Below are positions 1 through 64,000 of a stretch of DNA of 64,000 bases, piece by piece (within the stretch, counting starts at the first letter, position 1; every line of letters begins with the position of its first letter). Under the pieces are notes generated by a model, which made no database searches, was not told the DNA's origin, and saw only the letters and a program-made list of their open reading frames with translations. The stretch lies in the NCBI RefSeq assembly GCF_900103175.1, contig NZ_FNLF01000002.1, positions 496,001-560,000 on the forward strand. The letters run 5' to 3'. The translations under genes and the position numbers were made by a program. This DNA is from Tsukamurella pulmonis. GTDB taxonomy: Bacteria > Actinomycetota > Actinomycetes > Mycobacteriales > Mycobacteriaceae.

Positions 1-1
1 G

Positions 2-538
2 GATCGCTGGCGGATCTCGGTGCGCCGCGAGGGCGAGGTCTCGTCGCATCTGCACGAGTACGCCTTCGAGGGCGACGTGCTGCAGGTGTCCCATCCGTTC
101 GGCGACGTCTACCTCGACAGTGATCCGGCGACGCCGCTGCTGCTCGCCTCGGCGGGCATCGGCATCACCCCGGTGCTGGGGATGCTCTACGCGCTCGAGG
201 CGGAGCAGCAGGGGCGCGCGGTCACCGTCGTCCACGCCGACCGCACCCGCGCGACGCACGCCCATCGTGCCGAGCTCGCCGAGCTCGTCGGGCGGATCCC
301 GGACGCCCGGCTGATCACCTACTACGATCGGCTGCCCGAGGGATACCCGCTGGGCGACGGCGAGCGCCGCGGGCGGATCGACCTGCGCGACATCGATGTT
401 CCGGCGGATGCGAACATCTACCTCTGCGGGCCCCAGCCGTTCATGACCGCACTCGGCGGCCAGCTCGCGGCGGCCGAGGTGGCGCCGGAGCGGATCTACG
501 CGGAGGCCTTCACTCCGGTCTCGCCCGTGAGTGCGTGA
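2..538 (+). CDS. Flavohemoprotein-like / FNR-type oxidoreductase, C-terminal part
   Basis: This gene enters from the left edge, and only its last 178 codons are visible, in the frame starting at base 2. It carries the reductase half of a ferredoxin-NADP-reductase fold. An RISVRREG strand is followed by PFGDVYLD, then the nucleotide-binding loop LLLASAGIGITPVLGML and the terminal YLCGPQPFM motif that closes the NAD(P)H site. This order is typical of flavohemoglobins (NO dioxygenases) and of other FAD/NAD(P)H reductases that feed an iron centre. The N-terminal globin or other partner domain is outside the window, so flavohemoprotein is a likely but unproven reading. Its end overlaps the 3' end of the convergent MocR gene by 29 bases. 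Confidence 0.75.
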   Translation, partial: DRWRISVRREGEVSSHLHEYAFEGDVLQVSHPFGDVYLDSDPATPLLLASAGIGITPVLGMLYALEAEQQGRAVTVVHADRTRATHAHRAELAELVGRIPDARLITYYDRLPEGYPLGDGERRGRIDLRDIDVPADANIYLCGPQPFMTALGGQLAAAEVAPERIYAEAFTPVSPVSA

Positions 539-1934
539 TCGACTCCTCGAGGATGCGCGCCGCCTCCGGGAAGCGTTCGGGCTGCGGTCCGGCGTAGGCC
601 AGGCGAAGGTGGTTGCCCGTCGGCTCCGCGGGGAACCATTCGTCGCCGGAGCCCACGACGAGCCCGGCGCGCCGGCAGTCGTCGACGACGGTGCCGAGGT
701 CGACCTCCTCGGGCAGGCGCGCCCACAGGGCGAGTCCGCCGCGCGGGACCGCGTCGATCGCGACCGACGGGGCCTCCTCGCGCAGGGAACGCAACAGCAG
801 GTCGCGCCGCTCGCCGAGGCTGTGCGCCAGGCGGCGCAGGTGCGTCCGCCACGCCGGGGCGGTGACCACGTCGAGCGCCACGGCCTGCAGCACGCCGCTG
901 ACGTACATCGCGTCCGCCTGCGTGTCGGCGAGGATGCGGTCGCGGGCCGGCCCGCGGGCGATCACCGCCGCCACCCGCACCGCTGGCGCCACGCTCTTGC
1001 TCAGCGAGCGGATGTAGACCACGTGGCCGTCGTCGTCCCGCGCGGCGAGGGGCGCGGGCGCCGCGTCGATGCCGAAGTCGCGGGCGTAGTCGTCCTCGAT
1101 GAGGAAGGCCCCCGCGGTGCGCACGGCGCCGAGGACCGCCGCCGCGCGGTCCGCGTCCCACACGGCCCCGGTCGGACTGGCGAACGTGGGCTGCGCGTAG
1201 AACGCACGTGCGCCCGTCTCCGCCAGCACCCGGCGCACGACGTCCGGATCCGGGCCCGACGGTCCGCTCGGAACGGGGACGACCTCGACGCCCGCCTGCT
1301 CCGCCGCCAGGATCGCGCCCCAGTAGGTGGGCGATTCCATCACCAACGGTCGCCCCGTGCCGACGAGCGCGCGGAACGCCGTGAGCAGTGCGCCCTGACT
1401 CCCGGGGGTGATGACCACGTCCCGGGCTCCGACGGGGCCGATACCCGCCGGTGTGAGGGCCGCCAGCTCCGCCGCGAACCACGACCGCAGTTCAATGACG
1501 CCGGCGATGGGTGGCCGGCCGAGCAACGACTCGCTGCGGGATGCGCGCGCCAGAGCCGGCCGCACGAGTCGTTCCGGTAGCAGCTCGCGCGCCGGGTAGC
1601 CGGAGTGCAGGCCGATGGCGTCACCGTCCGAGGGCTGCAGCGCGGTGGGCGCGGCGGGGGTGCGTCGGCCCGAGGCGCCCAGCGCGGCGGTCTGCCAGCT
1701 GAAATCGACCGCGCGTGTCGCCCGCTCGACGCGAGCGAAAGTGCCGACACCAGGCCTGGTTTCGACTTCTCCGAGCGCAGTGAGGGAGCGCAGTGCCTGC
1801 TGCACCGTGACCGGGCTGACCCGATGTTCGGCGACGAGGGCCCGCGTCGACGGCAGCTTGGAACCGGGCGGAGATGCGGCGATCCACCCGCGCAGCGCTG
1901 TCGTCAGCCGCGCGCTACTGCTATCGTCAGACAT
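510..1934 (-). CDS. MocR-type regulator (GntR HTH plus aminotransferase domain)
   Basis: The 474-residue protein starts MSDDSSSARL. Residues 1-75 form a GntR winged helix (GSKLPSTRALVAEHRVSPVTV), and the remainder is a fold-type I PLP aminotransferase domain, with EDDYARDFG and the PLP-lysine motif SLSKS. MocR proteins usually bind PLP as a ligand and control nearby transport or PLP genes. The divergent EamA exporter is the obvious target. The reading frame stays open upstream, but this ATG gives the expected N terminus. The ATG at 1934-1932 shares two bases with the exporter's ATG, and an imperfect inverted repeat surrounds both. The effector ligand cannot be told from sequence. Confidence 0.88.
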   Translation of the reverse strand: MSDDSSSARLTTALRGWIAASPPGSKLPSTRALVAEHRVSPVTVQQALRSLTALGEVETRPGVGTFARVERATRAVDFSWQTAALGASGRRTPAAPTALQPSDGDAIGLHSGYPARELLPERLVRPALARASRSESLLGRPPIAGVIELRSWFAAELAALTPAGIGPVGARDVVITPGSQGALLTAFRALVGTGRPLVMESPTYWGAILAAEQAGVEVVPVPSGPSGPDPDVVRRVLAETGARAFYAQPTFASPTGAVWDADRAAAVLGAVRTAGAFLIEDDYARDFGIDAAPAPLAARDDDGHVVYIRSLSKSVAPAVRVAAVIARGPARDRILADTQADAMYVSGVLQAVALDVVTAPAWRTHLRRLAHSLGERRDLLLRSLREEAPSVAIDAVPRGGLALWARLPEEVDLGTVVDDCRRAGLVVGSGDEWFPAEPTGNHLRLAYAGPQPERFPEAARILEESITHSRARPE

Positions 1935-1950
1935 GAAAGACAATGATAGC
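1922..1950. promoter_or_regulatory. Inverted repeat over the divergent MocR/EamA start codons
   Basis: The arms are TATCGT-like and ATGATA-like (about 6 of 7 positions symmetrical in CTATCGT / ATGATAG) and bracket the overlapping start codons of the two divergent genes. A MocR protein binding here would cover both translation starts and probably both promoters. The role as operator is inferred from position. Confidence 0.4.
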
Positions 1951-2853
1951 GCTACTCTCACCAGGCCGTCAGTGATACCGGAGTCGACTCCGGCACGGGC
2001 GGGCCTGCTCTGGGGTCTGCTGGGCGTGCTCGCCTTCTCGTTCACGGTGCCCTTCACCCGTCTCGCGGTCGCCGACGGCGGCCTCGATCCGCTGTTCGTC
2101 GGCACCGGTCGCGCCGTGGTCGCCGCCCTGCTCGCGGGGACGGCCCTCGTCGTGACCGGGCAGGCGCTGCCGCAGGGGAGGCAATGGCTCCGCGTGGGCG
2201 TCGTCGCGCTCGGCGTGGTGGTCGGGTTCCCCGTTCTCACCTCGTTCGCGCTCACGAGCTCGTCCGCCTCGCACGGGGCCGTGGTGATCGCGCTCCTGCC
2301 CGCCGCCACCGCCGTCGTGGCCGTCCGGCGGGTCGGCGAGCGACCGCGCCCCGCCTTCTGGTGCGCCGCCGCGATCGGGGCCGTGTGCGCCGTGGCCTTC
2401 GCCGTGGTGCAGGGCGGCGGCCCCGGTTCGGTGCAGCCGTCCGACCTGCTGCTGTTCGGCGCGGTCGTCGCGGCGGCGATCGGATACGCCGAGGGCGGCC
2501 TGCTCGCGCGGGAACTCGGTGCCTGGCAGACCATCTCGTGGGCCCTCGTGGTCGCGTCGCCGGTCATGCTGGCGCTGACCGCCTTCAGTGCGCGCGACGG
2601 AGTCTCGGGAACAGTCGCCGGCTGGTGGGCCTTCGCCTACCTCGGCGTGGTCAGCATGTTCCTGGGCTTCTTCGCCTGGTACCGCGGCCTCGCGATCGGC
2701 CCGATGGCCACCGTGAGCCAGGTCCAGCTGGCCCAGCCCGTCTTCGGGATTGCCTGGGCGGCACTCCTGCTGGGCGAACCGATCGGGTGGTCGACGGTGC
2801 TCGGCGGCGTCGCCGTCATCGTCGCCGCCACCCTCGCCGTCCGCACCCGCTGA
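1933..2853 (+). CDS. EamA/DMT-family membrane exporter
   Basis: The 306-residue protein has about ten hydrophobic helices in two homologous halves, as expected of the drug/metabolite transporter superfamily (RhaT/EamA/YdcZ type). The first helix begins ARAGLLWGLLGVLAFSF; the second half contains YLGVVSMFLGFFAWYRGLAIGP, and the late helix LAQPVFGIAWAALLLGEPI is typical of EamA repeats. The ATG at 1933 overlaps the divergent MocR start; a GTG at 1972 in the same frame is the only plausible alternative, and neither has a good ribosome-binding site. It probably exports an amino acid or small metabolite under MocR control. The substrate is unknown. Confidence 0.85.
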   Translation: MKDNDSATLTRPSVIPESTPARAGLLWGLLGVLAFSFTVPFTRLAVADGGLDPLFVGTGRAVVAALLAGTALVVTGQALPQGRQWLRVGVVALGVVVGFPVLTSFALTSSSASHGAVVIALLPAATAVVAVRRVGERPRPAFWCAAAIGAVCAVAFAVVQGGGPGSVQPSDLLLFGAVVAAAIGYAEGGLLARELGAWQTISWALVVASPVMLALTAFSARDGVSGTVAGWWAFAYLGVVSMFLGFFAWYRGLAIGPMATVSQVQLAQPVFGIAWAALLLGEPIGWSTVLGGVAVIVAATLAVRTR

Positions 2854-2916
2854 TCCCCCGGGGCCCCGCCGCCGACGCGGACGGCGATCCTTGACAGCCG
2901 GCGGGAGAGGTGGAAG

Positions 2917-2949
2917 TGACGGGTGGGTGTGCGCCACACCCACCCGTCA
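2917..2949. terminator. Perfect 15-bp hairpin, bidirectional terminator
   Basis: TGACGGGTGGGTGTG at 2917-2931 pairs perfectly with 2935-2949 across a CGC loop. It lies between the convergent exporter and leuA genes and can serve both strands. There is no U-tract, as is usual in high-GC actinobacteria. Confidence 0.8.
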
Positions 2950-2962
2950 TGACCCGAGGACC

Positions 2963-4890
<1,928 letters not shown>

Positions 4891-4940
4891 GGCGCTGCCG
4901 CGACTGCACGGCTCAACCCGCGACGGGGAGCCGGTCTGGA

Positions 4941-4985
4941 TCAGACCCCGCCGCGGCAACCGAGGAGAAGAGCGCGCCACTGCAC
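4941..4985 (-). CDS. Candidate leuA leader peptide (14 aa, three consecutive Leu)
   Basis: The mini-ORF reads VQWRALLLGCRGGV from a GTG at 4985 and contains three consecutive leucine codons (CTT CTC CTC), none of them the CTG favoured elsewhere in the window. A -10-like TACATT (4997-4992) ends six bases before the GTG, so the transcript would be leaderless and begin with the peptide. It stops about 110 bases before leuA, and potential stem-loops fill the gap. A longer in-frame GTG at 5003 exists but would lie upstream of the proposed promoter. Leucine starvation would stall ribosomes on the Leu run. Confidence 0.55.
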   Translation of the reverse strand: MQWRALLLGCRGGV

Positions 4986-4991
4986 GGTTCG

Positions 4992-4997
4992 AATGTA
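4992..4997 (-). promoter_or_regulatory. -10 element for the leuA leader (TACATT)
   Basis: TACATT on the minus strand is followed by six bases and then the GTG of the leader peptide, the spacing expected of a leaderless actinobacterial transcript. No convincing -35 is visible. Confidence 0.45.
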
Positions 4998-5103
4998 GCG
5001 CACGAGCGCGGGGGCCGCTGCCGGACGCCCTCGATGGCGCACTCCGCGAGTCTCCGCGGGCCGCTCCGGGAATGGCGGAACGGGCGGTTCCGGGGTGTGA
5101 TCT

Positions 5104-5116
5104 AGAACACGTTCTG
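5104..5116. promoter_or_regulatory. Palindrome AGAACACGTTCTG (copy 1)
   Basis: AGAAC-AC-GTTCT lies in the divergent region between the leuA leader and the peptide synthetase. An identical 13-mer occurs at 63270-63282, in another divergent intergenic region. The AAC-N2-GTT core resembles TetR-type (KstR-like) operators; the regulator is unknown. Confidence 0.35.
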
Positions 5117-5298
5117 ACTCGGCGGGACCGCGATGCAAGTTACTGCAATGTTTGATCATGAATTCAAAGCTGAGCATCGCGGCGCAGAACGTCAGAGAAA
5201 CCGCAGGATGGCACATCCCCAGTGAACATTCTTCTGTAGCAACCGTTCGACCTGCGATGTTTCTGTGAGCTTCGCTCACGGGAAGTCCTATTGAAGAT
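5117..5298. other. Non-coding, locally AT-richer upstream region of the synthetase
   Basis: This stretch holds no convincing ORF. It is visibly less GC-rich than its surroundings (for example around TTTGATCATGAATTCAAAG at 5152-5170). It contains a 6-bp hairpin GTGAGC-TTC-GCTCAC at 5265-5279 and the left copy of the GCAACCGTT...TGCGAT repeat at 5239-5258. It is best read as regulatory DNA for the synthetase operon. Confidence 0.6.
5239..5258 (+). repeat. Direct repeat GCAACCGTT-N5-TGCGAT, left copy
   Basis: The sequence gcaaccgtt, five bases, then tgcgat recurs at 5339-5359 with a six-base gap, 100 bp downstream and next to the probable start of the synthetase transcript. Repeated regulator-binding sites are the simplest explanation. 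Confidence 0.5.
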
Positions 5299-5299
5299 G

Positions 5300-5329
5300 T
5301 TGCAATTCCAACGTCGCGCTCCCTACAAT
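5300..5329 (+). promoter_or_regulatory. Probable promoter of the synthetase operon (TTGCAA-N18-TACAAT)
   Basis: The -35-like TTGCAA (5300-5305) and -10-like TACAAT (5324-5329) are 18 bases apart, predicting transcription from about 5336 and a 45-base leader. An 8-bp inverted repeat, GTTGCAAT (5299-5306) and ATTGCAAC (5336-5343), brackets the promoter exactly, with one arm on the -35 and the other on the start site. Confidence 0.6.
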
Positions 5330-5338
5330 TCTGCGATT

Positions 5339-5359
5339 GCAACCGTTGTGTGTTGCGAT
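5339..5359 (+). repeat. Direct repeat GCAACCGTT-N6-TGCGAT, right copy
   Basis: This is the second copy of the element at 5239-5258. It lies just downstream of the predicted transcription start and overlaps the right arm of the inverted repeat around the promoter. Confidence 0.5.
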
Positions 5360-5380
5360 CGTTACGCAGAGGAGAGCTAG

Positions 5381-8300
5381 GTGGACCACGTGGTGCACTC
5401 CCTGACCGGAGCCCAGTACGGAATGTGGCTCGGTCAGCAGATGTCCCCGGACGTCGCGTACACCGTGGCGCAATACGTCGACATCCGCGGTCCGTTCGAC
5501 GTCGCGACCATGCAGCGGGCCACCCGCGAGGCCAGCGACGAGTTCCTCTCCCCGTTCCTGCGCGTCGAGGTCGACGAGTCCGGCTCGCCGGTGCAGCGGC
5601 TCGACCGCTCGATCGACGCCGCCGCCCAGGTCATCGACCTGGGCCTGGCCGATCTGCCCGAGGACCAGCGGATCGACGCCGCCGTCGCCTGGATGCGCGC
5701 CGAGTACTCGCGGCCGATCGACATGGCGACCGACGAGCTCATCATCAACCGCCTGATCCACGTCGCCGACGATCGCTGGCTCTGGTACGCGCGCGCTCAC
5801 CACGTGGTCATCGACGGCTACGGCGCCTCGATCCTGCAGCGCCGCGTCGCCGAGCTCTACACCGCGCACGCCACCGGCGCCGAGACGCCGCCGCTCAAGC
5901 CCGCCCCGCTGACGCCCGAGGGCTTCGTCGTCTCCGAGGACAAGTACCTGGCCTCGGCGCGCTCGGACGGTGACGCCGAGTACTGGTCCGAGGTGGTCGC
6001 GACCCTGCCCGAGGCGGCCGGCCTGAGCCGCGTGGTCGCGGCGCCGTCGAGCCTGAATCTGCGCCGCAACGGCGACCCCAGCGCCGAGGCGGGGGCCCGG
6101 CTCGAGGCAGCGGCCGAGCGCCTGGGCACCAACCGCACCGGCCTCGTGATCGCGGCCTTCGGCGCGTACGTGGCCGCGGTCTCGGGCCGCGAGCAGGTCT
6201 CGCTCTCGGTGCCCGTCGCGGCCCGCACCACCGCCGCGCTGCGCGGCTCCACCGGCATGACGGCCAACGTGCTGCCCGTGCCGGTGCGCGCCGGCTCCGG
6301 GGCCACCGTCTCCGACATCATCGACGGCACCGGCCTCGACCTGCGCAACGGGCTGCGGCACCAGCTCTATCCCGCCGCCCGTATGGAGGCGCCCACGCTG
6401 CGCGAGGGCGTCGTCGGTTCCACCTTCGGCGACACCATCAACATCATGATGTTCTCGTCGGCGCTCACCCTGGGCGAGGCGGCCGGCACGCTGAACCTGC
6501 TGACGTCCGGGCCGGCCGAGGACGTGGCCGTCACCGTCTACGAGTCCGAACAGGGCGCGCTGCGGATCGACATGGAGGCCAACCCGGCGACCTACACCGT
6601 CGCCGATCTGGACGCGCACTACGTGCGGTTCATGGAGTACCTCGAGCGCTTCGCCGCCGCATCCGGCGGGACGCCGCTGTCCGCCCTGACGGTCGCCACC
6701 GCCGCCGAGACCGCGGACTGGACCCGCTTCGCCGGTGCGGCACCGGGCGCACCCGCGGCCGCCGGCCCGTCCGTCCCGATGCCCGAGCTGCTGCGCCGCG
6801 TCGCCGCCGCGGAGCCCGAGCGGATCGCCGTCGTCGACGGTGACCGCAGCATCACCTACGCCGAGCTGGACCGCTACAGCGATCGGCTGGCGCGGTACCT
6901 GATGACCGTCGGTGCGGCGCCCGAGGAGCGCGTCGCCCTGCGCATCCCGCGTTCGCTCGAATCCGTGATCGCCGTGTGGGCGGTGGCGAAGACCGGCGCG
7001 GCCTTCGTGCCGATCGACCCGAAGTTGCCCGCCGAGCGCGCCGAGCACATCGCCACGGCGGCGGCGCCGGTCGCCACGCTGACCCCGGCGGACCTCGCGC
7101 GCGTGTGGGGACCCGGTGCGAACGCCGGTGCCAGCGATGCGGATTGGCCGGCCATCGACCTCGCGAACCCCGCCTACCTGATCTTCACCTCCGGTTCGAC
7201 CGGCCGCCCGAAGGGCGTCAGCGTCACCCACACCGGCCTGTCGAGCCTCGCGGCCGAGCTGGTCCGCTCGCACGGCCTGGCCGAGGGCTCGCGCGTCATG
7301 CACTTCGTCTCGCCGGGCTTCGACGCCTCGGTGCTCGAACTGCTCATGGCCGTCGGCAGCGCCTCGACACTCGTGGTGGTGCCGCCGGACGTCTACGGCG
7401 GCGAGGAACTCGAGGAGATCCTCGCGCAGAGCGAGGTCAACGGCGGATTCATCACGCCCGCAGCGGTCGCCACGCTGGATCCGGCGAAGCTGCCCGCGCT
7501 CACCTCCCTCGGCGTCGGCGGCGACACGGTGCCGCAGGCCCTCGTCGACAAGTGGGCGGGCAACGGGCGCACGCTCGTCAACGTCTACGGACCGACCGAG
7601 ACCACGATCGCCGTCACCCTCGGCGCGCTGCGGGCCGAGGCTCCCGTGCGCCTGGGCGGACCGATCCCCGGCACCCGGCTCTACGTTCTCGACTCGGAGC
7701 TGCGGCCCGCCCCCGCCGGTGTCCCGGGCGAGCTCTACATCTCCGGCCCGGGCATCGCCCGCGGCTACCACGGCAACCCGGTGCTCACCGCGGAGCGCTT
7801 CGTGGCCAACCCCTTCGAGGCCGACGGTGCCCGCATGTACCGCTCCGGCGACCTCGTGCGCTGGGACGTCGACGGCACGCTCGAGTTCCTCGGTCGCGTG
7901 GACTCGCAGGTGAAGCTGCGCGGGTTCCGCATCGAACTCGGCGAGATCGACGCGGCAGTCATGCGCGTGCCCGGCACCGAGCGCGCCGTCACCGTCGTCC
8001 TCGGCGACGACACAGCGACCGCGGAACTGGTCACCTACGTGACCGGCACCGCGGAGACCGGCACGATCTCCGCGAGCATCGCGGCGGAACTGCCCGCCTA
8101 CATGGTTCCGGCGCACATCGTTCCGCTCGGCGAGTTCCCGCTCACCGTCAACGGCAAGGTCGATCACAAGCAACTCCCGCAGCCCGAGCGCGCCGCGGTC
8201 ACCGTGATCACCGGGCGCGGCCCGAAGACCGACGCCGAGAAGCTCGTCGCGGAGGCCTTCGCCGAGGTGATCCCGGGCGTGACGAAGGACGACCTCAACG

Positions 8301-11300
8301 TCGCCACCACGCTCTTCGACCTCGGCGGCAACTCCCTGTCCGCCACCCGCATCGCCGCCCGGCTCGGCTCGGCGACCGGCACTCGCGTGAGCGTGGCGAC
8401 GGTCTTCGCCAATCCGACCGTCGAGGGTCTCGCCGCCGCGATCGGCGGCGCGCCCGTGCCCGCCGCGGCGCTCGCGCCCGCGACGGAGGCGGTCGTCGCC
8501 GCGCCGGTCGCGGCCGAGCCGGAGTTCACGGCACCGTCGGATCCGGAGGAGGCGGCGGAGCTGCTCCCCGCCCAGCACCAGATGTGGGTCCGCAACCGCG
8601 TCAGTCCCGATGGCTCGTACCACATTCCGGTCGCGCTGCACCTGCGCGGCGACGTGGACGTCTCCGCCATGCGCGTCGCCCTGGGGGAGGTCGTCGCGCG
8701 GCACACCCCGCTGCGCACCGTCTACCGCAACGGCCCCACCGCCGGCGAGCCCGAGGTGCAGGTGCTGCCCGCCGGACCGAACCTCGTGCCGTTCACCGAG
8801 CGCTCCGTGACGATCGGTGAGCTGACCGACGCCGCGTCCGAGTACGCCGCCGAGCCCTTCGATCTCGCCGCCGACGTGCCGATCCGGGCGCGGATGTACC
8901 GCATCGACGATCGGCACTTCGTCCTGGTGCTGGTGATCCACCACATCGCCGCGGACGGCTGGTCGATGCTGCCGCTCGCCGGTGATCTCGCCACCGCCTA
9001 CGCCTCGCGCACGCGCGGCAAGGCGCCGAAGTTCGCACCGCTGCCGCGCACCTACACCGAGCACGCCCGCTCCTACAAGCACCGCCTGACCGGGGCGCCG
9101 CGCCAGGCGCTCGACCGGTTCTGGGCGGACGTGCTCGCCGATCCGCCGGCCGAGTCGGTGCCGCCCGCCGCGGTCCCGCGCTCCGGCGGCGTCGTCTCCG
9201 CGGCGCGTTCGATCGACACCCGCGTCGCCCCCGAGGTGTGGGCGGGCGTGGCCGGACTGGCCCGCGCGCACACCACCACGCCGTTCATCGTCGTGCATGC
9301 GGCGCTGGCGGCGGCGATCTCGCGCTTGTCGGGCCAGAGCGATCTGGTGATCGGCACCGCCGTCGCCGGTCGCGGCGAGGCCGAACTCGACGGTCTCGTC
9401 GGCATGTTCGTCAACTCGATCCCGCTGCGCACCCGGACCGTCAACGACAACACCTTCGCCCAGCATCTCGCCGCGGTCAGCCGCGGCGACCTCGACGCGC
9501 TCGACCATTCGGACCTGCCGTTCGAGTCGGTGCTGGAACTGGTGGACCCGCCGCGCGCCGCGGGCCGGCACCCGATCTTCCAGGTGATGCTCAACCAGCG
9601 CCCGTTCGACACCCAGCACTTCCCGATGGCCGGCATCGACGTCGAGGTCGTCCCCGTCGACGTGCCGATCGCCCGCTTCGATCTCGAGTTCACGCTCGGC
9701 GCCGACGGCACGATCGAGCTGCGTTACGCCTCGGAGCTCTACCGCACCGAACAGGCCGAGTCGATCCTGGACGCGCTCGTCGCGGTGCTCACCGCGGTGG
9801 GCCTCGATCCCCAGACGACGATCGACGCGCTGCCGATCATGGCGGCTGAGCGGCTCGCCGAGCTCACCCCTGTGCACGGGGTGGAGGCCGACTTCCACAC
9901 CCCGCTCGGGCAGCTCATGCGCGAGGCGGCCCGGACCTACTCCAACCGTCCCGCGATCGTCGACGGCGAGCGGGTGCTGACCTACCGCGAGCTGTACGCC
10001 GACGCCCGCAAGGTGGCCGCCGCGGTGCTGGCCGCCGGATCGCGCCCCGGTGAGGCCGTGCTCACGGACCTGCCGCGCTCCGCGGAGTCCATCACCGCGT
10101 TCTGGGGGATCACGCTCGCCGGTGCCGCGGTCGCTCCCGTGGACCCGAAGTACCCGCAGGACCGCCGCGACTACATCGCGAACGACGTGCGCGCCCGCGT
10201 GGGCGTCACCGCGACGGGCAGCGGCGTCGAGGGCGTCAACTGGGTCGCGATGGACAACCTCGACGGTGACGGTTACGACCCGCAGATCGTGCCGAACCTC
10301 GACGACGCCGCGTACGTCATCTACACCTCGGGTTCCACCGGGCAGCCGAAGGGCACCGTGGTCACCCACCGCGGCCTGGGCAACTTCGCCGAGGAGCTGC
10401 ACGTGCGCCTCCAGACCGGCGCCGACACCAAGGTGATGGCGTTCGCCTCCACGGCCTTCGACGCGACGGTGCTCGAACACCTCATGGCGATCCGTGTGGG
10501 CGCGCCGCTGGTCGTGGTGCCCTCGGGGACCACCGGTGGACGCGAACTGGAACGGATCATCGCCGAACACGGAGTGACGCACGGCTTCCTCACCCCGTCG
10601 ACCCTGGCGACCGTCGATCCCGACGCCGTCCCGACCTGGACCACCGTGCTCGCCGGCGGCGAGGCGCTGGGCCCCGGCCTGGCGAAGAAGTGGAGCGTCG
10701 GCCGGCACCTGCACAACGGCTACGGCCCGACCGAGACCACCATCATGACCGCGATCTCCGACGCGCTCTCGGGCGACGGCCGGGTGCCGATCGGCCCGCC
10801 CGTGCGCGGCCAGGGCCTGATGGTGCTCGACGACGAGCTGCGCCCGGTCCCCGTGGGCATGCCCGGCGAACTCTACGTCGCGGGACCGCAGCTGGCGCGC
10901 GGCTACCACCGGCGCCCGCAGCTGACCGCGTCCCGCTTCGTCGCGAACCCGTACGGCGCCCCCGGCGACCGGATGTACCGCACCGGCGACGTGGTGCGCT
11001 GGACCCGGAGCGACAACGGCAGGCTGATCGTCGATTTCGTGGGCCGCAACGACTTCCAGGTCAAGATCCGCGGCATCCGCATCGAGCTCGGCGAGATCGA
11101 CGCGACCATCGACACGATGCCCGGCGTGGACTTCGTCTCGACCCAGGTGCGCCCCGGCCCCGACGGTGCCCCGGCGCTCGTCGCGTACGTCAAGGGCGAC
11201 GTGGACCCGTCCGCGGTGCGCGCCCACGTGCGTACCCGGCTGCCCGGCTTCATGGTTCCCGCCGCGGTGATGATCATCGCCTCGGTGCCCATGGGCAACA

Positions 11301-14300
11301 CCGGCAAGCTCGACAACGCCGCCCTGCCCGAGCCCTACTTCGGAGGCACCGGCAACGCGGCCGCCACGCCGCGGACACCGGGCGAGAGCCGCGTGCTCGA
11401 CGCGTTCCGCAAGGTGCTCGGCAACGAGGCCATCGGCGTCGAGGACGACTTCTTCGACCTCGGCGGCAACTCGCTCTCGGCCAACGAGCTGGTCGGCCTG
11501 CTGGGCAACGGGATCGAGGCGCGCACCGTCTTCGATCTGCGGACCCCCGCCGCCATCGCGACCGCGCTCACCGGTGATCCCGACCGGATCTCCAACGAGT
11601 CCGCCCTCGAGGACCAGGGCCTGCGCCGCGTGCAGCGCGGCGATCGCATGCCGCTCTCGTCCGCGCAGGAGCGGATGTGGTTGCAGAACAAGATCGACCC
11701 GGGCCCCACGTACAACATCGGCGCGGCGTTCCTCGCCAGCCGGCCGGTCGACAAGGCCGTGCTCGACGCGGCCCTGCGCGACCTGCTCGAGCGGCACGAG
11801 AGCCTGCGCACCCGGTACCCGTCCTCGGCCGAGGGCCCGTACCAGGAGATCCTCGCCGTGGACGCGCCCGAGATCCGCGATTTCGCGGCCGAGTTCGGGA
11901 CCGCGACCTCCAATGTGGCTGGCCAGGAGTCGGCGATCGCGGAGTTCGTCGCGCGGCCGTTCGCGCTCAACCGCGACCTGCCGCTGCGGGTCATGACCGC
12001 CCCGACCGGCAAGGGCTCGATCCTGGCGATCGCGGTGCACCACATCGCCGCCGACGGCGCCTCGGTGGTGCCGCTGACCCGTGACCTGATGGCCGCGTAC
12101 CTGGCCCGCAGCACGGGCTCCGAGCCGCAGTGGAGCGAGCTGCCGCTGCAGTACGCGGACTACGCGGTGTGGCAGCGTGGCCAGGCGGAGAAAGACGCCG
12201 GCGCGGTGGACTACTTCGCCGAGCGCCTCGCCGGCATTCCGGAGGAGAGCTCCTTCCCGGCCGACGGCCCGCGCCCGACGATCGGCTCGACCGACGCGGG
12301 AGAGATAGCCATCGTGCTGCCGCGTGCGGAGCGGGATGCGCTGGCGGACTTCGCCGCCAAGCGCGGTGTCTCGATGTTCATGGTGCTGCACGCCGGTCTC
12401 GCCGCGCTGCTGCACCGCGTCAACGGCGCCGACGACGTGGTGGTGGGCACCCCGGTGATCGGCCGGACCGACCGTCGCCTGCGCGACGTGGTCGGCATGT
12501 TCGTCAACACCGTGGCGCTGCGCACCACCGTCACCGGCGCTGAGAGCTTCAACGCCCTCGTGGACCGGATCCGCAGCGGCGATCTCGACGATCTGGTGCA
12601 CGCGACCGCGCCGTTCGAGCGCGTGATCGAGGCCCTGCAGCCGCCGCGCAGCCGGGACCGGCACCCCGTGTTCCAGGTGATGCTCAGCCACCAGAACCTG
12701 GGCGATCCGCTCAGCGTGCTCAGCACCGACGGTGCCGGCGTGTTCGAGCTCGAGCCGCTGCCGCTGGCCGCGGCCACCACGACCTTCGACGCCACCTTCG
12801 AGGTGCGGGAGGTCGAGGAGGGCCTGCGGTTCAACCTGCGCTACCGCACCGACCTGTACCGGCCCAGTACCGCCGAGGGCATCGTCGGACGCCTCGCGCG
12901 CCTGGTGACGGCCGGCGTGGCCTCGCCGGACACCCCGGTCGCCGACCTGCCGGTGCTGCTGCCGGAGGAGCAGGAGCTCTTCCAGCGCGCCTCCGCCACG
13001 ATCGAGCCGCACACCATGGCGGAGATCCTCGCGCGGGCCGTGCGGCAGCGCCCGGGTGCCCCGGCGCTGCGCGACGGCGATCTGCACTACACCTACTCCG
13101 AGCTGGACTCGGCGGTCTCCGCCCTGGCGAACCGCCTCGCCGGTCTCGGCGTGGGCATCGGAACCCGCGTGGCCGTGTCCGTTCCGCGCTCGGCCGCCTC
13201 GGTCGTCGCGTTCTGGGCCGTGGCCCGGCTCGGCGCCGTCTACCTGCCCGTCGACCCGAACTACCCGGCCGAGCGGATCGAGTACATCCTCGAGGACGCC
13301 ACGCCCTCGGTGGGCCTGACGGTCCGCGAGGCCTCGGCGGGGCTGCCGGCGTCCGTCGAGTGGGTGCTGGTCGACCTGACCTCCTCGCGGGTGCAGCACC
13401 CGCCGGCCGATGTCGCACCGGTGGGCGTCGACGATCCGGCGTACGTCATCTACACCTCGGGCTCCACCGGTAGGCCCAAGGGTGTCGTCGTCCCGCACCG
13501 CGGGCTCGCCGCGATGGCCGATTCGCTGGTGCGCCAGCACGCCGTCGGTGCCGAGGCCCGGGTGCTGCACTTCGCCTCCCCGAGCTTCGACGCCTCGATC
13601 CTCGAACTGCTCCTGGCGACTTGGTCGCGGGCCGAGCTCGTGATCGCGCCGGTCACGCTCTATGGCGGCTCGCCGCTGGGCGACTTCCTGGCGGAGAACG
13701 AGGTCACGCACGCCTTCATCACCCCGGCCGCGCTGGCCACGATCCCGGATCGTGACCTGCCGCTGCTGGAGGCGCTGAGCGTCGGCGGCGACGTGCTGCA
13801 GACCGAGCTGGCCCGCCGCTGGGCCAACGGGCGGATCCTGATCAACGCCTACGGACCGACCGAGGTCACGATCGCCGCGACGATGGGCGCCGTCGACCCC
13901 GACAACGTGGGCATCGGCAGCGCCGTCACGGACGCCCAGCTGATGATCTGCGACGAGCGCCTGAACCTGGTGGCGCCCGGCACCGTCGGCGAGCTGTACG
14001 TGGCGGGCCCCGGTGTGGCGCACGGCTATCTCGACCGGCCCGAGCTCACCGCGTCCCGGTTCGTCGCGAATCCGTACAACGATGCGCAGGGCTACAAGCG
14101 CATGTACCGCACGGGCGACCTGGTGCGCTGGCGCGCCTCCGAATCGGGCGATCCGGTGCTCGAGTTCGTCGGCCGCAGCGACGATCAACTCAAGGTCCGC
14201 GGCTTCCGCGTGGAGCCGGGCGAGGTCGCCACGGCCGTCGAGAGCCACCCGCGGGTGCGTCAGGCCGTCGTGGTCGTCGACCGCGGCGACGGCTCGCTCG

Positions 14301-16645
14301 AGGCGCAGGCCGCCGCGCGGCTGGTCGCGTACTACGTGGCCGACGGTGCCGTCACCGTCGATGAGCTGCGCAACTGGGTCGGCGATCGCCTTCCGCGCCA
14401 CATGGTTCCGGCGGTCTTCCAGCAGATCGACCGGGTGCCGGTGACCGCGCACGGCAAGACCGACCTCAAGGCGCTGCCGCCCGTCGGTGCCCCCGCGCCG
14501 GCGGTGCGGGAGCAGGCGCCGGTGTCCCCGCTGGCCGCGGTGGTCGAGCCCGTCGCGCCCAAGCCCCGGACGATGTCCGCCGCCAGCTTGGACGGCGCTG
14601 TGGCCGAGATCCTCTCGGACGTGCTCGGAGTCGCCTCGCTGGGCATGGACGACGACTTCTTCGCCGTCGGCGGCACGTCGCTGCAGGCCGCGATCGCCGT
14701 CGACCGGCTGCGTGAGCGGTTCAACGCCGACGACGCCAGCATCCGCTGGTTCTTCGAGGACGCCAAGGTCTCGGCGATCGCGGCACGGATCGCCGGTGCC
14801 CCGGCGCCGGTCTCGACGACGGCCGTGATCACCGGTGTGGCAGCGGATTCCGACACCGCCATCACCGATCCGATCCTGCCGCTGCGCGCGGGCACCCCGG
14901 GCGTGGAGCCGCTGTACTGCGTGCATCCGGCGGTCGGCCTGGCCTGGAACTACCTGGGCCTGTCGGGCGAACTGGATCCGAGCATCCCGATCATCGGTCT
15001 GCAGGCTCCCGGCATCTCGTACCCGATGCCGCCCGCGGATTCGATCAAGGAACTCGCGCGCACCTACGTCCGCAACATCCGCGCGAGCCGTCCGCACGGC
15101 CCGTACAACCTGCTGGGCTGGTCGCTCGGCGGCCTCATCGCGCACGAGATGGCCGTGGAGCTCCGCGATCTGGGCGAGAAGGTCAACCTCGCCCTGATGG
15201 ACGCCTATCCGCTGGGCGATTACCGCGGACCGCGGGAGGAGATGTCCGTCGCGGCGCTCCTGCGCGAGTTCGTGGGGCTCGACGTGGACGAGGACGCGGA
15301 GCTGACGACCGATGACGCGCTCGACCTGCTGGCCTCGGCCGGCGGCCCGGCCCGCGAGCTCTCGCGCGGCCAGATGGAGCGACTGCTGTCGAACTACCGG
15401 CACAACACGATGCTGGGTTACTCGCACCGTCCGCGCGAGTACGACGGCAACATGCTGGTCTTCCGCGCCACGGAGCAGCCCACCGGTGGCCTGGTGCCGC
15501 AGCTGTGGCGGCCGTACGTGACCGGTCTGGTCCAGGTGCACGACATCGAGGCGACGCACAACCAGCTCGGCTCGTCGCCGGCGATCGACGAGGTCGCCCG
15601 CACGATGAACGTCTTCCTCACCGGCAACTACACCGCGGTGGTGAAGTCCACGAGCAAGACGCTGGACGAGACGAAGCCGCTCGTCAGTGTCCGTGGCTTG
15701 ACCCGCAAGTACGGCCGCGGCAAGAAGGCCGTGTACGCGCTCAACGGTGTGGATCTCGACATCGCGCCGGGCAGCGTGCACGCCCTGCTCGGCCCGAACG
15801 GCGCGGGCAAGACGACCACGGTGAAGATCATCTCGACGCTCATGAAGCCCTCCGAGGGCTCCGTGACGATCGACGGTGTCGACGCCCTGGCCGATCCCAG
15901 GAAGGCGCGGTCGATCATCGGCCTGTCGGGTCAGTACTCGGCGGTCGACGAGAACCTGACCGGCCGGGAGAACCTCGAGATGTTCGCCCGCCTCTACGGA
16001 TTCGACAGGGCCTCGGCGAAGGCGCGGGCCAACGAGCTGCTCAAGCAGTTCCGGCTCACCGCCGCCGCCGACCGCGGCTCGGGCACGTACTCGGGCGGCA
16101 TGCGCCGCCGGCTCGACCTGGCCGGCGCGATCATCGCTCGCCCGCGCCTGGTGGTGCTCGACGAGCCCACCACGGGTCTCGACCCGCGCAGCCGCAAGGA
16201 CGTGTGGGACGTGATCGCCCGGCTCAGCAAGGAGGACGGCATCTCGGTGCTGCTGACCACGCAGTACCTGGACGAGGCCGAGCTGCTCGCCGACCTGGTC
16301 ACGATCATCGACCAGGGCCGGATCATCCGCTCCGGCACCGTCCCCGAGCTGAAGTCGGCCGCCGCGGCGGATCTGATCCAGATCGGGATACGTGAGCGCG
16401 ACCGCGTGACGGCGTGGCCGATCCTGGCCCGCCACGCGATCGACGGCACCGCGATCCGCGAGGCCTCCGGCCTCAGCGCGATCCGCGTGGCCGACGGCCA
16501 GTACAAGCTCGTCGCCGTGCTCAACGACCTGCGCGAGGCCGGCGTCCACGTCGAGTCCGCGATGTTGCGCGAGGCCACCCTGGACGACGTCTTCTTCGCC
16601 CTCACCGGCGAGGACGCGAACAAGACCGAGGAGAAGAACGCATGA
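5381..16645 (+). CDS. Three-module non-ribosomal peptide synthetase fused to a DrrA-type ABC ATPase
   Basis: This single 3754-residue protein starts at a GTG behind GAGGAG. The domain order, with visible catalytic residues, is as follows. C1 from residue 1 (HHVVIDG at 140-146); A1 from about 465 (TSGSTG near 603); T1 (Ser985 in GGNS). C2 from about 1059 (HHIAADG at 1187); A2 from about 1506; T2 (Ser2031). C3 from about 2086 (HHIAADG at 2220); A3 from about 2546; T3 (Ser3100 in GGTS). Then a thioesterase from about 3161 (GWSLGG with Ser3248, Asp3274, His3393), and from about 3432 a complete ABC ATPase. C1 and the thioesterase resemble those of EntF, so the first condensation may receive an acyl or aryl starter. 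By eye, alignment to GrsA gives pocket residues DALFGGVIA, DALFLGGIM and DALFSGAIA for the three A domains, and I cannot assign amino acids to these. No epimerase or methylase domain is seen. The gene overlaps the permease by ATGA. The predicted product is a tripeptide or oligomer, made and exported by one operon. Confidence 0.95.
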   Translation: MDHVVHSLTGAQYGMWLGQQMSPDVAYTVAQYVDIRGPFDVATMQRATREASDEFLSPFLRVEVDESGSPVQRLDRSIDAAAQVIDLGLADLPEDQRIDAAVAWMRAEYSRPIDMATDELIINRLIHVADDRWLWYARAHHVVIDGYGASILQRRVAELYTAHATGAETPPLKPAPLTPEGFVVSEDKYLASARSDGDAEYWSEVVATLPEAAGLSRVVAAPSSLNLRRNGDPSAEAGARLEAAAERLGTNRTGLVIAAFGAYVAAVSGREQVSLSVPVAARTTAALRGSTGMTANVLPVPVRAGSGATVSDIIDGTGLDLRNGLRHQLYPAARMEAPTLREGVVGSTFGDTINIMMFSSALTLGEAAGTLNLLTSGPAEDVAVTVYESEQGALRIDMEANPATYTVADLDAHYVRFMEYLERFAAASGGTPLSALTVATAAETADWTRFAGAAPGAPAAAGPSVPMPELLRRVAAAEPERIAVVDGDRSITYAELDRYSDRLARYLMTVGAAPEERVALRIPRSLESVIAVWAVAKTGAAFVPIDPKLPAERAEHIATAAAPVATLTPADLARVWGPGANAGASDADWPAIDLANPAYLIFTSGSTGRPKGVSVTHTGLSSLAAELVRSHGLAEGSRVMHFVSPGFDASVLELLMAVGSASTLVVVPPDVYGGEELEEILAQSEVNGGFITPAAVATLDPAKLPALTSLGVGGDTVPQALVDKWAGNGRTLVNVYGPTETTIAVTLGALRAEAPVRLGGPIPGTRLYVLDSELRPAPAGVPGELYISGPGIARGYHGNPVLTAERFVANPFEADGARMYRSGDLVRWDVDGTLEFLGRVDSQVKLRGFRIELGEIDAAVMRVPGTERAVTVVLGDDTATAELVTYVTGTAETGTISASIAAELPAYMVPAHIVPLGEFPLTVNGKVDHKQLPQPERAAVTVITGRGPKTDAEKLVAEAFAEVIPGVTKDDLNVATTLFDLGGNSLSATRIAARLGSATGTRVSVATVFANPTVEGLAAAIGGAPVPAAALAPATEAVVAAPVAAEPEFTAPSDPEEAAELLPAQHQMWVRNRVSPDGSYHIPVALHLRGDVDVSAMRVALGEVVARHTPLRTVYRNGPTAGEPEVQVLPAGPNLVPFTERSVTIGELTDAASEYAAEPFDLAADVPIRARMYRIDDRHFVLVLVIHHIAADGWSMLPLAGDLATAYASRTRGKAPKFAPLPRTYTEHARSYKHRLTGAPRQALDRFWADVLADPPAESVPPAAVPRSGGVVSAARSIDTRVAPEVWAGVAGLARAHTTTPFIVVHAALAAAISRLSGQSDLVIGTAVAGRGEAELDGLVGMFVNSIPLRTRTVNDNTFAQHLAAVSRGDLDALDHSDLPFESVLELVDPPRAAGRHPIFQVMLNQRPFDTQHFPMAGIDVEVVPVDVPIARFDLEFTLGADGTIELRYASELYRTEQAESILDALVAVLTAVGLDPQTTIDALPIMAAERLAELTPVHGVEADFHTPLGQLMREAARTYSNRPAIVDGERVLTYRELYADARKVAAAVLAAGSRPGEAVLTDLPRSAESITAFWGITLAGAAVAPVDPKYPQDRRDYIANDVRARVGVTATGSGVEGVNWVAMDNLDGDGYDPQIVPNLDDAAYVIYTSGSTGQPKGTVVTHRGLGNFAEELHVRLQTGADTKVMAFASTAFDATVLEHLMAIRVGAPLVVVPSGTTGGRELERIIAEHGVTHGFLTPSTLATVDPDAVPTWTTVLAGGEALGPGLAKKWSVGRHLHNGYGPTETTIMTAISDALSGDGRVPIGPPVRGQGLMVLDDELRPVPVGMPGELYVAGPQLARGYHRRPQLTASRFVANPYGAPGDRMYRTGDVVRWTRSDNGRLIVDFVGRNDFQVKIRGIRIELGEIDATIDTMPGVDFVSTQVRPGPDGAPALVAYVKGDVDPSAVRAHVRTRLPGFMVPAAVMIIASVPMGNTGKLDNAALPEPYFGGTGNAAATPRTPGESRVLDAFRKVLGNEAIGVEDDFFDLGGNSLSANELVGLLGNGIEARTVFDLRTPAAIATALTGDPDRISNESALEDQGLRRVQRGDRMPLSSAQERMWLQNKIDPGPTYNIGAAFLASRPVDKAVLDAALRDLLERHESLRTRYPSSAEGPYQEILAVDAPEIRDFAAEFGTATSNVAGQESAIAEFVARPFALNRDLPLRVMTAPTGKGSILAIAVHHIAADGASVVPLTRDLMAAYLARSTGSEPQWSELPLQYADYAVWQRGQAEKDAGAVDYFAERLAGIPEESSFPADGPRPTIGSTDAGEIAIVLPRAERDALADFAAKRGVSMFMVLHAGLAALLHRVNGADDVVVGTPVIGRTDRRLRDVVGMFVNTVALRTTVTGAESFNALVDRIRSGDLDDLVHATAPFERVIEALQPPRSRDRHPVFQVMLSHQNLGDPLSVLSTDGAGVFELEPLPLAAATTTFDATFEVREVEEGLRFNLRYRTDLYRPSTAEGIVGRLARLVTAGVASPDTPVADLPVLLPEEQELFQRASATIEPHTMAEILARAVRQRPGAPALRDGDLHYTYSELDSAVSALANRLAGLGVGIGTRVAVSVPRSAASVVAFWAVARLGAVYLPVDPNYPAERIEYILEDATPSVGLTVREASAGLPASVEWVLVDLTSSRVQHPPADVAPVGVDDPAYVIYTSGSTGRPKGVVVPHRGLAAMADSLVRQHAVGAEARVLHFASPSFDASILELLLATWSRAELVIAPVTLYGGSPLGDFLAENEVTHAFITPAALATIPDRDLPLLEALSVGGDVLQTELARRWANGRILINAYGPTEVTIAATMGAVDPDNVGIGSAVTDAQLMICDERLNLVAPGTVGELYVAGPGVAHGYLDRPELTASRFVANPYNDAQGYKRMYRTGDLVRWRASESGDPVLEFVGRSDDQLKVRGFRVEPGEVATAVESHPRVRQAVVVVDRGDGSLEAQAAARLVAYYVADGAVTVDELRNWVGDRLPRHMVPAVFQQIDRVPVTAHGKTDLKALPPVGAPAPAVREQAPVSPLAAVVEPVAPKPRTMSAASLDGAVAEILSDVLGVASLGMDDDFFAVGGTSLQAAIAVDRLRERFNADDASIRWFFEDAKVSAIAARIAGAPAPVSTTAVITGVAADSDTAITDPILPLRAGTPGVEPLYCVHPAVGLAWNYLGLSGELDPSIPIIGLQAPGISYPMPPADSIKELARTYVRNIRASRPHGPYNLLGWSLGGLIAHEMAVELRDLGEKVNLALMDAYPLGDYRGPREEMSVAALLREFVGLDVDEDAELTTDDALDLLASAGGPARELSRGQMERLLSNYRHNTMLGYSHRPREYDGNMLVFRATEQPTGGLVPQLWRPYVTGLVQVHDIEATHNQLGSSPAIDEVARTMNVFLTGNYTAVVKSTSKTLDETKPLVSVRGLTRKYGRGKKAVYALNGVDLDIAPGSVHALLGPNGAGKTTTVKIISTLMKPSEGSVTIDGVDALADPRKARSIIGLSGQYSAVDENLTGRENLEMFARLYGFDRASAKARANELLKQFRLTAAADRGSGTYSGGMRRRLDLAGAIIARPRLVVLDEPTTGLDPRSRKDVWDVIARLSKEDGISVLLTTQYLDEAELLADLVTIIDQGRIIRSGTVPELKSAAAADLIQIGIRERDRVTAWPILARHAIDGTAIREASGLSAIRVADGQYKLVAVLNDLREAGVHVESAMLREATLDDVFFALTGEDANKTEEKNA
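15674..16642 (+). other. Fused DrrA-family ATPase domain of the synthetase
   Basis: From residue about 3432 the same reading frame continues into a full nucleotide-binding domain: Walker A GPNGAGKT (3471-3478), signature YSGGMRRRLDLA (from 3570), Walker B VVLDEP (Asp3594, Glu3595), the H-loop region (LLTTQYLDEA) and the DrrA-type C-terminal tail ending EATLDDVFFALTG. Only about 20 residues link it to the thioesterase end (MNVFLTGNY). No stop codon or plausible internal ribosome-binding site separates the two. Daunorubicin-resistance-type ATPases are normally separate polypeptides. Confidence 0.93.
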
Positions 16646-17481
16646 CCGCGATCACCTTCCCGCAGGAGCGGGAGTCGTCGCTGGGCGGATTCCTCAGCGA
16701 CTGCGCGGTGATGACCCGCCGCAACCTGACCACGCTGGTGCGGATCCCGCAGCTGCTGCTCGGCGCGACGGTGCAGCCGATCATGTTCGTGCTGCTCTTC
16801 AGCTACGTCTTCGGCTCGGCGCTCGGCGGAGAGGTCGGGGGCGATCGCTACCGCGAGTTCCTGCTCGCGGGCATCCTCGTCCAGACGGTGGCCTTCAGCT
16901 CCGGGCCCACCGCGATCGGTGTGGCCTCGGACATGAAGAACGGCATCATCGACCGGTTCTGTTCGCTGCCGATGTCGCGGCTCGCGGTCATGGTGGGCCG
17001 CACCATCTCCGATCTCGTGGTCAACGTGATCAGCGTGGCCGTGATGCTGCTGGTGGGCCTCGCGGTGGGCTGGCGGATGCGCGGCAGCTGGGTGGATGCG
17101 GCGGTGTCGCTGTCGGTGCTGCTGCTCTTCGGCTTCGCGATGTCGTGGCTGGGCGCGCTCATCGGGCTCTCGGTGTCCACACCCGAATCGGCCCAGGCGC
17201 TGACCATGATCGTCATGTTCCCGATCGCCTTCATCTCGTCGGCGTTCATCGCCTCGGGCGATCTGCCGGGCCCGCTGCGCACCATCGCCTCCTGGAACCC
17301 CGTGACCTCCATGGCGCGCTCGCTGCGCGAGGCCTTCGGCAACCCGCTGAGCCCGAAGCCCGTGGTGAACGAGCCCATGAACTGGGCCGCCGAGCACGCG
17401 ACCGCGTACTCCGCGCTGGCCTCGCTGGCGATCATCGTGGTCGTCGTCCCGCTCGCCGCCCGCGCGTACATGAAGCACTAG
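16642..17481 (+). CDS. ABC-2 type (DrrB-like) export permease
   Basis: The 279-residue membrane protein has about six helices and an ABC-2 transporter layout. It includes the conserved stretch FPIAFISSAFIASGDLPGPLR, followed by ASWNPVTSMARSLREAFG, typical of DrrB permeases. Its ATG overlaps the stop codon of the synthetase-ATPase fusion (ATGA at 16642-16645), so translation is probably coupled. It has no separate ATPase gene beside it, so the ATPase domain fused to the synthetase is the natural energy source. The pair should form an exporter for the peptide made by the same protein. Confidence 0.92.
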   Translation: MTAITFPQERESSLGGFLSDCAVMTRRNLTTLVRIPQLLLGATVQPIMFVLLFSYVFGSALGGEVGGDRYREFLLAGILVQTVAFSSGPTAIGVASDMKNGIIDRFCSLPMSRLAVMVGRTISDLVVNVISVAVMLLVGLAVGWRMRGSWVDAAVSLSVLLLFGFAMSWLGALIGLSVSTPESAQALTMIVMFPIAFISSAFIASGDLPGPLRTIASWNPVTSMARSLREAFGNPLSPKPVVNEPMNWAAEHATAYSALASLAIIVVVVPLAARAYMKH

Positions 17482-17531
17482 CGGCCCTCAGACCAACCGA
17501 CTCACCATCCCTTTGAACAAGGAGAAACGAA

Positions 17532-17735
17532 ATGAACAACCCCTTCGACAACGAGACCGGCGAGTTCCTCGTGCTCGTGAACGACGAGGGCCAGCATTCG
17601 CTGTGGCCGACGTTCCGTGAGGCGCCGCGCGGCTGGACCGTCGCGTTCGGTGAGGGCGGTCGTTCGCGCACGGAGTGCCTCGAGTACATCGAGTCGGCGT
17701 GGACGGACATCCGCCCGCTGAGCCTGCGCGCCTGA
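17532..17735 (+). CDS. MbtH-like protein
   Basis: The 67-residue protein carries the family signature: [15 protein letters not shown], and [18 protein letters not shown]. MbtH-like proteins bind adenylation domains and are often needed for their solubility or activity. The ribosome-binding site AAGGAG (17519-17524) precedes the ATG by seven bases. It is the third gene of the operon, 50 bases after the permease, and a strong terminator follows. It presumably serves one or more of the three A domains upstream. Confidence 0.97.
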
Positions 17736-17754
17736 CCCTCGTCGCACCGCCACG

Positions 17755-17781
17755 GCCGGCAGGGCACCGCCCTGCCGGCCT
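17755..17781 (+). terminator. Terminator of the peptide synthetase operon
   Basis: GGCCGGCAGGGC (17755-17766) pairs perfectly with 17770-17781 across the loop ACC, a 12-bp GC stem just after mbtH. It may also act on the convergent glycosyltransferase transcript. Confidence 0.8.
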
Positions 17782-17846
17782 GAGGCGTACTCTCCCGGCC
17801 CGCCGGAGGGTCCGGCGCGGGGAATCGACGGTGTCGTCGACCGCGG

Positions 17847-19067
17847 TCACATGGCGTGCGGGTAGACGCTCACCATGTGGGCGCCGTACCAGCACGTGAC
17901 GGTGATGATGCCGATCACGGTCCACACCCGGGCCGGCTTCGACGCCTTGGCCAGGGCGATCGCGATCGGGATGAGCAGCACGAAGGCGGGCAGCAGCAGT
18001 CGCGGCCGCGACATCATCAGCCCGCCCGAGCCGAGCAGCGAGATCACCACGAGCGCGCCGTAGAGCGTGACCGGCCACGGCACCCGCGCGCGGACGGCGA
18101 GAACGATCAGCACGATCGACGCCGCGAGCAGGGCGACCACCGACAGATCGGCGATGTCCGAGCCGTTGATCAGGGTGTAGTTCACGAACTGCCACGTCTG
18201 CAGTCCCAGATCGAAGGTCGTACCCCAGCCCTCGGTCTGGATCCGGAACCAGCCGGTGAGGCTGCCGGTGTGGTGCGCGACGACCAGGAGGTAGGTGACC
18301 CAGCCCAGCGGACTGAGCAGCACGCAGAGGCCCGCCTTGAGGCGCTCCGCACCGTCGGACGAGAGGACGGCGAGCAGCGCGGCGAGCGCGACCACTCCGA
18401 TCAGCACGATCGATGTGGGGCGGCAGAAGCCGGCCAGGGCCGTGCAGATCCCCGCGAGGATCCACTTGCGCTCGAGCACGCCCACCAGCGCCCAGCCGGC
18501 CAGCGCGCAGTACAGGGCCTCGGTGTAGGCCATCGTCAGCACGATGGACATCGGGGCGGCGGCGAAGAGCACCGTCGTGAGCAGGCCGGTCCGCTCGGCC
18601 AGGCGATCGGGCACCTGCGGCATGTACTGGACGCAGAGCCGGCCCAGCCGGTATGCGGCGACGGCGGCGACGCAGCCCAGGATCACGTTGACCGTGAGCG
18701 CGGCGCGGTAGGCGTCGAAGCCCGGCAACTGCGCCACGGCGCGCACCAGCATCGGGAAGCCGGGGAAGAAGGCGTAGGCCGTGTCCGCGGTGTGCTCGCC
18801 GCGTGCGTCCACGAATCGCCACGGCATGTCGTTGTAGCCGTAGGTGGCCAGGCCGATCATCCATTTGCCGTCCCAGGCCGTCAGGAGATCGGCCAGGTTC
18901 TGGTTGCGCAGCTGCGCGAAGCGGGCGAGGACCGCGAGCCCGATGCCCCGGATCGCCAGGTACAGGACGATGGGCAGCCACACGTCGCGCGTGCGGTCGA
19001 GCAGGGACGACGGTGCCGCCGCGGCGCGGGTGTCGGCGAGGTCAGGGGCGGTCGGCACGGCTTGCAT
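17847..19067 (-). CDS. PIG-V/GT-C-like membrane glycosyltransferase
   Basis: The 406-residue multi-spanning protein has about ten helices. The loop after the first helix reads AWDGKWMIGLATYGYND, the acidic motif (WDG...GY) expected of GT-C enzymes of the PIG-V mannosyltransferase family, and FFPGFPMLVRAV follows. Such actinobacterial proteins use polyprenyl-phosphate sugars at the outer face of the membrane; donor and acceptor are unknown here. The ATG at 19067 was chosen because it precedes a short cytoplasmic tail and the first helix; there is no good ribosome-binding site. It lies 41 bases behind the MmpS-like gene on the same strand and is likely co-transcribed. Confidence 0.75.
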   Translation of the reverse strand: MQAVPTAPDLADTRAAAAPSSLLDRTRDVWLPIVLYLAIRGIGLAVLARFAQLRNQNLADLLTAWDGKWMIGLATYGYNDMPWRFVDARGEHTADTAYAFFPGFPMLVRAVAQLPGFDAYRAALTVNVILGCVAAVAAYRLGRLCVQYMPQVPDRLAERTGLLTTVLFAAAPMSIVLTMAYTEALYCALAGWALVGVLERKWILAGICTALAGFCRPTSIVLIGVVALAALLAVLSSDGAERLKAGLCVLLSPLGWVTYLLVVAHHTGSLTGWFRIQTEGWGTTFDLGLQTWQFVNYTLINGSDIADLSVVALLAASIVLIVLAVRARVPWPVTLYGALVVISLLGSGGLMMSRPRLLLPAFVLLIPIAIALAKASKPARVWTVIGIITVTCWYGAHMVSVYPHAM

Positions 19068-19108
19068 CGTACCGACGGTGCCGCGCCGCACCCGTTCGCG
19101 CGCGCGGG

Positions 19109-19915
19109 TCACGGCCCGGCGACCCGCCGGATCGAGCAGACCGCCCGATTCTCGCCGGACTGGGTGAAGTCCTGCCCGTTGATGACGATGGTGCAGCTCA
19201 CCGCTCCGGTGCCGGTCACGATCATCGTCATGCTGTCGCCGATGGTCGCGGTGCCCTGCCACTCCCACGGCAGGGTGGACGCCCTGGGGACGTCGCCGTC
19301 ACGGACGCCGACCAGCACGACCGCCCCGGCGCCCGCGCCGGTCGCCGAGAGCTTGAGCTGCACGGTGCGTCCCGCCGACGACCCCGTCGTGGTGCGCGGG
19401 GCGGTGGTGAGGAAGCCGTCGGATTCGGTGGCGGGCTCGCTCGGCGGCGCGACGGTGCCGCTCGTCGGTGCGCCGGCCGTGGTCGTGGTGTTCCCCGCGG
19501 AGAAGGTGACGGGCGAGGCGGTGCTCGACGGGTCCGACTTGAGTGCGAGGCCCGCCGCGACGGCGCCGGCGACGGCCAGGACCGCCACGATGGCGACCAG
19601 CGCGATGATCAGGGGTTTGTTGCCGCCGCCGTTCCCGCCGCCGTCTCCTCCGCCGCCGGGGCCGTTCCCGCCGTACACGGGCGGGCCGGGCGGGAAGCCG
19701 CCCTGCTGCGGGCCGGGCTGCCCGAAGCGCTGCGTTCCCTGCGGGCCGCCCTGTGGTGCGGGGCCGCCGTACTGCGGTCCGCCGCCGTGCTGGGGTCCCT
19801 GGGGGTAGCCGCTCTGCGGGTATCCGCCCTGCCAGGGGCCGGGCTTCCCGCCCGGCTGCCCGGCGGGGGGTCCGCCGGGGTTCGGGCCGGTGTTCCGGCC
19901 GCCGTAGGGGTTCAT
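19109..19915 (-). CDS. Pro/Gly/Gln-rich membrane protein with MmpS-like C-terminal domain
   Basis: The 268-residue protein begins at an ATG behind AGGAGATCCCC. Residues 1-95 are low-complexity Gly/Pro/Gln with repeated YPQ and GGP units. One membrane helix follows ([20 protein letters not shown]), then a Ser/Thr linker and an extracytoplasmic domain of about 90 residues. That domain ([19 protein letters not shown], then [12 protein letters not shown] with a second Cys) resembles the beta domain of mycobacterial MmpS proteins, including the two cysteines. MmpS proteins assist MmpL transporters, for example in siderophore export; no MmpL gene is in the window. Its position just beyond the peptide synthetase operon is suggestive only. 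Confidence 0.7.
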
Positions 19916-20066
19916 GGGGATCTCCTGGTCTTCGCGTTCCCATCGATTATCCGTGACGCCGCTGAACGGCGGGTTGCGCGGCGCTTGGAACGGTGCCCTC
20001 CCGGGCCAAGAACCCAGGTCGGTAGGATCGACGTGCACATCGAAGACCGCAACGGAGAGGTTCCAC

Positions 20067-22360
<2,294 letters not shown>

Positions 22361-22368
22361 AGACGCGT

Positions 22369-22409
22369 GACGAACGGCCCACGGAGCTTGGCTCCGTGGG
22401 CCGTTCGTC
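22369..22409. terminator. Perfect 19-bp hairpin, bidirectional terminator
   Basis: Bases 22369-22387 pair without mismatch with 22391-22409 across a TTG loop. The hairpin separates the ask-asd operon from the convergent glycosyltransferase gene. Confidence 0.92.
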
Positions 22410-22418
22410 GTTCGCGGG

Positions 22419-23939
22419 CTAGATGCGGCGCAGGTCCGGCCACGCCTGTGACCATGGGCGGCGCACCTCGCACAGGCGGAGGTCGACGTCGGTGGAGGCG
22501 GTCGGCATGCCGATCCGGTGGTGCACCTGCCGCAGTGTGCGGGAGGTCGAGCACATCTCGCCCGGCTGCTCGGCCTCCGAGGCCACCACCCAGAGCACCC
22601 GCGTCACGGCGTCATCGGGCTCGCCGAAGTACCCGTAGCCGCGGCTGGGGCTCGACACCGGCGGCAGTCCCTCGCCGTAGTACTCCAGCGCGGAGGCCTG
22701 CCAGTACGAGCTGGCCACGACGGCCTGGGGCCGTTCGGCTTCCGGCAGGTCCGCGATCGACTGCTCGACCGCGCGGGCGAGCTCCGGCCAGCCGAACTGG
22801 CCGTACACGGAGATCTGCATTCCGGCCTCCATCAACGACTTCGGCTCCTCGATCTCCGATTCGGGGGTGAACGGCAGGCTCACGACGATGGATCCGACGG
22901 CGAGGAACGAGAGTGGCGCGGTGAGCGCCCACCGCAGCTTCGGCTTCGGGAGCGCCTCGAAGGCGACGGCGCCCGCGGCGATGATCACCGGCAGCATGCC
23001 GCCGGGGTAGTACGGGCGGCCCGCGGTGACGATGAAGACGATCACCAGCAGGACGAAGGCCGGGGCCAGGAACCGGTACGGCCGCAGGCGATCCGAGCGC
23101 ATCAGCGCGTAGAGGCCGTAGAGCAGCAGCAGCGCGCCGAGGACGCCTGCGGTGAGCAGCATGATCGGGATGAAGCCGATCCGCCCGCCCGCGTACTGGC
23201 TCTCCTCCGCGACCTGGCCGGTGAGCTGCAGGTAGGGCCAGCCGCGCTGGGCCTGCCAGATCATGGCCGGAACCATCGTGAGCACCGTGACGGCTCCGCC
23301 GGCCCACAGCGCCGGCCGGCGCACGAGATCCTTCGGCCCCCAGATCAGAGACGCCGCGATCACGCACACCCAGAAGACGGGGATCAGCCACTTGACCTGC
23401 ATGTCGATCGCGGTCATAACACCCGCGGCGAACAGCAGCCAGTCGCGCCGGGTGCGCACCCACCGGACCAGCAGCCACGTGGTGGCCACCCACAGTGGCG
23501 TGTCGATCGCGTTGGTGGCGAGCAGCGACGACTGCAGCAGTAGGAACGTGGAGGTCGCGTACGCGCCGGCGGTCAGCGCCTGCGCGAAGCGCCCCCCGCC
23601 GAGCTCGCGGGCGATCAACGCCGACACCAGGATTCCGGCCAGGGTAATGAGCACCGAGGGCAGCCGGAACAGGACCAGGGAGTCGCCGGGCATCGCGTCG
23701 CCGAGCAGCGCCAGCAGCGGCAGGATCGGGCCCTGATCCGCGTAGCTCACGGAGAGGTGGTGCCCGGCGGCGATGAAGTACAACTCGTCGCCGAAGAGGT
23801 GGTACTTGCTCGCGCCGAAGACCGCGGCGACGACGGCGGCCGCCATGATCGGCAGGAGCAGCGGCCAGGCGATCGGGGGCACGTCGTCGCGGTCGGCCGG
23901 GGCGTTGCCGGCCGACGGTGCCGTGCTGGTGTCGGTCAT
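22419..23939 (-). CDS. GT39/PMT-like membrane glycosyltransferase
   Basis: The 506-residue GT-C-type protein has about ten helices. The first external loop carries FGDELYFIAAGHHLSVSYAD, the DE motif of family 39 glycosyltransferases, with DQGPILPLLALL after it, and the C-terminal 130 residues form a soluble domain. Such enzymes transfer sugars from polyprenyl-phosphate carriers to envelope glycans or proteins. The ATG at 23939 has GGAGGTCCACC before it. It lies 18 bases behind the TetR gene and is probably in its operon, so the repressor may control it. Acceptor unknown. Confidence 0.8.
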   Translation of the reverse strand: MTDTSTAPSAGNAPADRDDVPPIAWPLLLPIMAAAVVAAVFGASKYHLFGDELYFIAAGHHLSVSYADQGPILPLLALLGDAMPGDSLVLFRLPSVLITLAGILVSALIARELGGGRFAQALTAGAYATSTFLLLQSSLLATNAIDTPLWVATTWLLVRWVRTRRDWLLFAAGVMTAIDMQVKWLIPVFWVCVIAASLIWGPKDLVRRPALWAGGAVTVLTMVPAMIWQAQRGWPYLQLTGQVAEESQYAGGRIGFIPIMLLTAGVLGALLLLYGLYALMRSDRLRPYRFLAPAFVLLVIVFIVTAGRPYYPGGMLPVIIAAGAVAFEALPKPKLRWALTAPLSFLAVGSIVVSLPFTPESEIEEPKSLMEAGMQISVYGQFGWPELARAVEQSIADLPEAERPQAVVASSYWQASALEYYGEGLPPVSSPSRGYGYFGEPDDAVTRVLWVVASEAEQPGEMCSTSRTLRQVHHRIGMPTASTDVDLRLCEVRRPWSQAWPDLRRI

Positions 23940-23957
23940 GGTGGACCTCCGAACAGG

Positions 23958-24593
23958 TCAGGCGGATGGGGGCGGCGTGGGCTGCACCGCTGCGAGGTAG
24001 ATGCGGACCAACTGGTCCGCGTGGGCGTCGACGTCGAAGTCGGCGTCGCGGGCGGTGTGGCCCGCGACCCCGTCGATGGAATCGCGGATGAGTCGCGCCA
24101 TGACGACCGGGTCGAAGTCGCCGAACTCGCCGGAGCGCTGGCCCTCGCGGAGGATCTCGGCGACGGGCGCGACCATCGCGTCCTCGCCGTCCGACGGGAG
24201 GAAGGCCGGCGTCCCGTCGGCGTTGCGGAGATTGACGGCCACCTCGATCATGGCCGCGAGGAAGCGCCGCTCGGCCTTGAGGAACTCGAGGTTGGTGGCG
24301 ATGAAGACGCGGAGCGTGTCGGTGGCGGTGTCCTGTTCGGCCAGGCGCGGCGCCATGAACTCGGCGCCGGCCACGAACAGTTGCGTGACCACTTCGCGCA
24401 GCAGCTCGTCCTTGCCGTCGAAGTGGTAGGAGATGACGCCCTTGGAGATCCCGGCGCGCTCGGCGATCCGGGCGAGCGACGTGCCGCCGAAACCGTGATC
24501 GGCCAGCACTTCGACCGCCGCCGCGATGATCTGCCGGCGGCGGGCCTCCTCGATGAACGAGCGTTGGCCGCCGATCTCCTTTTCTGGCCGCAC
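23958..24593 (-). CDS. TetR-family regulator
   Basis: The protein has 211 residues from the GTG at 24593. The N-terminal helix-turn-helix is clear (RQIIAAAVEVLADHGFGGTSLARIAERAGISKGVISYHF), and a ligand-binding helical domain follows. A TTG six bases upstream would add two residues. I prefer the GTG because a -10-like TATTTT (24605-24600) ends exactly six bases before it, which suggests a leaderless transcript. A perfect 9-bp inverted repeat straddles the promoter and start, fitting autorepression. The downstream glycosyltransferase is the likely co-regulated gene. Confidence 0.88.
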   Translation of the reverse strand: MRPEKEIGGQRSFIEEARRRQIIAAAVEVLADHGFGGTSLARIAERAGISKGVISYHFDGKDELLREVVTQLFVAGAEFMAPRLAEQDTATDTLRVFIATNLEFLKAERRFLAAMIEVAVNLRNADGTPAFLPSDGEDAMVAPVAEILREGQRSGEFGDFDPVVMARLIRDSIDGVAGHTARDADFDVDAHADQLVRIYLAAVQPTPPPSA

Positions 24594-24621
24594 GGTCAAA
24601 AAATAACACGCACGGCCAGAA
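24582..24621. promoter_or_regulatory. Probable TetR operator and promoter
   Basis: TTCTGGCCG (24582-24590) and CGGCCAGAA (24613-24621) form a perfect inverted repeat with an AT-rich 22-base centre that holds the -10-like element and the GTG start of the TetR gene. Binding would block transcription. Confidence 0.6.
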
Positions 24622-24647
24622 TCGTCGACCCCCTCTCCCCGGCGTCC

Positions 24648-24730
24648 TCCCTAGCGGGGCGTGCTCCGCCGCCGCGTGTCGTGCATTCCCTCCGTCCATG
24701 GACCTGGGGAGGTGGCCGCCCCGCTAGGGA
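24648..24730. repeat. Long-range perfect 14-bp inverted repeat
   Basis: TCCCTAGCGGGGCG (24648-24661) is exactly complementary to 24717-24730, 55 bases apart. The interior holds a 10-bp palindrome, GTCCATGGAC (24694-24703), flanked by CCTCC/GGAGG. No ORF fits. It lies between the ferritin terminator and the TetR promoter and may be a structured RNA, a small hairpin element or a double operator. Confidence 0.5.
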
Positions 24731-24771
24731 CGGGCCGAAGACGGGGTGGGGCGCGGCGGGGAGCTGGAGCA

Positions 24772-24807
24772 CGAAAAACGGGGCCCTCCGCGTGGAGGAC
24801 CCCGTTT
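24772..24807 (-). terminator. Rho-independent terminator of the ferritin gene
   Basis: On the minus strand AAACGGGGTCCTCC pairs with GGAGGGCCCCGTTT (14 pairs, one G-U) around a 4-base loop, and the following bases extend the run to five U residues. This is a classical intrinsic terminator about 25 bases after the ferritin stop codon. Confidence 0.9.
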
Positions 24808-24832
24808 CCCGGGCTGCAATAGTGGTCTGCGA

Positions 24833-25336
24833 TCAGGCCTCGGTGGTGCGCGTCGGCCGCGAGCCGAGCTCCTCGTCGAGGCGCAGGAGGCCGGGGCCGT
24901 CACCGTCGATCAGCTTGAGGCGGCCGACGATCTCGCTGACCGTGGCCTCCTCCTCGACCTGCTCGTTGACGAACCACTGGATCAGGCTCTTGGAGTCGAT
25001 GTCGTCGTTCGCGGCCCGGTACAGGTCCCGGATCGAGTCCGACACGCGACGCTCGTGCTCCAGCGCGACCTCGAAGACGTCGAGAACCGTCTTCACGTCC
25101 ACCTTCGGGGCCGCCGAGGCGCCGATCTTCGGGTGGTTGTCGCGGTCCGAGAGGTGATCGATCCACTTGTTGGCGTGGACGATCTCCTCGTCGGCCTGGT
25201 GCCGCAGCCACGCCGCGATACCCGGCAGATCACGGATCTCCATCTCGATGGCGAGCTGGCGGTACACCAGCGAGGCCTCGAACTCGAGCGTGATCTGATC
25301 GTTGAACTTCTCTTCGAGTGCATCCGTGAGCTTCAT
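24833..25336 (-). CDS. Ferritin (BfrB/Ftn-type)
   Basis: The 167-residue iron-storage protein is a four-helix bundle. Ferroxidase ligands fit the family spacing: Glu18 (LEFEASLVYRQLA), Glu51 and His54 (ADEEIVHANK), then a Glu in ALEHERRV and the VNEQVEEE segment. It oxidises Fe(II) and stores Fe(III) in a 24-mer shell. The ATG at 25336 was chosen over an in-frame upstream start because it gives the usual N terminus, MKLTDALEEKF. An IdeR-like site lies about 80 bases upstream, inside the 3' end of the neighbouring gene. In M. tuberculosis iron-loaded IdeR activates bfrB in a similar position. Confidence 0.93.
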   Translation of the reverse strand: MKLTDALEEKFNDQITLEFEASLVYRQLAIEMEIRDLPGIAAWLRHQADEEIVHANKWIDHLSDRDNHPKIGASAAPKVDVKTVLDVFEVALEHERRVSDSIRDLYRAANDDIDSKSLIQWFVNEQVEEEATVSEIVGRLKLIDGDGPGLLRLDEELGSRPTRTTEA

Positions 25337-25399
25337 GGGACCGACTCTAGAACCGTTCCAGCCACCGCGCAACGCAGGCAAGGCGACCCTTTGCGCAGG

Positions 25400-26902
25400 T
25401 CAGGGGCTATTTCTTAGGTTAGCCCTACCCCTCTTAGCCACGCCTATCGCAAGATCGAGGACCACGAACGCGAGCAGTGAAACGCCGAACACGGGCAGGA
25501 ACCAACCGAGGAACGCGACGCCCAGAATCGCCGGAATCGCGTGCGACGGTTCGACCTTCCGGATCGCACCGCGCGCCGGCGGCTTCGGGAGCCCGCCCCG
25601 CTTCGGCCGACGTTGCCACCACATCAGGTAGCCGCGCACGATCACCACGCACAGCAGGGCGGCGAAGGCCACCAATGCGATCTGGTTGAGCAGACCGAAC
25701 TGCCAGCCCATGTGCGTGTTGATCAGGAGCTCGGTCGCCTTCGCCAGCAGCGGCCACGACGCGAACGCGAGCACCGTGATCACCTGCCCGGTCGCCGGGT
25801 CGACGGTGGCCGAGTCGATGCCCATCCGCCACGGCTGCCGGGTCTGGGCGACGGTGATCGCGACGTTCGGGTCCGTCGGCACCGAGACCTGCACGGCACC
25901 GTCGACGCCGCGGGACGCCGCCTCGGCGACGGCCCGGTCCAGCACCGCGATGTTCCGCGCACGGGTCTGCTCGGCGACCTCCGGCGAGACCGTCGGCGCG
26001 GCCATCGGCATCTGGTGATCGGCGTGCTCGCCGCCACCGCTGTGCTCCCCGCCCGGGGTGAGTGAGGTCGACAGCGCGGGCTTGGTCCACCCCAGTTCCG
26101 CCCGGAGCTGGCCGATGTTCTCGCCGGCGTACTTCGACCAGGTCAGGCCCGTCGCGGAGAAGAACAGCAGGCCGACGAGCAGCCAGGTGCCCATCGCCGC
26201 GTGCCGGCCCATCCGGCCGCCGCGGCCGCGGGCCGCACGCGGGTAGGCCAGCATCCGCTTCGCCGCCGAGAGCGCAGCGAGCGGGGCGGATCGTTGCCGC
26301 TGGGTGCCTCGACGGTGCCGCCACCACAGGTAGAGGCCGCCGAGCGCGACGACCCACAGCCACGACGCCGCCAGCTCGCTGTAGAACCGGCCGACGTCGC
26401 CGAGGTGCAGATCGACGTGCAGCCGGTCGATCCAGAACCGGATCGGCAGCGCCTCGACGGAGCCGTAGACGGGCAGCGAGCCCTGGACCTGCGCCGACGC
26501 CGGATCGACGTAGACGGCGAGCTGGCGCCCCTCGGCGGCCAGCGACGGATCGTCGAACAGCACCCGGGTGGTGAGCCCGGGTCCGTCCCCGGTCCGCACC
26601 GCCGCGAGCGGCAGGTCGGGCCGGGCGGCCTGCGCCGCGGCGACCTGCTCCGCCAACGGCAGGGCGGGGCCGTCGGTGCGGGCCTCGATCTGGTCGGCGT
26701 AGACGAACTTCTCGACGGTGGGCGCGGCGGCGTACAGGCCGCCGCTGATCGCCGCGATGAGGAGGAACGGGCCCACGAGCAGGCCCGCGTAGAAGTGCAG
26801 CCGCAGGATCGCGGCGCGCCACCCGGGGCGGGCCGGGGGACCGTCGGCGGGTGGGTACTGGGTCGGCGGCGCGTTCTCGGCCGCCGATTCGGTTACAGAC
26901 AT
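25400..26902 (-). CDS. PepSY-associated TM protein (PepSY_TM family)
   Basis: The 500-residue membrane protein has four main helices. The N-terminal helix (LHFYAGLLVGPFLLIAAISG) is followed by a large external PepSY-like region, then a helix before YLWWRHRRG, another at WLLVGLLFFSATGLTWSKY, and a final pair near the C terminus. This is the architecture of PepSY_TM proteins, which are commonly found with iron-siderophore or copper uptake genes and are proposed to reduce metals at the membrane. The external loop holds a Gly/His-rich insert (GGEHSGGGEHADHQMPM) that could bind metal. It follows the Met/His-rich gene on the same strand, and its 3' end contains the IdeR-like box. Confidence 0.85.
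   Translation of the reverse strand: MSVTESAAENAPPTQYPPADGPPARPGWRAAILRLHFYAGLLVGPFLLIAAISGGLYAAAPTVEKFVYADQIEARTDGPALPLAEQVAAAQAARPDLPLAAVRTGDGPGLTTRVLFDDPSLAAEGRQLAVYVDPASAQVQGSLPVYGSVEALPIRFWIDRLHVDLHLGDVGRFYSELAASWLWVVALGGLYLWWRHRRGTQRQRSAPLAALSAAKRMLAYPRAARGRGGRMGRHAAMGTWLLVGLLFFSATGLTWSKYAGENIGQLRAELGWTKPALSTSLTPGGEHSGGGEHADHQMPMAAPTVSPEVAEQTRARNIAVLDRAVAEAASRGVDGAVQVSVPTDPNVAITVAQTRQPWRMGIDSATVDPATGQVITVLAFASWPLLAKATELLINTHMGWQFGLLNQIALVAFAALLCVVIVRGYLMWWQRRPKRGGLPKPPARGAIRKVEPSHAIPAILGVAFLGWFLPVFGVSLLAFVVLDLAIGVAKRGRANLRNSP
25414..25432. promoter_or_regulatory. IdeR/DtxR-like iron box upstream of ferritin
   Basis: TTAGGTTAGCCCTACCCCT matches the 19-bp consensus TTAGGTTAGGCTAACCTAA at about 14 positions, with one half-site perfect. 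It lies 78-96 bases upstream of the ferritin ATG, within the last codons of the PepSY gene. Activation of ferritin by Fe-IdeR is inferred from the M. tuberculosis bfrB precedent. Confidence 0.6.
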
Positions 26903-26987
26903 GAGGACACCTCACGGGAAAGTGCGCGTACGCGCAGGGAGCCCGGGCGGCGCGGGGCCGATCCGGGCGGGGAGAAGAGTGTGGGTG

Positions 26988-27677
26988 TCAGCAGGGCGGC
27001 GCGCGCAGCGCCCCGTGCCGGGCGAGCACGGGCAGCGGCACGGCGCGGAAGGTCCAGACCGGCGCGACGACGGTGCGCCGTCGCTCCCGCCAGGTCGGGC
27101 TCAGGGGGACGAGCGTGGCCAGCGCCACGCGCAGCGCGTGCTCCGCGCCCGCGATCACGACGCCGGCGACGAGCGCCGCCACGATGTGCGCGGTCGCCAT
27201 GGCGGGGCTCATCGCGAGATGCCCCATCGTCAGGCCCAGCGCGAGGTGGCCCGCGCCCTGCCCGGCGACGAGCAGCGCGGCGACCCCGCGCGGCCCCGTC
27301 GACCGGGGGCGGGAGGCGAGCGCGGCGAGGAGGGCACACACGGCGGCCAGGAGCAGCACGGCGCTCAGCGGGACCGACGGTGCCGCGGCGGGCATGTCCA
27401 TCGCCGGGAGCGCGGGCATCGCGGACGCGCCCATGTCGTGCCCGTTCATCGCGTGCCCGCTCATCGCGTGACCGGGCATCTCGTGCCCGCTCATGGCATG
27501 TCCGGGCATGGTGTGCCCCGGCATGGCTTGTCCGGCCGCCGCGTTCGCGGGCATCGCGTGCCCCGCCATCGCGGGGCCGCGCATGGCGAGGGCGTGCGCC
27601 GTCAGGCTCGCGGCGAACGAGACCGCGCCCACCGCGACGCCACGGGCCGTGGCTTCGGGGCGGGCTGGGCGGAACAC
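26988..27677 (-). CDS. Met/His-rich membrane protein, putative copper-binding
   Basis: The 229-residue protein starts at a GTG. After an N-terminal helix comes a run, about residues 40-82, of repeated units of the form x-M-[PSN]-G-H (for example AMSGH, EMPGH, TMPGH), with at least eight Met-x-x-His pairs. About four membrane helices follow, one with GHLALGLTMGHLAM. Met/His clusters facing the cell exterior are typical of copper-handling proteins. It lies 85 bases upstream of the PepSY gene on the same strand, so the two may act together in metal uptake or tolerance. The exact family is not recognised. Confidence 0.75.
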   Translation of the reverse strand: MFRPARPEATARGVAVGAVSFAASLTAHALAMRGPAMAGHAMPANAAAGQAMPGHTMPGHAMSGHEMPGHAMSGHAMNGHDMGASAMPALPAMDMPAAAPSVPLSAVLLLAAVCALLAALASRPRSTGPRGVAALLVAGQGAGHLALGLTMGHLAMSPAMATAHIVAALVAGVVIAGAEHALRVALATLVPLSPTWRERRRTVVAPVWTFRAVPLPVLARHGALRAPPC

Positions 27678-27687
27678 AGCCGGAATA

Positions 27688-27700
27688 CTACTCCCCGTAG
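27688..27700. promoter_or_regulatory. CTAC-TCCCC-GTAG dyad upstream of the Met/His-rich gene
   Basis: CTAC (27688-27691) and GTAG (27697-27700) flank a C-rich centre 11 bases upstream of the GTG start. It looks like a degenerate form of the metal-sensor palindrome seen at 46951-46981, so copper control is possible. Confidence 0.3.
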
Positions 27701-27729
27701 GAATCGGGGCCGAGCCGGGAACCGGCAGG

Positions 27730-28320
27730 TCAGGGGCGGGCGGCGGCGACGAACGAGCGGATCAGTGCGGGATCCTTGACTCCGGGCGACGACTCGACAC
27801 CGCTGGAGACGTCCACTCCCGACGGTCCGAAGGCGGCGATCAGCGCGGCCACGTTGTCGGGGCGCAGGCCACCGGCGAGCAACCAGTCGACGGTCGGCGG
27901 CACCGGCAGCTCGGCCGGGTCGAACGTCGCGCCGGAGCCGGGCACCGTCGCATCGATGAGCAGGCGCTCGTCGCCCGCGTGACCGGACGCCGTGTACCGG
28001 GCGGCGGAGATCGCGCGGATCGTGCGCAGGCCCGCGGCGGCGGCGCGCGCGAAGTGCTCGGCGGGTTCGTCGCCGTGCAGCTGGATCGTGCCGACACCGG
28101 CCGCGCGGGCCAGGCGCAGCACCTCGTCGATCGGCTGGCCGCGGAACACCCCGACCGTCTCCACCCCGTCGGGGACGCGGGCGACCAGCGCGGCCGCCGC
28201 GGCGGGGGCGATCAGCCGGACGCTGCCCGGGGCGAAGACGAAGCCCACGGCGTCGGCGCCGGCCTCGACCGCCGCGTCGACGGTATCCGGGGTCCGCAGC
28301 CCACACACCTTGACGAACAC
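27730..28320 (-). CDS. trpF: Phosphoribosylanthranilate isomerase
   Basis: The 196-residue TIM-barrel enzyme of tryptophan synthesis starts at a GTG. The family start VKVCGLRTPD has the catalytic cysteine at position 6; then GFVFAPGSVR, VGVFRGQP, IQLHGDEP, the catalytic aspartate in LLIDATVPG, and WLLAGGLRPDNV with GVDVSSGVESSPGVKD at the phosphate site. It stands alone, with no other trp gene nearby. Many actinobacteria lack trpF and use the bifunctional HisA-like PriA instead, so its presence is of interest. The gap of 33 bases to the peptidase gene suggests co-transcription. Confidence 0.95.
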   Translation of the reverse strand: MFVKVCGLRTPDTVDAAVEAGADAVGFVFAPGSVRLIAPAAAAALVARVPDGVETVGVFRGQPIDEVLRLARAAGVGTIQLHGDEPAEHFARAAAAGLRTIRAISAARYTASGHAGDERLLIDATVPGSGATFDPAELPVPPTVDWLLAGGLRPDNVAALIAAFGPSGVDVSSGVESSPGVKDPALIRSFVAAARP

Positions 28321-28353
28321 GCGTCGATCGTAGGGCAGGACGGCGTGCGCCCG

Positions 28354-30660
28354 TCAGAGCGTCACGGTGCGGGCGACGATCGTCGTCTCCGCGGTGTGGC
28401 CGCCCAGCGCGCTGACGCCCTCGGGGCGGGGAACGAAGCCGGGCAGGGAGTCGAGCCCGTCGCTCGCGTCCTCGACCCGCAGGCGGAGCGGTCCGGTGCC
28501 CTGCACCCGCAGGTCCAGGTCGAGGCCCTCTGCGGGCAGCGCGTGGAAACGCAGTTCGAAGCGGTCGCCGATCGGGACCTCGCGCCCCCGCGCGGTCGCG
28601 GTGAGCACCCTGCCCTGCTGCTGGGTGAGCTGCAGGACCCGGGCGCCGCGTGCGGAGGTGATGCGCAGTCGCAGCTGTCGATCGCCCCGCTCGACGCTCG
28701 CGCCGACCAGCCGGACCTCGGCCGGCGCGAGCGGAGCGGGCCGCGCATCTCCGACGGTGGCCGTGCCGGCTCCCCGGCCGCGGAGCATCGGGAACGTCGT
28801 CGTCAGATCCTCGCGCCGCGTCACGAGAGCATCGGACCACCCCGTCGGATCGCCACCGGGCCGCACCCAGTACGCCTTTCCGGTATCGGCGTCGAGCGCG
28901 TACCGCATCGCGACGGGCACCGGGTGCGCCGTGGACGGCCGGTTCGCCGCCAGCCCGGCGCCGATCGCCACCGTCGCCACCAGGACGGCCACCAGCGCCG
29001 GGGCCGCGCTGCGCCCGCGTCGGCGGCCGTCCGCCGGCGCGGGGAGGAGCAGGTCCAGCACCGGCAGCAGCGTCACGGCGATGACGGCGGTGAACAGCGC
29101 CGCCGGTGCGGCGAGCCGGAGGCCGGTGGCGGGGAAGAAGATCGCGATCGTGGGCGCGAGGACGACGACGGTGGCGGCACCGGCCACGAACTGCGCCGGC
29201 AGCGCCCACCGGGTGCGGACCCCCGCGATCACGGCGAGCGCGCCGCAGAGGGCGGGCACCGCCGCGAGGTACGAGCCGCCCGGCACGAGGGCCGCGAGGA
29301 CGACGCCGAGCACGGCGAGCCAGAACAGCGCGCCCACGGAGAGCGCCGCGGCATCGAATCTCCTGCGCAGCAGGGTGAGCCACGCCAAGACGGTGGTGAA
29401 CGCCAGCGCCACGACGGCCAGTCGGAACCACCCGGGCGCCCATGGATCGGCGAACTGCCCGTACTCCGGGCGCAACAGGAGCAGGCCCCGCCAGAGCAGC
29501 AGCGAGGTCCCGGCGGCGCCGAGCAGGGGGACGGCGCCCCAGGCGATCGCGCCGAGCAGGCGCGGCGCGCGGGTGCCGGCGCGCCGGAGGAGCACGGCCG
29601 CGACCGCCACCACGAGCAGCGCGAGAAGTGCGATCGGCCAGACGAATCCGCCGGGATAGCGGATCATCCGCCCCAGGATCGGGAAGTAGGTGGCATCGGT
29701 TCCCGACGGGCGCGCCAGGGTCGCGATGTCCGCGTCCGCGAGAGCGCGCGTCATCGCCAGGGCGTTGGTGCCCAGGTGCTGTAGCGACGAGATCGATTGG
29801 TGGGCGACGTCGTCCTGCGGCTGGTGGTAGGCGGCGGAACCGTCGATGTAGGCGGTGTTGAGCCCGCCGAAGCGCCCCGCGTCGCGGAACGGCGAGAAGT
29901 CGGTGTCGTTCGGCAGCAGGCGGTAGACCTCCACCGCGAAGCTGGTGGCCACGGGACGCGGCGCGGCGCGCGCGTACGCGGCGACGAGATCGCCGTTGCC
30001 CCGGCTGGTCTCGAACATGATCGCCGGCCCGGACGATCCGCGGGACTCGAAGTTGAGGACCACCCCGCCGGCCGCGGCGGCCGGGTCCTGGGACACGAAG
30101 GCCTCCGCGCCGCACAGACACGCCTCCTCGGCGTCCGTGAACACCAGCACCACGTCGTTACGGGGTGCAGGACCGGACCGCAGCGCCCGCGCAGTCTCCA
30201 GCAGGGTCGCGACCCCGGCGCCGTCGTCGCCCGCGCCGTGCGAGATCGTCGCGGAATCGTAGTGCGCCACCAGGAACAACGTTCCGGATGATCCGGCCCC
30301 GGGCAGGCGGGCGATCACGTTCTGCACCCGCGCGAGCGAGACGGCTCCGAGGGCATCGGTGGATCCGACGGCGTCCTGCACCCGGGTGTCGATCCCAGCG
30401 GCGGAGAGCTCGTCGAGGATGTAGCGCCGGACCTCCGCCGCCGCGGGCGAGCCCGTGGGGTGGGGTCGGGTGCTGACCCGCTCCTGATGGATCCGCGCGC
30501 GCTCGGCGCTGAACGTCCCCGCCGGCGCCGAGGAGGGTTCCGGCTGCGGTGGGTTCGCGGTCGCGATCGCACCCCGGGCGAGCGCCGCGAGCAGCAGGAG
30601 CGCCACCACGCCCGGGACGGCGCGACGGGGCGTGGTCACGGGGCGCTCGGAGCGGGGCAC
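28354..30660 (-). CDS. M28-family metallopeptidase with multi-pass membrane domain
   Basis: In this 768-residue protein the first helix (VPGVVALLLLAALARGAI) anchors an external M28 domain at about residues 50-320. Visible metal and catalytic motifs are LFLVAHYDS, the DDGAG loop, FTDAEEACLCGAEAF with the Glu pair, NDTDFSPF, and a late His in AAYHQPQDD. From about residue 330 there are some eight more helices and then a soluble C-terminal domain of about 170 residues. Peptidase, multi-pass membrane domain and C-terminal beta domain in this order recall eukaryotic ER peptidases such as ERMP1. The start is a GTG at 30660; another in-frame GTG lies seven codons later. The substrate is unknown. Confidence 0.85.
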   Translation of the reverse strand: MPRSERPVTTPRRAVPGVVALLLLAALARGAIATANPPQPEPSSAPAGTFSAERARIHQERVSTRPHPTGSPAAAEVRRYILDELSAAGIDTRVQDAVGSTDALGAVSLARVQNVIARLPGAGSSGTLFLVAHYDSATISHGAGDDGAGVATLLETARALRSGPAPRNDVVLVFTDAEEACLCGAEAFVSQDPAAAAGGVVLNFESRGSSGPAIMFETSRGNGDLVAAYARAAPRPVATSFAVEVYRLLPNDTDFSPFRDAGRFGGLNTAYIDGSAAYHQPQDDVAHQSISSLQHLGTNALAMTRALADADIATLARPSGTDATYFPILGRMIRYPGGFVWPIALLALLVVAVAAVLLRRAGTRAPRLLGAIAWGAVPLLGAAGTSLLLWRGLLLLRPEYGQFADPWAPGWFRLAVVALAFTTVLAWLTLLRRRFDAAALSVGALFWLAVLGVVLAALVPGGSYLAAVPALCGALAVIAGVRTRWALPAQFVAGAATVVVLAPTIAIFFPATGLRLAAPAALFTAVIAVTLLPVLDLLLPAPADGRRRGRSAAPALVAVLVATVAIGAGLAANRPSTAHPVPVAMRYALDADTGKAYWVRPGGDPTGWSDALVTRREDLTTTFPMLRGRGAGTATVGDARPAPLAPAEVRLVGASVERGDRQLRLRITSARGARVLQLTQQQGRVLTATARGREVPIGDRFELRFHALPAEGLDLDLRVQGTGPLRLRVEDASDGLDSLPGFVPRPEGVSALGGHTAETTIVARTVTL

Positions 30661-30746
30661 GAGCCGAACACTACCGCCGCAGCGGGCGTTCCGCGGCGGA
30701 ATATCCGCAGATCAGGGGTGGTGCAGTGGAGCGGGGCGGTACCCGC

Positions 30747-31037
30747 TCAGAACGGCTGCCCCGGGATCGCGCCGGGCGCGCCGGGCGCGGTCGCGATGGG
30801 TGCCGGTGGCGCGGTGGGCGCAGGCATGGTGCACGGCGGGAACGTCGGGTTGTAGGGCGGCGTGCACAGCTGCATCGCGCAGTTCTTGCCGTTCCAGAAC
30901 GGGGTCTGGCCGGGCGGGCACGGCTCGAGCGCGTTCGCGGTGCCCACGGCGATCGGCGAGACCGCGAGCAGGGAGGCCACGCCGAACGTGGCGAGACCGG
31001 CGGCCAGCGCGCGGCGGACGGGACGACGGTGCGACAT
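30747..31037 (-). CDS. Small secreted Cys/Pro-rich protein
   Basis: The 96-residue protein has a clear signal peptide (RRPVRRALAAGLATFGVASLLAVSP, cleavage probably near GTANA) and a mature part with four cysteines in a Pro-rich setting (LEPCPPGQTPFWNGKNC, LCTPPYNPTFPPC), ending in Pro/Ala/Gly repeats. The ATG at 31037 has AGGGGAAT before it. An upstream in-frame extension would spoil the signal peptide. It resembles small exported proteins common in Mycobacteriales. No function can be given. Confidence 0.8.
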   Translation of the reverse strand: MSHRRPVRRALAAGLATFGVASLLAVSPIAVGTANALEPCPPGQTPFWNGKNCAMQLCTPPYNPTFPPCTMPAPTAPPAPIATAPGAPGAIPGQPF

Positions 31038-31102
31038 GCGATTCCCCTTCTTGGTGAATTTCTCCTTCAGGGTATCAATGTTCGGTGGCATCGCACAGCC
31101 GG

Positions 31103-32872
31103 TCAGGGCAGATCGCCGCCCGCGCCGCGGAGGAACGCGCCGCTCACGGTCACCGCCGGGCCGGAGCTCTCGCCGGAGACCACGAGGGTGGCGAAGGCGA
31201 GATCGCCGACGATGCCGGCGAACCAGCCGTGCGCGTGGGTGTTGTCGCCGAACTCGGCGGTCCCGGTCTTGCCGCCGAGTCCCTCGATGTCGCGCAGCGC
31301 GGTCGCGGTGCCCGAGGTGACCGTCTCGCGCATCGCGGTGCGCAGCGCCTCGGCCACGCCGGGGTCGATCCGCTGGGGTGGCGCGTCGGCGCGGGCGGGC
31401 TCACCGTCGAACAGCGCGGGGCGGACCGTGGTGCCGGCGGCGAGGGAGGCCTCCACCACGGCGAGGCCGAAGGGTGAGGCGGTGACCCGGCCCTGGCCGA
31501 TCGACTCCTCCACGCGCTCGGCCGGGGTGCGGGCGGCGGGCACGGAGCCGGTCACCGTCGTGACGCCGGGCAGGGTGAAGTCCACGCCCAGCCCGAACCG
31601 CTTCGCCGTGTCGGTGAGGGCGTTGTCGTCGAGCTCGGTGCCCAGGCCCGCCATCGTGGTGTTGCAGGACTTCGCGAACGCCGTGTGCAACGGCACTGTG
31701 CCGAGAGCGAATTCGTTCTCGTTGGGGATCGTGCGGTCGCCGAAGGTCGCGCGACCGGGGCAGGCGAGCTGCGCGTCGGGCGTGGTGATCTCCGCATCCA
31801 GCGCGGCGGCCGTGGTGATGGTCTTGAAGGTCGAGCCGGGCGCGTACAGCCCCGTCAGGGCGACGGGGCCCTGCTTGTCCGCGGCGGCGTTCTGGGCGGC
31901 GGCGAGGATGCCGCCCGTCGACGGCCGGATCGCGACGAGCATCGTCGCGCGCTTCTCGCCCGCGACGGCGGCGTTCGCGGCGCGCTGCAGGCCCGCGTCG
32001 AGGGTGGTCCGCACGGGGCGCACCGGCGCCGCGGGGAAGGAGTCGACGAGCCGGATCGGCTTGCCGTCCCCGTCGACGACGGTGACCGACGATCCGGCGG
32101 CTGCGTCGACGTCCCGGCGCCACCGCTCCTCGAGGCCGGCGACGACGGGCGAGCGGTACGCCTGCGCCGCGGTGAGCAGGCGGCCCTCCTCGCGCACGCT
32201 CACCCCGTCGATCCCGGTGAGTGCGCCGACCTTCTTGGCGTCGGCGGCGCGCAGCGAGATGACCGCGGTGGGGGAGTCCTTGCCCTCGACCGTCTTCCGG
32301 AGACCGGCGGCGGTCACCGTCGGGTCGGCGGCGGTGAGCCGGGTCGCCAGGGCATCCGCGGCGGAGGCCGCCTTCGACGGGTCCAGATTCACGACGGTGA
32401 CCGTCTGCCAGGTCATCAGCGGTGCGTTCTTCCGGTCCACGACCGGTGTGGTGTACGGCTTCTCGTCGGCGTAGAGCAGGCGGGCGCCCGCGCTCCGGGC
32501 GTCCGGGTGCACCAGCGTGGGTTCCCACGTGACCTTCCCGCCACCGGCGGCGACCCGCGTCGTGAACCGCACCCCGTGCTTGCGCGGGAGCGCCCACGAC
32601 CAGCTCAGCGTGCGGTCCTCGCCGTCCTTGCCGGCGGTCACCGTCGGTGTGGCCGCGCCCATGCCGTCGAACGTCGCCTGCAGCGCCTGCGCGGCGGAAT
32701 CCGGGTCGGAGGTGAGCGCCGCGGCGTCGCCGGCGTCGCGCGCGGACAGGGCGGCGGCGAACTTGGTGACCACGTCGTCCTCCGAGCAGGCGACGAGCGA
32801 ACCCGCGAGCGCGGCGATCACGAGGACCGCGCCGGCGGTGGAGCGAGCGGGCCGGTTCAGGTGGGGGCGCAT
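31103..32872 (-). CDS. Penicillin-binding lipoprotein (class B-like transpeptidase)
   Basis: The 589-residue protein starts at the ATG at 32872 with a lipoprotein signal (VLVIAALAGSLVAC). An NTF2-like MecA_N domain and a PBP dimerisation domain precede the transpeptidase domain. The three active-site motifs are intact: APGSTFKTI (Ser-x-x-Lys), KSCNTT (Ser-Cys-Asn) and GGKTGTAEF. It resembles the penicillin-binding lipoprotein of M. tuberculosis (Rv2864c) and should cross-link peptidoglycan at the outer membrane face. A 19-bp palindrome lies 56 bases upstream, at the end of the LysR/beta-lactamase-like operon. Confidence 0.9.
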   Translation of the reverse strand: MRPHLNRPARSTAGAVLVIAALAGSLVACSEDDVVTKFAAALSARDAGDAAALTSDPDSAAQALQATFDGMGAATPTVTAGKDGEDRTLSWSWALPRKHGVRFTTRVAAGGGKVTWEPTLVHPDARSAGARLLYADEKPYTTPVVDRKNAPLMTWQTVTVVNLDPSKAASAADALATRLTAADPTVTAAGLRKTVEGKDSPTAVISLRAADAKKVGALTGIDGVSVREEGRLLTAAQAYRSPVVAGLEERWRRDVDAAAGSSVTVVDGDGKPIRLVDSFPAAPVRPVRTTLDAGLQRAANAAVAGEKRATMLVAIRPSTGGILAAAQNAAADKQGPVALTGLYAPGSTFKTITTAAALDAEITTPDAQLACPGRATFGDRTIPNENEFALGTVPLHTAFAKSCNTTMAGLGTELDDNALTDTAKRFGLGVDFTLPGVTTVTGSVPAARTPAERVEESIGQGRVTASPFGLAVVEASLAAGTTVRPALFDGEPARADAPPQRIDPGVAEALRTAMRETVTSGTATALRDIEGLGGKTGTAEFGDNTHAHGWFAGIVGDLAFATLVVSGESSGPAVTVSGAFLRGAGGDLP

Positions 32873-32927
32873 GGCTCCAGTCAACCCGCGCGGCGCGATA
32901 CTCGCCAAAGTGCGAAACCGGCGTCGG

Positions 32928-32946
32928 CGATAGCGATTCGCTATCG
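32928..32946. promoter_or_regulatory. 19-bp palindrome CGATAGCGA-T-TCGCTATCG
   Basis: The 9-bp arms are perfect around one central base. The palindrome covers the stop codon of the beta-lactamase-like gene and lies about 55 bases upstream of the penicillin-binding lipoprotein start. It could be a terminator stem or an operator for the latter gene. The compact, short-looped symmetry favours a protein site. Confidence 0.5.
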
Positions 32947-33834
32947 TTCCTGGTCAATGGGGATGCGCAGAGCGTCGACCGCGATCGCCGCCACCGTCCC
33001 GATCGCCGCGTCGACCCGCGGCAGGCTCGGATCGTTGCGCGCGGCGTGCGTGAAGACGGCCACCGCCACCGGGTGCTCGCCGGGATAGGTGACCACCGAG
33101 ACCTCGTTGCGCAGCGCGCCCAGCGTGCCCGTCTTCCCCGCGATCGACGGTGCCGATCCGAACCCGGACGCGACCCGGTGCCGGAACACCTGGCCGCCGA
33201 GCGCGGAGCGCGCGAACGCGCACTGCGCGGGCGAGGCCGCCGTGTCGGTCCAGATCGCCGCGAGCAGCGCCGTCATGTCCGCGGCCGTGGTCGCGCTCCC
33301 GAACGACGGGTCGTAGGCGTGCACCGGTCGCGCGAGGTCGTCGTCGGCGAGCGCGGCGAAGGCCTCGGCGACGGTGCGGGTGTCGGTCTCGGCCATCATC
33401 GCGGCGTGGATCTCGGCGTCGCCGCCGACGATCCTGGTGCCGGAGAGCCCGAGCGTGCGGGCGCTCTCCTGGACCGCGTCGAGCCCGACCAGGCGCATCA
33501 GCTCGCCCGCGGCCGCGTTGTCGGAGACGGCGATCATCGAGCGCAGCAGGTCGCGCACACTCATCTCGACCGGGTCCGTCAGCGCCGCGATCCCGGTGGG
33601 CCCGGGCGTGGCGCAGGCCGGGTCGACGCTGACCCGTGCCCGCGGGTCCAGACGGCCCGCGTCGATGGCCCGCGCCGCGGCGACGAGCAGCACCACCTTG
33701 TAGACCGACGCGGGCACCACCGGCTGCTCGCCGCCCACCGACAGCGCCGCCGGGTGGCCGATCACCCGCGCGTGCAGCCAGCCGTTGCACCCCGCGTCGG
33801 CGAAGACGCCGTCGATCCGCGCGGCGGCGGTCAT
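32941..33834 (-). CDS. Class A beta-lactamase-like serine hydrolase
   Basis: The 297-residue protein has the active-site motifs of the penicillin-recognising fold: VPASVYKVV (Ser43-x-x-Lys46), a Ser-Asp-Asn triad in AVSDNAAAGEL, and AGKTGTLG. The deacylation glutamate of a typical omega loop is not obvious, and no signal peptide is seen, so beta-lactamase activity is uncertain. It may be a D,D-peptidase-like or esterase-like member. Its ATG overlaps the stop of the LysR gene (ATGA, 33831-33834), so the two are translationally coupled. The penicillin-binding lipoprotein lies directly downstream. Confidence 0.8.
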   Translation of the reverse strand: MTAAARIDGVFADAGCNGWLHARVIGHPAALSVGGEQPVVPASVYKVVLLVAAARAIDAGRLDPRARVSVDPACATPGPTGIAALTDPVEMSVRDLLRSMIAVSDNAAAGELMRLVGLDAVQESARTLGLSGTRIVGGDAEIHAAMMAETDTRTVAEAFAALADDDLARPVHAYDPSFGSATTAADMTALLAAIWTDTAASPAQCAFARSALGGQVFRHRVASGFGSAPSIAGKTGTLGALRNEVSVVTYPGEHPVAVAVFTHAARNDPSLPRVDAAIGTVAAIAVDALRIPIDQER

Positions 33835-34676
33835 CGGCTCAGCCGCCACAGCACCGATTCGAGCCGGGCCGTGTCCGGGTGATCGCGGCGGCCGAGCACC
33901 GTGACCCGCAGGGGGAAGTCCGTCGCCGGGCGGCGCGCCGTCCCGTCCGGGACCGCGGTGCCCGCCGTCACGGGCGTGAAGGCCAGTCCGGCGGCGACGG
34001 CGGCGTGTGCGGCGGACTCCGTCTCGGCGATCAGGACCGCCGAGGTGATCCCGCGCGCCGTGAGCCGGTCCAACAGCAGATCGGCCGCAGGCGGATTCGC
34101 CGCGCGGGGTGGCAGCGCGACCGCCAGGGCGGAGAGGTCGCGCAGCCGCGGCGAGCGGAAACCCGCGGGCACCAGGAAGTCCCGCGGCAGCGCGATCACC
34201 GGTCCCGAGGGGGCGCCGTGCGCGAGGACGGGGTGCTCGACGACCGCCGCGTCCAGCAGGTCCTCCGCGACCGCCCGCGCCAGCTGCGGCGAGGCTCCCG
34301 CGGACAGCGTCAGCGGCGCACCGTCGTCGTCCGTGGACAGGGCGGCTGCGCAGGCCGCGGCCACCGCGGAGCCCAGCGCGTCGCACAGTGCGATGCGGCG
34401 CTGCCCGGTCCCCGCGCCGAGCCGCGCCGCCTCGGCGACGAAGCGGTCGGCGTCGCGGACCATCACGCGGGCGCGGGGGAGCAGCTCGCGGCCGGCGGGG
34501 GTGAGATCGGCGCCCCGTCGGCTCCGGTCGATGAGGGTGACGCCGAGCGTCTCCTCGAGTCGCCGCAGTCCCGCCGAGACCGGGGGCTGGGTGATGCCGA
34601 GCCGGTCCGCGGCGCGGCCGAAGTGCTGTTCCTCGGCGACCGCGACGAAGAAGCGCAGGTGCCGGATGAGGTCCAT
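33831..34676 (-). CDS. LysR-family transcriptional regulator
   Basis: The 281-residue protein has the standard N-terminal winged helix (HLRFFVAVAEEQHFGRAADRLGITQPPVSAGLRRLEETLGVTL) and a shorter-than-usual periplasmic-binding-like effector domain. The start is the ATG at 34676. It is the first gene of a two-gene unit with the beta-lactamase-like protein, an AmpR/AmpC-like pairing but in the same orientation rather than divergent. A cell-wall or beta-lactam signal is plausible but unproven. Confidence 0.9.
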   Translation of the reverse strand: MDLIRHLRFFVAVAEEQHFGRAADRLGITQPPVSAGLRRLEETLGVTLIDRSRRGADLTPAGRELLPRARVMVRDADRFVAEAARLGAGTGQRRIALCDALGSAVAAACAAALSTDDDGAPLTLSAGASPQLARAVAEDLLDAAVVEHPVLAHGAPSGPVIALPRDFLVPAGFRSPRLRDLSALAVALPPRAANPPAADLLLDRLTARGITSAVLIAETESAAHAAVAAGLAFTPVTAGTAVPDGTARRPATDFPLRVTVLGRRDHPDTARLESVLWRLSR

Positions 34677-34739
34677 GCGCGGAGTCTAGCCAGCCGATTC
34701 GGGCACGCGCGGCGGTGGGAAGCAGCACAATCGGCAGGT

Positions 34740-35939
34740 GTGGAGGACGCCGTGGACACCGAGATCGCGGAGATCCGCGATGCGCTGACCGAGCGGATGG
34801 AGGCGATCACCGCATCCGTGGTGGCGGCGATCCGCGAGCAGGTCCCGTTCTACGCCGACGCCACGACCGTCTCCACGGCGATGGTCACGGACGCGGTGCG
34901 CGACAACCTGAGCTACATGGTGCGGGCGCTCACGGACACGCGCTTCGACACCGCGCCCGCGGCCGCGACGGGCCGCACCCGGGCGGAGCTGGGCGTGCCG
35001 CTGGCGGCGGTGATGCACGCCTATCGCATCGGCGTGCACCGGGTGTGGCAGGAGGTGCACGCCCTCGCCGCGGACCGCCCGGCGCTCAGCCGTCGGGCGC
35101 TGCTCTCGGCGACCCAGCACATGTGGGAGGCGCAGGACCAGTTCGTCGACGCCATGGCCGGGGCGCACCGCGACCGCACCACCGAGCAGGCGCTCGACGA
35201 CGCAGCGGAGCGGGCCGCTCTCGCCGAATATCTTCTGCAGGGAAGGATTCCGAGCGATCAGAGCCTCTGGGAGATCGCCACGCTGCTCCGCCTGCCGACC
35301 ACCGGGCCGTACCTCGCGGTGGCCGCGGCGACGGTGGAGGTGGGCCGCGCCCCGCTCCCGGGCATCGCCGACCGGCTGCGCGCGATCGACGCCTACTCCG
35401 CGTGGCGGCTGCTGCCCGATCAGCAGATCGGGATCATCCACGCCCCGACGCCTGCCGTGCGGGCCGCCGTGATCGATCTACTGCGCAGGATCGCCGTCGC
35501 CCGCGTCGGCGTGAGCGCTCCGTTCGGGGAGCTGCGGGACACCCCGCAGGGGCTCACCTTCGCCCGGCGCGAGCTCGTCGGGCCGGGGACGGGGGTGTCG
35601 GTGTTCGACGGTTCGGTGCTCGGCACCGCGGCGATCGCCGCGCCCGAGACGACCGTCGAGCTGGCGCGGGGCGTGCTGCACGGGCTCTACGAGCTGCCCG
35701 AGGACGACCGGGACCCGCTCTTCGCGACCTTCCGGGCATGGGTCGCCTACGACGGCAACGTCAAGGACGCGGCCGCCGCGCTGTACGTGCATCCGAACAC
35801 GGTCCGTCATCGGCTGCGGCGCATCGAACACCTCACCGGGCGCTCCACCGGCTCGCCGCGGGAGGTCGCCGAACTGTGTCTCGCGTTCGAGGTGGACGCC
35901 CGGGTCCGCCTGCACATGGACACTGGCAAATCCGTCTAG
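34740..35939 (+). CDS. PucR/CdaR-family regulator
   Basis: The 399-residue protein has a helical sensory N-terminal half (residues 1-160), a GGDEF-like central part and a C-terminal HTH_30 domain with FRAWVAYDGNVKDAAAALYVHPNTVRHRLRRIEHLTG, the signature of PucR/CdaR activators. The start is a GTG at 34740; a second in-frame GTG lies four codons on. It is divergent from the LysR gene and sits directly upstream of the PHA operon in the same orientation, separated by 144 bases with two copies of a GTGTTT-GTCAC element. It is therefore the best candidate for the operon's activator. Confidence 0.85.
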   Translation: MEDAVDTEIAEIRDALTERMEAITASVVAAIREQVPFYADATTVSTAMVTDAVRDNLSYMVRALTDTRFDTAPAAATGRTRAELGVPLAAVMHAYRIGVHRVWQEVHALAADRPALSRRALLSATQHMWEAQDQFVDAMAGAHRDRTTEQALDDAAERAALAEYLLQGRIPSDQSLWEIATLLRLPTTGPYLAVAAATVEVGRAPLPGIADRLRAIDAYSAWRLLPDQQIGIIHAPTPAVRAAVIDLLRRIAVARVGVSAPFGELRDTPQGLTFARRELVGPGTGVSVFDGSVLGTAAIAAPETTVELARGVLHGLYELPEDDRDPLFATFRAWVAYDGNVKDAAAALYVHPNTVRHRLRRIEHLTGRSTGSPREVAELCLAFEVDARVRLHMDTGKSV

Positions 35940-35971
35940 CGATCACGCTGCAAGACCAAGCTGTGGTGATT

Positions 35972-36014
35972 GTGTTTCGTCACACCGCAGCGGGCGGAAT
36001 GGTGTTTGCGTCAC
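35972..36014 (+). repeat. Tandem GTGTTTCGTCAC / GTGTTTGCGTCAC elements before the PHA operon
   Basis: GTGTTTCGTCAC (35972-35983) and GTGTTTGCGTCAC (36002-36014) are near-identical direct repeats spaced 30 bases apart, about three helical turns. They lie in the only sizeable gap between the PucR gene and the acyl-CoA ligase, consistent with paired activator sites. Confidence 0.45.
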
Positions 36015-36083
36015 CATCGACCGGACAGGGTGGCGAGGGTCACTCTGTAGAGGACGAATCCGACACCCGCCAGAAGGACTCCG

Positions 36084-37586
36084 ATGACGAATCTCGCCGA
36101 GAACCTGACCTCCGCCGCCGCTGCGCACGCGGACACCGTCGCCCTGGTGTGCGACGACCTGCGCTTCACCTACGCGGAGTTCGACGATGCCTCCGCGCGC
36201 TTCGCCGGGTACCTCGCCGAGCAGGGCATCGGGCCCGGCGACCGGGTCGGCATCATGCTCCCGAACACGCCGGCGTTCGCCATCGTCTTCTACGGCCTCA
36301 TGCGCCGCGGCGCGATCGCGGTCCCGATGAACCCGCTGCTCAAGGCGGCGGAGGTCGAGTACTACCTCGCCAACACCTCGGCCAAGGCGCTCTTCGCCAC
36401 GCCCGTCTTCGCCGAGGACGCCGAGGCCGGTGCCACGGCGGCCGGGGCGGCGTGCCACTTCGGTGACGACGCCGCGCTCGTCGCGCTGCTCGCGAACCAG
36501 CAGCCGAACGCCACCGTCGAGCCGCGGGACCCGTGGGACACGGCGGTCATCCTGCACACCTCCGGCACCACCGGCAAGCCCAAGGGCGCCGAGCTCACGC
36601 ACGAGAGCCTCGGCCGCAACTGCGAGATCGCCGGCCGCACCCTGTTCGCGCTGACCAACGACGACGTGGTCATGGGGTGCCTGCCGCTGTTCCACGTCTT
36701 CGGCCTGACCTGCGGACTGAACGCGGCCGTCCGCTTCGGCGCGACGCTCACCCTGATCCCGCGGTTCGACCCGCGCAAGGCGATCGAGGTGATCGGGCGC
36801 GATCGCGTGAGCATCTTCCTCGGCGTCCCCACGATGTACGCGGCGATGGTGGCGGCCCTGCAGCCCGGCGACGACGTCTCGTCGCTGCGGGTGTGCGCGT
36901 CCGGTGGCGCGGCTCTGCCGCTGCAGGTGATCGCGGACTTCGAGCAGGCCTTCGGCGCCATCGTCCTCGAGGGCTACGGCCTGTCGGAGACCTCGCCCGT
37001 CGCCTCGTTCAACCACCCGGACCGGCCGCGCAAGGCGGGTTCCATCGGCACCCCGATCGAGGGCGTCGAGATGCGGGTCGTCGACGACGCCGGCAAGGAG
37101 GTCCCGCAGGGCGAGCGCGGGGAGGTGCAGGTGCGCGGCCACAACGTGATGAAGGGCTACTGGAACCTGCCCGACGCGACGGCCGCCGCGATCGACGCCG
37201 ACGGTTGGTTCGCCACGGGCGACATCGGCATCGTCGACGAGGAGGGCTTCTTCTCGATCGTCGACCGCAAGAAGGAGATGATCATCCGCGGCGGGCTCAA
37301 CGTCTACCCGCGCGAACTCGAAGAGGTGCTCTACAGCCACCCGGAGATCGCCGAGGCCGCGGTCGTGGGCATCCCGCACGCCTCGCTCGGCGAGGAGGTG
37401 GGCGCGGCCGTCGCGCTCAAGCCCGGCAGCACCCTCACGGCGGAGGCCGTGCGCGAGTTCGTCAAGGAGCGCGTGGCCTCCTACAAATACCCGCGCCACG
37501 TCTGGCTGCTGACGGAGTTGCCCAAGGGCGCCACCGGCAAGGTCCAGAAGCGCGACATCGCCGTTCCGTCCGAGTACACCGCCTGA
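36084..37586 (+). CDS. Long-chain acyl-CoA ligase (FadD-like)
   Basis: The 500-residue ANL-superfamily enzyme has LHTSGTTGKPKGAELTH (P-loop), VLEGYGLSETSPVASF, DGWFATGDIGIVDEEG and the hinge/catalytic end RKKEMIIRGGLNVYPRELEEVL, with the catalytic Lys in PKGATGKVQKRDI. It activates a fatty or hydroxy acid to its CoA thioester through the adenylate. Ribosome-binding site AAGGACTCCG precedes the ATG. It is the first of four PHA genes, and 34 bases separate it from the synthase. It probably supplies or recycles hydroxyacyl-CoA for polymer synthesis. Confidence 0.93.
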   Translation: MTNLAENLTSAAAAHADTVALVCDDLRFTYAEFDDASARFAGYLAEQGIGPGDRVGIMLPNTPAFAIVFYGLMRRGAIAVPMNPLLKAAEVEYYLANTSAKALFATPVFAEDAEAGATAAGAACHFGDDAALVALLANQQPNATVEPRDPWDTAVILHTSGTTGKPKGAELTHESLGRNCEIAGRTLFALTNDDVVMGCLPLFHVFGLTCGLNAAVRFGATLTLIPRFDPRKAIEVIGRDRVSIFLGVPTMYAAMVAALQPGDDVSSLRVCASGGAALPLQVIADFEQAFGAIVLEGYGLSETSPVASFNHPDRPRKAGSIGTPIEGVEMRVVDDAGKEVPQGERGEVQVRGHNVMKGYWNLPDATAAAIDADGWFATGDIGIVDEEGFFSIVDRKKEMIIRGGLNVYPRELEEVLYSHPEIAEAAVVGIPHASLGEEVGAAVALKPGSTLTAEAVREFVKERVASYKYPRHVWLLTELPKGATGKVQKRDIAVPSEYTA

Positions 37587-37620
37587 CCACCCACTTCGCA
37601 CGAGAGATCGAGGCACTGCC

Positions 37621-39321
37621 ATGACCACCGATTCCAACCAGGCTCCCGAGGTCGAAGTGGGCGCTCCGCTCGACCTGCTGCTCGTCAACTCGACGAAGTC
37701 CTTCGCCTCCCGCATGGTCCCGAACGCCGCGTGGGCCCGATTCGCGCTCTCCCTCGCCGGCCAGCCCGTCACCCTCGCCGAGCGCGGCGCGGGCCTGGCC
37801 AAGGAGTTGGGGCTGATCGCTGCGGGGAAGAGCCAGCGGGCGCCGAAGAAGGGCGACTTCCGCTTCTCCGATCCCGCCTGGACGCAGAACCCGTTGCTGC
37901 GCCGGGTCGAGCAGGCCTACCTCGCCGCGTCCGAGACCGCCGAGCAGCTCTACGTCGACGCCGATCTCGATTGGAAGGACGGCGAGAAGATGCGGTTCGT
38001 CCTCGACAACCTGATCGAGGGCCTCTCGCCGACCAACAGCCCCGTGCTCAATCCGCTGGGCTGGAAGGCGCTCATCGACACCGGCGGCCTGTCGGCGCTG
38101 CGCGGTGCGAAGAACTTCGCCCGCGACATGTCGAGCACCCCGCGGATCCCGTCGATGATCGACCCGGACGCGTACGTGGTGGGCGAGACGCTCGCGACGA
38201 CCAAGGGCACCGTCGTGCTGCGCACCCGGATGTTCGAGCTGATCCACTACGCCCCGCAGACCAAGCAGGTGCACGAGATCCCGCTGCTGCTCATCCCGCC
38301 GGTGATCAACAAGTTCTACATCATGGACCTGGCGCCGGGACGCAGCCTGATCGAGTACTACCTCAAGGGCGGGCACCAGGTGTTCGCGATCTCGTGGCGC
38401 AATCCGCAGGCGCGGCACCGTGATTGGGGCTTCGACGAGTACGGCGCCGCCATCATCGAGGCGCTCGACGCGCTCGAGGTGATCACGGGCGCCGACAAGG
38501 CGAACCTGTTCGCCACCTGCTCCGGCGGCATCATCACCTCGATGCTGCTCGCGCACCTGTTCGCCACGGGCCGCGGTGACCGGATCTCCTCGATCACGCT
38601 CGGCGTCACCGTGCTCGATCAGAGCCACGCGGGCCTGGGGTCGGCGATCGCCAGCGAGCGCGGCGCCGAGGCGGCGATCCGGAGCTCGGCCGGCAAGGGC
38701 TACCTCGACGGTGCCGCCATGGCCGAGATGTTCGCCTGGCTGCGCCCGACCGACCTGGTGTGGCGCTACTGGGTGAACAACTACATCCAGGGTCGCTCCC
38801 CGGCGCCGTTCGACGTGCTGTTCTGGAACGCCGACACCACGCGGATGGCGGCGAGCCTGCACAAGGACATGGTGACGATGGGCGTGAACAACACCCTCGT
38901 GACGCCGGGCGAGCAGACGATACTGGGCACGCCCGTCGACCTCTCGAAGGTCGAGTGCGACGCCTACGTCCTCGGCGGGCTCTCCGATCACATCTGCCCG
39001 TGGCAGGCCACCGAGCGCAGCGGCGCGCTGCTGGGCAGCAAGGACAACACCTACGTCCTGTCCACCGCCGGTCACATCGCCGCCCTGGTCAACCCGCCCG
39101 GGAACCCCAAGTCGTCGTTCCGCACCGCGCAGGTCAAGCCGGATCAGACGCCCGAGGAGTGGTTCGAGAGCGCCGAGAAGCAGGCCGGTTCGTGGTGGCC
39201 GCACCACCTGGCCTGGCTGACCGAGCGCGCCGGCGCCGAGGTCGACGCCCCGGCCCAGCTCGGCGCCCCCGGTTACGAGCCGCTGGCGCCCGCGCCCGGC
39301 ACCTATGTTCACGAGAAGTGA
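37621..39321 (+). CDS. phaC: Polyhydroxyalkanoate synthase (class I type)
   Basis: The 566-residue enzyme polymerises (R)-3-hydroxyacyl-CoA. The lipase-like box reads FATCSGGI with nucleophile Cys300; the other triad members are Asp456 (GLSDHICPW) and His485 (TAGHIAALVNPPG). Their spacings fit those of class I synthases. The box begins Ala-Thr rather than the usual Gly-x before Cys. Further family motifs are LLIPPVINKFYIMDLAPGRS and FAISWRNPQARHRDWGFDEY. It lies in an operon with an acyl-CoA ligase, an enoyl-CoA hydratase and a depolymerase-like hydrolase, so the whole PHA cycle is grouped here. Confidence 0.95.
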   Translation: MTTDSNQAPEVEVGAPLDLLLVNSTKSFASRMVPNAAWARFALSLAGQPVTLAERGAGLAKELGLIAAGKSQRAPKKGDFRFSDPAWTQNPLLRRVEQAYLAASETAEQLYVDADLDWKDGEKMRFVLDNLIEGLSPTNSPVLNPLGWKALIDTGGLSALRGAKNFARDMSSTPRIPSMIDPDAYVVGETLATTKGTVVLRTRMFELIHYAPQTKQVHEIPLLLIPPVINKFYIMDLAPGRSLIEYYLKGGHQVFAISWRNPQARHRDWGFDEYGAAIIEALDALEVITGADKANLFATCSGGIITSMLLAHLFATGRGDRISSITLGVTVLDQSHAGLGSAIASERGAEAAIRSSAGKGYLDGAAMAEMFAWLRPTDLVWRYWVNNYIQGRSPAPFDVLFWNADTTRMAASLHKDMVTMGVNNTLVTPGEQTILGTPVDLSKVECDAYVLGGLSDHICPWQATERSGALLGSKDNTYVLSTAGHIAALVNPPGNPKSSFRTAQVKPDQTPEEWFESAEKQAGSWWPHHLAWLTERAGAEVDAPAQLGAPGYEPLAPAPGTYVHEK

Positions 39322-39329
39322 GGACGAGC

Positions 39330-39782
39330 ATGACCACCACGATCTCCACCGCGCAGGATCTGCTCGGCCTCGTCGGGCAGCCGCTCGGCACCACCGAGTG
39401 GATGACCATCGACCAGGACCGGGTGAACCTCTTCGCCGACGCCACGGGCGATCACCAGTGGATCCACGTCGATCAGGAGAAGGCGGCCGCCGGGCCGTAC
39501 GGACGCACCATCGCCCACGGCTATCTCACCCTCTCGCTGGCGCCGCTGTTCATCGCGGAGGCGCTCGTCGTCGAGAACCTGCAGGCGGCCGTCAACTACG
39601 GCCTCAACAAGGTGCGCTTCCCCGCACCCGTCCCCGTCGGCTCGCGCGTGCGCGCCGCCGTGGAACTGGCCGGGGCGCAGGAGAAGCCGGCCGGGATCGA
39701 GGCCGTGATCCGCCTGACCTACGAGGTCGACGGTGCCGACCGCCCGGCCTGTATCGCCGAGACGGTGGTGCTCTACCGATGA
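39330..39782 (+). CDS. MaoC-like (R)-specific enoyl-CoA hydratase
   Basis: The 150-residue single hot-dog protein has the hydratase-2 signature: FADATGDHQWIHVDQEKAAAGPYGRTIAHGYLTLSL, with the catalytic Asp/His pair in the DHQWIH region. (R)-hydratases (PhaJ) convert trans-2-enoyl-CoA from beta-oxidation to (R)-3-hydroxyacyl-CoA, the substrate of PhaC. The gene follows phaC by eight bases and overlaps the next by ATGA, making a PhaJ role likely. The closest characterised relatives could also be Rv0130-type hydratases. Confidence 0.9.
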   Translation: MTTTISTAQDLLGLVGQPLGTTEWMTIDQDRVNLFADATGDHQWIHVDQEKAAAGPYGRTIAHGYLTLSLAPLFIAEALVVENLQAAVNYGLNKVRFPAPVPVGSRVRAAVELAGAQEKPAGIEAVIRLTYEVDGADRPACIAETVVLYR

Positions 39783-40669
39783 GCGACGACGTGACGAAGG
39801 ACGTCGAGGTGGATCAGCCGGAGGATCTGCTGATCGCCACCGGCGGCCAGCGCATCCGGGTGCGCTACCGACCCGGCACCGGCGTACCGCTGGTGCTGTG
39901 CAACGGGATCGGGGCGAGCCTCGAGGTGTTGGACCCGTTCGTCGACGCCCTCGATCCGCAGCGACCGGTGGTCCGGTTCGACGTGCCCGGCACCGGGGAG
40001 TCGCCCACATCGATTCTGCCCTACGGGTTTCCGTACCTCGCCTGGGTGCTGGGGCGGGTGCTCGACGAGCTCGACATCGGCGTCGTCGACATCCTGGGCC
40101 TGTCCTGGGGTGGTGCGCTGGCGCAGCAGTTCGCCTTCCAGAACCCGCTGCGCTGCCGCCGCCTGATCCTGGTCTCCACCGGCACCGGCGCGATCATGGT
40201 GCCCGGCGATCCGCGGGTGCTGCGCAAGATGGTCACGCCCCGCCGGTTCCGGGACCCCGAGTACGCGGCGCAGGTCGCCGGTGAGCTCTACGGCGGTTCG
40301 GTGCGCGACAACGGCGACGACGTGGGGCAGCTCTTCGTCAAGCAGATGCACGCGGGCTCGAAGATGGGCTACCTGCACCAGCTTCTCGCCGGTTCGGTGT
40401 GGACGTCGATCTTCGCGCTGCCGGCGATCCGGCAGAAGACGCTGCTGGTCTTCGGCGAGGACGATCCGATCATCCCGATGATCAACGGCCGGATCTTCGA
40501 GAAGCTGATGCCGCGGGCCACGCTGAGCCGCCACTCGGGCGGGCACGTCGACCTGGTGACGCGCGCCGACGTGCTGGCGCCCGTGATCGAGGAGTTCCTC
40601 GGGACGCCCCACCTGGGGCGGCGGGAGTGGCGCGGGCGGACCGGCGGGCTGCTCACACCTCGTGATTGA
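39779..40669 (+). CDS. Alpha/beta hydrolase, PhaZ-like (intracellular mcl-PHA depolymerase type)
   Basis: In this 296-residue alpha/beta hydrolase the triad is Ser109 (GLSWGG), Asp228/229 (GEDDPIIP) and His256 (SGGHVDLV). The sequence (RYRPGTGVPLVLCNGIGASLE, FDVPGTGESPTS) resembles medium-chain PHA depolymerases found beside phaC in pseudomonads. Its ATG overlaps the hydratase stop codon. It would release hydroxy acids that the first gene's ligase could re-activate. A transacylase or general esterase role is the alternative. Confidence 0.85.
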   Translation: MSDDVTKDVEVDQPEDLLIATGGQRIRVRYRPGTGVPLVLCNGIGASLEVLDPFVDALDPQRPVVRFDVPGTGESPTSILPYGFPYLAWVLGRVLDELDIGVVDILGLSWGGALAQQFAFQNPLRCRRLILVSTGTGAIMVPGDPRVLRKMVTPRRFRDPEYAAQVAGELYGGSVRDNGDDVGQLFVKQMHAGSKMGYLHQLLAGSVWTSIFALPAIRQKTLLVFGEDDPIIPMINGRIFEKLMPRATLSRHSGGHVDLVTRADVLAPVIEEFLGTPHLGRREWRGRTGGLLTPRD

Positions 40670-40672
40670 CCC

Positions 40673-40701
40673 TGGAATCATTCCAAAGTCGGGCGTACTC
40701 T
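40673..40701 (+). promoter_or_regulatory. Fur-type palindrome and promoter of the fur gene
   Basis: TGGAAT-C-ATTCCA (40673-40685) is a perfect 13-bp palindrome resembling the autoregulatory site of actinobacterial FurA genes. A -10-like TACTCT (40696-40701) ends seven bases before the ATG, so the transcript is probably leaderless. The palindrome would cover the -35 area. Confidence 0.6.
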
Positions 40702-40708
40702 ATTTCGC

Positions 40709-41140
40709 ATGAGCGAGGTCGACACGGCTGAGGAGCGGCTGCGGGGCGTGGGGCTGCGGATCACCGCGCCCCGCGTCGCCGCGCTCGGCTACCTCGACGG
40801 TCACCCGCACGCCACGGCCGACGACGTGGCAGAGCACCTGCGCGGGCGGCTGGGCACCGTCGCCACGCAGACCGTCTACGACGTGCTGCGCGTGTGCGCC
40901 GAGAAGGGGCTGCTGCGCCGCATCGAGCCCGCCGGCTCGGCCGTCCGGTACGAGGCCCGCGTCGCCGACAACCACCACCACCTGGTGTGCCGGTCGTGCG
41001 CGAAGATCGTCGACATCGACTGCACCGTCGGCGCCGCCCCCTGCCTCACCGTGGACGACGACCACGGCTTCGTCATCGACGAGGCCGAGGTGACCTTCTG
41101 GGGCTACTGCCCCGACTGCGCCGCCGGTGCGCAGGGCTGA
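40709..41140 (+). CDS. Fur-family metal/peroxide regulator
   Basis: In this 143-residue protein an N-terminal winged helix (GLRITAPRVAALGYL, ATQTVYDVLRVCAEKGLLRR) is followed by the metal-binding dimerisation domain: NHHHLVCRSC (Cys94, Cys97) and YCPDC (Cys134, Cys137), the structural zinc site. It is closest in layout to FurA, the iron/peroxide sensor usually found before katG in actinobacteria. Here no katG follows; the next gene is an Ohr/OsmC protein. The palindrome in its promoter suggests autorepression. Confidence 0.92.
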   Translation: MSEVDTAEERLRGVGLRITAPRVAALGYLDGHPHATADDVAEHLRGRLGTVATQTVYDVLRVCAEKGLLRRIEPAGSAVRYEARVADNHHHLVCRSCAKIVDIDCTVGAAPCLTVDDDHGFVIDEAEVTFWGYCPDCAAGAQG

Positions 41141-41245
41141 TCGGCGGATCCACCCCGTCGGCCGGAGGCCGGTTGTGATGCGGACTACTGTCGGAAGGGC
41201 ACGCCGCCCGACAGGGCGGACACCTCACGCGAAGGAGCGCCGGAT

Positions 41246-41671
41246 ATGAGCTTGGACGTCGTCTACACCATCTCCTCGACCGCCACCGGTGGCGGTCGCG
41301 ACGGGCACGTGAAGTCGGCCACCGGCCGCATCGACCTGGACACCCGGCCCCCGAAGGAGATGGGCGGCAACGGCGAGGGCACCAACCCGGAGGAGCTGTT
41401 CTCCGCCGGCTACGCGGCCTGCTTCCTGGGCGCGATCCGCGCCGTGGGCCGGAACGAGAAGGTCGACGTCCCGGACGACACGAGCGTCGACGTCACCGTC
41501 GGCTTCGGCAAGACCGAGTCCGGCTTCGGCATCAACGCCGCCATCAAGGCCACCCTGCCGGGCCTCGCCCAGGCCGACGCGGAGGCCCTCGTCGCCAAGG
41601 CGCACCAGCTGTGCCCGTACTCGAACGCGACGCGCGGCAACATCGACGTCGATCTGACCACCGCGGTCTGA
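41246..41671 (+). CDS. ohr: Organic hydroperoxide resistance protein (Ohr/OsmC family)
   Basis: In this 141-residue protein the two redox cysteines sit in AGYAACFLGAIR and AHQLCPYSNATRGN, as in Ohr peroxidases, with the substrate-pocket Glu in NPEELFSAGYAACF. It reduces fatty-acid and peroxynitrite-type hydroperoxides using lipoylated partners. A ribosome-binding site GAAGGAG precedes the ATG. It lies 105 bases after fur, and a -10-like TACTGT near 41186 suggests its own promoter. No OhrR gene is visible. Confidence 0.93.
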   Translation: MSLDVVYTISSTATGGGRDGHVKSATGRIDLDTRPPKEMGGNGEGTNPEELFSAGYAACFLGAIRAVGRNEKVDVPDDTSVDVTVGFGKTESGFGINAAIKATLPGLAQADAEALVAKAHQLCPYSNATRGNIDVDLTTAV

Positions 41672-41713
41672 CCGACCCTGAGCACGCTGCTGCGGCCCGC
41701 CGCCCTGGGACTG

Positions 41714-42052
41714 GTGTTCCTCGGCGGCGCGGCCGGAACCCTCGTGCGCGCCGAGGTGGGGCACTGGCTGCCCCACAGCCCCTTCGCCTGGGCCACCTTC
41801 GCGGTGAACATGGCCGGCGCGTTCCTCCTCGGCGGGATCGTCGAGGCGCTCTCCCAACGGCCCGACGACGAGCGGCACCGCCTCGTCCGGCTGCTGCTCG
41901 GCACGGGCTTCTGCGGGGGCCTGACCACGTACAGCGCGTTCGCGCTGGACATCCACGACGCGAGCCCGGCCGTCGGCGCCCTGTACGCCGGTGCGACGGT
42001 GCTGCTCGGCCTCGTCGCCGCTCTGGCCGGGGCGGCGGTGGTCCGGCGATGA
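41714..42052 (+). CDS. crcB: CrcB/Fluc fluoride channel, subunit 1
   Basis: The protein has four membrane helices, with the Fluc motifs GTGFCGGLTTYSAFALD and an Asn in AVNMAGAF. From the GTG at 41714 it has 112 residues, but the first helix then lacks about seven residues. The same frame is open back to 41672, right after the ohr stop. A CTG at 41678 (reading LSTLLRPAALGLVFLGG) would restore a full helix, so the true start may be a non-standard CTG. It overlaps the second subunit by ATGA. Paired CrcB genes form heterodimeric fluoride exporters. Confidence 0.85.
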   Translation: MFLGGAAGTLVRAEVGHWLPHSPFAWATFAVNMAGAFLLGGIVEALSQRPDDERHRLVRLLLGTGFCGGLTTYSAFALDIHDASPAVGALYAGATVLLGLVAALAGAAVVRR

Positions 42053-42405
42053 CCACCGTGCTCGTCGCCCTGGGGGGCGGTCTCGGGGCCGTCCTGCGCT
42101 ACCTCGTCGACGGTGCGCTGCGTGCCCGCCTGTCGTTCTGGGGCACCGCGCTGATCAACGTGTCCGGCTCGTTCGTGCTGGGGCTCCTGGCCGGGGCCGT
42201 CGCCGGGGGAGGGCTCGGCGGGACGGCGCTGGCGGTGCTCGGCACGGGGGTGTGCGGCGGCTACACGACTTTCAGCACCGCCACCGTCGAGACCCTGACC
42301 CTGCTGCGGGACAAGCGCTACCGGGACGGCGCGGTCTACGGGCTGGTCACGCTCGGTGCGAGCGTCGTTGCCGTGTGGGGCGGCTACGCGCTCGGCGCGC
42401 TGTGA
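42049..42405 (+). CDS. crcB: CrcB/Fluc fluoride channel, subunit 2
   Basis: The 118-residue four-helix protein starts MTTVLVALGGGLGAVLRYL, with INVSGSFVLG and the pore motif GTGVCGGYTTFSTATVET. The phenylalanine-box and Thr-Thr-Phe-Ser sequence is typical of Fluc channels, which export fluoride as dimers. The ATG overlaps the stop of the first crcB. A long hairpin follows immediately. No crcB-type fluoride riboswitch is recognisable upstream of the pair. Confidence 0.93.
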   Translation: MTTVLVALGGGLGAVLRYLVDGALRARLSFWGTALINVSGSFVLGLLAGAVAGGGLGGTALAVLGTGVCGGYTTFSTATVETLTLLRDKRYRDGAVYGLVTLGASVVAVWGGYALGAL

Positions 42406-42406
42406 G

Positions 42407-42462
42407 CCTCGGTGCGTTCCTGCGGTCGGCCCTCGGCGTGTCGTCGACGACACGCACCGAGG
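42407..42462. terminator. Compound hairpin after crcB, bidirectional terminator
   Basis: CCTCGGTGCG (42407-42416) pairs with CGCACCGAGG (42453-42462), and an 18-bp palindrome CGTGTCGTCGACGACACG (42437-42454) is nested at its right side. It begins one base after the crcB stop codon and faces the convergent membrane-protein gene. Confidence 0.7.
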
Positions 42463-42466
42463 ATGT

Positions 42467-42967
42467 TCACGCGGCGCTGCGCTCGACCGCGTACCGGTAC
42501 ACCGGCCGGCTGAGCACCAGCGAGAACAGCATCAGGAACATGACGATCAGGGCGCCCCACATGGGCAGGCCGGCGAGCGGCGCGCCGTTGTGGTCGATCC
42601 CGAAGCGGCTCACCGGATCCGTGTAGCCGCGCGGGTTGCCGAGCAGCACCGAGGCCGCGGCCAGCAGGAAGCCCACGAACACGGCGAGACCGTAGAGCGC
42701 AGTCGCCCAGCGCTGCCCGAACAGGGCGAACAGCCCGGTGAAGGCCATCGCTGCGACGGCCACCAGCCCCGCGATCGCGATGATGAGGATGGTGATGGTG
42801 CGCACGCCCAGCGGCGAGGCGGGGAAGTTCCCCGGGTAGCCGGTGGTGCCGAGCAGCGCCGAGCACTGGATGATCGCGGTCACGTACAGCGCGATCGCTC
42901 CCGCGCCCGCCGCGAGCGAGACCAGCACCCACAGCCACATCGCGCCGGGACGGCGCACCGTCGCCAC
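42467..42967 (-). CDS. Four-helix membrane protein, unknown function
   Basis: The 166-residue integral membrane protein has helices near residues 10-30, 55-80, 88-112 and 133-155. No catalytic or binding motif is recognised. Its GTG start shares one base with the stop of the yqeY gene (TAGTG), so it is probably translated by coupling. The family is not identified. Confidence 0.75.
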   Translation of the reverse strand: MATVRRPGAMWLWVLVSLAAGAGAIALYVTAIIQCSALLGTTGYPGNFPASPLGVRTITILIIAIAGLVAVAAMAFTGLFALFGQRWATALYGLAVFVGFLLAAASVLLGNPRGYTDPVSRFGIDHNGAPLAGLPMWGALIVMFLMLFSLVLSRPVYRYAVERSAA

Positions 42968-43431
42968 TAGGCGAGCTTCGCCTTGACGGCGGAGGACAGC
43001 CGCTTGCCGTCCGCGGCGCCTGCGGCCTTCGCGTTGGCGACCTTCATGACCTGGCCCATCTGGCGCACCGTCGGGGCCTCGCCGAGTTCGGCGGTGACCT
43101 CGGCGATCGCGGCGTCGACGAGGGCGTCGAGCTCCTCGTCGCCGAGCTGCTTCGGCAGGTAGCGGGACATGACCTCGGCCTCGGCCCGCTCCTTGGCGGC
43201 CAGCTCGTCGCGGCCGTTGGTCTCGAAGATCTCGGCGGCCTCGCCGCGCTTCTTGACCTCGCGCGCGACCACCTTGAGGAACTCGTCGTCGGTCAGCGCG
43301 TGCGCCGTGCCGGAGGTCTCCTCGTTCTGGATCGCCGAGAGCAGCATCCGCAGCGTGCCCGTGACCAGCTGGTCCTTGGCCTTCATCGCGGTCTTGAGGT
43401 CGTCGCGGATAGCGGCCTTCACTTCTGACAT
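42967..43431 (-). CDS. GatB/YqeY-domain protein
   Basis: The 154-residue helical protein starts MSEVKAAIRDDLKTAMKAKD and is typical of YqeY, with LRMLLSAIQNEE, REVKKRGEAAEIFETNGR and the C-terminal GatB-tail-like helices ending VANAKAAGAADGKRLSSAVK. Relatives share the tRNA-binding tail of the amidotransferase subunit GatB; their own role is unclear. GGAG precedes the ATG. M. tuberculosis has a homologue (Rv3688c) in the corresponding neighbourhood. It is divergent from the metallophosphoesterase. Confidence 0.92.
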   Translation of the reverse strand: MSEVKAAIRDDLKTAMKAKDQLVTGTLRMLLSAIQNEETSGTAHALTDDEFLKVVAREVKKRGEAAEIFETNGRDELAAKERAEAEVMSRYLPKQLGDEELDALVDAAIAEVTAELGEAPTVRQMGQVMKVANAKAAGAADGKRLSSAVKAKLA

Positions 43432-43484
43432 GGGCTCCAATTTACGCGGTGTGCGGGGGAGCGGCTGCTGAGTATCCTGGGGGA

Positions 43485-44435
43485 ATGGCAGTTCATCCTC
43501 TTCTGCGTGCCGGAGCGGGCCTGGCGGGCGCGGGCGTCGCCTCCCTCGCCTACGCCACCGTGTTCGAGCGCAACGCCTTCACGCTGCGCGAGCACACGCT
43601 GCCGATCCTTCCGCCGGGCACGCCCACGCTGCGGATCCTGCACATCTCGGACCTGCACATGACGCCCGGGCAGCGGCTCAAGCAGGCCTGGGTGCACGAA
43701 CTCGCGGCGCTCGAGCCCGATCTGGTGGTGAACACGGGCGATAACCTCTCGCACCCGCGCGCCGTCCCGTCGGTCGTGCAGACGCTCGATCCGCTGCTCG
43801 CGCGGCCGGGCCTGTTCGTCTTCGGCTCCAACGACTACTTCGGTCCCACGCCGAAGAACCCCGCGAAGTACTTCGACAAGGACCACGAGCGCAAGCACGG
43901 CGAGCCGCTGCCCTGGCAGGATCTGCGGGCCGCGTTCGCCGAGCGCGGCTGGCTCGACGCCACGCATCAGCGGCGCCGCCTCGAGGTCGGCGGGGTCACC
44001 ATCCAGGTGGCCGGCGTGGACGATCCGCACATCGAACGGGACCGGTACGAGACGATCGCCGGCCGCGCCGACGAGTCCGTCGATCTGCGTCTCGCGCTCA
44101 CGCACTCGCCGGAGCCCCGCGTGCTCGACCGGTTCGCCACCGACGGCTACGACCTCGCGCTGGCCGGCCACACGCACGGCGGCCAGCTGTGCCTGCCGGT
44201 GTACGGCGCGCTGATCACCAACTGCGGGCTGGACCGCTCGCGGGTCAAGGGCGCCTCCGCGTGGGGTGCGCACATGAAGCTGCACGTCAGCGCCGGGCTC
44301 GGCACGTCGCCGTGGGCGCCGTTCCGCACCTTCTGCCGCCCCGAGGCGTCGCTGCTCACCCTCGTCGGCGCGCCCGTGCGCGACCGCGAGGTCGAGTTCG
44401 GACCCGTCGTCGCGCCGGAGGCCGTGCAGGCCTGA
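43485..44435 (+). CDS. Metallophosphoesterase (YkuE-like, membrane-anchored)
   Basis: The 316-residue protein has an N-terminal hydrophobic segment and then all the calcineurin-like motifs: LHISDLHMTPG, VVNTGDNLSHP, FGSNDYFG, LTHSPEP and LAGHTHGGQLCLPV. It binds two metal ions and hydrolyses phosphoesters, probably at the membrane, possibly on lipid or UDP-linked substrates. The ATG at 43485 follows GGGGGA. The M. tuberculosis homologue is Rv3683, next to ponA2. Here it lies 13 kb from ponA2, so that neighbourhood has been expanded. Confidence 0.92.
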   Translation: MAVHPLLRAGAGLAGAGVASLAYATVFERNAFTLREHTLPILPPGTPTLRILHISDLHMTPGQRLKQAWVHELAALEPDLVVNTGDNLSHPRAVPSVVQTLDPLLARPGLFVFGSNDYFGPTPKNPAKYFDKDHERKHGEPLPWQDLRAAFAERGWLDATHQRRRLEVGGVTIQVAGVDDPHIERDRYETIAGRADESVDLRLALTHSPEPRVLDRFATDGYDLALAGHTHGGQLCLPVYGALITNCGLDRSRVKGASAWGAHMKLHVSAGLGTSPWAPFRTFCRPEASLLTLVGAPVRDREVEFGPVVAPEAVQA

Positions 44436-44493
44436 CCTGCCGATTTCCTGCCCGACGGTGGCTGTAGTAACCTTGTGCAGGTTGTAACAGTCA

Positions 44494-44567
<74 letters not shown>

Positions 44568-44590
44568 CTCGTTGGTTGAGACGACAGCAG

Positions 44591-44625
44591 GGCCCCTGAT
44601 CAGTGGAGACACTGGCCAGGGGCCT
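44591..44625 (+). terminator. Terminator after tRNA-Pro
   Basis: GGCCCCTGATCAGTG pairs with CACTGGCCAGGGGCC with only two mismatched positions around a GAGA loop, followed by TTACTTGTT. It is a good intrinsic terminator. Confidence 0.8.
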
Positions 44626-44840
44626 TACTTGTTCCGTGGGCTGAGTGGGGCGTGCAGGGCGTCGTGCTGAGACTGCGTGCGTAGAGTGCTTCGTTCGTGC
44701 GCGGAGAGATTCATCCATCGCAACGCGGCTATGCGTGCCACGCATGCCCGAGTCCGGCCTAGTGATCCTCACGACCGATGGAAACCGCCGCAACGCAACC
44801 TTCTTCGTCGAGTGTCAAGGTATGGCTGCGCAATCGGCGA
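44626..44840. other. Non-coding gap between tRNA-Pro and the TerD-nuclease gene
   Basis: No convincing ORF or RNA gene is seen. Base composition falls from the surrounding level to a visibly lower GC content, as in the gene that follows. No repeat of the tRNA 3' end was found here or after the gene. Confidence 0.6.
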
Positions 44841-44846
44841 TAGATT
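44841..44846 (+). promoter_or_regulatory. -10 element (TAGATT) of the TerD-nuclease gene
   Basis: TAGATT is followed by six bases and then the ATG at 44853, the spacing of a leaderless transcript. No ribosome-binding site lies before the ATG, which supports this reading. Confidence 0.5.
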
Positions 44847-44852
44847 GACGAA

Positions 44853-46847
44853 ATGTCCGAGCCGTATGTACTCGCCAAGGGCGGAAACGTCGGAGTCGAA
44901 GCAGTATTCGGGGATTCGTCCGCGCATGTCGTCGTCGCGGTCGAGGCTCGAATCGCTTCCGATTCGCGCGTGATTCCTACTGACGTCAGCGTTCTCATCC
45001 TCGGCGCCGGAGGAAAGGTTCGGTCGAACGACGACCTGGTGTTCTACAACCAACCGTCCGGTGCGGACGGTGCCGTTCGCCTCACGGAAACATCATCGTC
45101 GGACGATGGGGACACGACCATGATCGCTGTCGAAGTCGATCTGGCGGGGCTACCAGAGTCTGTGGATCGAGTGCTCGTGGCCGCAAGTATCGATTCGGAG
45201 GCGGACTCGAGCGCGACGTTCGGAGCTGCCGACACGGTTCGTATGGCGGTTTCGGCACCGGGGGATCGAGATGACGTGAGAATCACCAGCGAGTTGAGTG
45301 GGTTGTCCGACGAACGGGCCCTGGTTTTCGGCGAGATATACCGGCGCGACTCGGATTGGAAAATCCGAGCTGTCGGCCAGGGATACAGCGCCGGCCTCAG
45401 CGGGCTGGTCACTGAGTTCGGAATCGACGTCGATGACGCCGAGGACAGAGGAATGGGCGACGAGGTCTCAGTGGTTGAGAACGAGCGCGGTCGGGAAGCC
45501 GCGGAGGAAGTGCCGGCACGAGCCGATGCTGCGGTCGCGTTGGCTCGGCGGCGTAAACCCGTCGCAAAGATCCCGGCGGACTGGAAGGAGCGGCTCAGTC
45601 CCGGACTCCCCTCCGCTGTGCATGCGGAGCTTTGGCAGAGGGCGCGCTTGTTTCCCACGGTCGGTATTCGGAGCTCGGCTGAGCAAGAGGGCCGAACGAC
45701 ATCAGTTCTGCTGTCGGTGATGTCGGTGGTCCCGGATTTCGGTCGGAGGATCGTCGGTCTGCTGGGCGCGCCCCGGGGAAGAGTCGAGACGTTCTCTGAG
45801 GTCGCGTTCTCGCTCGCCGGCCACGACTACCGTCCGGACGGGGTGATTCGGGTCACTCGGGGCGCGAAGGAATGGACGGCGCTGGTTGAGGTGAAGACTG
45901 CTAAGGGATCACTGGGGAACGATCAGGTTGAGAGCTACATCAAGCTGGCTCGTGCGAAGGGGTACGACGCGGTCGTCACGATCAGTTGTGATCTCACTGT
46001 CAGTTCGAGCGAGTTGCCCTTCCGCCTCGAATCCCGGCCACCGAAGTCGGTCAGCGTCTTTCATTTGTCATGGGAGGCCATCGTGACCGAGGCTGCCCTG
46101 CAGTACGCGTCCGAGACGGGTGACCGCGTGCAGCAACGACTTCTCGAGGAGCTGCTGCTCTATGCGGCCGATCAGCAGTCGGGTATGTGGTCATTCGGTG
46201 ATATGGGGCGGCATTGGGTCAAGGTTCGGGACGGAATCGCGGACGGCACGCTCGCGGCGACCGACGTAGCGACGTCGGAGATCTGCTCCAGGTTCGATCA
46301 CCTCACGTGCCATGCAGCAATGCAGCTGACCTCGCTCACAGGCCGAACTGTCGTTGCGCAGATCCCGCGCGCCACGGGTGATTCTGTGAGCCGCGCCAAG
46401 CAGTTGGCCGACTCGGGCGAAGTCTTCGGGTCGCTGAAAATCAGCGGAGCAACTGCTCCCCTGATTATCAACGCCAACCTGGCCCGGCTGCGTATCGGTT
46501 GTTCGCAGAGCGTCGTTGCCCCACGGTCAGGCCGGACGAGCACAAAGGTCAATTGGCTGATCCGACAACTGAGTGCCGCACCACCGCGCCTCCGGATTGC
46601 CGCCCACCATTTCGGTAGTAGAACGGAAGTTACTTCGGCGCTGCTGGAGACGGTACGCGACGATCCGACGGTGCTACTCCCTCAGGGAGGTAGAGATATT
46701 CGCGAGTTCACCATCACTGCCGAGGCGTCGATGGGGTCTAAGCGGTCCGCCACTGAGAACGGATTCGTGTCCAGCCTGATCACGCTGGTGAACACCTTCC
46801 ACCGGGACGTCACGGAAGTCGTCAAGGTGCCGCGACAGGACGCATGA
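44853..46847 (+). CDS. TerD-domain protein fused to a PD-(D/E)XK nuclease-like domain
   Basis: The protein has 664 residues. Residues 1 to about 190 are a TerD domain: LAKGGNVGVE, VLILGAGGKVRSNDDLVFYN, ATFGAADTVRMAV, ALVFGEIYRRDSDWKIRAVGQGYSAGLSGLVTEFGIDV. After a linker, residues about 310-375 carry a restriction-nuclease core: Glu316 (TFSEVAF), Asp329 in RPDGVI, Glu346-x-Lys348 in LVEVKT, and Gln358-x3-Tyr362 (QVESY), the set seen in RecB/Cas4-type PD-(D/E)XK enzymes. The last 280 residues are unrecognised. TerD proteins bind calcium and belong to tellurite/phage/stress response systems. The gene stands alone downstream of tRNA-Pro and has lower GC and mixed codon use unlike its neighbours, suggesting transfer. 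A role in phage defence or DNA-damage response is inferred. Confidence 0.88.
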   Translation: MSEPYVLAKGGNVGVEAVFGDSSAHVVVAVEARIASDSRVIPTDVSVLILGAGGKVRSNDDLVFYNQPSGADGAVRLTETSSSDDGDTTMIAVEVDLAGLPESVDRVLVAASIDSEADSSATFGAADTVRMAVSAPGDRDDVRITSELSGLSDERALVFGEIYRRDSDWKIRAVGQGYSAGLSGLVTEFGIDVDDAEDRGMGDEVSVVENERGREAAEEVPARADAAVALARRRKPVAKIPADWKERLSPGLPSAVHAELWQRARLFPTVGIRSSAEQEGRTTSVLLSVMSVVPDFGRRIVGLLGAPRGRVETFSEVAFSLAGHDYRPDGVIRVTRGAKEWTALVEVKTAKGSLGNDQVESYIKLARAKGYDAVVTISCDLTVSSSELPFRLESRPPKSVSVFHLSWEAIVTEAALQYASETGDRVQQRLLEELLLYAADQQSGMWSFGDMGRHWVKVRDGIADGTLAATDVATSEICSRFDHLTCHAAMQLTSLTGRTVVAQIPRATGDSVSRAKQLADSGEVFGSLKISGATAPLIINANLARLRIGCSQSVVAPRSGRTSTKVNWLIRQLSAAPPRLRIAAHHFGSRTEVTSALLETVRDDPTVLLPQGGRDIREFTITAEASMGSKRSATENGFVSSLITLVNTFHRDVTEVVKVPRQDA

Positions 46848-46950
46848 GGTTTGGACCTCTGCTCGTGAAACCGTCGGCTCGTCGAGATCGCGCCACGCCA
46901 GGGTTCGGGAGAGGGTGATGCGGCTCGCCGTTCGGCTCGAGCGAATGGTT

Positions 46951-46981
46951 GCCATATATACCCCTAGGGGGTATATATGGC
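46951..46981. promoter_or_regulatory. CsoR-type metal-sensor operator, 31-bp palindrome
   Basis: GCCATATATACCCC (46951-46964) and its exact complement (46968-46981) flank the centre TAG. The core TACCCC-N3-GGGGTA fits CsoR/RcnR-family operators. It lies 65 bases before the start of the His-rich protein and should control that gene and the MFS exporter. No csoR gene is in the window. Confidence 0.8.
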
Positions 46982-47045
46982 AGTGTCTCCGGCACACGGA
47001 GGCAGCCGAGCGCAGTTCGGCGAACGCACGTCGAAGGAGCGAGTC

Positions 47046-47816
47046 ATGGACCACAGCGCACACACCGCACCGGCATTCCCGCAGGGCCTGCAGACCGCGG
47101 AGCAGGGCTATCGCATCACCCCGGCCCTGTCGATCCTCGATGCCGGCCGCACCCGCGTCGAGTTCGCGATCCTCGGCCCCGACGGTGCGCCGGTCACGGC
47201 CTTCGACGAGCAGCACGACAAGAAGCTGCACTTCATCGCCGTCCAGCGCGATACCAGCGGCTTCCAGCACGTGCACCCCGTCATGGACGCCGCCGGCACG
47301 TGGTCGGTCGAGCTGGATCTCGCCCCGGGTGTGTGGCGGTTCTTCGCGGACGTGGTCCCCACTGCGCTCGGGGCGGGCGTGGTGCTCGGCGCCGACGTCG
47401 CCGTGCCGGGCGAGTACCGTCCCGTCGACCTCCTCGCGCCCCGCGCCGTCGCCGAGATCGACGACTACCGGGTCACCCTCGACGGTGCGCTCGTGCCGGG
47501 GCAGGGCGGCGAGCTGATCGTCACCGTCACCCGCGACGGTGCCCCCGTCACCGACCTCGAGCCCTACCTCGCGGCCTACGGCCACCTGGTCGCGCTGCGC
47601 GCCGGCGATCTGGCCTACCTGCACGTCCATCCAGAGGGCGGACCGTCGAACCCGGCGACCCCCGCCGGCCCGGAGATCCGCTTCCACGCCATGGCCCCGT
47701 CGGCCGGGACGTACCGCCTGTTCCTCGATTTCCAGCACGGCGGCACCGTCCGCACTGCGGAGTTCACCCTCGTCGCCGACGGTGCCGCACCGCACGCCGG
47801 GCACGCCCACCACTGA
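47046..47816 (+). CDS. His-rich putative copper-binding protein
   Basis: In this 256-residue protein two related segments carry paired histidines: KLHFIAVQRDTSGFQHVHPVMD and HLVALRAGDLAYLHVHPEGG. The N terminus is MDHSAHTAP and the C terminus ends HAGHAHH. The HVHP motifs look like metal sites in an immunoglobulin-like beta fold. No signal peptide or membrane helix is visible from this ATG, which has GAAGGAG before it, so a cytosolic place is suggested, although similar actinobacterial proteins are often exported. Its promoter carries a CsoR-type palindrome, and an MFS exporter follows 26 bases later, so copper buffering or delivery is likely. Confidence 0.82.
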   Translation: MDHSAHTAPAFPQGLQTAEQGYRITPALSILDAGRTRVEFAILGPDGAPVTAFDEQHDKKLHFIAVQRDTSGFQHVHPVMDAAGTWSVELDLAPGVWRFFADVVPTALGAGVVLGADVAVPGEYRPVDLLAPRAVAEIDDYRVTLDGALVPGQGGELIVTVTRDGAPVTDLEPYLAAYGHLVALRAGDLAYLHVHPEGGPSNPATPAGPEIRFHAMAPSAGTYRLFLDFQHGGTVRTAEFTLVADGAAPHAGHAHH

Positions 47817-47842
47817 TCCCGCCTCGATCACCAGGAGCCACC

Positions 47843-49177
47843 GTGGGTCCCTTCTCGCACCGCGATTTCCGGATGCTGTTCAGCGCGCAGATCGTCGCGC
47901 TGCTTGGCACGGGCCTGACCACCGTCGCGCTGGGCCTGCTCGCCTACGAGATCGCGGGCTCCTCGGCCGCCGTCGTGCTCGGCACCGCCCTGACGATCAA
48001 GATGGTGCTGTACGTCGTGATCGCCCCGCTCGCCGCGGCGTACGTCGACCGGCTCCCGCGGCGGGCCTTCCTGGTCGCCCTCGACCTCGTGCGCGCGGGC
48101 ATCGTGCTGGCGTTGCCCTTCGTCACCGAGGTGTGGCAGATCTACGTGTTGATCGGCACCCTGCAAGCGGCGTCGGCGGCGTTCACCCCCACGTTCCAGG
48201 CCGTCATCCCCGACATCATCACCGACGAGCGCGAGTACACCACCGCGCTGTCCGCGTCGCAGGTCGCGTACACGATGGAGAGCCTGGTCAGCCCCGTGGT
48301 CGCGGCGCTCGCGCTGCTGCTCATCGATTTCGACGTCCTGTTCGTCGGCACCGCAGTCGGTTTCGTCGTCTCCGCGTTCCTCGTACTCAGGGCGACGGTG
48401 CCCGACGCGCGCCGCGCGCCGGGGGGCGGTCCCGCCGATCGGATCCTCTCCGGGGTGAGGCTCTTCGCCCGCACTCCGAGCCTGCGCGGCGTGCTCGCGG
48501 TGAACTTCGCGGTCGCGGCGGCCGGCTCGATCGTGGTGGTCAACACCGTGAACTACGTCCGCGATCAGCTGGGCGGCAACGAATCCCAGGTCGCCTGGAT
48601 GCTCGCCGCATCCGGCGGCGGGACTCTACTGGTGGCGCTGGCCGTGCCGCGGCTGCTGGATCGGTTCACCGAACGCTCCGTGATGCTCACGGGCGCAGCG
48701 CTACTCACCGCCGCGGCAACGGGGGCGACGGCGATGGCCGCCGCCGACACTCCGTCGTGGGCGCTGACCGCGGTGGTGTGGTTCGCGAGCGGCGCCGGCT
48801 CGGCGCTGGCGATCACGCCCACCGGCAAGGTACTGCGGGCGGCCGCCGCGCCGAGCGACGTGGCCGCCGTCTTCGCCGCCCAGTTCTCGCTCTCGCACCT
48901 GGCCTGGCTCGTCGCCTATCCGATCGCGGGGTGGGGTGCGAACCGCTTCGGGCTCGTCCCCGCCTGGGCACTGCTGGCCGGAATCGCCACTGCCGGAGCG
49001 GTTCTCGCGCCGATCCTGTGGCGTCGCACCGCCGGGGGAGTGGTCGAGCCTGCACCGTCGGACGAGGCGCCGATGCCCGAGCCCGAGCTCGTGCCGGGCA
49101 GCCCCGCCTGGCGGCACACCGCCGCCGCGGGCGGCACCCTCACCGAGTGCCAGTGCACCTGCGGGCAGGCGGCCTGA
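47843..49177 (+). CDS. MFS transporter with Cys-rich C-terminal tail
   Basis: The 444-residue major facilitator protein with about 12 helices is of the Bcr/EntS-like exporter type (FSHRDFRMLFSAQIVALLGTGLTTVALGLLAYEI; YVDRLPRRAFLVALDLVRAGI as the loop 2-3 motif). The GTG at 47843 follows AGGAGCCACC. The tail ends TECQCTCGQAA, three cysteines in a CxCxC arrangement that could bind Cu(I). It is co-transcribed with the His-rich protein under the CsoR-type site, so a metal or metal-complex substrate is plausible. It is convergent, six bases apart, with the next gene. Confidence 0.88.
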   Translation: MGPFSHRDFRMLFSAQIVALLGTGLTTVALGLLAYEIAGSSAAVVLGTALTIKMVLYVVIAPLAAAYVDRLPRRAFLVALDLVRAGIVLALPFVTEVWQIYVLIGTLQAASAAFTPTFQAVIPDIITDEREYTTALSASQVAYTMESLVSPVVAALALLLIDFDVLFVGTAVGFVVSAFLVLRATVPDARRAPGGGPADRILSGVRLFARTPSLRGVLAVNFAVAAAGSIVVVNTVNYVRDQLGGNESQVAWMLAASGGGTLLVALAVPRLLDRFTERSVMLTGAALLTAAATGATAMAAADTPSWALTAVVWFASGAGSALAITPTGKVLRAAAAPSDVAAVFAAQFSLSHLAWLVAYPIAGWGANRFGLVPAWALLAGIATAGAVLAPILWRRTAGGVVEPAPSDEAPMPEPELVPGSPAWRHTAAAGGTLTECQCTCGQAA

Positions 49178-49183
49178 CGGTCG

Positions 49184-49618
49184 TCACCAGGCGGCGACGA
49201 AGCCGACGAGCAGAACCGCGAACGCGCCGATCTCGGCGACGATGAGCGCCACCATGAAACCGCGTACTCCCGGTGCGGGCGGGGCCAATTGGTTGTCGGT
49301 GTCGCGGCGCGCGCCGTGCCAGCAGTAACTGGCGATGGCGGCGACGAAGAAGAAGACGAGGACCGCGGAGGCCGTCAGGTTCACCCACTGCGGCCACGCG
49401 CTCAGCTCCACGAAGACCGCCGTCAGCGCGAGCGCGAAGGAGTACATCAGCGCCGCGCGGTGCGCGATGTCCACGTACACGTGTGCCTGGTGCTCGGGGG
49501 ACGTCATGATTCCGCGGTACTTCCACACCCCGAGCCCCAGTGCCCACAGGAAGACCAGTCCCGCGGCGAGCAGCGTCAGTCGGGTGTCGAGGCCGAGTGC
49601 GGTGGTGTCGATGGTCAT
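49184..49618 (-). CDS. Four-helix membrane protein, unknown function
   Basis: The 144-residue protein has helices near residues 14-32, 55-75, 80-100 and 118-142. A loop between the first two holds several histidines (SPEHQAHVYVDIAHR). Its ATG overlaps the stop codon of the XRE-cupin regulator (ATGA, 49615-49618), so both are made from one transcript. The family is not recognised; transport or signalling linked to the aldolase operon is possible. Confidence 0.78.
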   Translation of the reverse strand: MTIDTTALGLDTRLTLLAAGLVFLWALGLGVWKYRGIMTSPEHQAHVYVDIAHRAALMYSFALALTAVFVELSAWPQWVNLTASAVLVFFFVAAIASYCWHGARRDTDNQLAPPAPGVRGFMVALIVAEIGAFAVLLVGFVAAW

Positions 49619-50184
49619 GCGTCCTCGGTCCCCTCGTGCGAGCGCGGGTGGTGGTAGCCGATCGTCGTGACGACCAGTGCGGTCGCGCAGCCGCCGGACT
49701 CGGCGGTGAGCCAGTGGGGTCGACGGGCGTCGAAGTACGCCGAATCACCCACGTGCAGAACGGTCTCCTCGTCGTCGACGGTGAGCTTCACGATCCCTTC
49801 GGTGACGTACACCAGCTCGTCCCCCTCGTGGTGCACCGGACCGCTGCCGGTGGCGCTCGGATGAACGACGAACGGGTGCATCTGCTTGCCGGGCAGGACC
49901 GCCGCGATCGGGTCGTGGATCGGCAGGGGTGCGGACGCCGGGTCGATCCGGCGCGCGGCGCGCTCGACGGTGACGGTGCCCGGCCGCTCGGCCTCCGGGG
50001 TGCCGAAGATGTCGGCGGCGTCGACGCCCAGCGTCTCGGCGATCCGCAGGGCGATCGCGATGGAGGGGGAGCTCTTCCCCCGCTCGACCTTCGACAGGTA
50101 GCTCTTGGTGACGCCGACCCGGTCCGCGAGGACCTCCAGCGTCATTCCGGCGCTCAGGCGGTGCGCTCGGAGCATGGCGGACAC
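49615..50184 (-). CDS. XRE-cupin transcriptional regulator
   Basis: In this 189-residue protein the N-terminal helix-turn-helix (LRAHRLSAGMTLEVLADRVGVTKSYLSKVERGKSSPS) is joined to a C-terminal cupin domain (PVHHEGDELVYVTEGIVKLTV, VLHVGDSAYFDARRPHWLT) that would bind a small ligand. The GTG at 50184 was chosen because GAGGGG lies five bases upstream; a GTG two codons earlier is possible. It is divergent from the class II aldolase operon, and an 18-bp palindrome sits in the spacer of that operon's promoter. Such regulators usually respond to a metabolite of the pathway they control. Confidence 0.9.
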   Translation of the reverse strand: MSAMLRAHRLSAGMTLEVLADRVGVTKSYLSKVERGKSSPSIAIALRIAETLGVDAADIFGTPEAERPGTVTVERAARRIDPASAPLPIHDPIAAVLPGKQMHPFVVHPSATGSGPVHHEGDELVYVTEGIVKLTVDDEETVLHVGDSAYFDARRPHWLTAESGGCATALVVTTIGYHHPRSHEGTEDA

Positions 50185-50254
50185 GGGCACCCCTCTCTGT
50201 CGACGGCCCTTTGGAGGGTACACGCTCGGCAACAGGTGACGAATAGGAATCGAG

Positions 50255-50283
50255 TTGACGATAGGACACGAGTGTCCTACGGT
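50255..50283 (+). promoter_or_regulatory. Promoter TTGACG-N17-TACGGT with operator TAGGACAC-GA-GTGTCCTA in the spacer
   Basis: The -35-like TTGACG (50255-50260) and -10-like TACGGT (50278-50283) are exactly 17 bases apart. The perfect palindrome 50262-50279 fills the spacer, so bound regulator would occlude RNA polymerase. It lies between the divergent XRE-cupin gene and the aldolase operon. Confidence 0.8.
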
Positions 50284-50324
50284 GGCGTCAGTCGAACGGA
50301 ACACCTCGGAAGGGCGGAACAGTC

Positions 50325-51104
50325 ATGGCGTCAACGATGAAGCTCGGCAAGCAGGAACTGATGGACACGGCTCACGCGGCGATGCAGTCCCGGATCGCCG
50401 TTCGTGAGTGGAGCGACAGGGAGAAGCTGGCGCTGACCTGTCGCGCCCTCTTCGACGACGGGCACAACTCCGGTCTGGCGGGCCAGATCTCGGCGCGCGG
50501 CGAGGCGGATGCGACGTTCTGGACGCAGCGCCTCGGACTCGGATTCGACGAGATCACCAGCGACAATCTCCTGCTCGTGGACGAGGACCTCACCGTCCTC
50601 GAAGGAGAGGGGATGGCGAACCCCGCCAACCGCTTCCACAGCTGGATCTACCGGGCCCGGCCGGACGTCAACTGCATCATCCACACGCACCCGCTGCACA
50701 TCGCCGCGCTGTCGATGCTCGAGGTGCCGCTCCAGGTCTCGCAGATGGACATCGCGCCCCTGTACGACGACTGCGCGTTCCTCCCCGACTGGCCGGGCGT
50801 ACCGGTGGGGAACGAGGAGGGCGAGATCATCTCGGCCGCACTCGGTGACAAGCGGGCGATCCTGCTGGCGCACCACGGGCAGCTCGTGGTGGGCGCGACC
50901 ATCGAGGAGGCGTGCTCGCTCGCGCACCTGATCGAGCGCGCCGCCCGGCTTCAGCTGCTGGCGATGAGTGCCGGCGAGATCAAGCCGCTGCCACCGCGGC
51001 TCGCGCAGGAGGCCCACGACTGGACCGTCAGCCCCCGTCGCAGCGAAGCCAACTTCCAGTACTACGCGCGCCGCGCGCTCCGCAATCACCCCGACGCCGT
51101 CTGA
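50325..51104 (+). CDS. Class II aldolase/adducin-family protein
   Basis: The 259-residue protein has the zinc-site motif CIIHTHPLH (His120, His122) and the later LLAHHGQLVVG, typical of fuculose/rhamnulose-phosphate aldolases, epimerases and related decarboxylases. The N-terminal part (CRALFDDGHNSGLAGQISAR) is the family's phosphate or carboxylate loop. It is the first gene of an operon with a DapA-like enzyme and is controlled by the promoter-spacer operator. The substrate is probably a hydroxy or keto acid; sequence alone does not define it. Confidence 0.88.
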   Translation: MASTMKLGKQELMDTAHAAMQSRIAVREWSDREKLALTCRALFDDGHNSGLAGQISARGEADATFWTQRLGLGFDEITSDNLLLVDEDLTVLEGEGMANPANRFHSWIYRARPDVNCIIHTHPLHIAALSMLEVPLQVSQMDIAPLYDDCAFLPDWPGVPVGNEEGEIISAALGDKRAILLAHHGQLVVGATIEEACSLAHLIERAARLQLLAMSAGEIKPLPPRLAQEAHDWTVSPRRSEANFQYYARRALRNHPDAV

Positions 51105-51128
51105 CCCCCGAACAGAGGACTGAACCCG

Positions 51129-52007
51129 ATGAGTATCCACGGCATCGTCGCCTATCCCGTCACCCCGTTCACCGCAGCGGGCCGCATCGATCACACGGCA
51201 CTCCACGCGATCCTCGACCGGTTGCTCGACGGCGGCGCGTCCGCCATCGCCCCGCTCGGCAGCACCGGCGAGGCCGCCTACCTGGAACTGACCGAGTGGA
51301 CCGAGACGGCTGCGAGCACCATCGGCCATGTCGCCGGTCGAGCTCCGACCGTCGTCGGCGTCTCCGACCTGACGACCGGCGGTGCGGTGCACCGCGCGCG
51401 GATCGCCGAGGGGCTCGGAGCGGACGCGATCATGGCGCTCCCCGTGTCCTACTGGCGGTTGACCGCGCTCGAGGTGCAGCGCCATTTCGAGGCCATCGCC
51501 GCGGCGGTGGGGATCCCCGTCATGGTCTACAACAACCCCGCGACGGCGGGTGTCGACCTCGCCCCGGAGCAGCTGTGGGAACTGGTACGCGACGTCGAGA
51601 ACATCACGATGGTCAAGGAGTCCACCGGCGACATCGAGCGCATGCACCGCCTGCGGGAGCTCAGTGACGGCACCCTGCCCTTCTTCAACGGCAGCAATCC
51701 GCTCGCGCTCGAGGCCTTCCGCGCCGGTGCAGCGGGATGGTGCACCGCCGCACCGTGCCTGATCCCGGAGGAGATCGCCGCGTTCCACGCCGCCGTCGTC
51801 GCGGACGACGCGCCCGCCGCCGAAGCGCTGTTCGCGCGGATCGAACCGCTCCTGCAGTTCATCGTGGCGCGCGGCCTCCCGACGACCGTGAAGGCCGGGC
51901 TCGCCCGCACCGGAATCCCGTCCGGTTCGCCCCGGCCGCCGCTCCTGGACCTGGACGGCGACGAGACCGCGACGATGATGCGATTGATCGAATCCGCCCG
52001 CAGCTGA
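51129..52007 (+). CDS. DapA/NAL-superfamily lyase
   Basis: This 292-residue TIM-barrel Schiff-base enzyme has the carboxylate loop PLGSTGEAAY, the conserved Tyr134 in VMVYNNPA and the Schiff-base Lys163 in MVKESTGD. It is not likely to be the housekeeping dihydrodipicolinate synthase, since it sits in a catabolic-looking operon with a class II aldolase and an XRE-cupin regulator. Keto-acid aldolase or dehydratase activity on a sugar acid or hydroxyproline-type intermediate is a reasonable guess. It begins 24 bases after the aldolase with AGAGGACTGAACCCG upstream. Confidence 0.88.
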   Translation: MSIHGIVAYPVTPFTAAGRIDHTALHAILDRLLDGGASAIAPLGSTGEAAYLELTEWTETAASTIGHVAGRAPTVVGVSDLTTGGAVHRARIAEGLGADAIMALPVSYWRLTALEVQRHFEAIAAAVGIPVMVYNNPATAGVDLAPEQLWELVRDVENITMVKESTGDIERMHRLRELSDGTLPFFNGSNPLALEAFRAGAAGWCTAAPCLIPEEIAAFHAAVVADDAPAAEALFARIEPLLQFIVARGLPTTVKAGLARTGIPSGSPRPPLLDLDGDETATMMRLIESARS

Positions 52008-52038
52008 GTGCGGCCCGGCTCCGGCGCACGCCTGCTCC

Positions 52039-52650
52039 TCAGCCGTGCGCGCGACCGAGCACCAGCGGAGACGTCGGGATCGGCACCCACGCGGGCGCGA
52101 GCATCCGGTCCTCCACCGAGGTCACGGCGAACCCCGCGCCGCTGATCAGCCCGACGGCATCGCGGTGGGCGTGGCAGTTCCCGAACACCCGCGGCCACAG
52201 GGTGGTCGCGTCCACCGCCTTCTGCAGGCCCTCGAGCATCCCGCCGCGCGCGGCGACGTGCTCGAGGAAGCGGAGCTCACCGTCGGGGCGCAGGAGCGAA
52301 CGGACCTGCCGGACCGCGCCCGCGGGTTCGGGCAGTGAGCACAGCACCAGGCTGAACACCACCGCGTCGAAGGGCTCCGCCGGCGCGTACTCGTCGAGCC
52401 GCTCGGGACGCACCTCGATGCGCTCGTCCGCCACCGTCGCCGCCTCGGCCCGCAGCGCGGCCTCGGGCTCGAGCGCGACCACGGCCGTCACCTCCGGTGG
52501 GTACAGCGCGAAGTTCGTGCCGGTGCCCGCGCCCACCTCCAGCACCCGCCCCGACAACCCGGCCAGGTTGCGCCGGCGCAGCTCGGTCACCTGCGCCGGC
52601 TCGTTGCGCACCAGCCGCGGCCACATCCGCACGAAGAACGACTCGCCCAT
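52039..52650 (-). CDS. Class I SAM-dependent methyltransferase
   Basis: In this 203-residue protein motif I is GRVLEVGAGTGTNFALY, followed by VVALEPEAALR and the motif IV region FDAVVFSLVLCSLPEPAGAVRQVRSLLRPDGELRFLEH. The later half has several aromatic and Cys/His residues (WPRVFGNCHAHRDAV). It resembles the UbiE/thiol-methyltransferase-like small methyltransferases. The target is unknown. It lies six bases downstream of the phosphoesterase gene on the same strand. Confidence 0.85.
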   Translation of the reverse strand: MGESFFVRMWPRLVRNEPAQVTELRRRNLAGLSGRVLEVGAGTGTNFALYPPEVTAVVALEPEAALRAEAATVADERIEVRPERLDEYAPAEPFDAVVFSLVLCSLPEPAGAVRQVRSLLRPDGELRFLEHVAARGGMLEGLQKAVDATTLWPRVFGNCHAHRDAVGLISGAGFAVTSVEDRMLAPAWVPIPTSPLVLGRAHG

Positions 52651-52656
52651 GCTCTA

Positions 52657-53229
52657 TCAGTACCCCAGCGTCATCTCGGCCATGAGCCGATCCGCCGGAG
52701 CGGGCGCAAGGTCCCACGCCTCGAGCGAGACGCAGATCGACCGCTCCCCGGAGCGCCGCTCGGTGGCGTGCGTGTGCCCGTGCAGCAGCCACATCCCCCG
52801 ATCGGGCAGCTGGAACTGGGCGAACTCGTCGCGCTCGAACCGGTCCGGCGTACCCGCGTACGGGTAGTGGCACAGCAGCACGCCGTGCCCGCCGATCTTC
52901 GTGCGGGCGTGCTGCTGCACCGAGCGGAAGACCTCCGCGTAGGCGGCGAAGAAGCGTTGCGCGCCGCGCCGCATGGGATTCACCGGATCGTGGTTGCCGG
53001 TCACCAGGTGCAGGGGGACGCGCAGGGTGCCGAGCTGCGCCAGCGCCGATTCCATGCTGGCCACGCCGCCCGAGCAGATATCGCCCAGGACCCACAGCGC
53101 GTCGGTGTCCGGGTCCAGCTCGTGCAGTCCCTCCATCACCGCCGCGTCGTGCTCGGCGACGCCGGCGAACCCGCGCAGCTCGGCGAGTTTCGGGTGCGCC
53201 AGATGCAGGTCGGAGGTGAAGTGGTCCAC
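52657..53229 (-). CDS. Calcineurin-like metallophosphoesterase
   Basis: In this 190-residue protein the family motifs are in order: FTSDLHLAHPK (Asp-x-His), VLGDICSGG, VTGNHDP, LCHYPYAG and LHGHTHATE. It is a compact soluble member that binds two metal ions; similar small proteins are phosphodiesterases of unknown physiological substrate. It starts at a GTG (53229) without a good ribosome-binding site. It is divergent from the thioesterase, with 77 bases between. Confidence 0.88.
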   Translation of the reverse strand: MDHFTSDLHLAHPKLAELRGFAGVAEHDAAVMEGLHELDPDTDALWVLGDICSGGVASMESALAQLGTLRVPLHLVTGNHDPVNPMRRGAQRFFAAYAEVFRSVQQHARTKIGGHGVLLCHYPYAGTPDRFERDEFAQFQLPDRGMWLLHGHTHATERRSGERSICVSLEAWDLAPAPADRLMAEMTLGY

Positions 53230-53306
53230 CCGGAAACGATGGCATCCGCGGCGGCCGGACGCACGCGAATACCGCGCGGCCCGGTGCGCCTGGTAAACCG
53301 ATAGGA

Positions 53307-54098
53307 ATGACCACCGTGGAGGTACCCGCGCAGTTCGCCCGCAGCGGCGACGGTTTCACGTCGCTGCCCGCCGCCGAGGGACGTTGGGCGCCCGGCACCC
53401 TGTCGGGGCCGGCGATCGCGGGCCTGCTCGCGCAGGTCCTCGACACCGAATTCGGCGAGGGCCTCGTCGGCACGCGCTGGCACTGCGACATGTTCCGCAT
53501 GGTCCGCTCCGGCCGCCTCGACGTGCGCACGAACCTCGTCCGCTCGGGCCGCCGCATCCGCGTCGCCGAGGCCGAGATCGTCCAGAACGACAAGACCGTC
53601 GTCCGCGCCGCCGTCACGTTCTACCACCGGGCCCCGCAGCCCGACGGTGCCGTCTGGTCCGACCCGCACGTCCCCGCACCGCCGCCCGCCGGGGCACCGC
53701 GTCTCGCGATGGCCGGTGGCGCCGGCGAGTACATCTCCTCCGACACCCCGGAGCAGTGGGCCACCGCCGAACGCAAGCGCGTGTGGACCCGGGGCTGGCG
53801 CGTCCTCGACGGCGAGGAGACCACCCCCTTCGCCCGCGCCGCGATGGTCTCCGACTGCACGAACCTGGTGACCGGCATGGGCACGGGCGGCGTCGAGACC
53901 ATCAACGGCGACGTCTCCATGGCCATCGCCCGCGCACCCCGTGGCGACGAGATCGGCCTGGAGGCCGACCAGTTCGTCATCGTCGACGGCATCAGCATCT
54001 CCTCGGCGAGCATGTTCGACCGCGACGGCCGGTTCGGCGTCTGCACCGTCACCGGGGTCGCCACCGGTTCCGCCGTGCACGGGCCCACGTCGGCCTGA
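53307..54098 (+). CDS. Double hot-dog thioesterase-family protein
   Basis: The 263-residue protein has two hot-dog halves of the TesB/4HBT_3 type: an N-terminal half with LSGPAIAGLLAQVLDTEF and TRWHCDMFRMVRSGRLDVRTNLVRSGRRI, and a C-terminal half with MVSDCTNLVTGMGTGGVETINGDVSMAI. Such proteins in Mycobacteriales hydrolyse acyl-CoA thioesters. A catalytic Asp/Gln/Thr set cannot be fixed by eye. No operon partner is obvious. Confidence 0.8.
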   Translation: MTTVEVPAQFARSGDGFTSLPAAEGRWAPGTLSGPAIAGLLAQVLDTEFGEGLVGTRWHCDMFRMVRSGRLDVRTNLVRSGRRIRVAEAEIVQNDKTVVRAAVTFYHRAPQPDGAVWSDPHVPAPPPAGAPRLAMAGGAGEYISSDTPEQWATAERKRVWTRGWRVLDGEETTPFARAAMVSDCTNLVTGMGTGGVETINGDVSMAIARAPRGDEIGLEADQFVIVDGISISSASMFDRDGRFGVCTVTGVATGSAVHGPTSA

Positions 54099-54172
54099 GT
54101 GCGCTCGGCCGGACGGCGTTCGCCGACCACCAGCCGGCGTGCGGTGGCGGCGATTCGTCGGGTAACGGACAT

Positions 54173-54229
54173 GCAACGGTCACCTGCAATTCGTCACACC
54201 GGTCACAGGCCCCGCCTACTGTGCAGGTG
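54173..54229 (+). promoter_or_regulatory. Probable promoter region of the 76-aa protein, with dyad CACCTGCA/TGCAGGTG
   Basis: CACCTGCA (54181-54188) and TGCAGGTG (54222-54229) form a perfect 8-bp inverted repeat, with two CGGTCAC repeats and a -10-like TACTGT (54217-54222) in the same stretch. It lies about 40-90 bases before the small gene. Confidence 0.4.
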
Positions 54230-54267
54230 AACGGCTCCACTCGGGGGCCGCGCAGAGAGGCACCATC

Positions 54268-54498
54268 ATGGGGCTCGCCAGCGTCCGCAGCGAACTCGAC
54301 GATCTCACCGCCCAGCTCACGCTCATCGCCGCATCCATCGGTCGCACCGGCGACGACCTCCAGATCGACGCTCGGAGCCTGCACGAGACCGGCTCCTGCG
54401 ATGCGGTCAACTCCATCGCCCGCCGCCTGGACGATCAGGGGCTGCAGCTGCGGCGCCTGCAGGCGCGGATCACGAAGGTCGTCGACGCGCTGGCCTGA
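54268..54498 (+). CDS. Small helical protein (76 aa), unknown function
   Basis: The 76-residue, probably all-helical protein starts MGLASVRSELDDLTAQLTLIAASIG and has heptad-like Leu/Ile spacing to the end (RRLDDQGLQLRRLQARITKVVDAL), which suggests a coiled-coil hairpin. AGAGAGG before the ATG is a good ribosome-binding site. There is a clear promoter-like region upstream, and the stop codon abuts that of the convergent PaaX-like gene. It lacks the WXG motif, so it is not an ordinary ESX substrate. Confidence 0.7.
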   Translation: MGLASVRSELDDLTAQLTLIAASIGRTGDDLQIDARSLHETGSCDAVNSIARRLDDQGLQLRRLQARITKVVDALA

Positions 54499-55215
54499 TC
54501 AGCCCCGCCCGATCCGCATCGCCGCGAGCCACGCGCGGAAGTCCGCGTAGGCCGCGGTGAGCTGCGCCGACGGCCAGTCGACGGGCCGGAGTTCGGCGGG
54601 CAGCAGCGGGTCCTGGTAGAGGTGCCGGACGACCGACACCATCGTCAGGAATCGCGCCCGCCCGTCGTCGCCGGCCTCCGCGACGGCGCCCAGCAGAGCG
54701 TGTCCGCGTTGCGACCACGCGGGCAGGTCCCACAGCGTCCGCGCCAGGTCGACGGGGTCGTCGTCCGGTCGCGCTCGGAAACCGGTGGTCACCTCCCGGA
54801 TCGAGGCGGGCAGCGCCCGATCGAGGTTCGCGGGCCGCATCCACACGCCTTCCCGCAGCTCCGCGAGCCGCAGACGCGTCATCTCCGTCCGCAGTTCGGC
54901 GCGGTCGCCCGCGCTGCGCCCGGTGGTGGTGACGATCGCCGTCTCCCAGGTGCCGTCCCAGGGCGTGGTCGCCGGGGAGTCCGTGCGTGCCTGCCGCTGC
55001 GCGAGTCGCTCCGAGAGCGCGTACCGGCCGCCGTCGCGGACCAGGTCACCCGCGGTCACCATGCGCGACATCGCCGCGCGGGTCGTGGATTCCGAGACGC
55101 CGAACAGCCGCATCGCCGCCACGATCTCGCGGCCCTCGAGCTCGGGCGGGTGCGCGCCGAGCAGCAGGCTGAGCACGGCCGATCGCGCGGAGACCGTGGC
55201 GGTGAGCGTGGACAT
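54499..55215 (-). CDS. PaaX-like transcriptional regulator
   Basis: The 238-residue protein has an N-terminal winged helix (SARSAVLSLLLGAHPPELEGREIVAAMRLFGVSESTTRAAMSRMVTAGDLVRDGG) and the PaaX central and C-terminal domains (WDGTWETAIV, LRLAELREGVWMRPANL, WSQRGHALLGAV). PaaX repressors bind aryl-CoA or acyl-CoA ligands. It is divergent from the AidB-like acyl-CoA dehydrogenase gene, with nested inverted repeats between them, so it probably controls that gene and itself. Confidence 0.88.
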   Translation of the reverse strand: MSTLTATVSARSAVLSLLLGAHPPELEGREIVAAMRLFGVSESTTRAAMSRMVTAGDLVRDGGRYALSERLAQRQARTDSPATTPWDGTWETAIVTTTGRSAGDRAELRTEMTRLRLAELREGVWMRPANLDRALPASIREVTTGFRARPDDDPVDLARTLWDLPAWSQRGHALLGAVAEAGDDGRARFLTMVSVVRHLYQDPLLPAELRPVDWPSAQLTAAYADFRAWLAAMRIGRG

Positions 55216-55256
55216 CGGCGTCGACGCTACACCGGGCCGCTGTCGCTTCGCCGCTG

Positions 55257-55325
55257 CCGAAACCGGGTCGAATCTCGATCAGAACCCGCTCTGGCGATTC
55301 TGAGTGAGAATCGGCCCGGTTTCGG
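55257..55325. promoter_or_regulatory. Nested inverted repeats between the PaaX-like gene and the AidB-like gene
   Basis: CCGAAACCGGG (55257-55267) and its perfect complement (55315-55325) enclose a second dyad, GATTCT-N5-AGAATC (55296-55312). The block lies in the divergent promoter region and is the likely target of the PaaX-like protein. Confidence 0.55.
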
Positions 55326-55408
55326 AATCCGATGGCATTGCAGATCTAGTGCGACTGTCGGGAATGTGTAACACTGAGGGAAACGCACCGCCGATCGAAG
55401 GAGCCGTC

Positions 55409-57058
55409 GTGCCCACCCACGAAGTGACCAACCAGGTGCCGCCGCTGCTGGATTTCAACACCGCCGAGATGCCGATGATCGCGGACGCGCTGCGTCGCGC
55501 CCACGTCGACGCACCGCAGCTGGACGCGATCCACGCCCTCGGCGCCCTCGCCGGTACGGCCGAGGCGCTGGAGTGGGGAGATCTCGCCGAGGCGCACCCG
55601 CCCGTGCTGAAGACCCACGACCGGTACGGCAACCGCATCGACGAGGTGGTCTACGACCCGGCCTACCACCGGCTGATGCAGGTCGCCGTCGAGCACGGAC
55701 TGCACGCCGCGCCCTGGGCCGAGACCGACCCGAACGCGCACCTGGTGCGCGCCGCGAAGTTCAGCGTGTGGGGCCACGTCGACGCGGGCCACGGCTGCCC
55801 CATCTCCATGACCTACGCGGTGGTGCCCGCGCTGCGCGCCAACGCCGACCTCGCCGCGCAGTACGAGCCGCTGCTCACCGCCAAGGAGTACGACTTCGGG
55901 CTGCGCGCCCCGCTGGGCAAGCGCGGCCTCATCGCCGGCATGTCCATGACGGAGAAGCAGGGCGGCTCCGACGTGCGGGCCAACACCACCCGTGCGATCC
56001 CGCAATCCGATGGGACGTACCGGATCACGGGCCACAAGTGGTTCACCTCCGCGCCCATGTCCGACCTGTTCCTCACGCTCGCGCAGACGGAATCGGGAGT
56101 CTCCTGCTTCTTCATCCCGCGCGTGCTGCCCGACGGGACGCGCAACGTCTTCGCCCTGCAGCGACTCAAGGACAAGCTGGGCAACCACTCCAACGCCAGC
56201 AGCGAGGTCGAGTACGACGAGACCGTCGGCTGGCTGGTGGGCGAGGAGGGGCGCGGCGTGCGCACCATCGTCGAGATGGTCAACATGACGCGGCTCGACT
56301 GCGTGCTCGGCACCGCCACCGGCATGCGAGCCGGGCTCGCGCAGGCCGCGCATCACGCGGCGCATCGGAAGGCCTTCGGCGCGAACCTGATCGACCAGCC
56401 GCTCATGCGCAACGTGCTCGCCGATCTTGCTGTGGAGGCCGAGGGCGCCACCGCCGCCGGCCTGTGGCTGGCCGGGCTCACCGACCGCTCCGTCGCGGGC
56501 GACGAGGACGCCTCGCTGCTGCGCCGGATCGCGCTGGCCGTCACCAAGTACCACGTGTGCAAGCGCGGCCCGATCCACGCCGCCGAGGCGCTGGAGTGCC
56601 TGGGCGGCAACGGGTACATCGAGGACTCGCGCCTGCCGCGGCTCTACCGCGAGGCGCCGCTGCTCTCCGTGTGGGAGGGCTCGGGCAATGTCGCGGCGCT
56701 GGACGTGCTGCGCGCCATGGGGCGTGAGCCGCAGACCGTCGCGGCGTTCTTCGCCGAGCTCGACGCCGCCACCGGTGCCGATGCGGTCTACGACGAGGCC
56801 GTCGCGAAGCTCAAGGGCGCGTTCGGCGCGCTCGACCTCACCGATCAGGTCGCGATGCAGTTCGGCGCTCGCCGCCTCATCGGCGACATGGCTGCGGCGC
56901 TGCAGGGTTCGCTCCTGGTGCGCTACGGGCACCCCGCCGTCGCCGACGCCTACACCCGCACCCGGCTCGCCGGCGACCGCGGCGACGTCTTCGGCACCCT
57001 GCCGCAGGGCGTCGACACGGCCGCCATCCTCGATCGGGTCACCCCGAAGATCGGCTGA
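55409..57058 (+). CDS. AidB-like acyl-CoA dehydrogenase
   Basis: This 549-residue flavoprotein starts at a GTG behind AAGGAGCC. Family motifs are MSMTEKQGGSDVRANTT, ITGHKWFTSAPMSDLFL, a long insert with FFIPRVLPDGTRN, and EALECLGGNGYIEDSRLPRLYREAPLLSVWEGSGNV, which is characteristic of AidB rather than the shorter beta-oxidation dehydrogenases. AidB of E. coli is induced by alkylation damage and binds DNA; actinobacterial relatives may be isovaleryl-CoA-like dehydrogenases. The divergent PaaX-like regulator points to acyl-CoA sensing. Confidence 0.9.
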   Translation: MPTHEVTNQVPPLLDFNTAEMPMIADALRRAHVDAPQLDAIHALGALAGTAEALEWGDLAEAHPPVLKTHDRYGNRIDEVVYDPAYHRLMQVAVEHGLHAAPWAETDPNAHLVRAAKFSVWGHVDAGHGCPISMTYAVVPALRANADLAAQYEPLLTAKEYDFGLRAPLGKRGLIAGMSMTEKQGGSDVRANTTRAIPQSDGTYRITGHKWFTSAPMSDLFLTLAQTESGVSCFFIPRVLPDGTRNVFALQRLKDKLGNHSNASSEVEYDETVGWLVGEEGRGVRTIVEMVNMTRLDCVLGTATGMRAGLAQAAHHAAHRKAFGANLIDQPLMRNVLADLAVEAEGATAAGLWLAGLTDRSVAGDEDASLLRRIALAVTKYHVCKRGPIHAAEALECLGGNGYIEDSRLPRLYREAPLLSVWEGSGNVAALDVLRAMGREPQTVAAFFAELDAATGADAVYDEAVAKLKGAFGALDLTDQVAMQFGARRLIGDMAAALQGSLLVRYGHPAVADAYTRTRLAGDRGDVFGTLPQGVDTAAILDRVTPKIG

Positions 57059-57850
57059 TCAGGCGGTGAGTACCGGCCACATGGCCGGTGCGATCACGTC
57101 TTTCAGCTCCGCCCACGGCACCGTGAAGCCGCGGTAGTCGCCCTCGGCGTGCGTGACGCCGGCGAAGACGGTCAGTCCCTCATCGGTCGGGATCCAGTTC
57201 GCCAGGTCGCGCTCGGGTTCCGAGACGAAGACGGACGTGCCGGCCTCCTGTGCCCGCTGCTTCACCAGCTCGGCGAGTCGCGACAGCCCGGTGTCCGGCG
57301 CGGTGAACAGGTCCGTCAGCAGGACCGGGCGCGCGGTCCCGGTCGCGATGACGACGGTGCCGATCACGTTGGTCGGGTGCGCTCCGCCCGAGATGTACCC
57401 GTTGGTGAGCAGCACGCCGGCGACCACACCCGGCCCGAGCCGCGTGACGCCGGAGCGGCGGCCGTCGGCGAGGCGGCCGTCCTCGACGGTCATGGTCCCC
57501 GGGGTCTGTTCCGGCACGCGCAGGTGGTCGTCGAGCGAGGCCCGCATCGACGCGTTGAACTTCTCGGTGACCGCGGTCGACCCGCCGGAGAGCGTCGGGA
57601 CGCCCACATCGAAGGTCACCGGGCCCCGCGTTCCCGCGCGCCGGTCCGTGCCCGCGACGTACGCGCCCGGCGCGGGCGCCGTCACCGTCGGCGCGGTGGC
57701 GGCGGGCGAACCGCTCGTCGGGCCCGTGGAGACCTCGACGGAACCGGCGGACGCGCCGGTGGTCTCGGCGGCGGGCGCATCCCGATCGCCGCAGGCCGTC
57801 ACCGTCACCCCGACGGCGACGAGTGCTGCGACGATCCGGCGGGCCCGCAT
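57059..57850 (-). CDS. DUF3298/RsiV-like lipoprotein
   Basis: The 263-residue lipoprotein has the signal VAALVAVGVTVTAC and a Ser/Thr/Ala-rich spacer to about residue 65. The beta-rich domain that follows contains YISGGAHPTNVIGTVVI, LLTDLFTAPDTGLSRLAELV, NWIPTDEGLTVFAG and FTVPWAELKDVI. This is the pattern of the DUF3298/RsiV-type extracytoplasmic domain, which in Bacillus binds lysozyme and elsewhere is associated with cell-wall surveillance. Its ATG is two bases after the stop of the ponA2-like gene, so it is coupled to a peptidoglycan synthase. Confidence 0.82.
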   Translation of the reverse strand: MRARRIVAALVAVGVTVTACGDRDAPAAETTGASAGSVEVSTGPTSGSPAATAPTVTAPAPGAYVAGTDRRAGTRGPVTFDVGVPTLSGGSTAVTEKFNASMRASLDDHLRVPEQTPGTMTVEDGRLADGRRSGVTRLGPGVVAGVLLTNGYISGGAHPTNVIGTVVIATGTARPVLLTDLFTAPDTGLSRLAELVKQRAQEAGTSVFVSEPERDLANWIPTDEGLTVFAGVTHAEGDYRGFTVPWAELKDVIAPAMWPVLTA

Positions 57851-57852
57851 CG

Positions 57853-60384
57853 TCAGTTCCCCGGAGGCTGCGGCGCGGGCGTCTGCACCGGGCCACCGCC
57901 CTGGCCGCCCTGGCCCGGGATGGTGAACTGGCCGAAGCCGGGGATCGTGATCGTGGTGCCGCCCGGACCCGTCTGCACGCCCGGCAGCGACGGGCTGGAC
58001 GGCGCCGGGGCGATGCCGTTCGACAGGTTCAGCGTGATCGTCGATCCCGGCTGGGTGAAGCCCGACGGCGAGGTCGAGACGACGGTGCCCTTCGCCGCGG
58101 AGTTGTTCACGTACGCGACGGTGGTCTTGAAGCCGGCCGCCTGCACCCGGGACTCGGCCACCGACTGGCTCAGGCCGATCACGTTGGGGATCTTGCCGGG
58201 CCCGAAGCCGTCCTTGTACTTCGGATCGACGGGCGGCAGCGCCACGGGGCCGTAGATGGTGGACACCGGCTTGAGGCCGTTGTACCAGGCCAGCGCCGGC
58301 TCGTTGCCGCCGTAGACGTTGCCCTCGCCGCACGGACGCAGCGGGCTGGTGCAGATCGGGCCGGGGGAGTTGCCGTCGTTGTAGACGTAGCTGGCACCGG
58401 CGTACTGATTCGTGTACGCGAGGAAGGCCGAGGAGCGGAAGGTCTCCGTGGTGCCCGTCTTACCGGCCAGCGGGAGCGTCCACCCGGCGCGCGACGCGGA
58501 CCCGGCCGAGGTGCCGGCGCCGCGGTCGTCGGCGCTGAGCGCGTTCGCGAGCGTGTTCGCGAGGCCCTTGTCGATGACCTGCTCGCACTTCTCCGACTTG
58601 TACGGCACCGGGATGGTCTCGGGCTTGCCGTCGGCGCCGAGCGTCTGGATGCCGTCGCTGTTGCGCTTGGGCTGCGTGATCGACTGCACCGGGTTCGCCG
58701 GGCACCACACGCCGCCGGAGGCGAGCGTCGCGGCCACGTTGGTCAGCTCCAGCGCGCTCACCGCGGTGGGGCCGAGCGTGAACGAGGCCAGGTTCTGCTT
58801 CTTGAACATGTCGGCGAGGCTGTCGTTGCCGAAGCCGGAACTGCCGGGCTGGGTGTAGGAGCGCAGGCCCAGCTTGACCGCCATGTCGACCACCGGGGCC
58901 ACGCCGACCTGCTCGATCAGCTTGACGAACGGGGTGTTCGGCGACGTGGCGAGTGCCTGCGTCAGCGACATCGACGACGGGTACGTGCCCGCGTTCTTCA
59001 CGCAGTACGAATCGGCCGGGCACCCGGCGTAACCGCCGTGGCCCATGCCCTTGACCGACACCGTCGACGGTACGTTGACGTTGGTGTCCAGGCCCATGCC
59101 CTTCTCCATCGCCGCGGCGACGGTGAAGATCTTGAAGGTCGAGCCGGCACCGTCGCCGACCTGGGCGAAGGGCTCCGGCTGGACGGTCTCCCGCTTGTTC
59201 ACGTCCAGGCCGTACACGCGCGAGGAGTTCATCGCGACGATGTCGTGCGAATTCTCCCCCGGCTTGATCACGTTCATGACCTGCGCGACGTTCGAGAGCG
59301 TCGGGCTCGCGGTGTCGTTGAGCGCCGACTGCACCGAGTCCTGCACCCGTGGGTCCAGCGTGGTGCGGATCGTGTACCCGCCCCGCATCACCATCTCCTT
59401 GGGCAGGCCGGCCTCGGCGAGGTACTGCAGCACGTAGTCGCAGAAGTAGCCGCGGTTGGCGACGGCGGAGATGCAGCCGCCGGGCAGTGTGTTGGGCCGG
59501 GGCAGCACGCCCAGCGGGGCGTTCTTGGCCGCGCGGTACTCGTCCGCCTTGTCCGGGAAGTTCGCCGTCAGGGTGTCGAGCACGACGTTGCGCCGCGCGG
59601 TGACGCCCTCGGGGTTCGTGTAGGGGTTCAGCGCGGAGCTGGACTGCACCATGCCGGCGAGCATCGCCGACTCCGGGATGCTCAGCTGCGCGGCGCGCTT
59701 GCCGAAGTAGGTCTGGGCCGCCACCTCGATGCCGTACGCGCCGTTGCCGAAGGGAACGAGGTTGAGGTAGCGGGCGAGGATCTGCTCCTTGGCGATCACC
59801 TTGGCCCGCGCGTCGTCGACGCCGTGCTCCTCCTTGGCGCGCTCGCTCAGCGTGCGCTCGAGGGTGAGCGCCATGCGCACCTCGCGCAGCTTGCGGGCGG
59901 GGGTGGTCTCCGTGGCGGCCCGCCGGTCCGCGTCGGTCTTGGCGAGCACGAGCAGTTGGTAGTTCTTGATGTACTGCTGATCGAGCGTGGACGCGCCCTG
60001 CTGCACCTCGCCGGCCGACTGGTTCTTGAGGAAGGCGCGCAACGTGCCCTGGTAGTCGACGCCGTCGTGCTCCATGAAGCGCTTGTCCTCGATGGAGATG
60101 ATCGAGCGCACCATGTTCGGCGAGATCTGATCGAACGGGACCTGCACGCGACGCTGGTCGTAGAGGTAGGCCATCGGGGCGCCCGTCGTGTCCGCGACCG
60201 TCGTGACCTCGGGGACGTGGCCCTCGAGCAGCTCGGAGCTGATGTTGTCGACGGTGTCCGCAGCGCGGTTGGAGATCAGGCCCAGCCCGCCGACGTAGGG
60301 GAACAGGACGCCGGCGACCAGCAGTCCGGCCAGCAGGACGCAGCCGGCCAGCTTCGCGATCACTCCGGGTTTCGACACGGTCAC
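57853..60384 (-). CDS. ponA2: Class A penicillin-binding protein with PASTA domain (PonA2-like)
   Basis: In this 843-residue bifunctional peptidoglycan synthase the N-terminal helix is followed by a GT51 glycosyltransferase domain (IEDKRFMEHDGVDYQGTLRA, QGASTLDQQYIKN, RYLNLVPFGNGAYGIEVAAQ). The transpeptidase domain has GDGAGSTFKIFT, a Ser-x-Asn-like SPNTPF segment and LAGKTGTTE. A PASTA domain (IPNVIGLSQSVAESRVQAAGF) and a Pro/Gly tail follow. It starts at a GTG (60384). In M. tuberculosis ponA2 lies beside whiB4, as here. PonA2 is linked to survival under stress and low oxygen. Confidence 0.95.
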   Translation of the reverse strand: MTVSKPGVIAKLAGCVLLAGLLVAGVLFPYVGGLGLISNRAADTVDNISSELLEGHVPEVTTVADTTGAPMAYLYDQRRVQVPFDQISPNMVRSIISIEDKRFMEHDGVDYQGTLRAFLKNQSAGEVQQGASTLDQQYIKNYQLLVLAKTDADRRAATETTPARKLREVRMALTLERTLSERAKEEHGVDDARAKVIAKEQILARYLNLVPFGNGAYGIEVAAQTYFGKRAAQLSIPESAMLAGMVQSSSALNPYTNPEGVTARRNVVLDTLTANFPDKADEYRAAKNAPLGVLPRPNTLPGGCISAVANRGYFCDYVLQYLAEAGLPKEMVMRGGYTIRTTLDPRVQDSVQSALNDTASPTLSNVAQVMNVIKPGENSHDIVAMNSSRVYGLDVNKRETVQPEPFAQVGDGAGSTFKIFTVAAAMEKGMGLDTNVNVPSTVSVKGMGHGGYAGCPADSYCVKNAGTYPSSMSLTQALATSPNTPFVKLIEQVGVAPVVDMAVKLGLRSYTQPGSSGFGNDSLADMFKKQNLASFTLGPTAVSALELTNVAATLASGGVWCPANPVQSITQPKRNSDGIQTLGADGKPETIPVPYKSEKCEQVIDKGLANTLANALSADDRGAGTSAGSASRAGWTLPLAGKTGTTETFRSSAFLAYTNQYAGASYVYNDGNSPGPICTSPLRPCGEGNVYGGNEPALAWYNGLKPVSTIYGPVALPPVDPKYKDGFGPGKIPNVIGLSQSVAESRVQAAGFKTTVAYVNNSAAKGTVVSTSPSGFTQPGSTITLNLSNGIAPAPSSPSLPGVQTGPGGTTITIPGFGQFTIPGQGGQGGGPVQTPAPQPPGN

Positions 60385-60623
60385 CAGGATACGTGCCGAC
60401 CCGCCGCGAACCGGGACCCCGACGCGCCGACCAGGCGATCGGTACGGGCGTACTGGAATTCTTGGACCACTGTCCGATTAACCTCGGTCCCCGACTTGTT
60501 TCCTCCGTGTGATTCAGGTAACACTATTGCAGACGATGTGGCGAGCGCCTCGATCGGCCCCCCGTACACCTCCGGGAGGGCCGGCACCGGGGACGGGCCG
60601 CACCACGCGAAAGGGGAAGTCAG

Positions 60624-60935
60624 ATGACAAGTGCTCGGGTTCTGGTCGACGACGAGGATCGCCTGGTTTGGGTCTCCAAGGCGAAGTGCCGTGACGTCGA
60701 TCCCGACGAGTTGTTCGTGCGCGGTGCGGCGCAGCGCAAGGTCGCCACCATCTGTCGCCACTGCCCCGTGCAGCTCGAATGCGGCGCCGATGCGCTCGAC
60801 AGTCGCGTGGAGTTCGGCGTCTGGGGCGGGATGACCGAGCGTCAGCGTCGCGCGCTCCTGCGGCAGCACCCCGAGGTCACCAGCTGGCGCGCCTTCTTCG
60901 AGGCGCAGCGCGACCGCAAGCGCGTCGCCGGCTGA
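60624..60935 (+). CDS. whiB4: WhiB4-like iron-sulfur redox regulator
   Basis: This 103-residue protein has the four cluster cysteines Cys22, Cys44, Cys47 and Cys53 (the CRHC pair included), then the turn EFGVWGGMTERQRR and a basic C-terminal region. WhiB proteins carry an O2/NO-sensitive [4Fe-4S] cluster and act on transcription. Position between ponA2 and the Get3-like pair matches whiB4 of M. tuberculosis, which controls redox balance and the beta-lactam response. Ribosome-binding site AAAGGGGAAG precedes the ATG. Confidence 0.93.
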   Translation: MTSARVLVDDEDRLVWVSKAKCRDVDPDELFVRGAAQRKVATICRHCPVQLECGADALDSRVEFGVWGGMTERQRRALLRQHPEVTSWRAFFEAQRDRKRVAG

Positions 60936-60955
60936 TCCCCGTTCCCGGGGGATCG

Positions 60956-60986
60956 GGGCCTCGTACCGGTCGACGGTGCGGGGCCC
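60956..60986 (+). terminator. Terminator after whiB4
   Basis: GGGCCTCGTACCG (60956-60968) pairs with CGGTGCGGGGCCC (60974-60986) with two G-U pairs and a GTCGA loop, followed by TTTCGTTT. A smaller hairpin, GATCCCC/GGGGATC, lies just before it at 60934-60954. Confidence 0.8.
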
Positions 60987-61058
60987 TTTCGTTTGTCCAC
61001 CTATCGAATTCGCCGGAGCGAGCGCTCCCGAGTGGGCTCGCGCACGCCGGTCGGGGCG

Positions 61059-62162
61059 CTAGGGCGAACCGATGATCTGCTCGGCGACCGCCTGCAGCGC
61101 CTCGAGGTTCGCCACCTCGAACGGCAGCGACGGGACGCCGACCACCGGCACCGTCGGGCATCGTCCGACGAACTCGCCGAGCACCTGCACCTCGCGCGCC
61201 GCGATCTCCGCGCGCCACGCGTGCACCCGCAGCAGCCCCTCGGCGGTGGTCGCGGCATCGCCCTCGCCGAGCCGGCCGGCGGCCTCGCGCGCGGGCTCCG
61301 CGCCGATCGCGGCCAGCGCGGGATGCGTCCGGTTGACGATCAGCCCGGCCAGCGGCATCGACTCCCCGGCCAGCCGCTCCACGAAGTACGTGGCCTCGCG
61401 CAGGGTGTCCTCCTCGGGGGAGGCCACCACCACGAACCGGGTGCTCGGCCGCGCGAGCATCGCGTACGTGCGATCGGCCCGCTCCTGGAATCCGCCGATC
61501 AGGGTGTCCATCTGCGCGACGAAACCCGAGGCGTCCGAGAGCATCTGGCTGCCCACGATGGTGGAGACCAGCTTGAGCGCCAGCCCCATCCCGCCGGAGA
61601 CCATGCGGCCGAACCCGCGGGTCGGACCCGCGATGAGGCGCATCAGGCGCGAGTCCAGGATCGAGCCGAAGCGCTTCGGTGCGTCGAGGAAGTCCAGGGC
61701 GTTGCGCGAGGGCGGCGTGTCGACCACCACCAGGTCCCAGCGCTCGTCGGCGGTGAGCTGCCCCAGCTTCTCCATCGCCATGTACTCCTGCGTCCCGGAG
61801 AACGACGAGGCCACGGTCTGGTAGAAGGGATTGTCCAGGATCTCCTGCGCGCGAGCGGGATCCGCGTTGGAGGTGACCATCTCGTCGAAGGTCCGCTTCA
61901 TGTCGAGCATCATCGCGTGCAGCGTGCCGTCGCCGGCGACAGAGACGGCCTGCGGCTCGTTCGTCAGGTCGGCCACGCCGAGTGCCTGGGCGAGTCGTCG
62001 CGCGGGGTCGATCGTCAGCACCACGACGCGCCGCCCGTGCTCCGCGGCCCACAGCGCCATCGCCGCCGCGGTGGTGGTCTTGCCCACGCCGCCGCTGCCG
62101 CAGCACACGACCACGCGCGTGCCCGGATCCAGCAATTGCGGTCCCAGCTTCAGGTCGATCAT
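61059..62162 (-). CDS. ArsA/Get3-like ATPase, second subunit (Rv3680/BagB-like)
   Basis: The 367-residue P-loop ATPase has the deviant Walker A of the ArsA/Get3 class ([18 protein letters not shown]), a switch region [15 protein letters not shown], the A-loop [21 protein letters not shown], and a long helical insertion around residues 150-230 where client binding occurs in Get3. It is paired with an upstream paralogue, overlapping by ATGA (62159-62162). The M. tuberculosis pair Rv3679-Rv3680 is described as Get3-like and linked to redox and glycerol tolerance. The client is unknown here. Confidence 0.92.
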
Positions 62163-63199
62163 CGGACACCCGCCTCGATCAGTGCGCCCGACAACTCGTA
62201 CACGCCGCCCAGGTCCACGCCGCCCGTGAGCAGCGGCAGCTCCAGCAGGCCGGGCGCGTCCACCGCGCCGAGGTCCGCGCGCGCATCGTCCTGCCCGCGC
62301 ACGGTGCGCGCGAACTGGATCGTCTCCGTGAGTAGACCGGCGAAGTCCTCGTCCGAGAGCGGCAGCCCGGCGCCGTCGAGCGCGGCGCGCACCTGCGGCC
62401 CGTCGACCGTCCCCTCGGCGGCGGCGCGCAGTTCCTCGTCGGAGAGCAACTGCGGGAGCGTCCGGTTCACGATCAACGCGCCCACCTTCAGGTCCAGCGC
62501 GTGCAGCTCGCGCACCGCTTCCGCCGTCTCCTGGATCGGCAGCGACTCGAGGAGCGTGACCAGGTGCACGACGGTGTCGGGGGAGTGCAGTAGGCGCACG
62601 ACCCGGTCGGCCTGGCCCGCGATCGGCCCGGCCTTCGCGATCTCCTTCATCGCCCGCGTCACGTCGAGGAACTTCCCGATCCGGCCGGTGGGCGGGGCGT
62701 CCACGACGATCGCGTCGTAGGCGTAGCGCCCGTCCTTGCCCCGGCGCTGCGTGCACTCCATGATCTTGCCGGTGATCAGGATGTCCTTGAGGCCGGGCGC
62801 CAGCGTCGTCGCGAACTCGATCGCGCCGATCGACTTGAGCGCTCGCGCCGCGAGCCCCATGCCGTAATTGGTCTTGAGATAGTCGAGGAACGTGGCCTCG
62901 ACGTCCATCGGCAGCGCGAAGACGGCGCCGCCGCCGTCGGCGTCGGCGATCTTGGACTCGGTCGGGGGAAGCTCGCCCGCCTCGAAGATCGGGGCGATGC
63001 CGCCGCGGCCCTCAACCTCGATGAGCAGCACCTTCTTGCCGCCGGAGGCGAGCGCCAGCGCGAGGGCGGAGGCCACCGTCGACTTGCCGGTGCCGCCCTT
63101 GCCGGACACGAAGTGCAGCCGCGAATCCCGGAGCCCGTCGGGCCAGGCCGTCCCCGTGTCCTGCGCGACCCCTCCGGGGCCCGCCTCGCTCACCACCAC
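62159..63199 (-). CDS. ArsA/Get3-like ATPase, first subunit (Rv3679/BagA-like)
   Basis: The 346-residue protein runs from the first of three consecutive GTG codons (63199). It has Walker [55 protein letters not shown] and the C-terminal [13 protein letters not shown], and aligns closely along its length with M. tuberculosis Rv3679. ArsA/Get3 ATPases work as dimers, so a heterodimer with the next gene is likely. The promoter region upstream also holds the second AGAACACGTTCTG site, shared with the divergent DUF4177-ridA operon. Confidence 0.9.
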
Positions 63200-63269
63200 G
63201 ACCGGAGCATATCCATACCCTCGTGCAGGGCCGGGCCGATAACGTGAACCTCCCCCGGCAATGCGACCG

Positions 63270-63282
63270 AGAACACGTTCTG
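63270..63282. promoter_or_regulatory. Palindrome AGAACACGTTCTG (copy 2)
   Basis: Identical over 13 bases to the element at 5104-5116. It lies midway between the divergent bagA-like and DUF4177 genes, about 70 and 57 bases from their starts. A shared regulator of both divergent regions is possible. Confidence 0.4.
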
Positions 63283-63326
63283 CAGTGACGTAGGGATCGC
63301 GCCTTCTCCGCCGGGCCCGAGGTCGA

Positions 63327-63332
63327 TAGGGT
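63327..63332 (+). promoter_or_regulatory. -10 element (TAGGGT) of the DUF4177-ridA operon
   Basis: TAGGGT is followed by six bases (GTGGAC) and the ATG at 63339, consistent with a leaderless transcript. Confidence 0.45.
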
Positions 63333-63338
63333 GTGGAC

Positions 63339-63503
63339 ATGAGCGACAAGACCTCGTGGGAGTACTCCACCATCCCCCTGCTGACGCACGCCACCAAGCA
63401 GATCCTCGACACCTGGGGCGCCGACGGCTGGGAGCTGGTCACCGTGCTCCCCGGCCCCACCGGCGAGCAGCACGTCGCCTACATGAAGCGGCCGCTCGCG
63501 TGA
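63339..63503 (+). CDS. DUF4177-type small protein (Rv3678A-like)
   Basis: The 54-residue protein (MSDKTSWEYSTIPLL, LDTWGADGWELVTVLPG) has the Trp-Glu-Tyr and GWELV motifs of DUF4177 proteins. It has no known function. Its stop overlaps the GTG of ridA (GTGA, 63500-63503). The same small gene precedes the ridA homologue in M. tuberculosis. Confidence 0.88.
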   Translation: MSDKTSWEYSTIPLLTHATKQILDTWGADGWELVTVLPGPTGEQHVAYMKRPLA

Positions 63504-63964
63504 CCGCGTCCGAGCGTCTCGCCGAGCTGGGCATCGTCCTGCCGGAGGTCGTGCCGCCGCTCGCCGCGTACGTCCCCGCCACGCAGGTCGGCGACTTCGT
63601 CTACACCTCGGGCCAGCTGCCCATGCGCGACGGCGAGCTCGTCGCCCAGGGCAAGGTCAGCGAGAACCGCGAGGGCATCGTGCACCTCGACGACGCGACC
63701 TTCGCGGCCCGGCAGTGCGCGCTCAACGCTCTCGCCGCGATTCACGCGCTGGTCGGCATCGACTCGGTCAAGCGCGTCGTCAAGGTCACCGGTTACGTCG
63801 CCTCCGCGCCCGGCTTCTCCAACCAGGCGCTGGTGCTCAACGGGGCGTCGCTCCTGATCGGCGAGGTCTTCGGCGACGCGGGCGTGCACGTGCGGTCGGC
63901 CGTCGGCGTCGCGGAGCTGCCGCTCGGCGCACCCGTCGAGGTCGAGCTCACGGTCCAGGTATGA
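63500..63964 (+). CDS. RidA-family protein (Rv3678c-like)
   Basis: The 154-residue trimeric RidA/YjgF-fold protein has YVPATQVGDFVYTSGQLPM, DDATFAARQCALNALAAIHALVG and VKRVVKVTGYVASAPGF. It belongs to the longer RidA subgroup that lacks the strictly conserved arginine ligand position of the enamine deaminases, so deaminase activity is uncertain. It starts at a GTG overlapping the DUF4177 stop, and its own stop overlaps the next ATG. Confidence 0.88.
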   Translation: MTASERLAELGIVLPEVVPPLAAYVPATQVGDFVYTSGQLPMRDGELVAQGKVSENREGIVHLDDATFAARQCALNALAAIHALVGIDSVKRVVKVTGYVASAPGFSNQALVLNGASLLIGEVFGDAGVHVRSAVGVAELPLGAPVEVELTVQV

Positions 63965-64000
63965 CGGAGCACCCGGCGCCGGGCACGCTGCGGCAGGTCA
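63961..64000 (+). CDS. Start of a metallo-beta-lactamase-fold protein (Rv3677c-like), partial
   Basis: Only the first 13 codons (MTEHPAPGTLRQV) are inside the window. The ATG overlaps the ridA stop (ATGA at 63961-63964). The start and its position after ridA match Rv3677c of M. tuberculosis, a metallo-beta-lactamase-fold hydrolase. The identification rests mainly on gene order. Confidence 0.55.
   Translation, partial: MTEHPAPGTLRQV

Follow-up and report, generated by a model that had tools for sequence, protein, structure and literature searches.

The window analyzed in this study, a stretch of 64,000 nucleotides from Tsukamurella pulmonis (contig NZ_FNLF01000002.1), carries on its forward strand a single open reading frame of 3754 codons (5381–16645). 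It starts with GTG, is immediately preceded by an in-frame TAG at position 5378, and an AGGAG-like ribosome binding site was recognized by eye upstream of the start codon. Pfam matches to three Condensation, three AMP-binding, three PP-binding, one Thioesterase and one ABC_tran domain were obtained for the encoded protein, all above their cut-offs. The domains form three condensation-adenylation-carrier modules of a nonribosomal peptide synthetase (NRPS) with a thioesterase behind them; from there, a disordered linker of about 14 residues leads into a complete DrrA-type ABC ATPase. Both the ORF and its Pfam domains agree with the original prediction of a frame running without a stop from a three-module synthetase and thioesterase into such an ATPase. 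Downstream on the same strand lies a gene for an ABC-2 type permease of 279 amino acids (16642–17481), whose ATG (16642–16644) overlaps the TGA of the fused ORF (16643–16645) in the sequence ATGA. It is directly followed by a gene encoding an MbtH-like protein of 67 amino acids (17532–17735), which was absent from the earlier description of the locus.

The synthetase part has the hallmarks of a type I NRPS, with HHxxxDG motifs starting at residues 139, 1185, and 2218 and carrier motifs starting at residues 978, 2024, and 3093. The first condensation domain is located at 5393–6682 and contains an intact HHVVIDG motif, the first carrier domain at 8246–8443 (PF00550, residues 956–1021), the third condensation domain at 11645–12976 (PF00668, residues 2089–2532) and the core of the third adenylation domain at 13031–14032 (PF00501, residues 2551–2884). 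The thioesterase domain (14909–15610; PF00975, residues 3177–3410) aligns to the NRPS thioesterase 7crn, with EntF also among the matches. Its putative triad, as read from the motifs, consists of Ser3248 (GWSLGG), Asp3274 (MDAYP) and His3393 (ATHN). Hence, an NRPS thioesterase with its Ser, Asp, and His motifs is present, yet it is no longer located at the end of the chain. An antisense ORF of 3753 amino acids (5288–16549, reverse strand) mirrors the synthetase. It is most likely an artefact of composition, since the sense frame lacks TTA, CTA, and TCA codons, which fits its third-position G+C content of 93–94% in the NRPS and thioesterase parts.

The ATPase domain extends from 15731 to 16609 (TIGR01188, residues 3451–3743), with the ABC_tran match at residues 3454–3598. 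It carries the Walker A, signature and Walker B motifs of a DrrA-type ATPase exactly at the residues given originally, namely GPNGAGKT from residue 3471 (15791–15814), SGGM from 3571 (16091–16102) and VVLDEP from 3591 (16151–16168). The ATPase part alone (15605–16645) scored 317.1 bits against the DrrA model TIGR01188 and thus exceeded the NCBI cut-off of 312.45, whereas the whole protein of 3754 amino acids scored slightly below it (310.9 bits). Among the best 50 of 1941 Foldseek matches, the ABC fold was the only feature confirmed. The H-loop contains a glutamine (TTQYL) instead of histidine in all 20 aligned ATPase rows, which comprise 7 of the 13 Tsukamurella fusions, the fusion of genome G176 described below and 12 free ATPases. 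As the free ATPases are included, the glutamine is rather a trait of the group than a sign of decay of the fused domain.

DrrAB and DrrABC exporters, which are linked to daunorubicin by their family name and to PDIM in M. tuberculosis (PMC11539658, excerpt), share the ATPase family and an ABC-2 permease partner with the Tsukamurella system. In the excerpt of the same source, a free ATPase with a conserved H-loop is reported for these exporters, whereas the Tsukamurella ATPase has a glutamine and is not a free-standing polypeptide; its fusion to an NRPS is the change which defines this variant of the DrrA type. The permease also differs, as it reached 71.5 bits against the DrrB model TIGR01247, with a cut-off of 223.05 bits, while PF01061 was matched. 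With a score this far below the NCBI cut-off, it should be addressed as an ABC-2 permease and just loosely as "DrrB-like". Of the permease initially described as DrrB-like and starting within the stop codon, the overlap therefore stands, and the label holds only loosely.

The thioesterase-ATPase stretch was searched for in 16 Tsukamurella genomes including that of the window (E 1e-40), and in 13 of them it was matched as a whole without a stop codon. These matches run end to end within 3 residues and have identities of 87–100%. The linker length and the distance from the thioesterase histidine to Walker A are identical in all 13 genomes, and the permease start overlaps the stop of the fused ORF in each of them (ATGA in nine, TGATG in four). 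G009 (83% complete), G010, and G011 contain no close copy of the synthetase and only distant NRPS modules: the best-scoring matches to the first 1040 residues have identities of 34, 34, and 30%, respectively, with shorter matches reaching at most 39%, compared to 81% in G004. Furthermore, a T. tyrosinosolvens record (NCTC13231), whose species may already be represented among the 13 genomes, contains one CDS of 11,274 bp with a stop-free junction, followed by an overlapping permease gene and an MbtH gene. In its public annotation, the fused CDS is merely called a non-ribosomal peptide synthetase. The gene order in this strain is leuA, synthetase, permease, MbtH, mannosyltransferase, hypothetical protein, and aspartate kinase. 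The sequence in question, NZ_LR134469.1, is named "plasmid 27"; as leuA, aspartate kinase and aspartate-semialdehyde dehydrogenase genes surround the synthetase, the contig appears to be chromosomal.

Uncorrected pN/pS ratios were 0.17 for the thioesterase core, 0.12 for the thioesterase end and 0.08–0.16 for the ATPase. Judged by these ratios, both domains are under purifying selection. The covalent linkage of synthetase and ATPase is established at the gene level, and the domain fusion is real, conserved, and unusual.

In other genera the two functions are usually encoded separately. Thirteen loci of other Mycobacteriales genera were read first, chosen since their match spanned both domains or their open frame was very long, and in 12 of them a stop codon is located between synthetase and ATPase, with 33–402 nt from the stop to the ATPase match. 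A permease match accompanies the ATPase match in 19 of 21 other-genus loci, all with NRPS matches apart from the contig-cut L126; in L082 and L083, no permease was found at E 1e-6. In 11 of the fetched loci (L088–L092, L123–L125, L127, L128, and L130), thioesterase and ATPase are separated by an mbtH gene, whereas in Tsukamurella this gene follows the permease. With the MbtH of the window as query (E 1e-6), no MbtH was found in the fetched stretches L080–L087. In a Streptomyces record, NRPS and exporter genes are likewise separate but adjacent. These tandem loci, arranged as NRPS-mbtH-drrA-drrB or NRPS-drrA-drrB, resemble the Tsukamurella locus in combining a thioesterase-ended NRPS, a DrrA-type ATPase and an ABC-2 permease, often with MbtH. 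They differ in encoding separate polypeptides, and L090 has four modules instead of three.

G027 has the free ATPase (57% identity) and the permease (59% identity) most similar to those of the window; in this genome, the NRPS is divergent from drrA-drrB, with approximately 90 bases between the listed starts (L129, 12909–13003). The gene 3′ of the permease presumably encodes a carotenoid-oxygenase-like protein. In G037, a free drrA located beside the NRPS is matched in two pieces in different frames (L084, 2963–3915, reverse strand), due to a frameshift or an assembly error.

In the family, a stop-free match over both domains was obtained in 14 of 401 genomes (E 1e-85), namely the 13 Tsukamurella genomes and G176. 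When the phylum (396 genomes) and the order (397 genomes) were sampled at E 1e-95, only Tsukamurella and G037 were matched, the latter with a stop; the phylum, order and family samples overlap, and a fusion whose thioesterase is distant could escape them. The genus of G176, probably Gordonia, gave a match in 31 of 59 genomes (E 1e-110), with G176 as the only full-length and stop-free one. The architecture of a thioesterase and ABC_tran at a synthetase C terminus thus occurs in Tsukamurella and G176 among the sampled genomes. Further fusions suggested by long open frames were rejected, as the frame measure reads through stops, and G041, G367, G275, G052, and G148 were discarded after the fetched stretches showed separate genes.

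The fusion in G176 (L085) comprises NRPS, thioesterase and DrrA in one ORF of 4361 amino acids. As in Tsukamurella, the thioesterase is followed by the ATPase and the permease start overlaps the end of the fused ORF. In contrast, the G176 protein has four condensation, three adenylation, and four carrier matches, and the sole MbtH match of this genome is located about 40 kb from the fusion, whereas the Tsukamurella mbtH lies directly behind the permease. In a tree of 85 ATPase rows, all 13 Tsukamurella fusions cluster together (100/100), and the G176 sequence falls inside a separate group of 19 rows from its own genus (100/100). Since the two belong to separate ATPase clades, the fusion arose at least twice independently. 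With the only MbtH match so far away, synthetase and ATPase may have come together in G176 when an intervening mbtH was lost. The sister row of the Tsukamurella group is G027, a placement which possibly reflects a long-branch effect.

The component families and the neighborhood of NRPS and drrAB genes are of already known kinds. The part of the open-access literature that was searched yielded no report of a fusion between an NRPS and an ABC ATPase, and "ABC transporter" is not mentioned in the excerpts of PMC9680422 (Gordonia) and PMC5550956 (Rhodococcus). The covalent fusion, its genus-wide conservation, and its second origin appear to be undescribed in the literature covered by this search.

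Regarding the product, the closest solved relatives of the first condensation domain, among 10 sequences listed, are the starter (lipoinitiation) domain RzmA-Cs (7C1K/7C1H), followed by ObiF, CdaPS1-Cs, and EntF; the PDB codes were identified from an excerpt of PMC7804268. From the domain content, an acyl group is probably the starting unit of the synthetase, which would then add three residues and have its product released by the thioesterase. An N-acylated tripeptide is likely, as the first condensation domain is nearest to a fatty-acyl-loading starter domain among the solved structures. The adenylation codes DALFGGVIA, DALFLGGIM, and DALFSGAIA, read by eye from the core motifs, did not point to any residue with confidence.

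The junction was modeled with AlphaFold2 (594 residues, 30 sequences), with a mean pLDDT of 82.7 and a pTM of 0.50, a value at which the relative placing of the thioesterase and ATPase domains is not predicted. Both domains are folded in the model, and model residues 256–269, corresponding to the linker at protein residues 3416–3429 (15626–15667), are disordered (pLDDT below 50). In the excerpt of PMC11539658, DrrA is modeled as a dimer on the permeases (DrrBC-A2). If, as expected for the DrrA type, the ATPase works as a dimer, one transporter would carry two synthetase chains, and the proposal of one synthetase-exporter ATPase per assembly line has to be corrected in this respect. As only one permease gene is present at the locus, a permease dimer with two fused chains would be the simplest complex.

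The best reading of these data, to which we assign a probability of about 0.62, is a locus for synthesis and export of a small peptide, in which the exporter ATPase is tethered covalently to an acyl-tripeptide synthetase, probably with two chains per transporter. In the ancestor of the Tsukamurella carriers, an in-frame fusion of neighboring genes would have made the ATPase the C-terminal domain of the synthetase. If the fused chain persists intact in the cell and the ATPase has the adjacent permease as its partner, the ATPase domain would dimerize on a permease homodimer, and each transporter would keep a pair of synthetase chains anchored beneath the membrane via a flexible linker of about 14–18 residues. 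The releasing thioesterase would then sit beside the pump, whose substrate would be the small nonribosomal peptide itself. With the fusion, every synthetase would come with exactly one exporter ATPase, and two synthetases would meet at the membrane. Tethering may in this way aid export and couple it to release, although separate proteins suffice in most of the relatives examined, which counts against this reading.

A precedent for coupling synthesis to export by physical contact is the interaction of the transporter MmpL7 with the polyketide synthase PpsE (PMC1238737, excerpt). It is non-covalent and involves an RND transporter and a polyketide, whereas the Tsukamurella system is covalent and combines an ABC ATPase with an NRPS. 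More tentatively, and with odds clearly below even, the synthetase itself could be regarded as an exporter subunit. The ATPase dimer would pair two assembly lines on one permease, and release and ATP-driven export would take place in one membrane-anchored machine, a solution reached twice independently. How large assembly-line enzymes pass hydrophobic products to exporters is an open question. With a natural covalent fusion, a defined molecule becomes available in which the complex of synthetase and exporter can be purified and imaged, and separated at a single linker. The fusion predicts a forced pairing of NRPS chains and makes coupled synthesis and export testable.

The strongest alternative, which we consider a serious contender although not quite an even bet, is a neutral fusion, in which a stop separating tandem NRPS and drrA genes was lost, the joined protein remained functional and the tether brings no advantage other than 1:1 co-expression. 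In seven relatives (L080–L084, L086, and L087), NRPS and ATPase share the same frame with 33–60 nt from the NRPS stop to the ATPase match, and one stop loss could join them; as the loci were found via same-frame matches or large open frames, no rate of fusion is drawn from this. The linker is also poorly constrained, with a pN/pS of 0.63 over 14 codons from AVVKST. However, the fusion was kept in all 13 Tsukamurella genomes which hold the synthetase and has arisen twice. The retention is weak evidence against neutrality, since un-fusing requires both a new stop and a new start.

The tethered reading further depends on the fate of the chain, as the ATPase could also, or only, be a separate polypeptide, arising by internal initiation at codon 3409 or by cleavage within the linker. 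The original prediction had itself raised a separately made ATPase. All 13 sequences share the in-frame ATG at codon 3409, with a GAGG 11 nt upstream of it in 10 of them, and the predicted disorder would open the linker to proteases. Synonymous change was scored in 15-codon windows (n = 100, mean 0.31, SD 0.07) and ranges from 0.22 to 0.36 near the junction. The value over ATG 3409 is 0.22, about 1.2 SD below the mean and the 11th lowest of 100. This dip is small compared to that over the true permease start at the 3′ end of the ORF, which is the lowest of all (0.08). Low values also occur at residues 3601–3655 (0.14–0.22), where no known start is located, and of the 11 windows at or below 0.225, seven lie within the ATPase at a distance from known starts. 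The dip is therefore not specific for starts and suggestive only; synonymous sites do not clearly point to a start at the junction, although a weak signal may be present. Moreover, ATG 3409 lies inside the last helix of the thioesterase in the model (helix 241–253), and, as judged by eye in the 13 sequences, none of the GTG and TTG candidates within the linker is conserved. An internal start is not supported by the synonymous sites as a whole, although the conserved ATG and the slight dip are in its favor, and overall we consider a separately made ATPase improbable.

Even less probable is that the ATPase domain acts in self-resistance or regulation instead of as an exporter motor and does not work with the adjacent permease. 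DrrA-type ATPases are indeed named for drug resistance, but the permease start overlaps the stop of the fused ORF throughout the Tsukamurella carriers and the end of the fused ORF in G176, and the recurrence of ATPase and permease matches together in the other-genus loci also argues for an exporter. Finally, a sequencing or assembly error which deleted a stop between two genes is practically inconceivable, as the stop-free junction is common to 13 of 16 Tsukamurella genomes and the NCTC13231 record, the 13 genomes diverge at synonymous sites by about 0.31 per pair on average, and the stop feared to be hidden near 15.6–15.7 kb is excluded by these junctions.

Upstream of the synthetase, no signs of iron regulation were evident by eye. 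A second NRPS locus with thioesterase and MbtH matches was identified elsewhere in the same genome (L122, C2:852000–871900).
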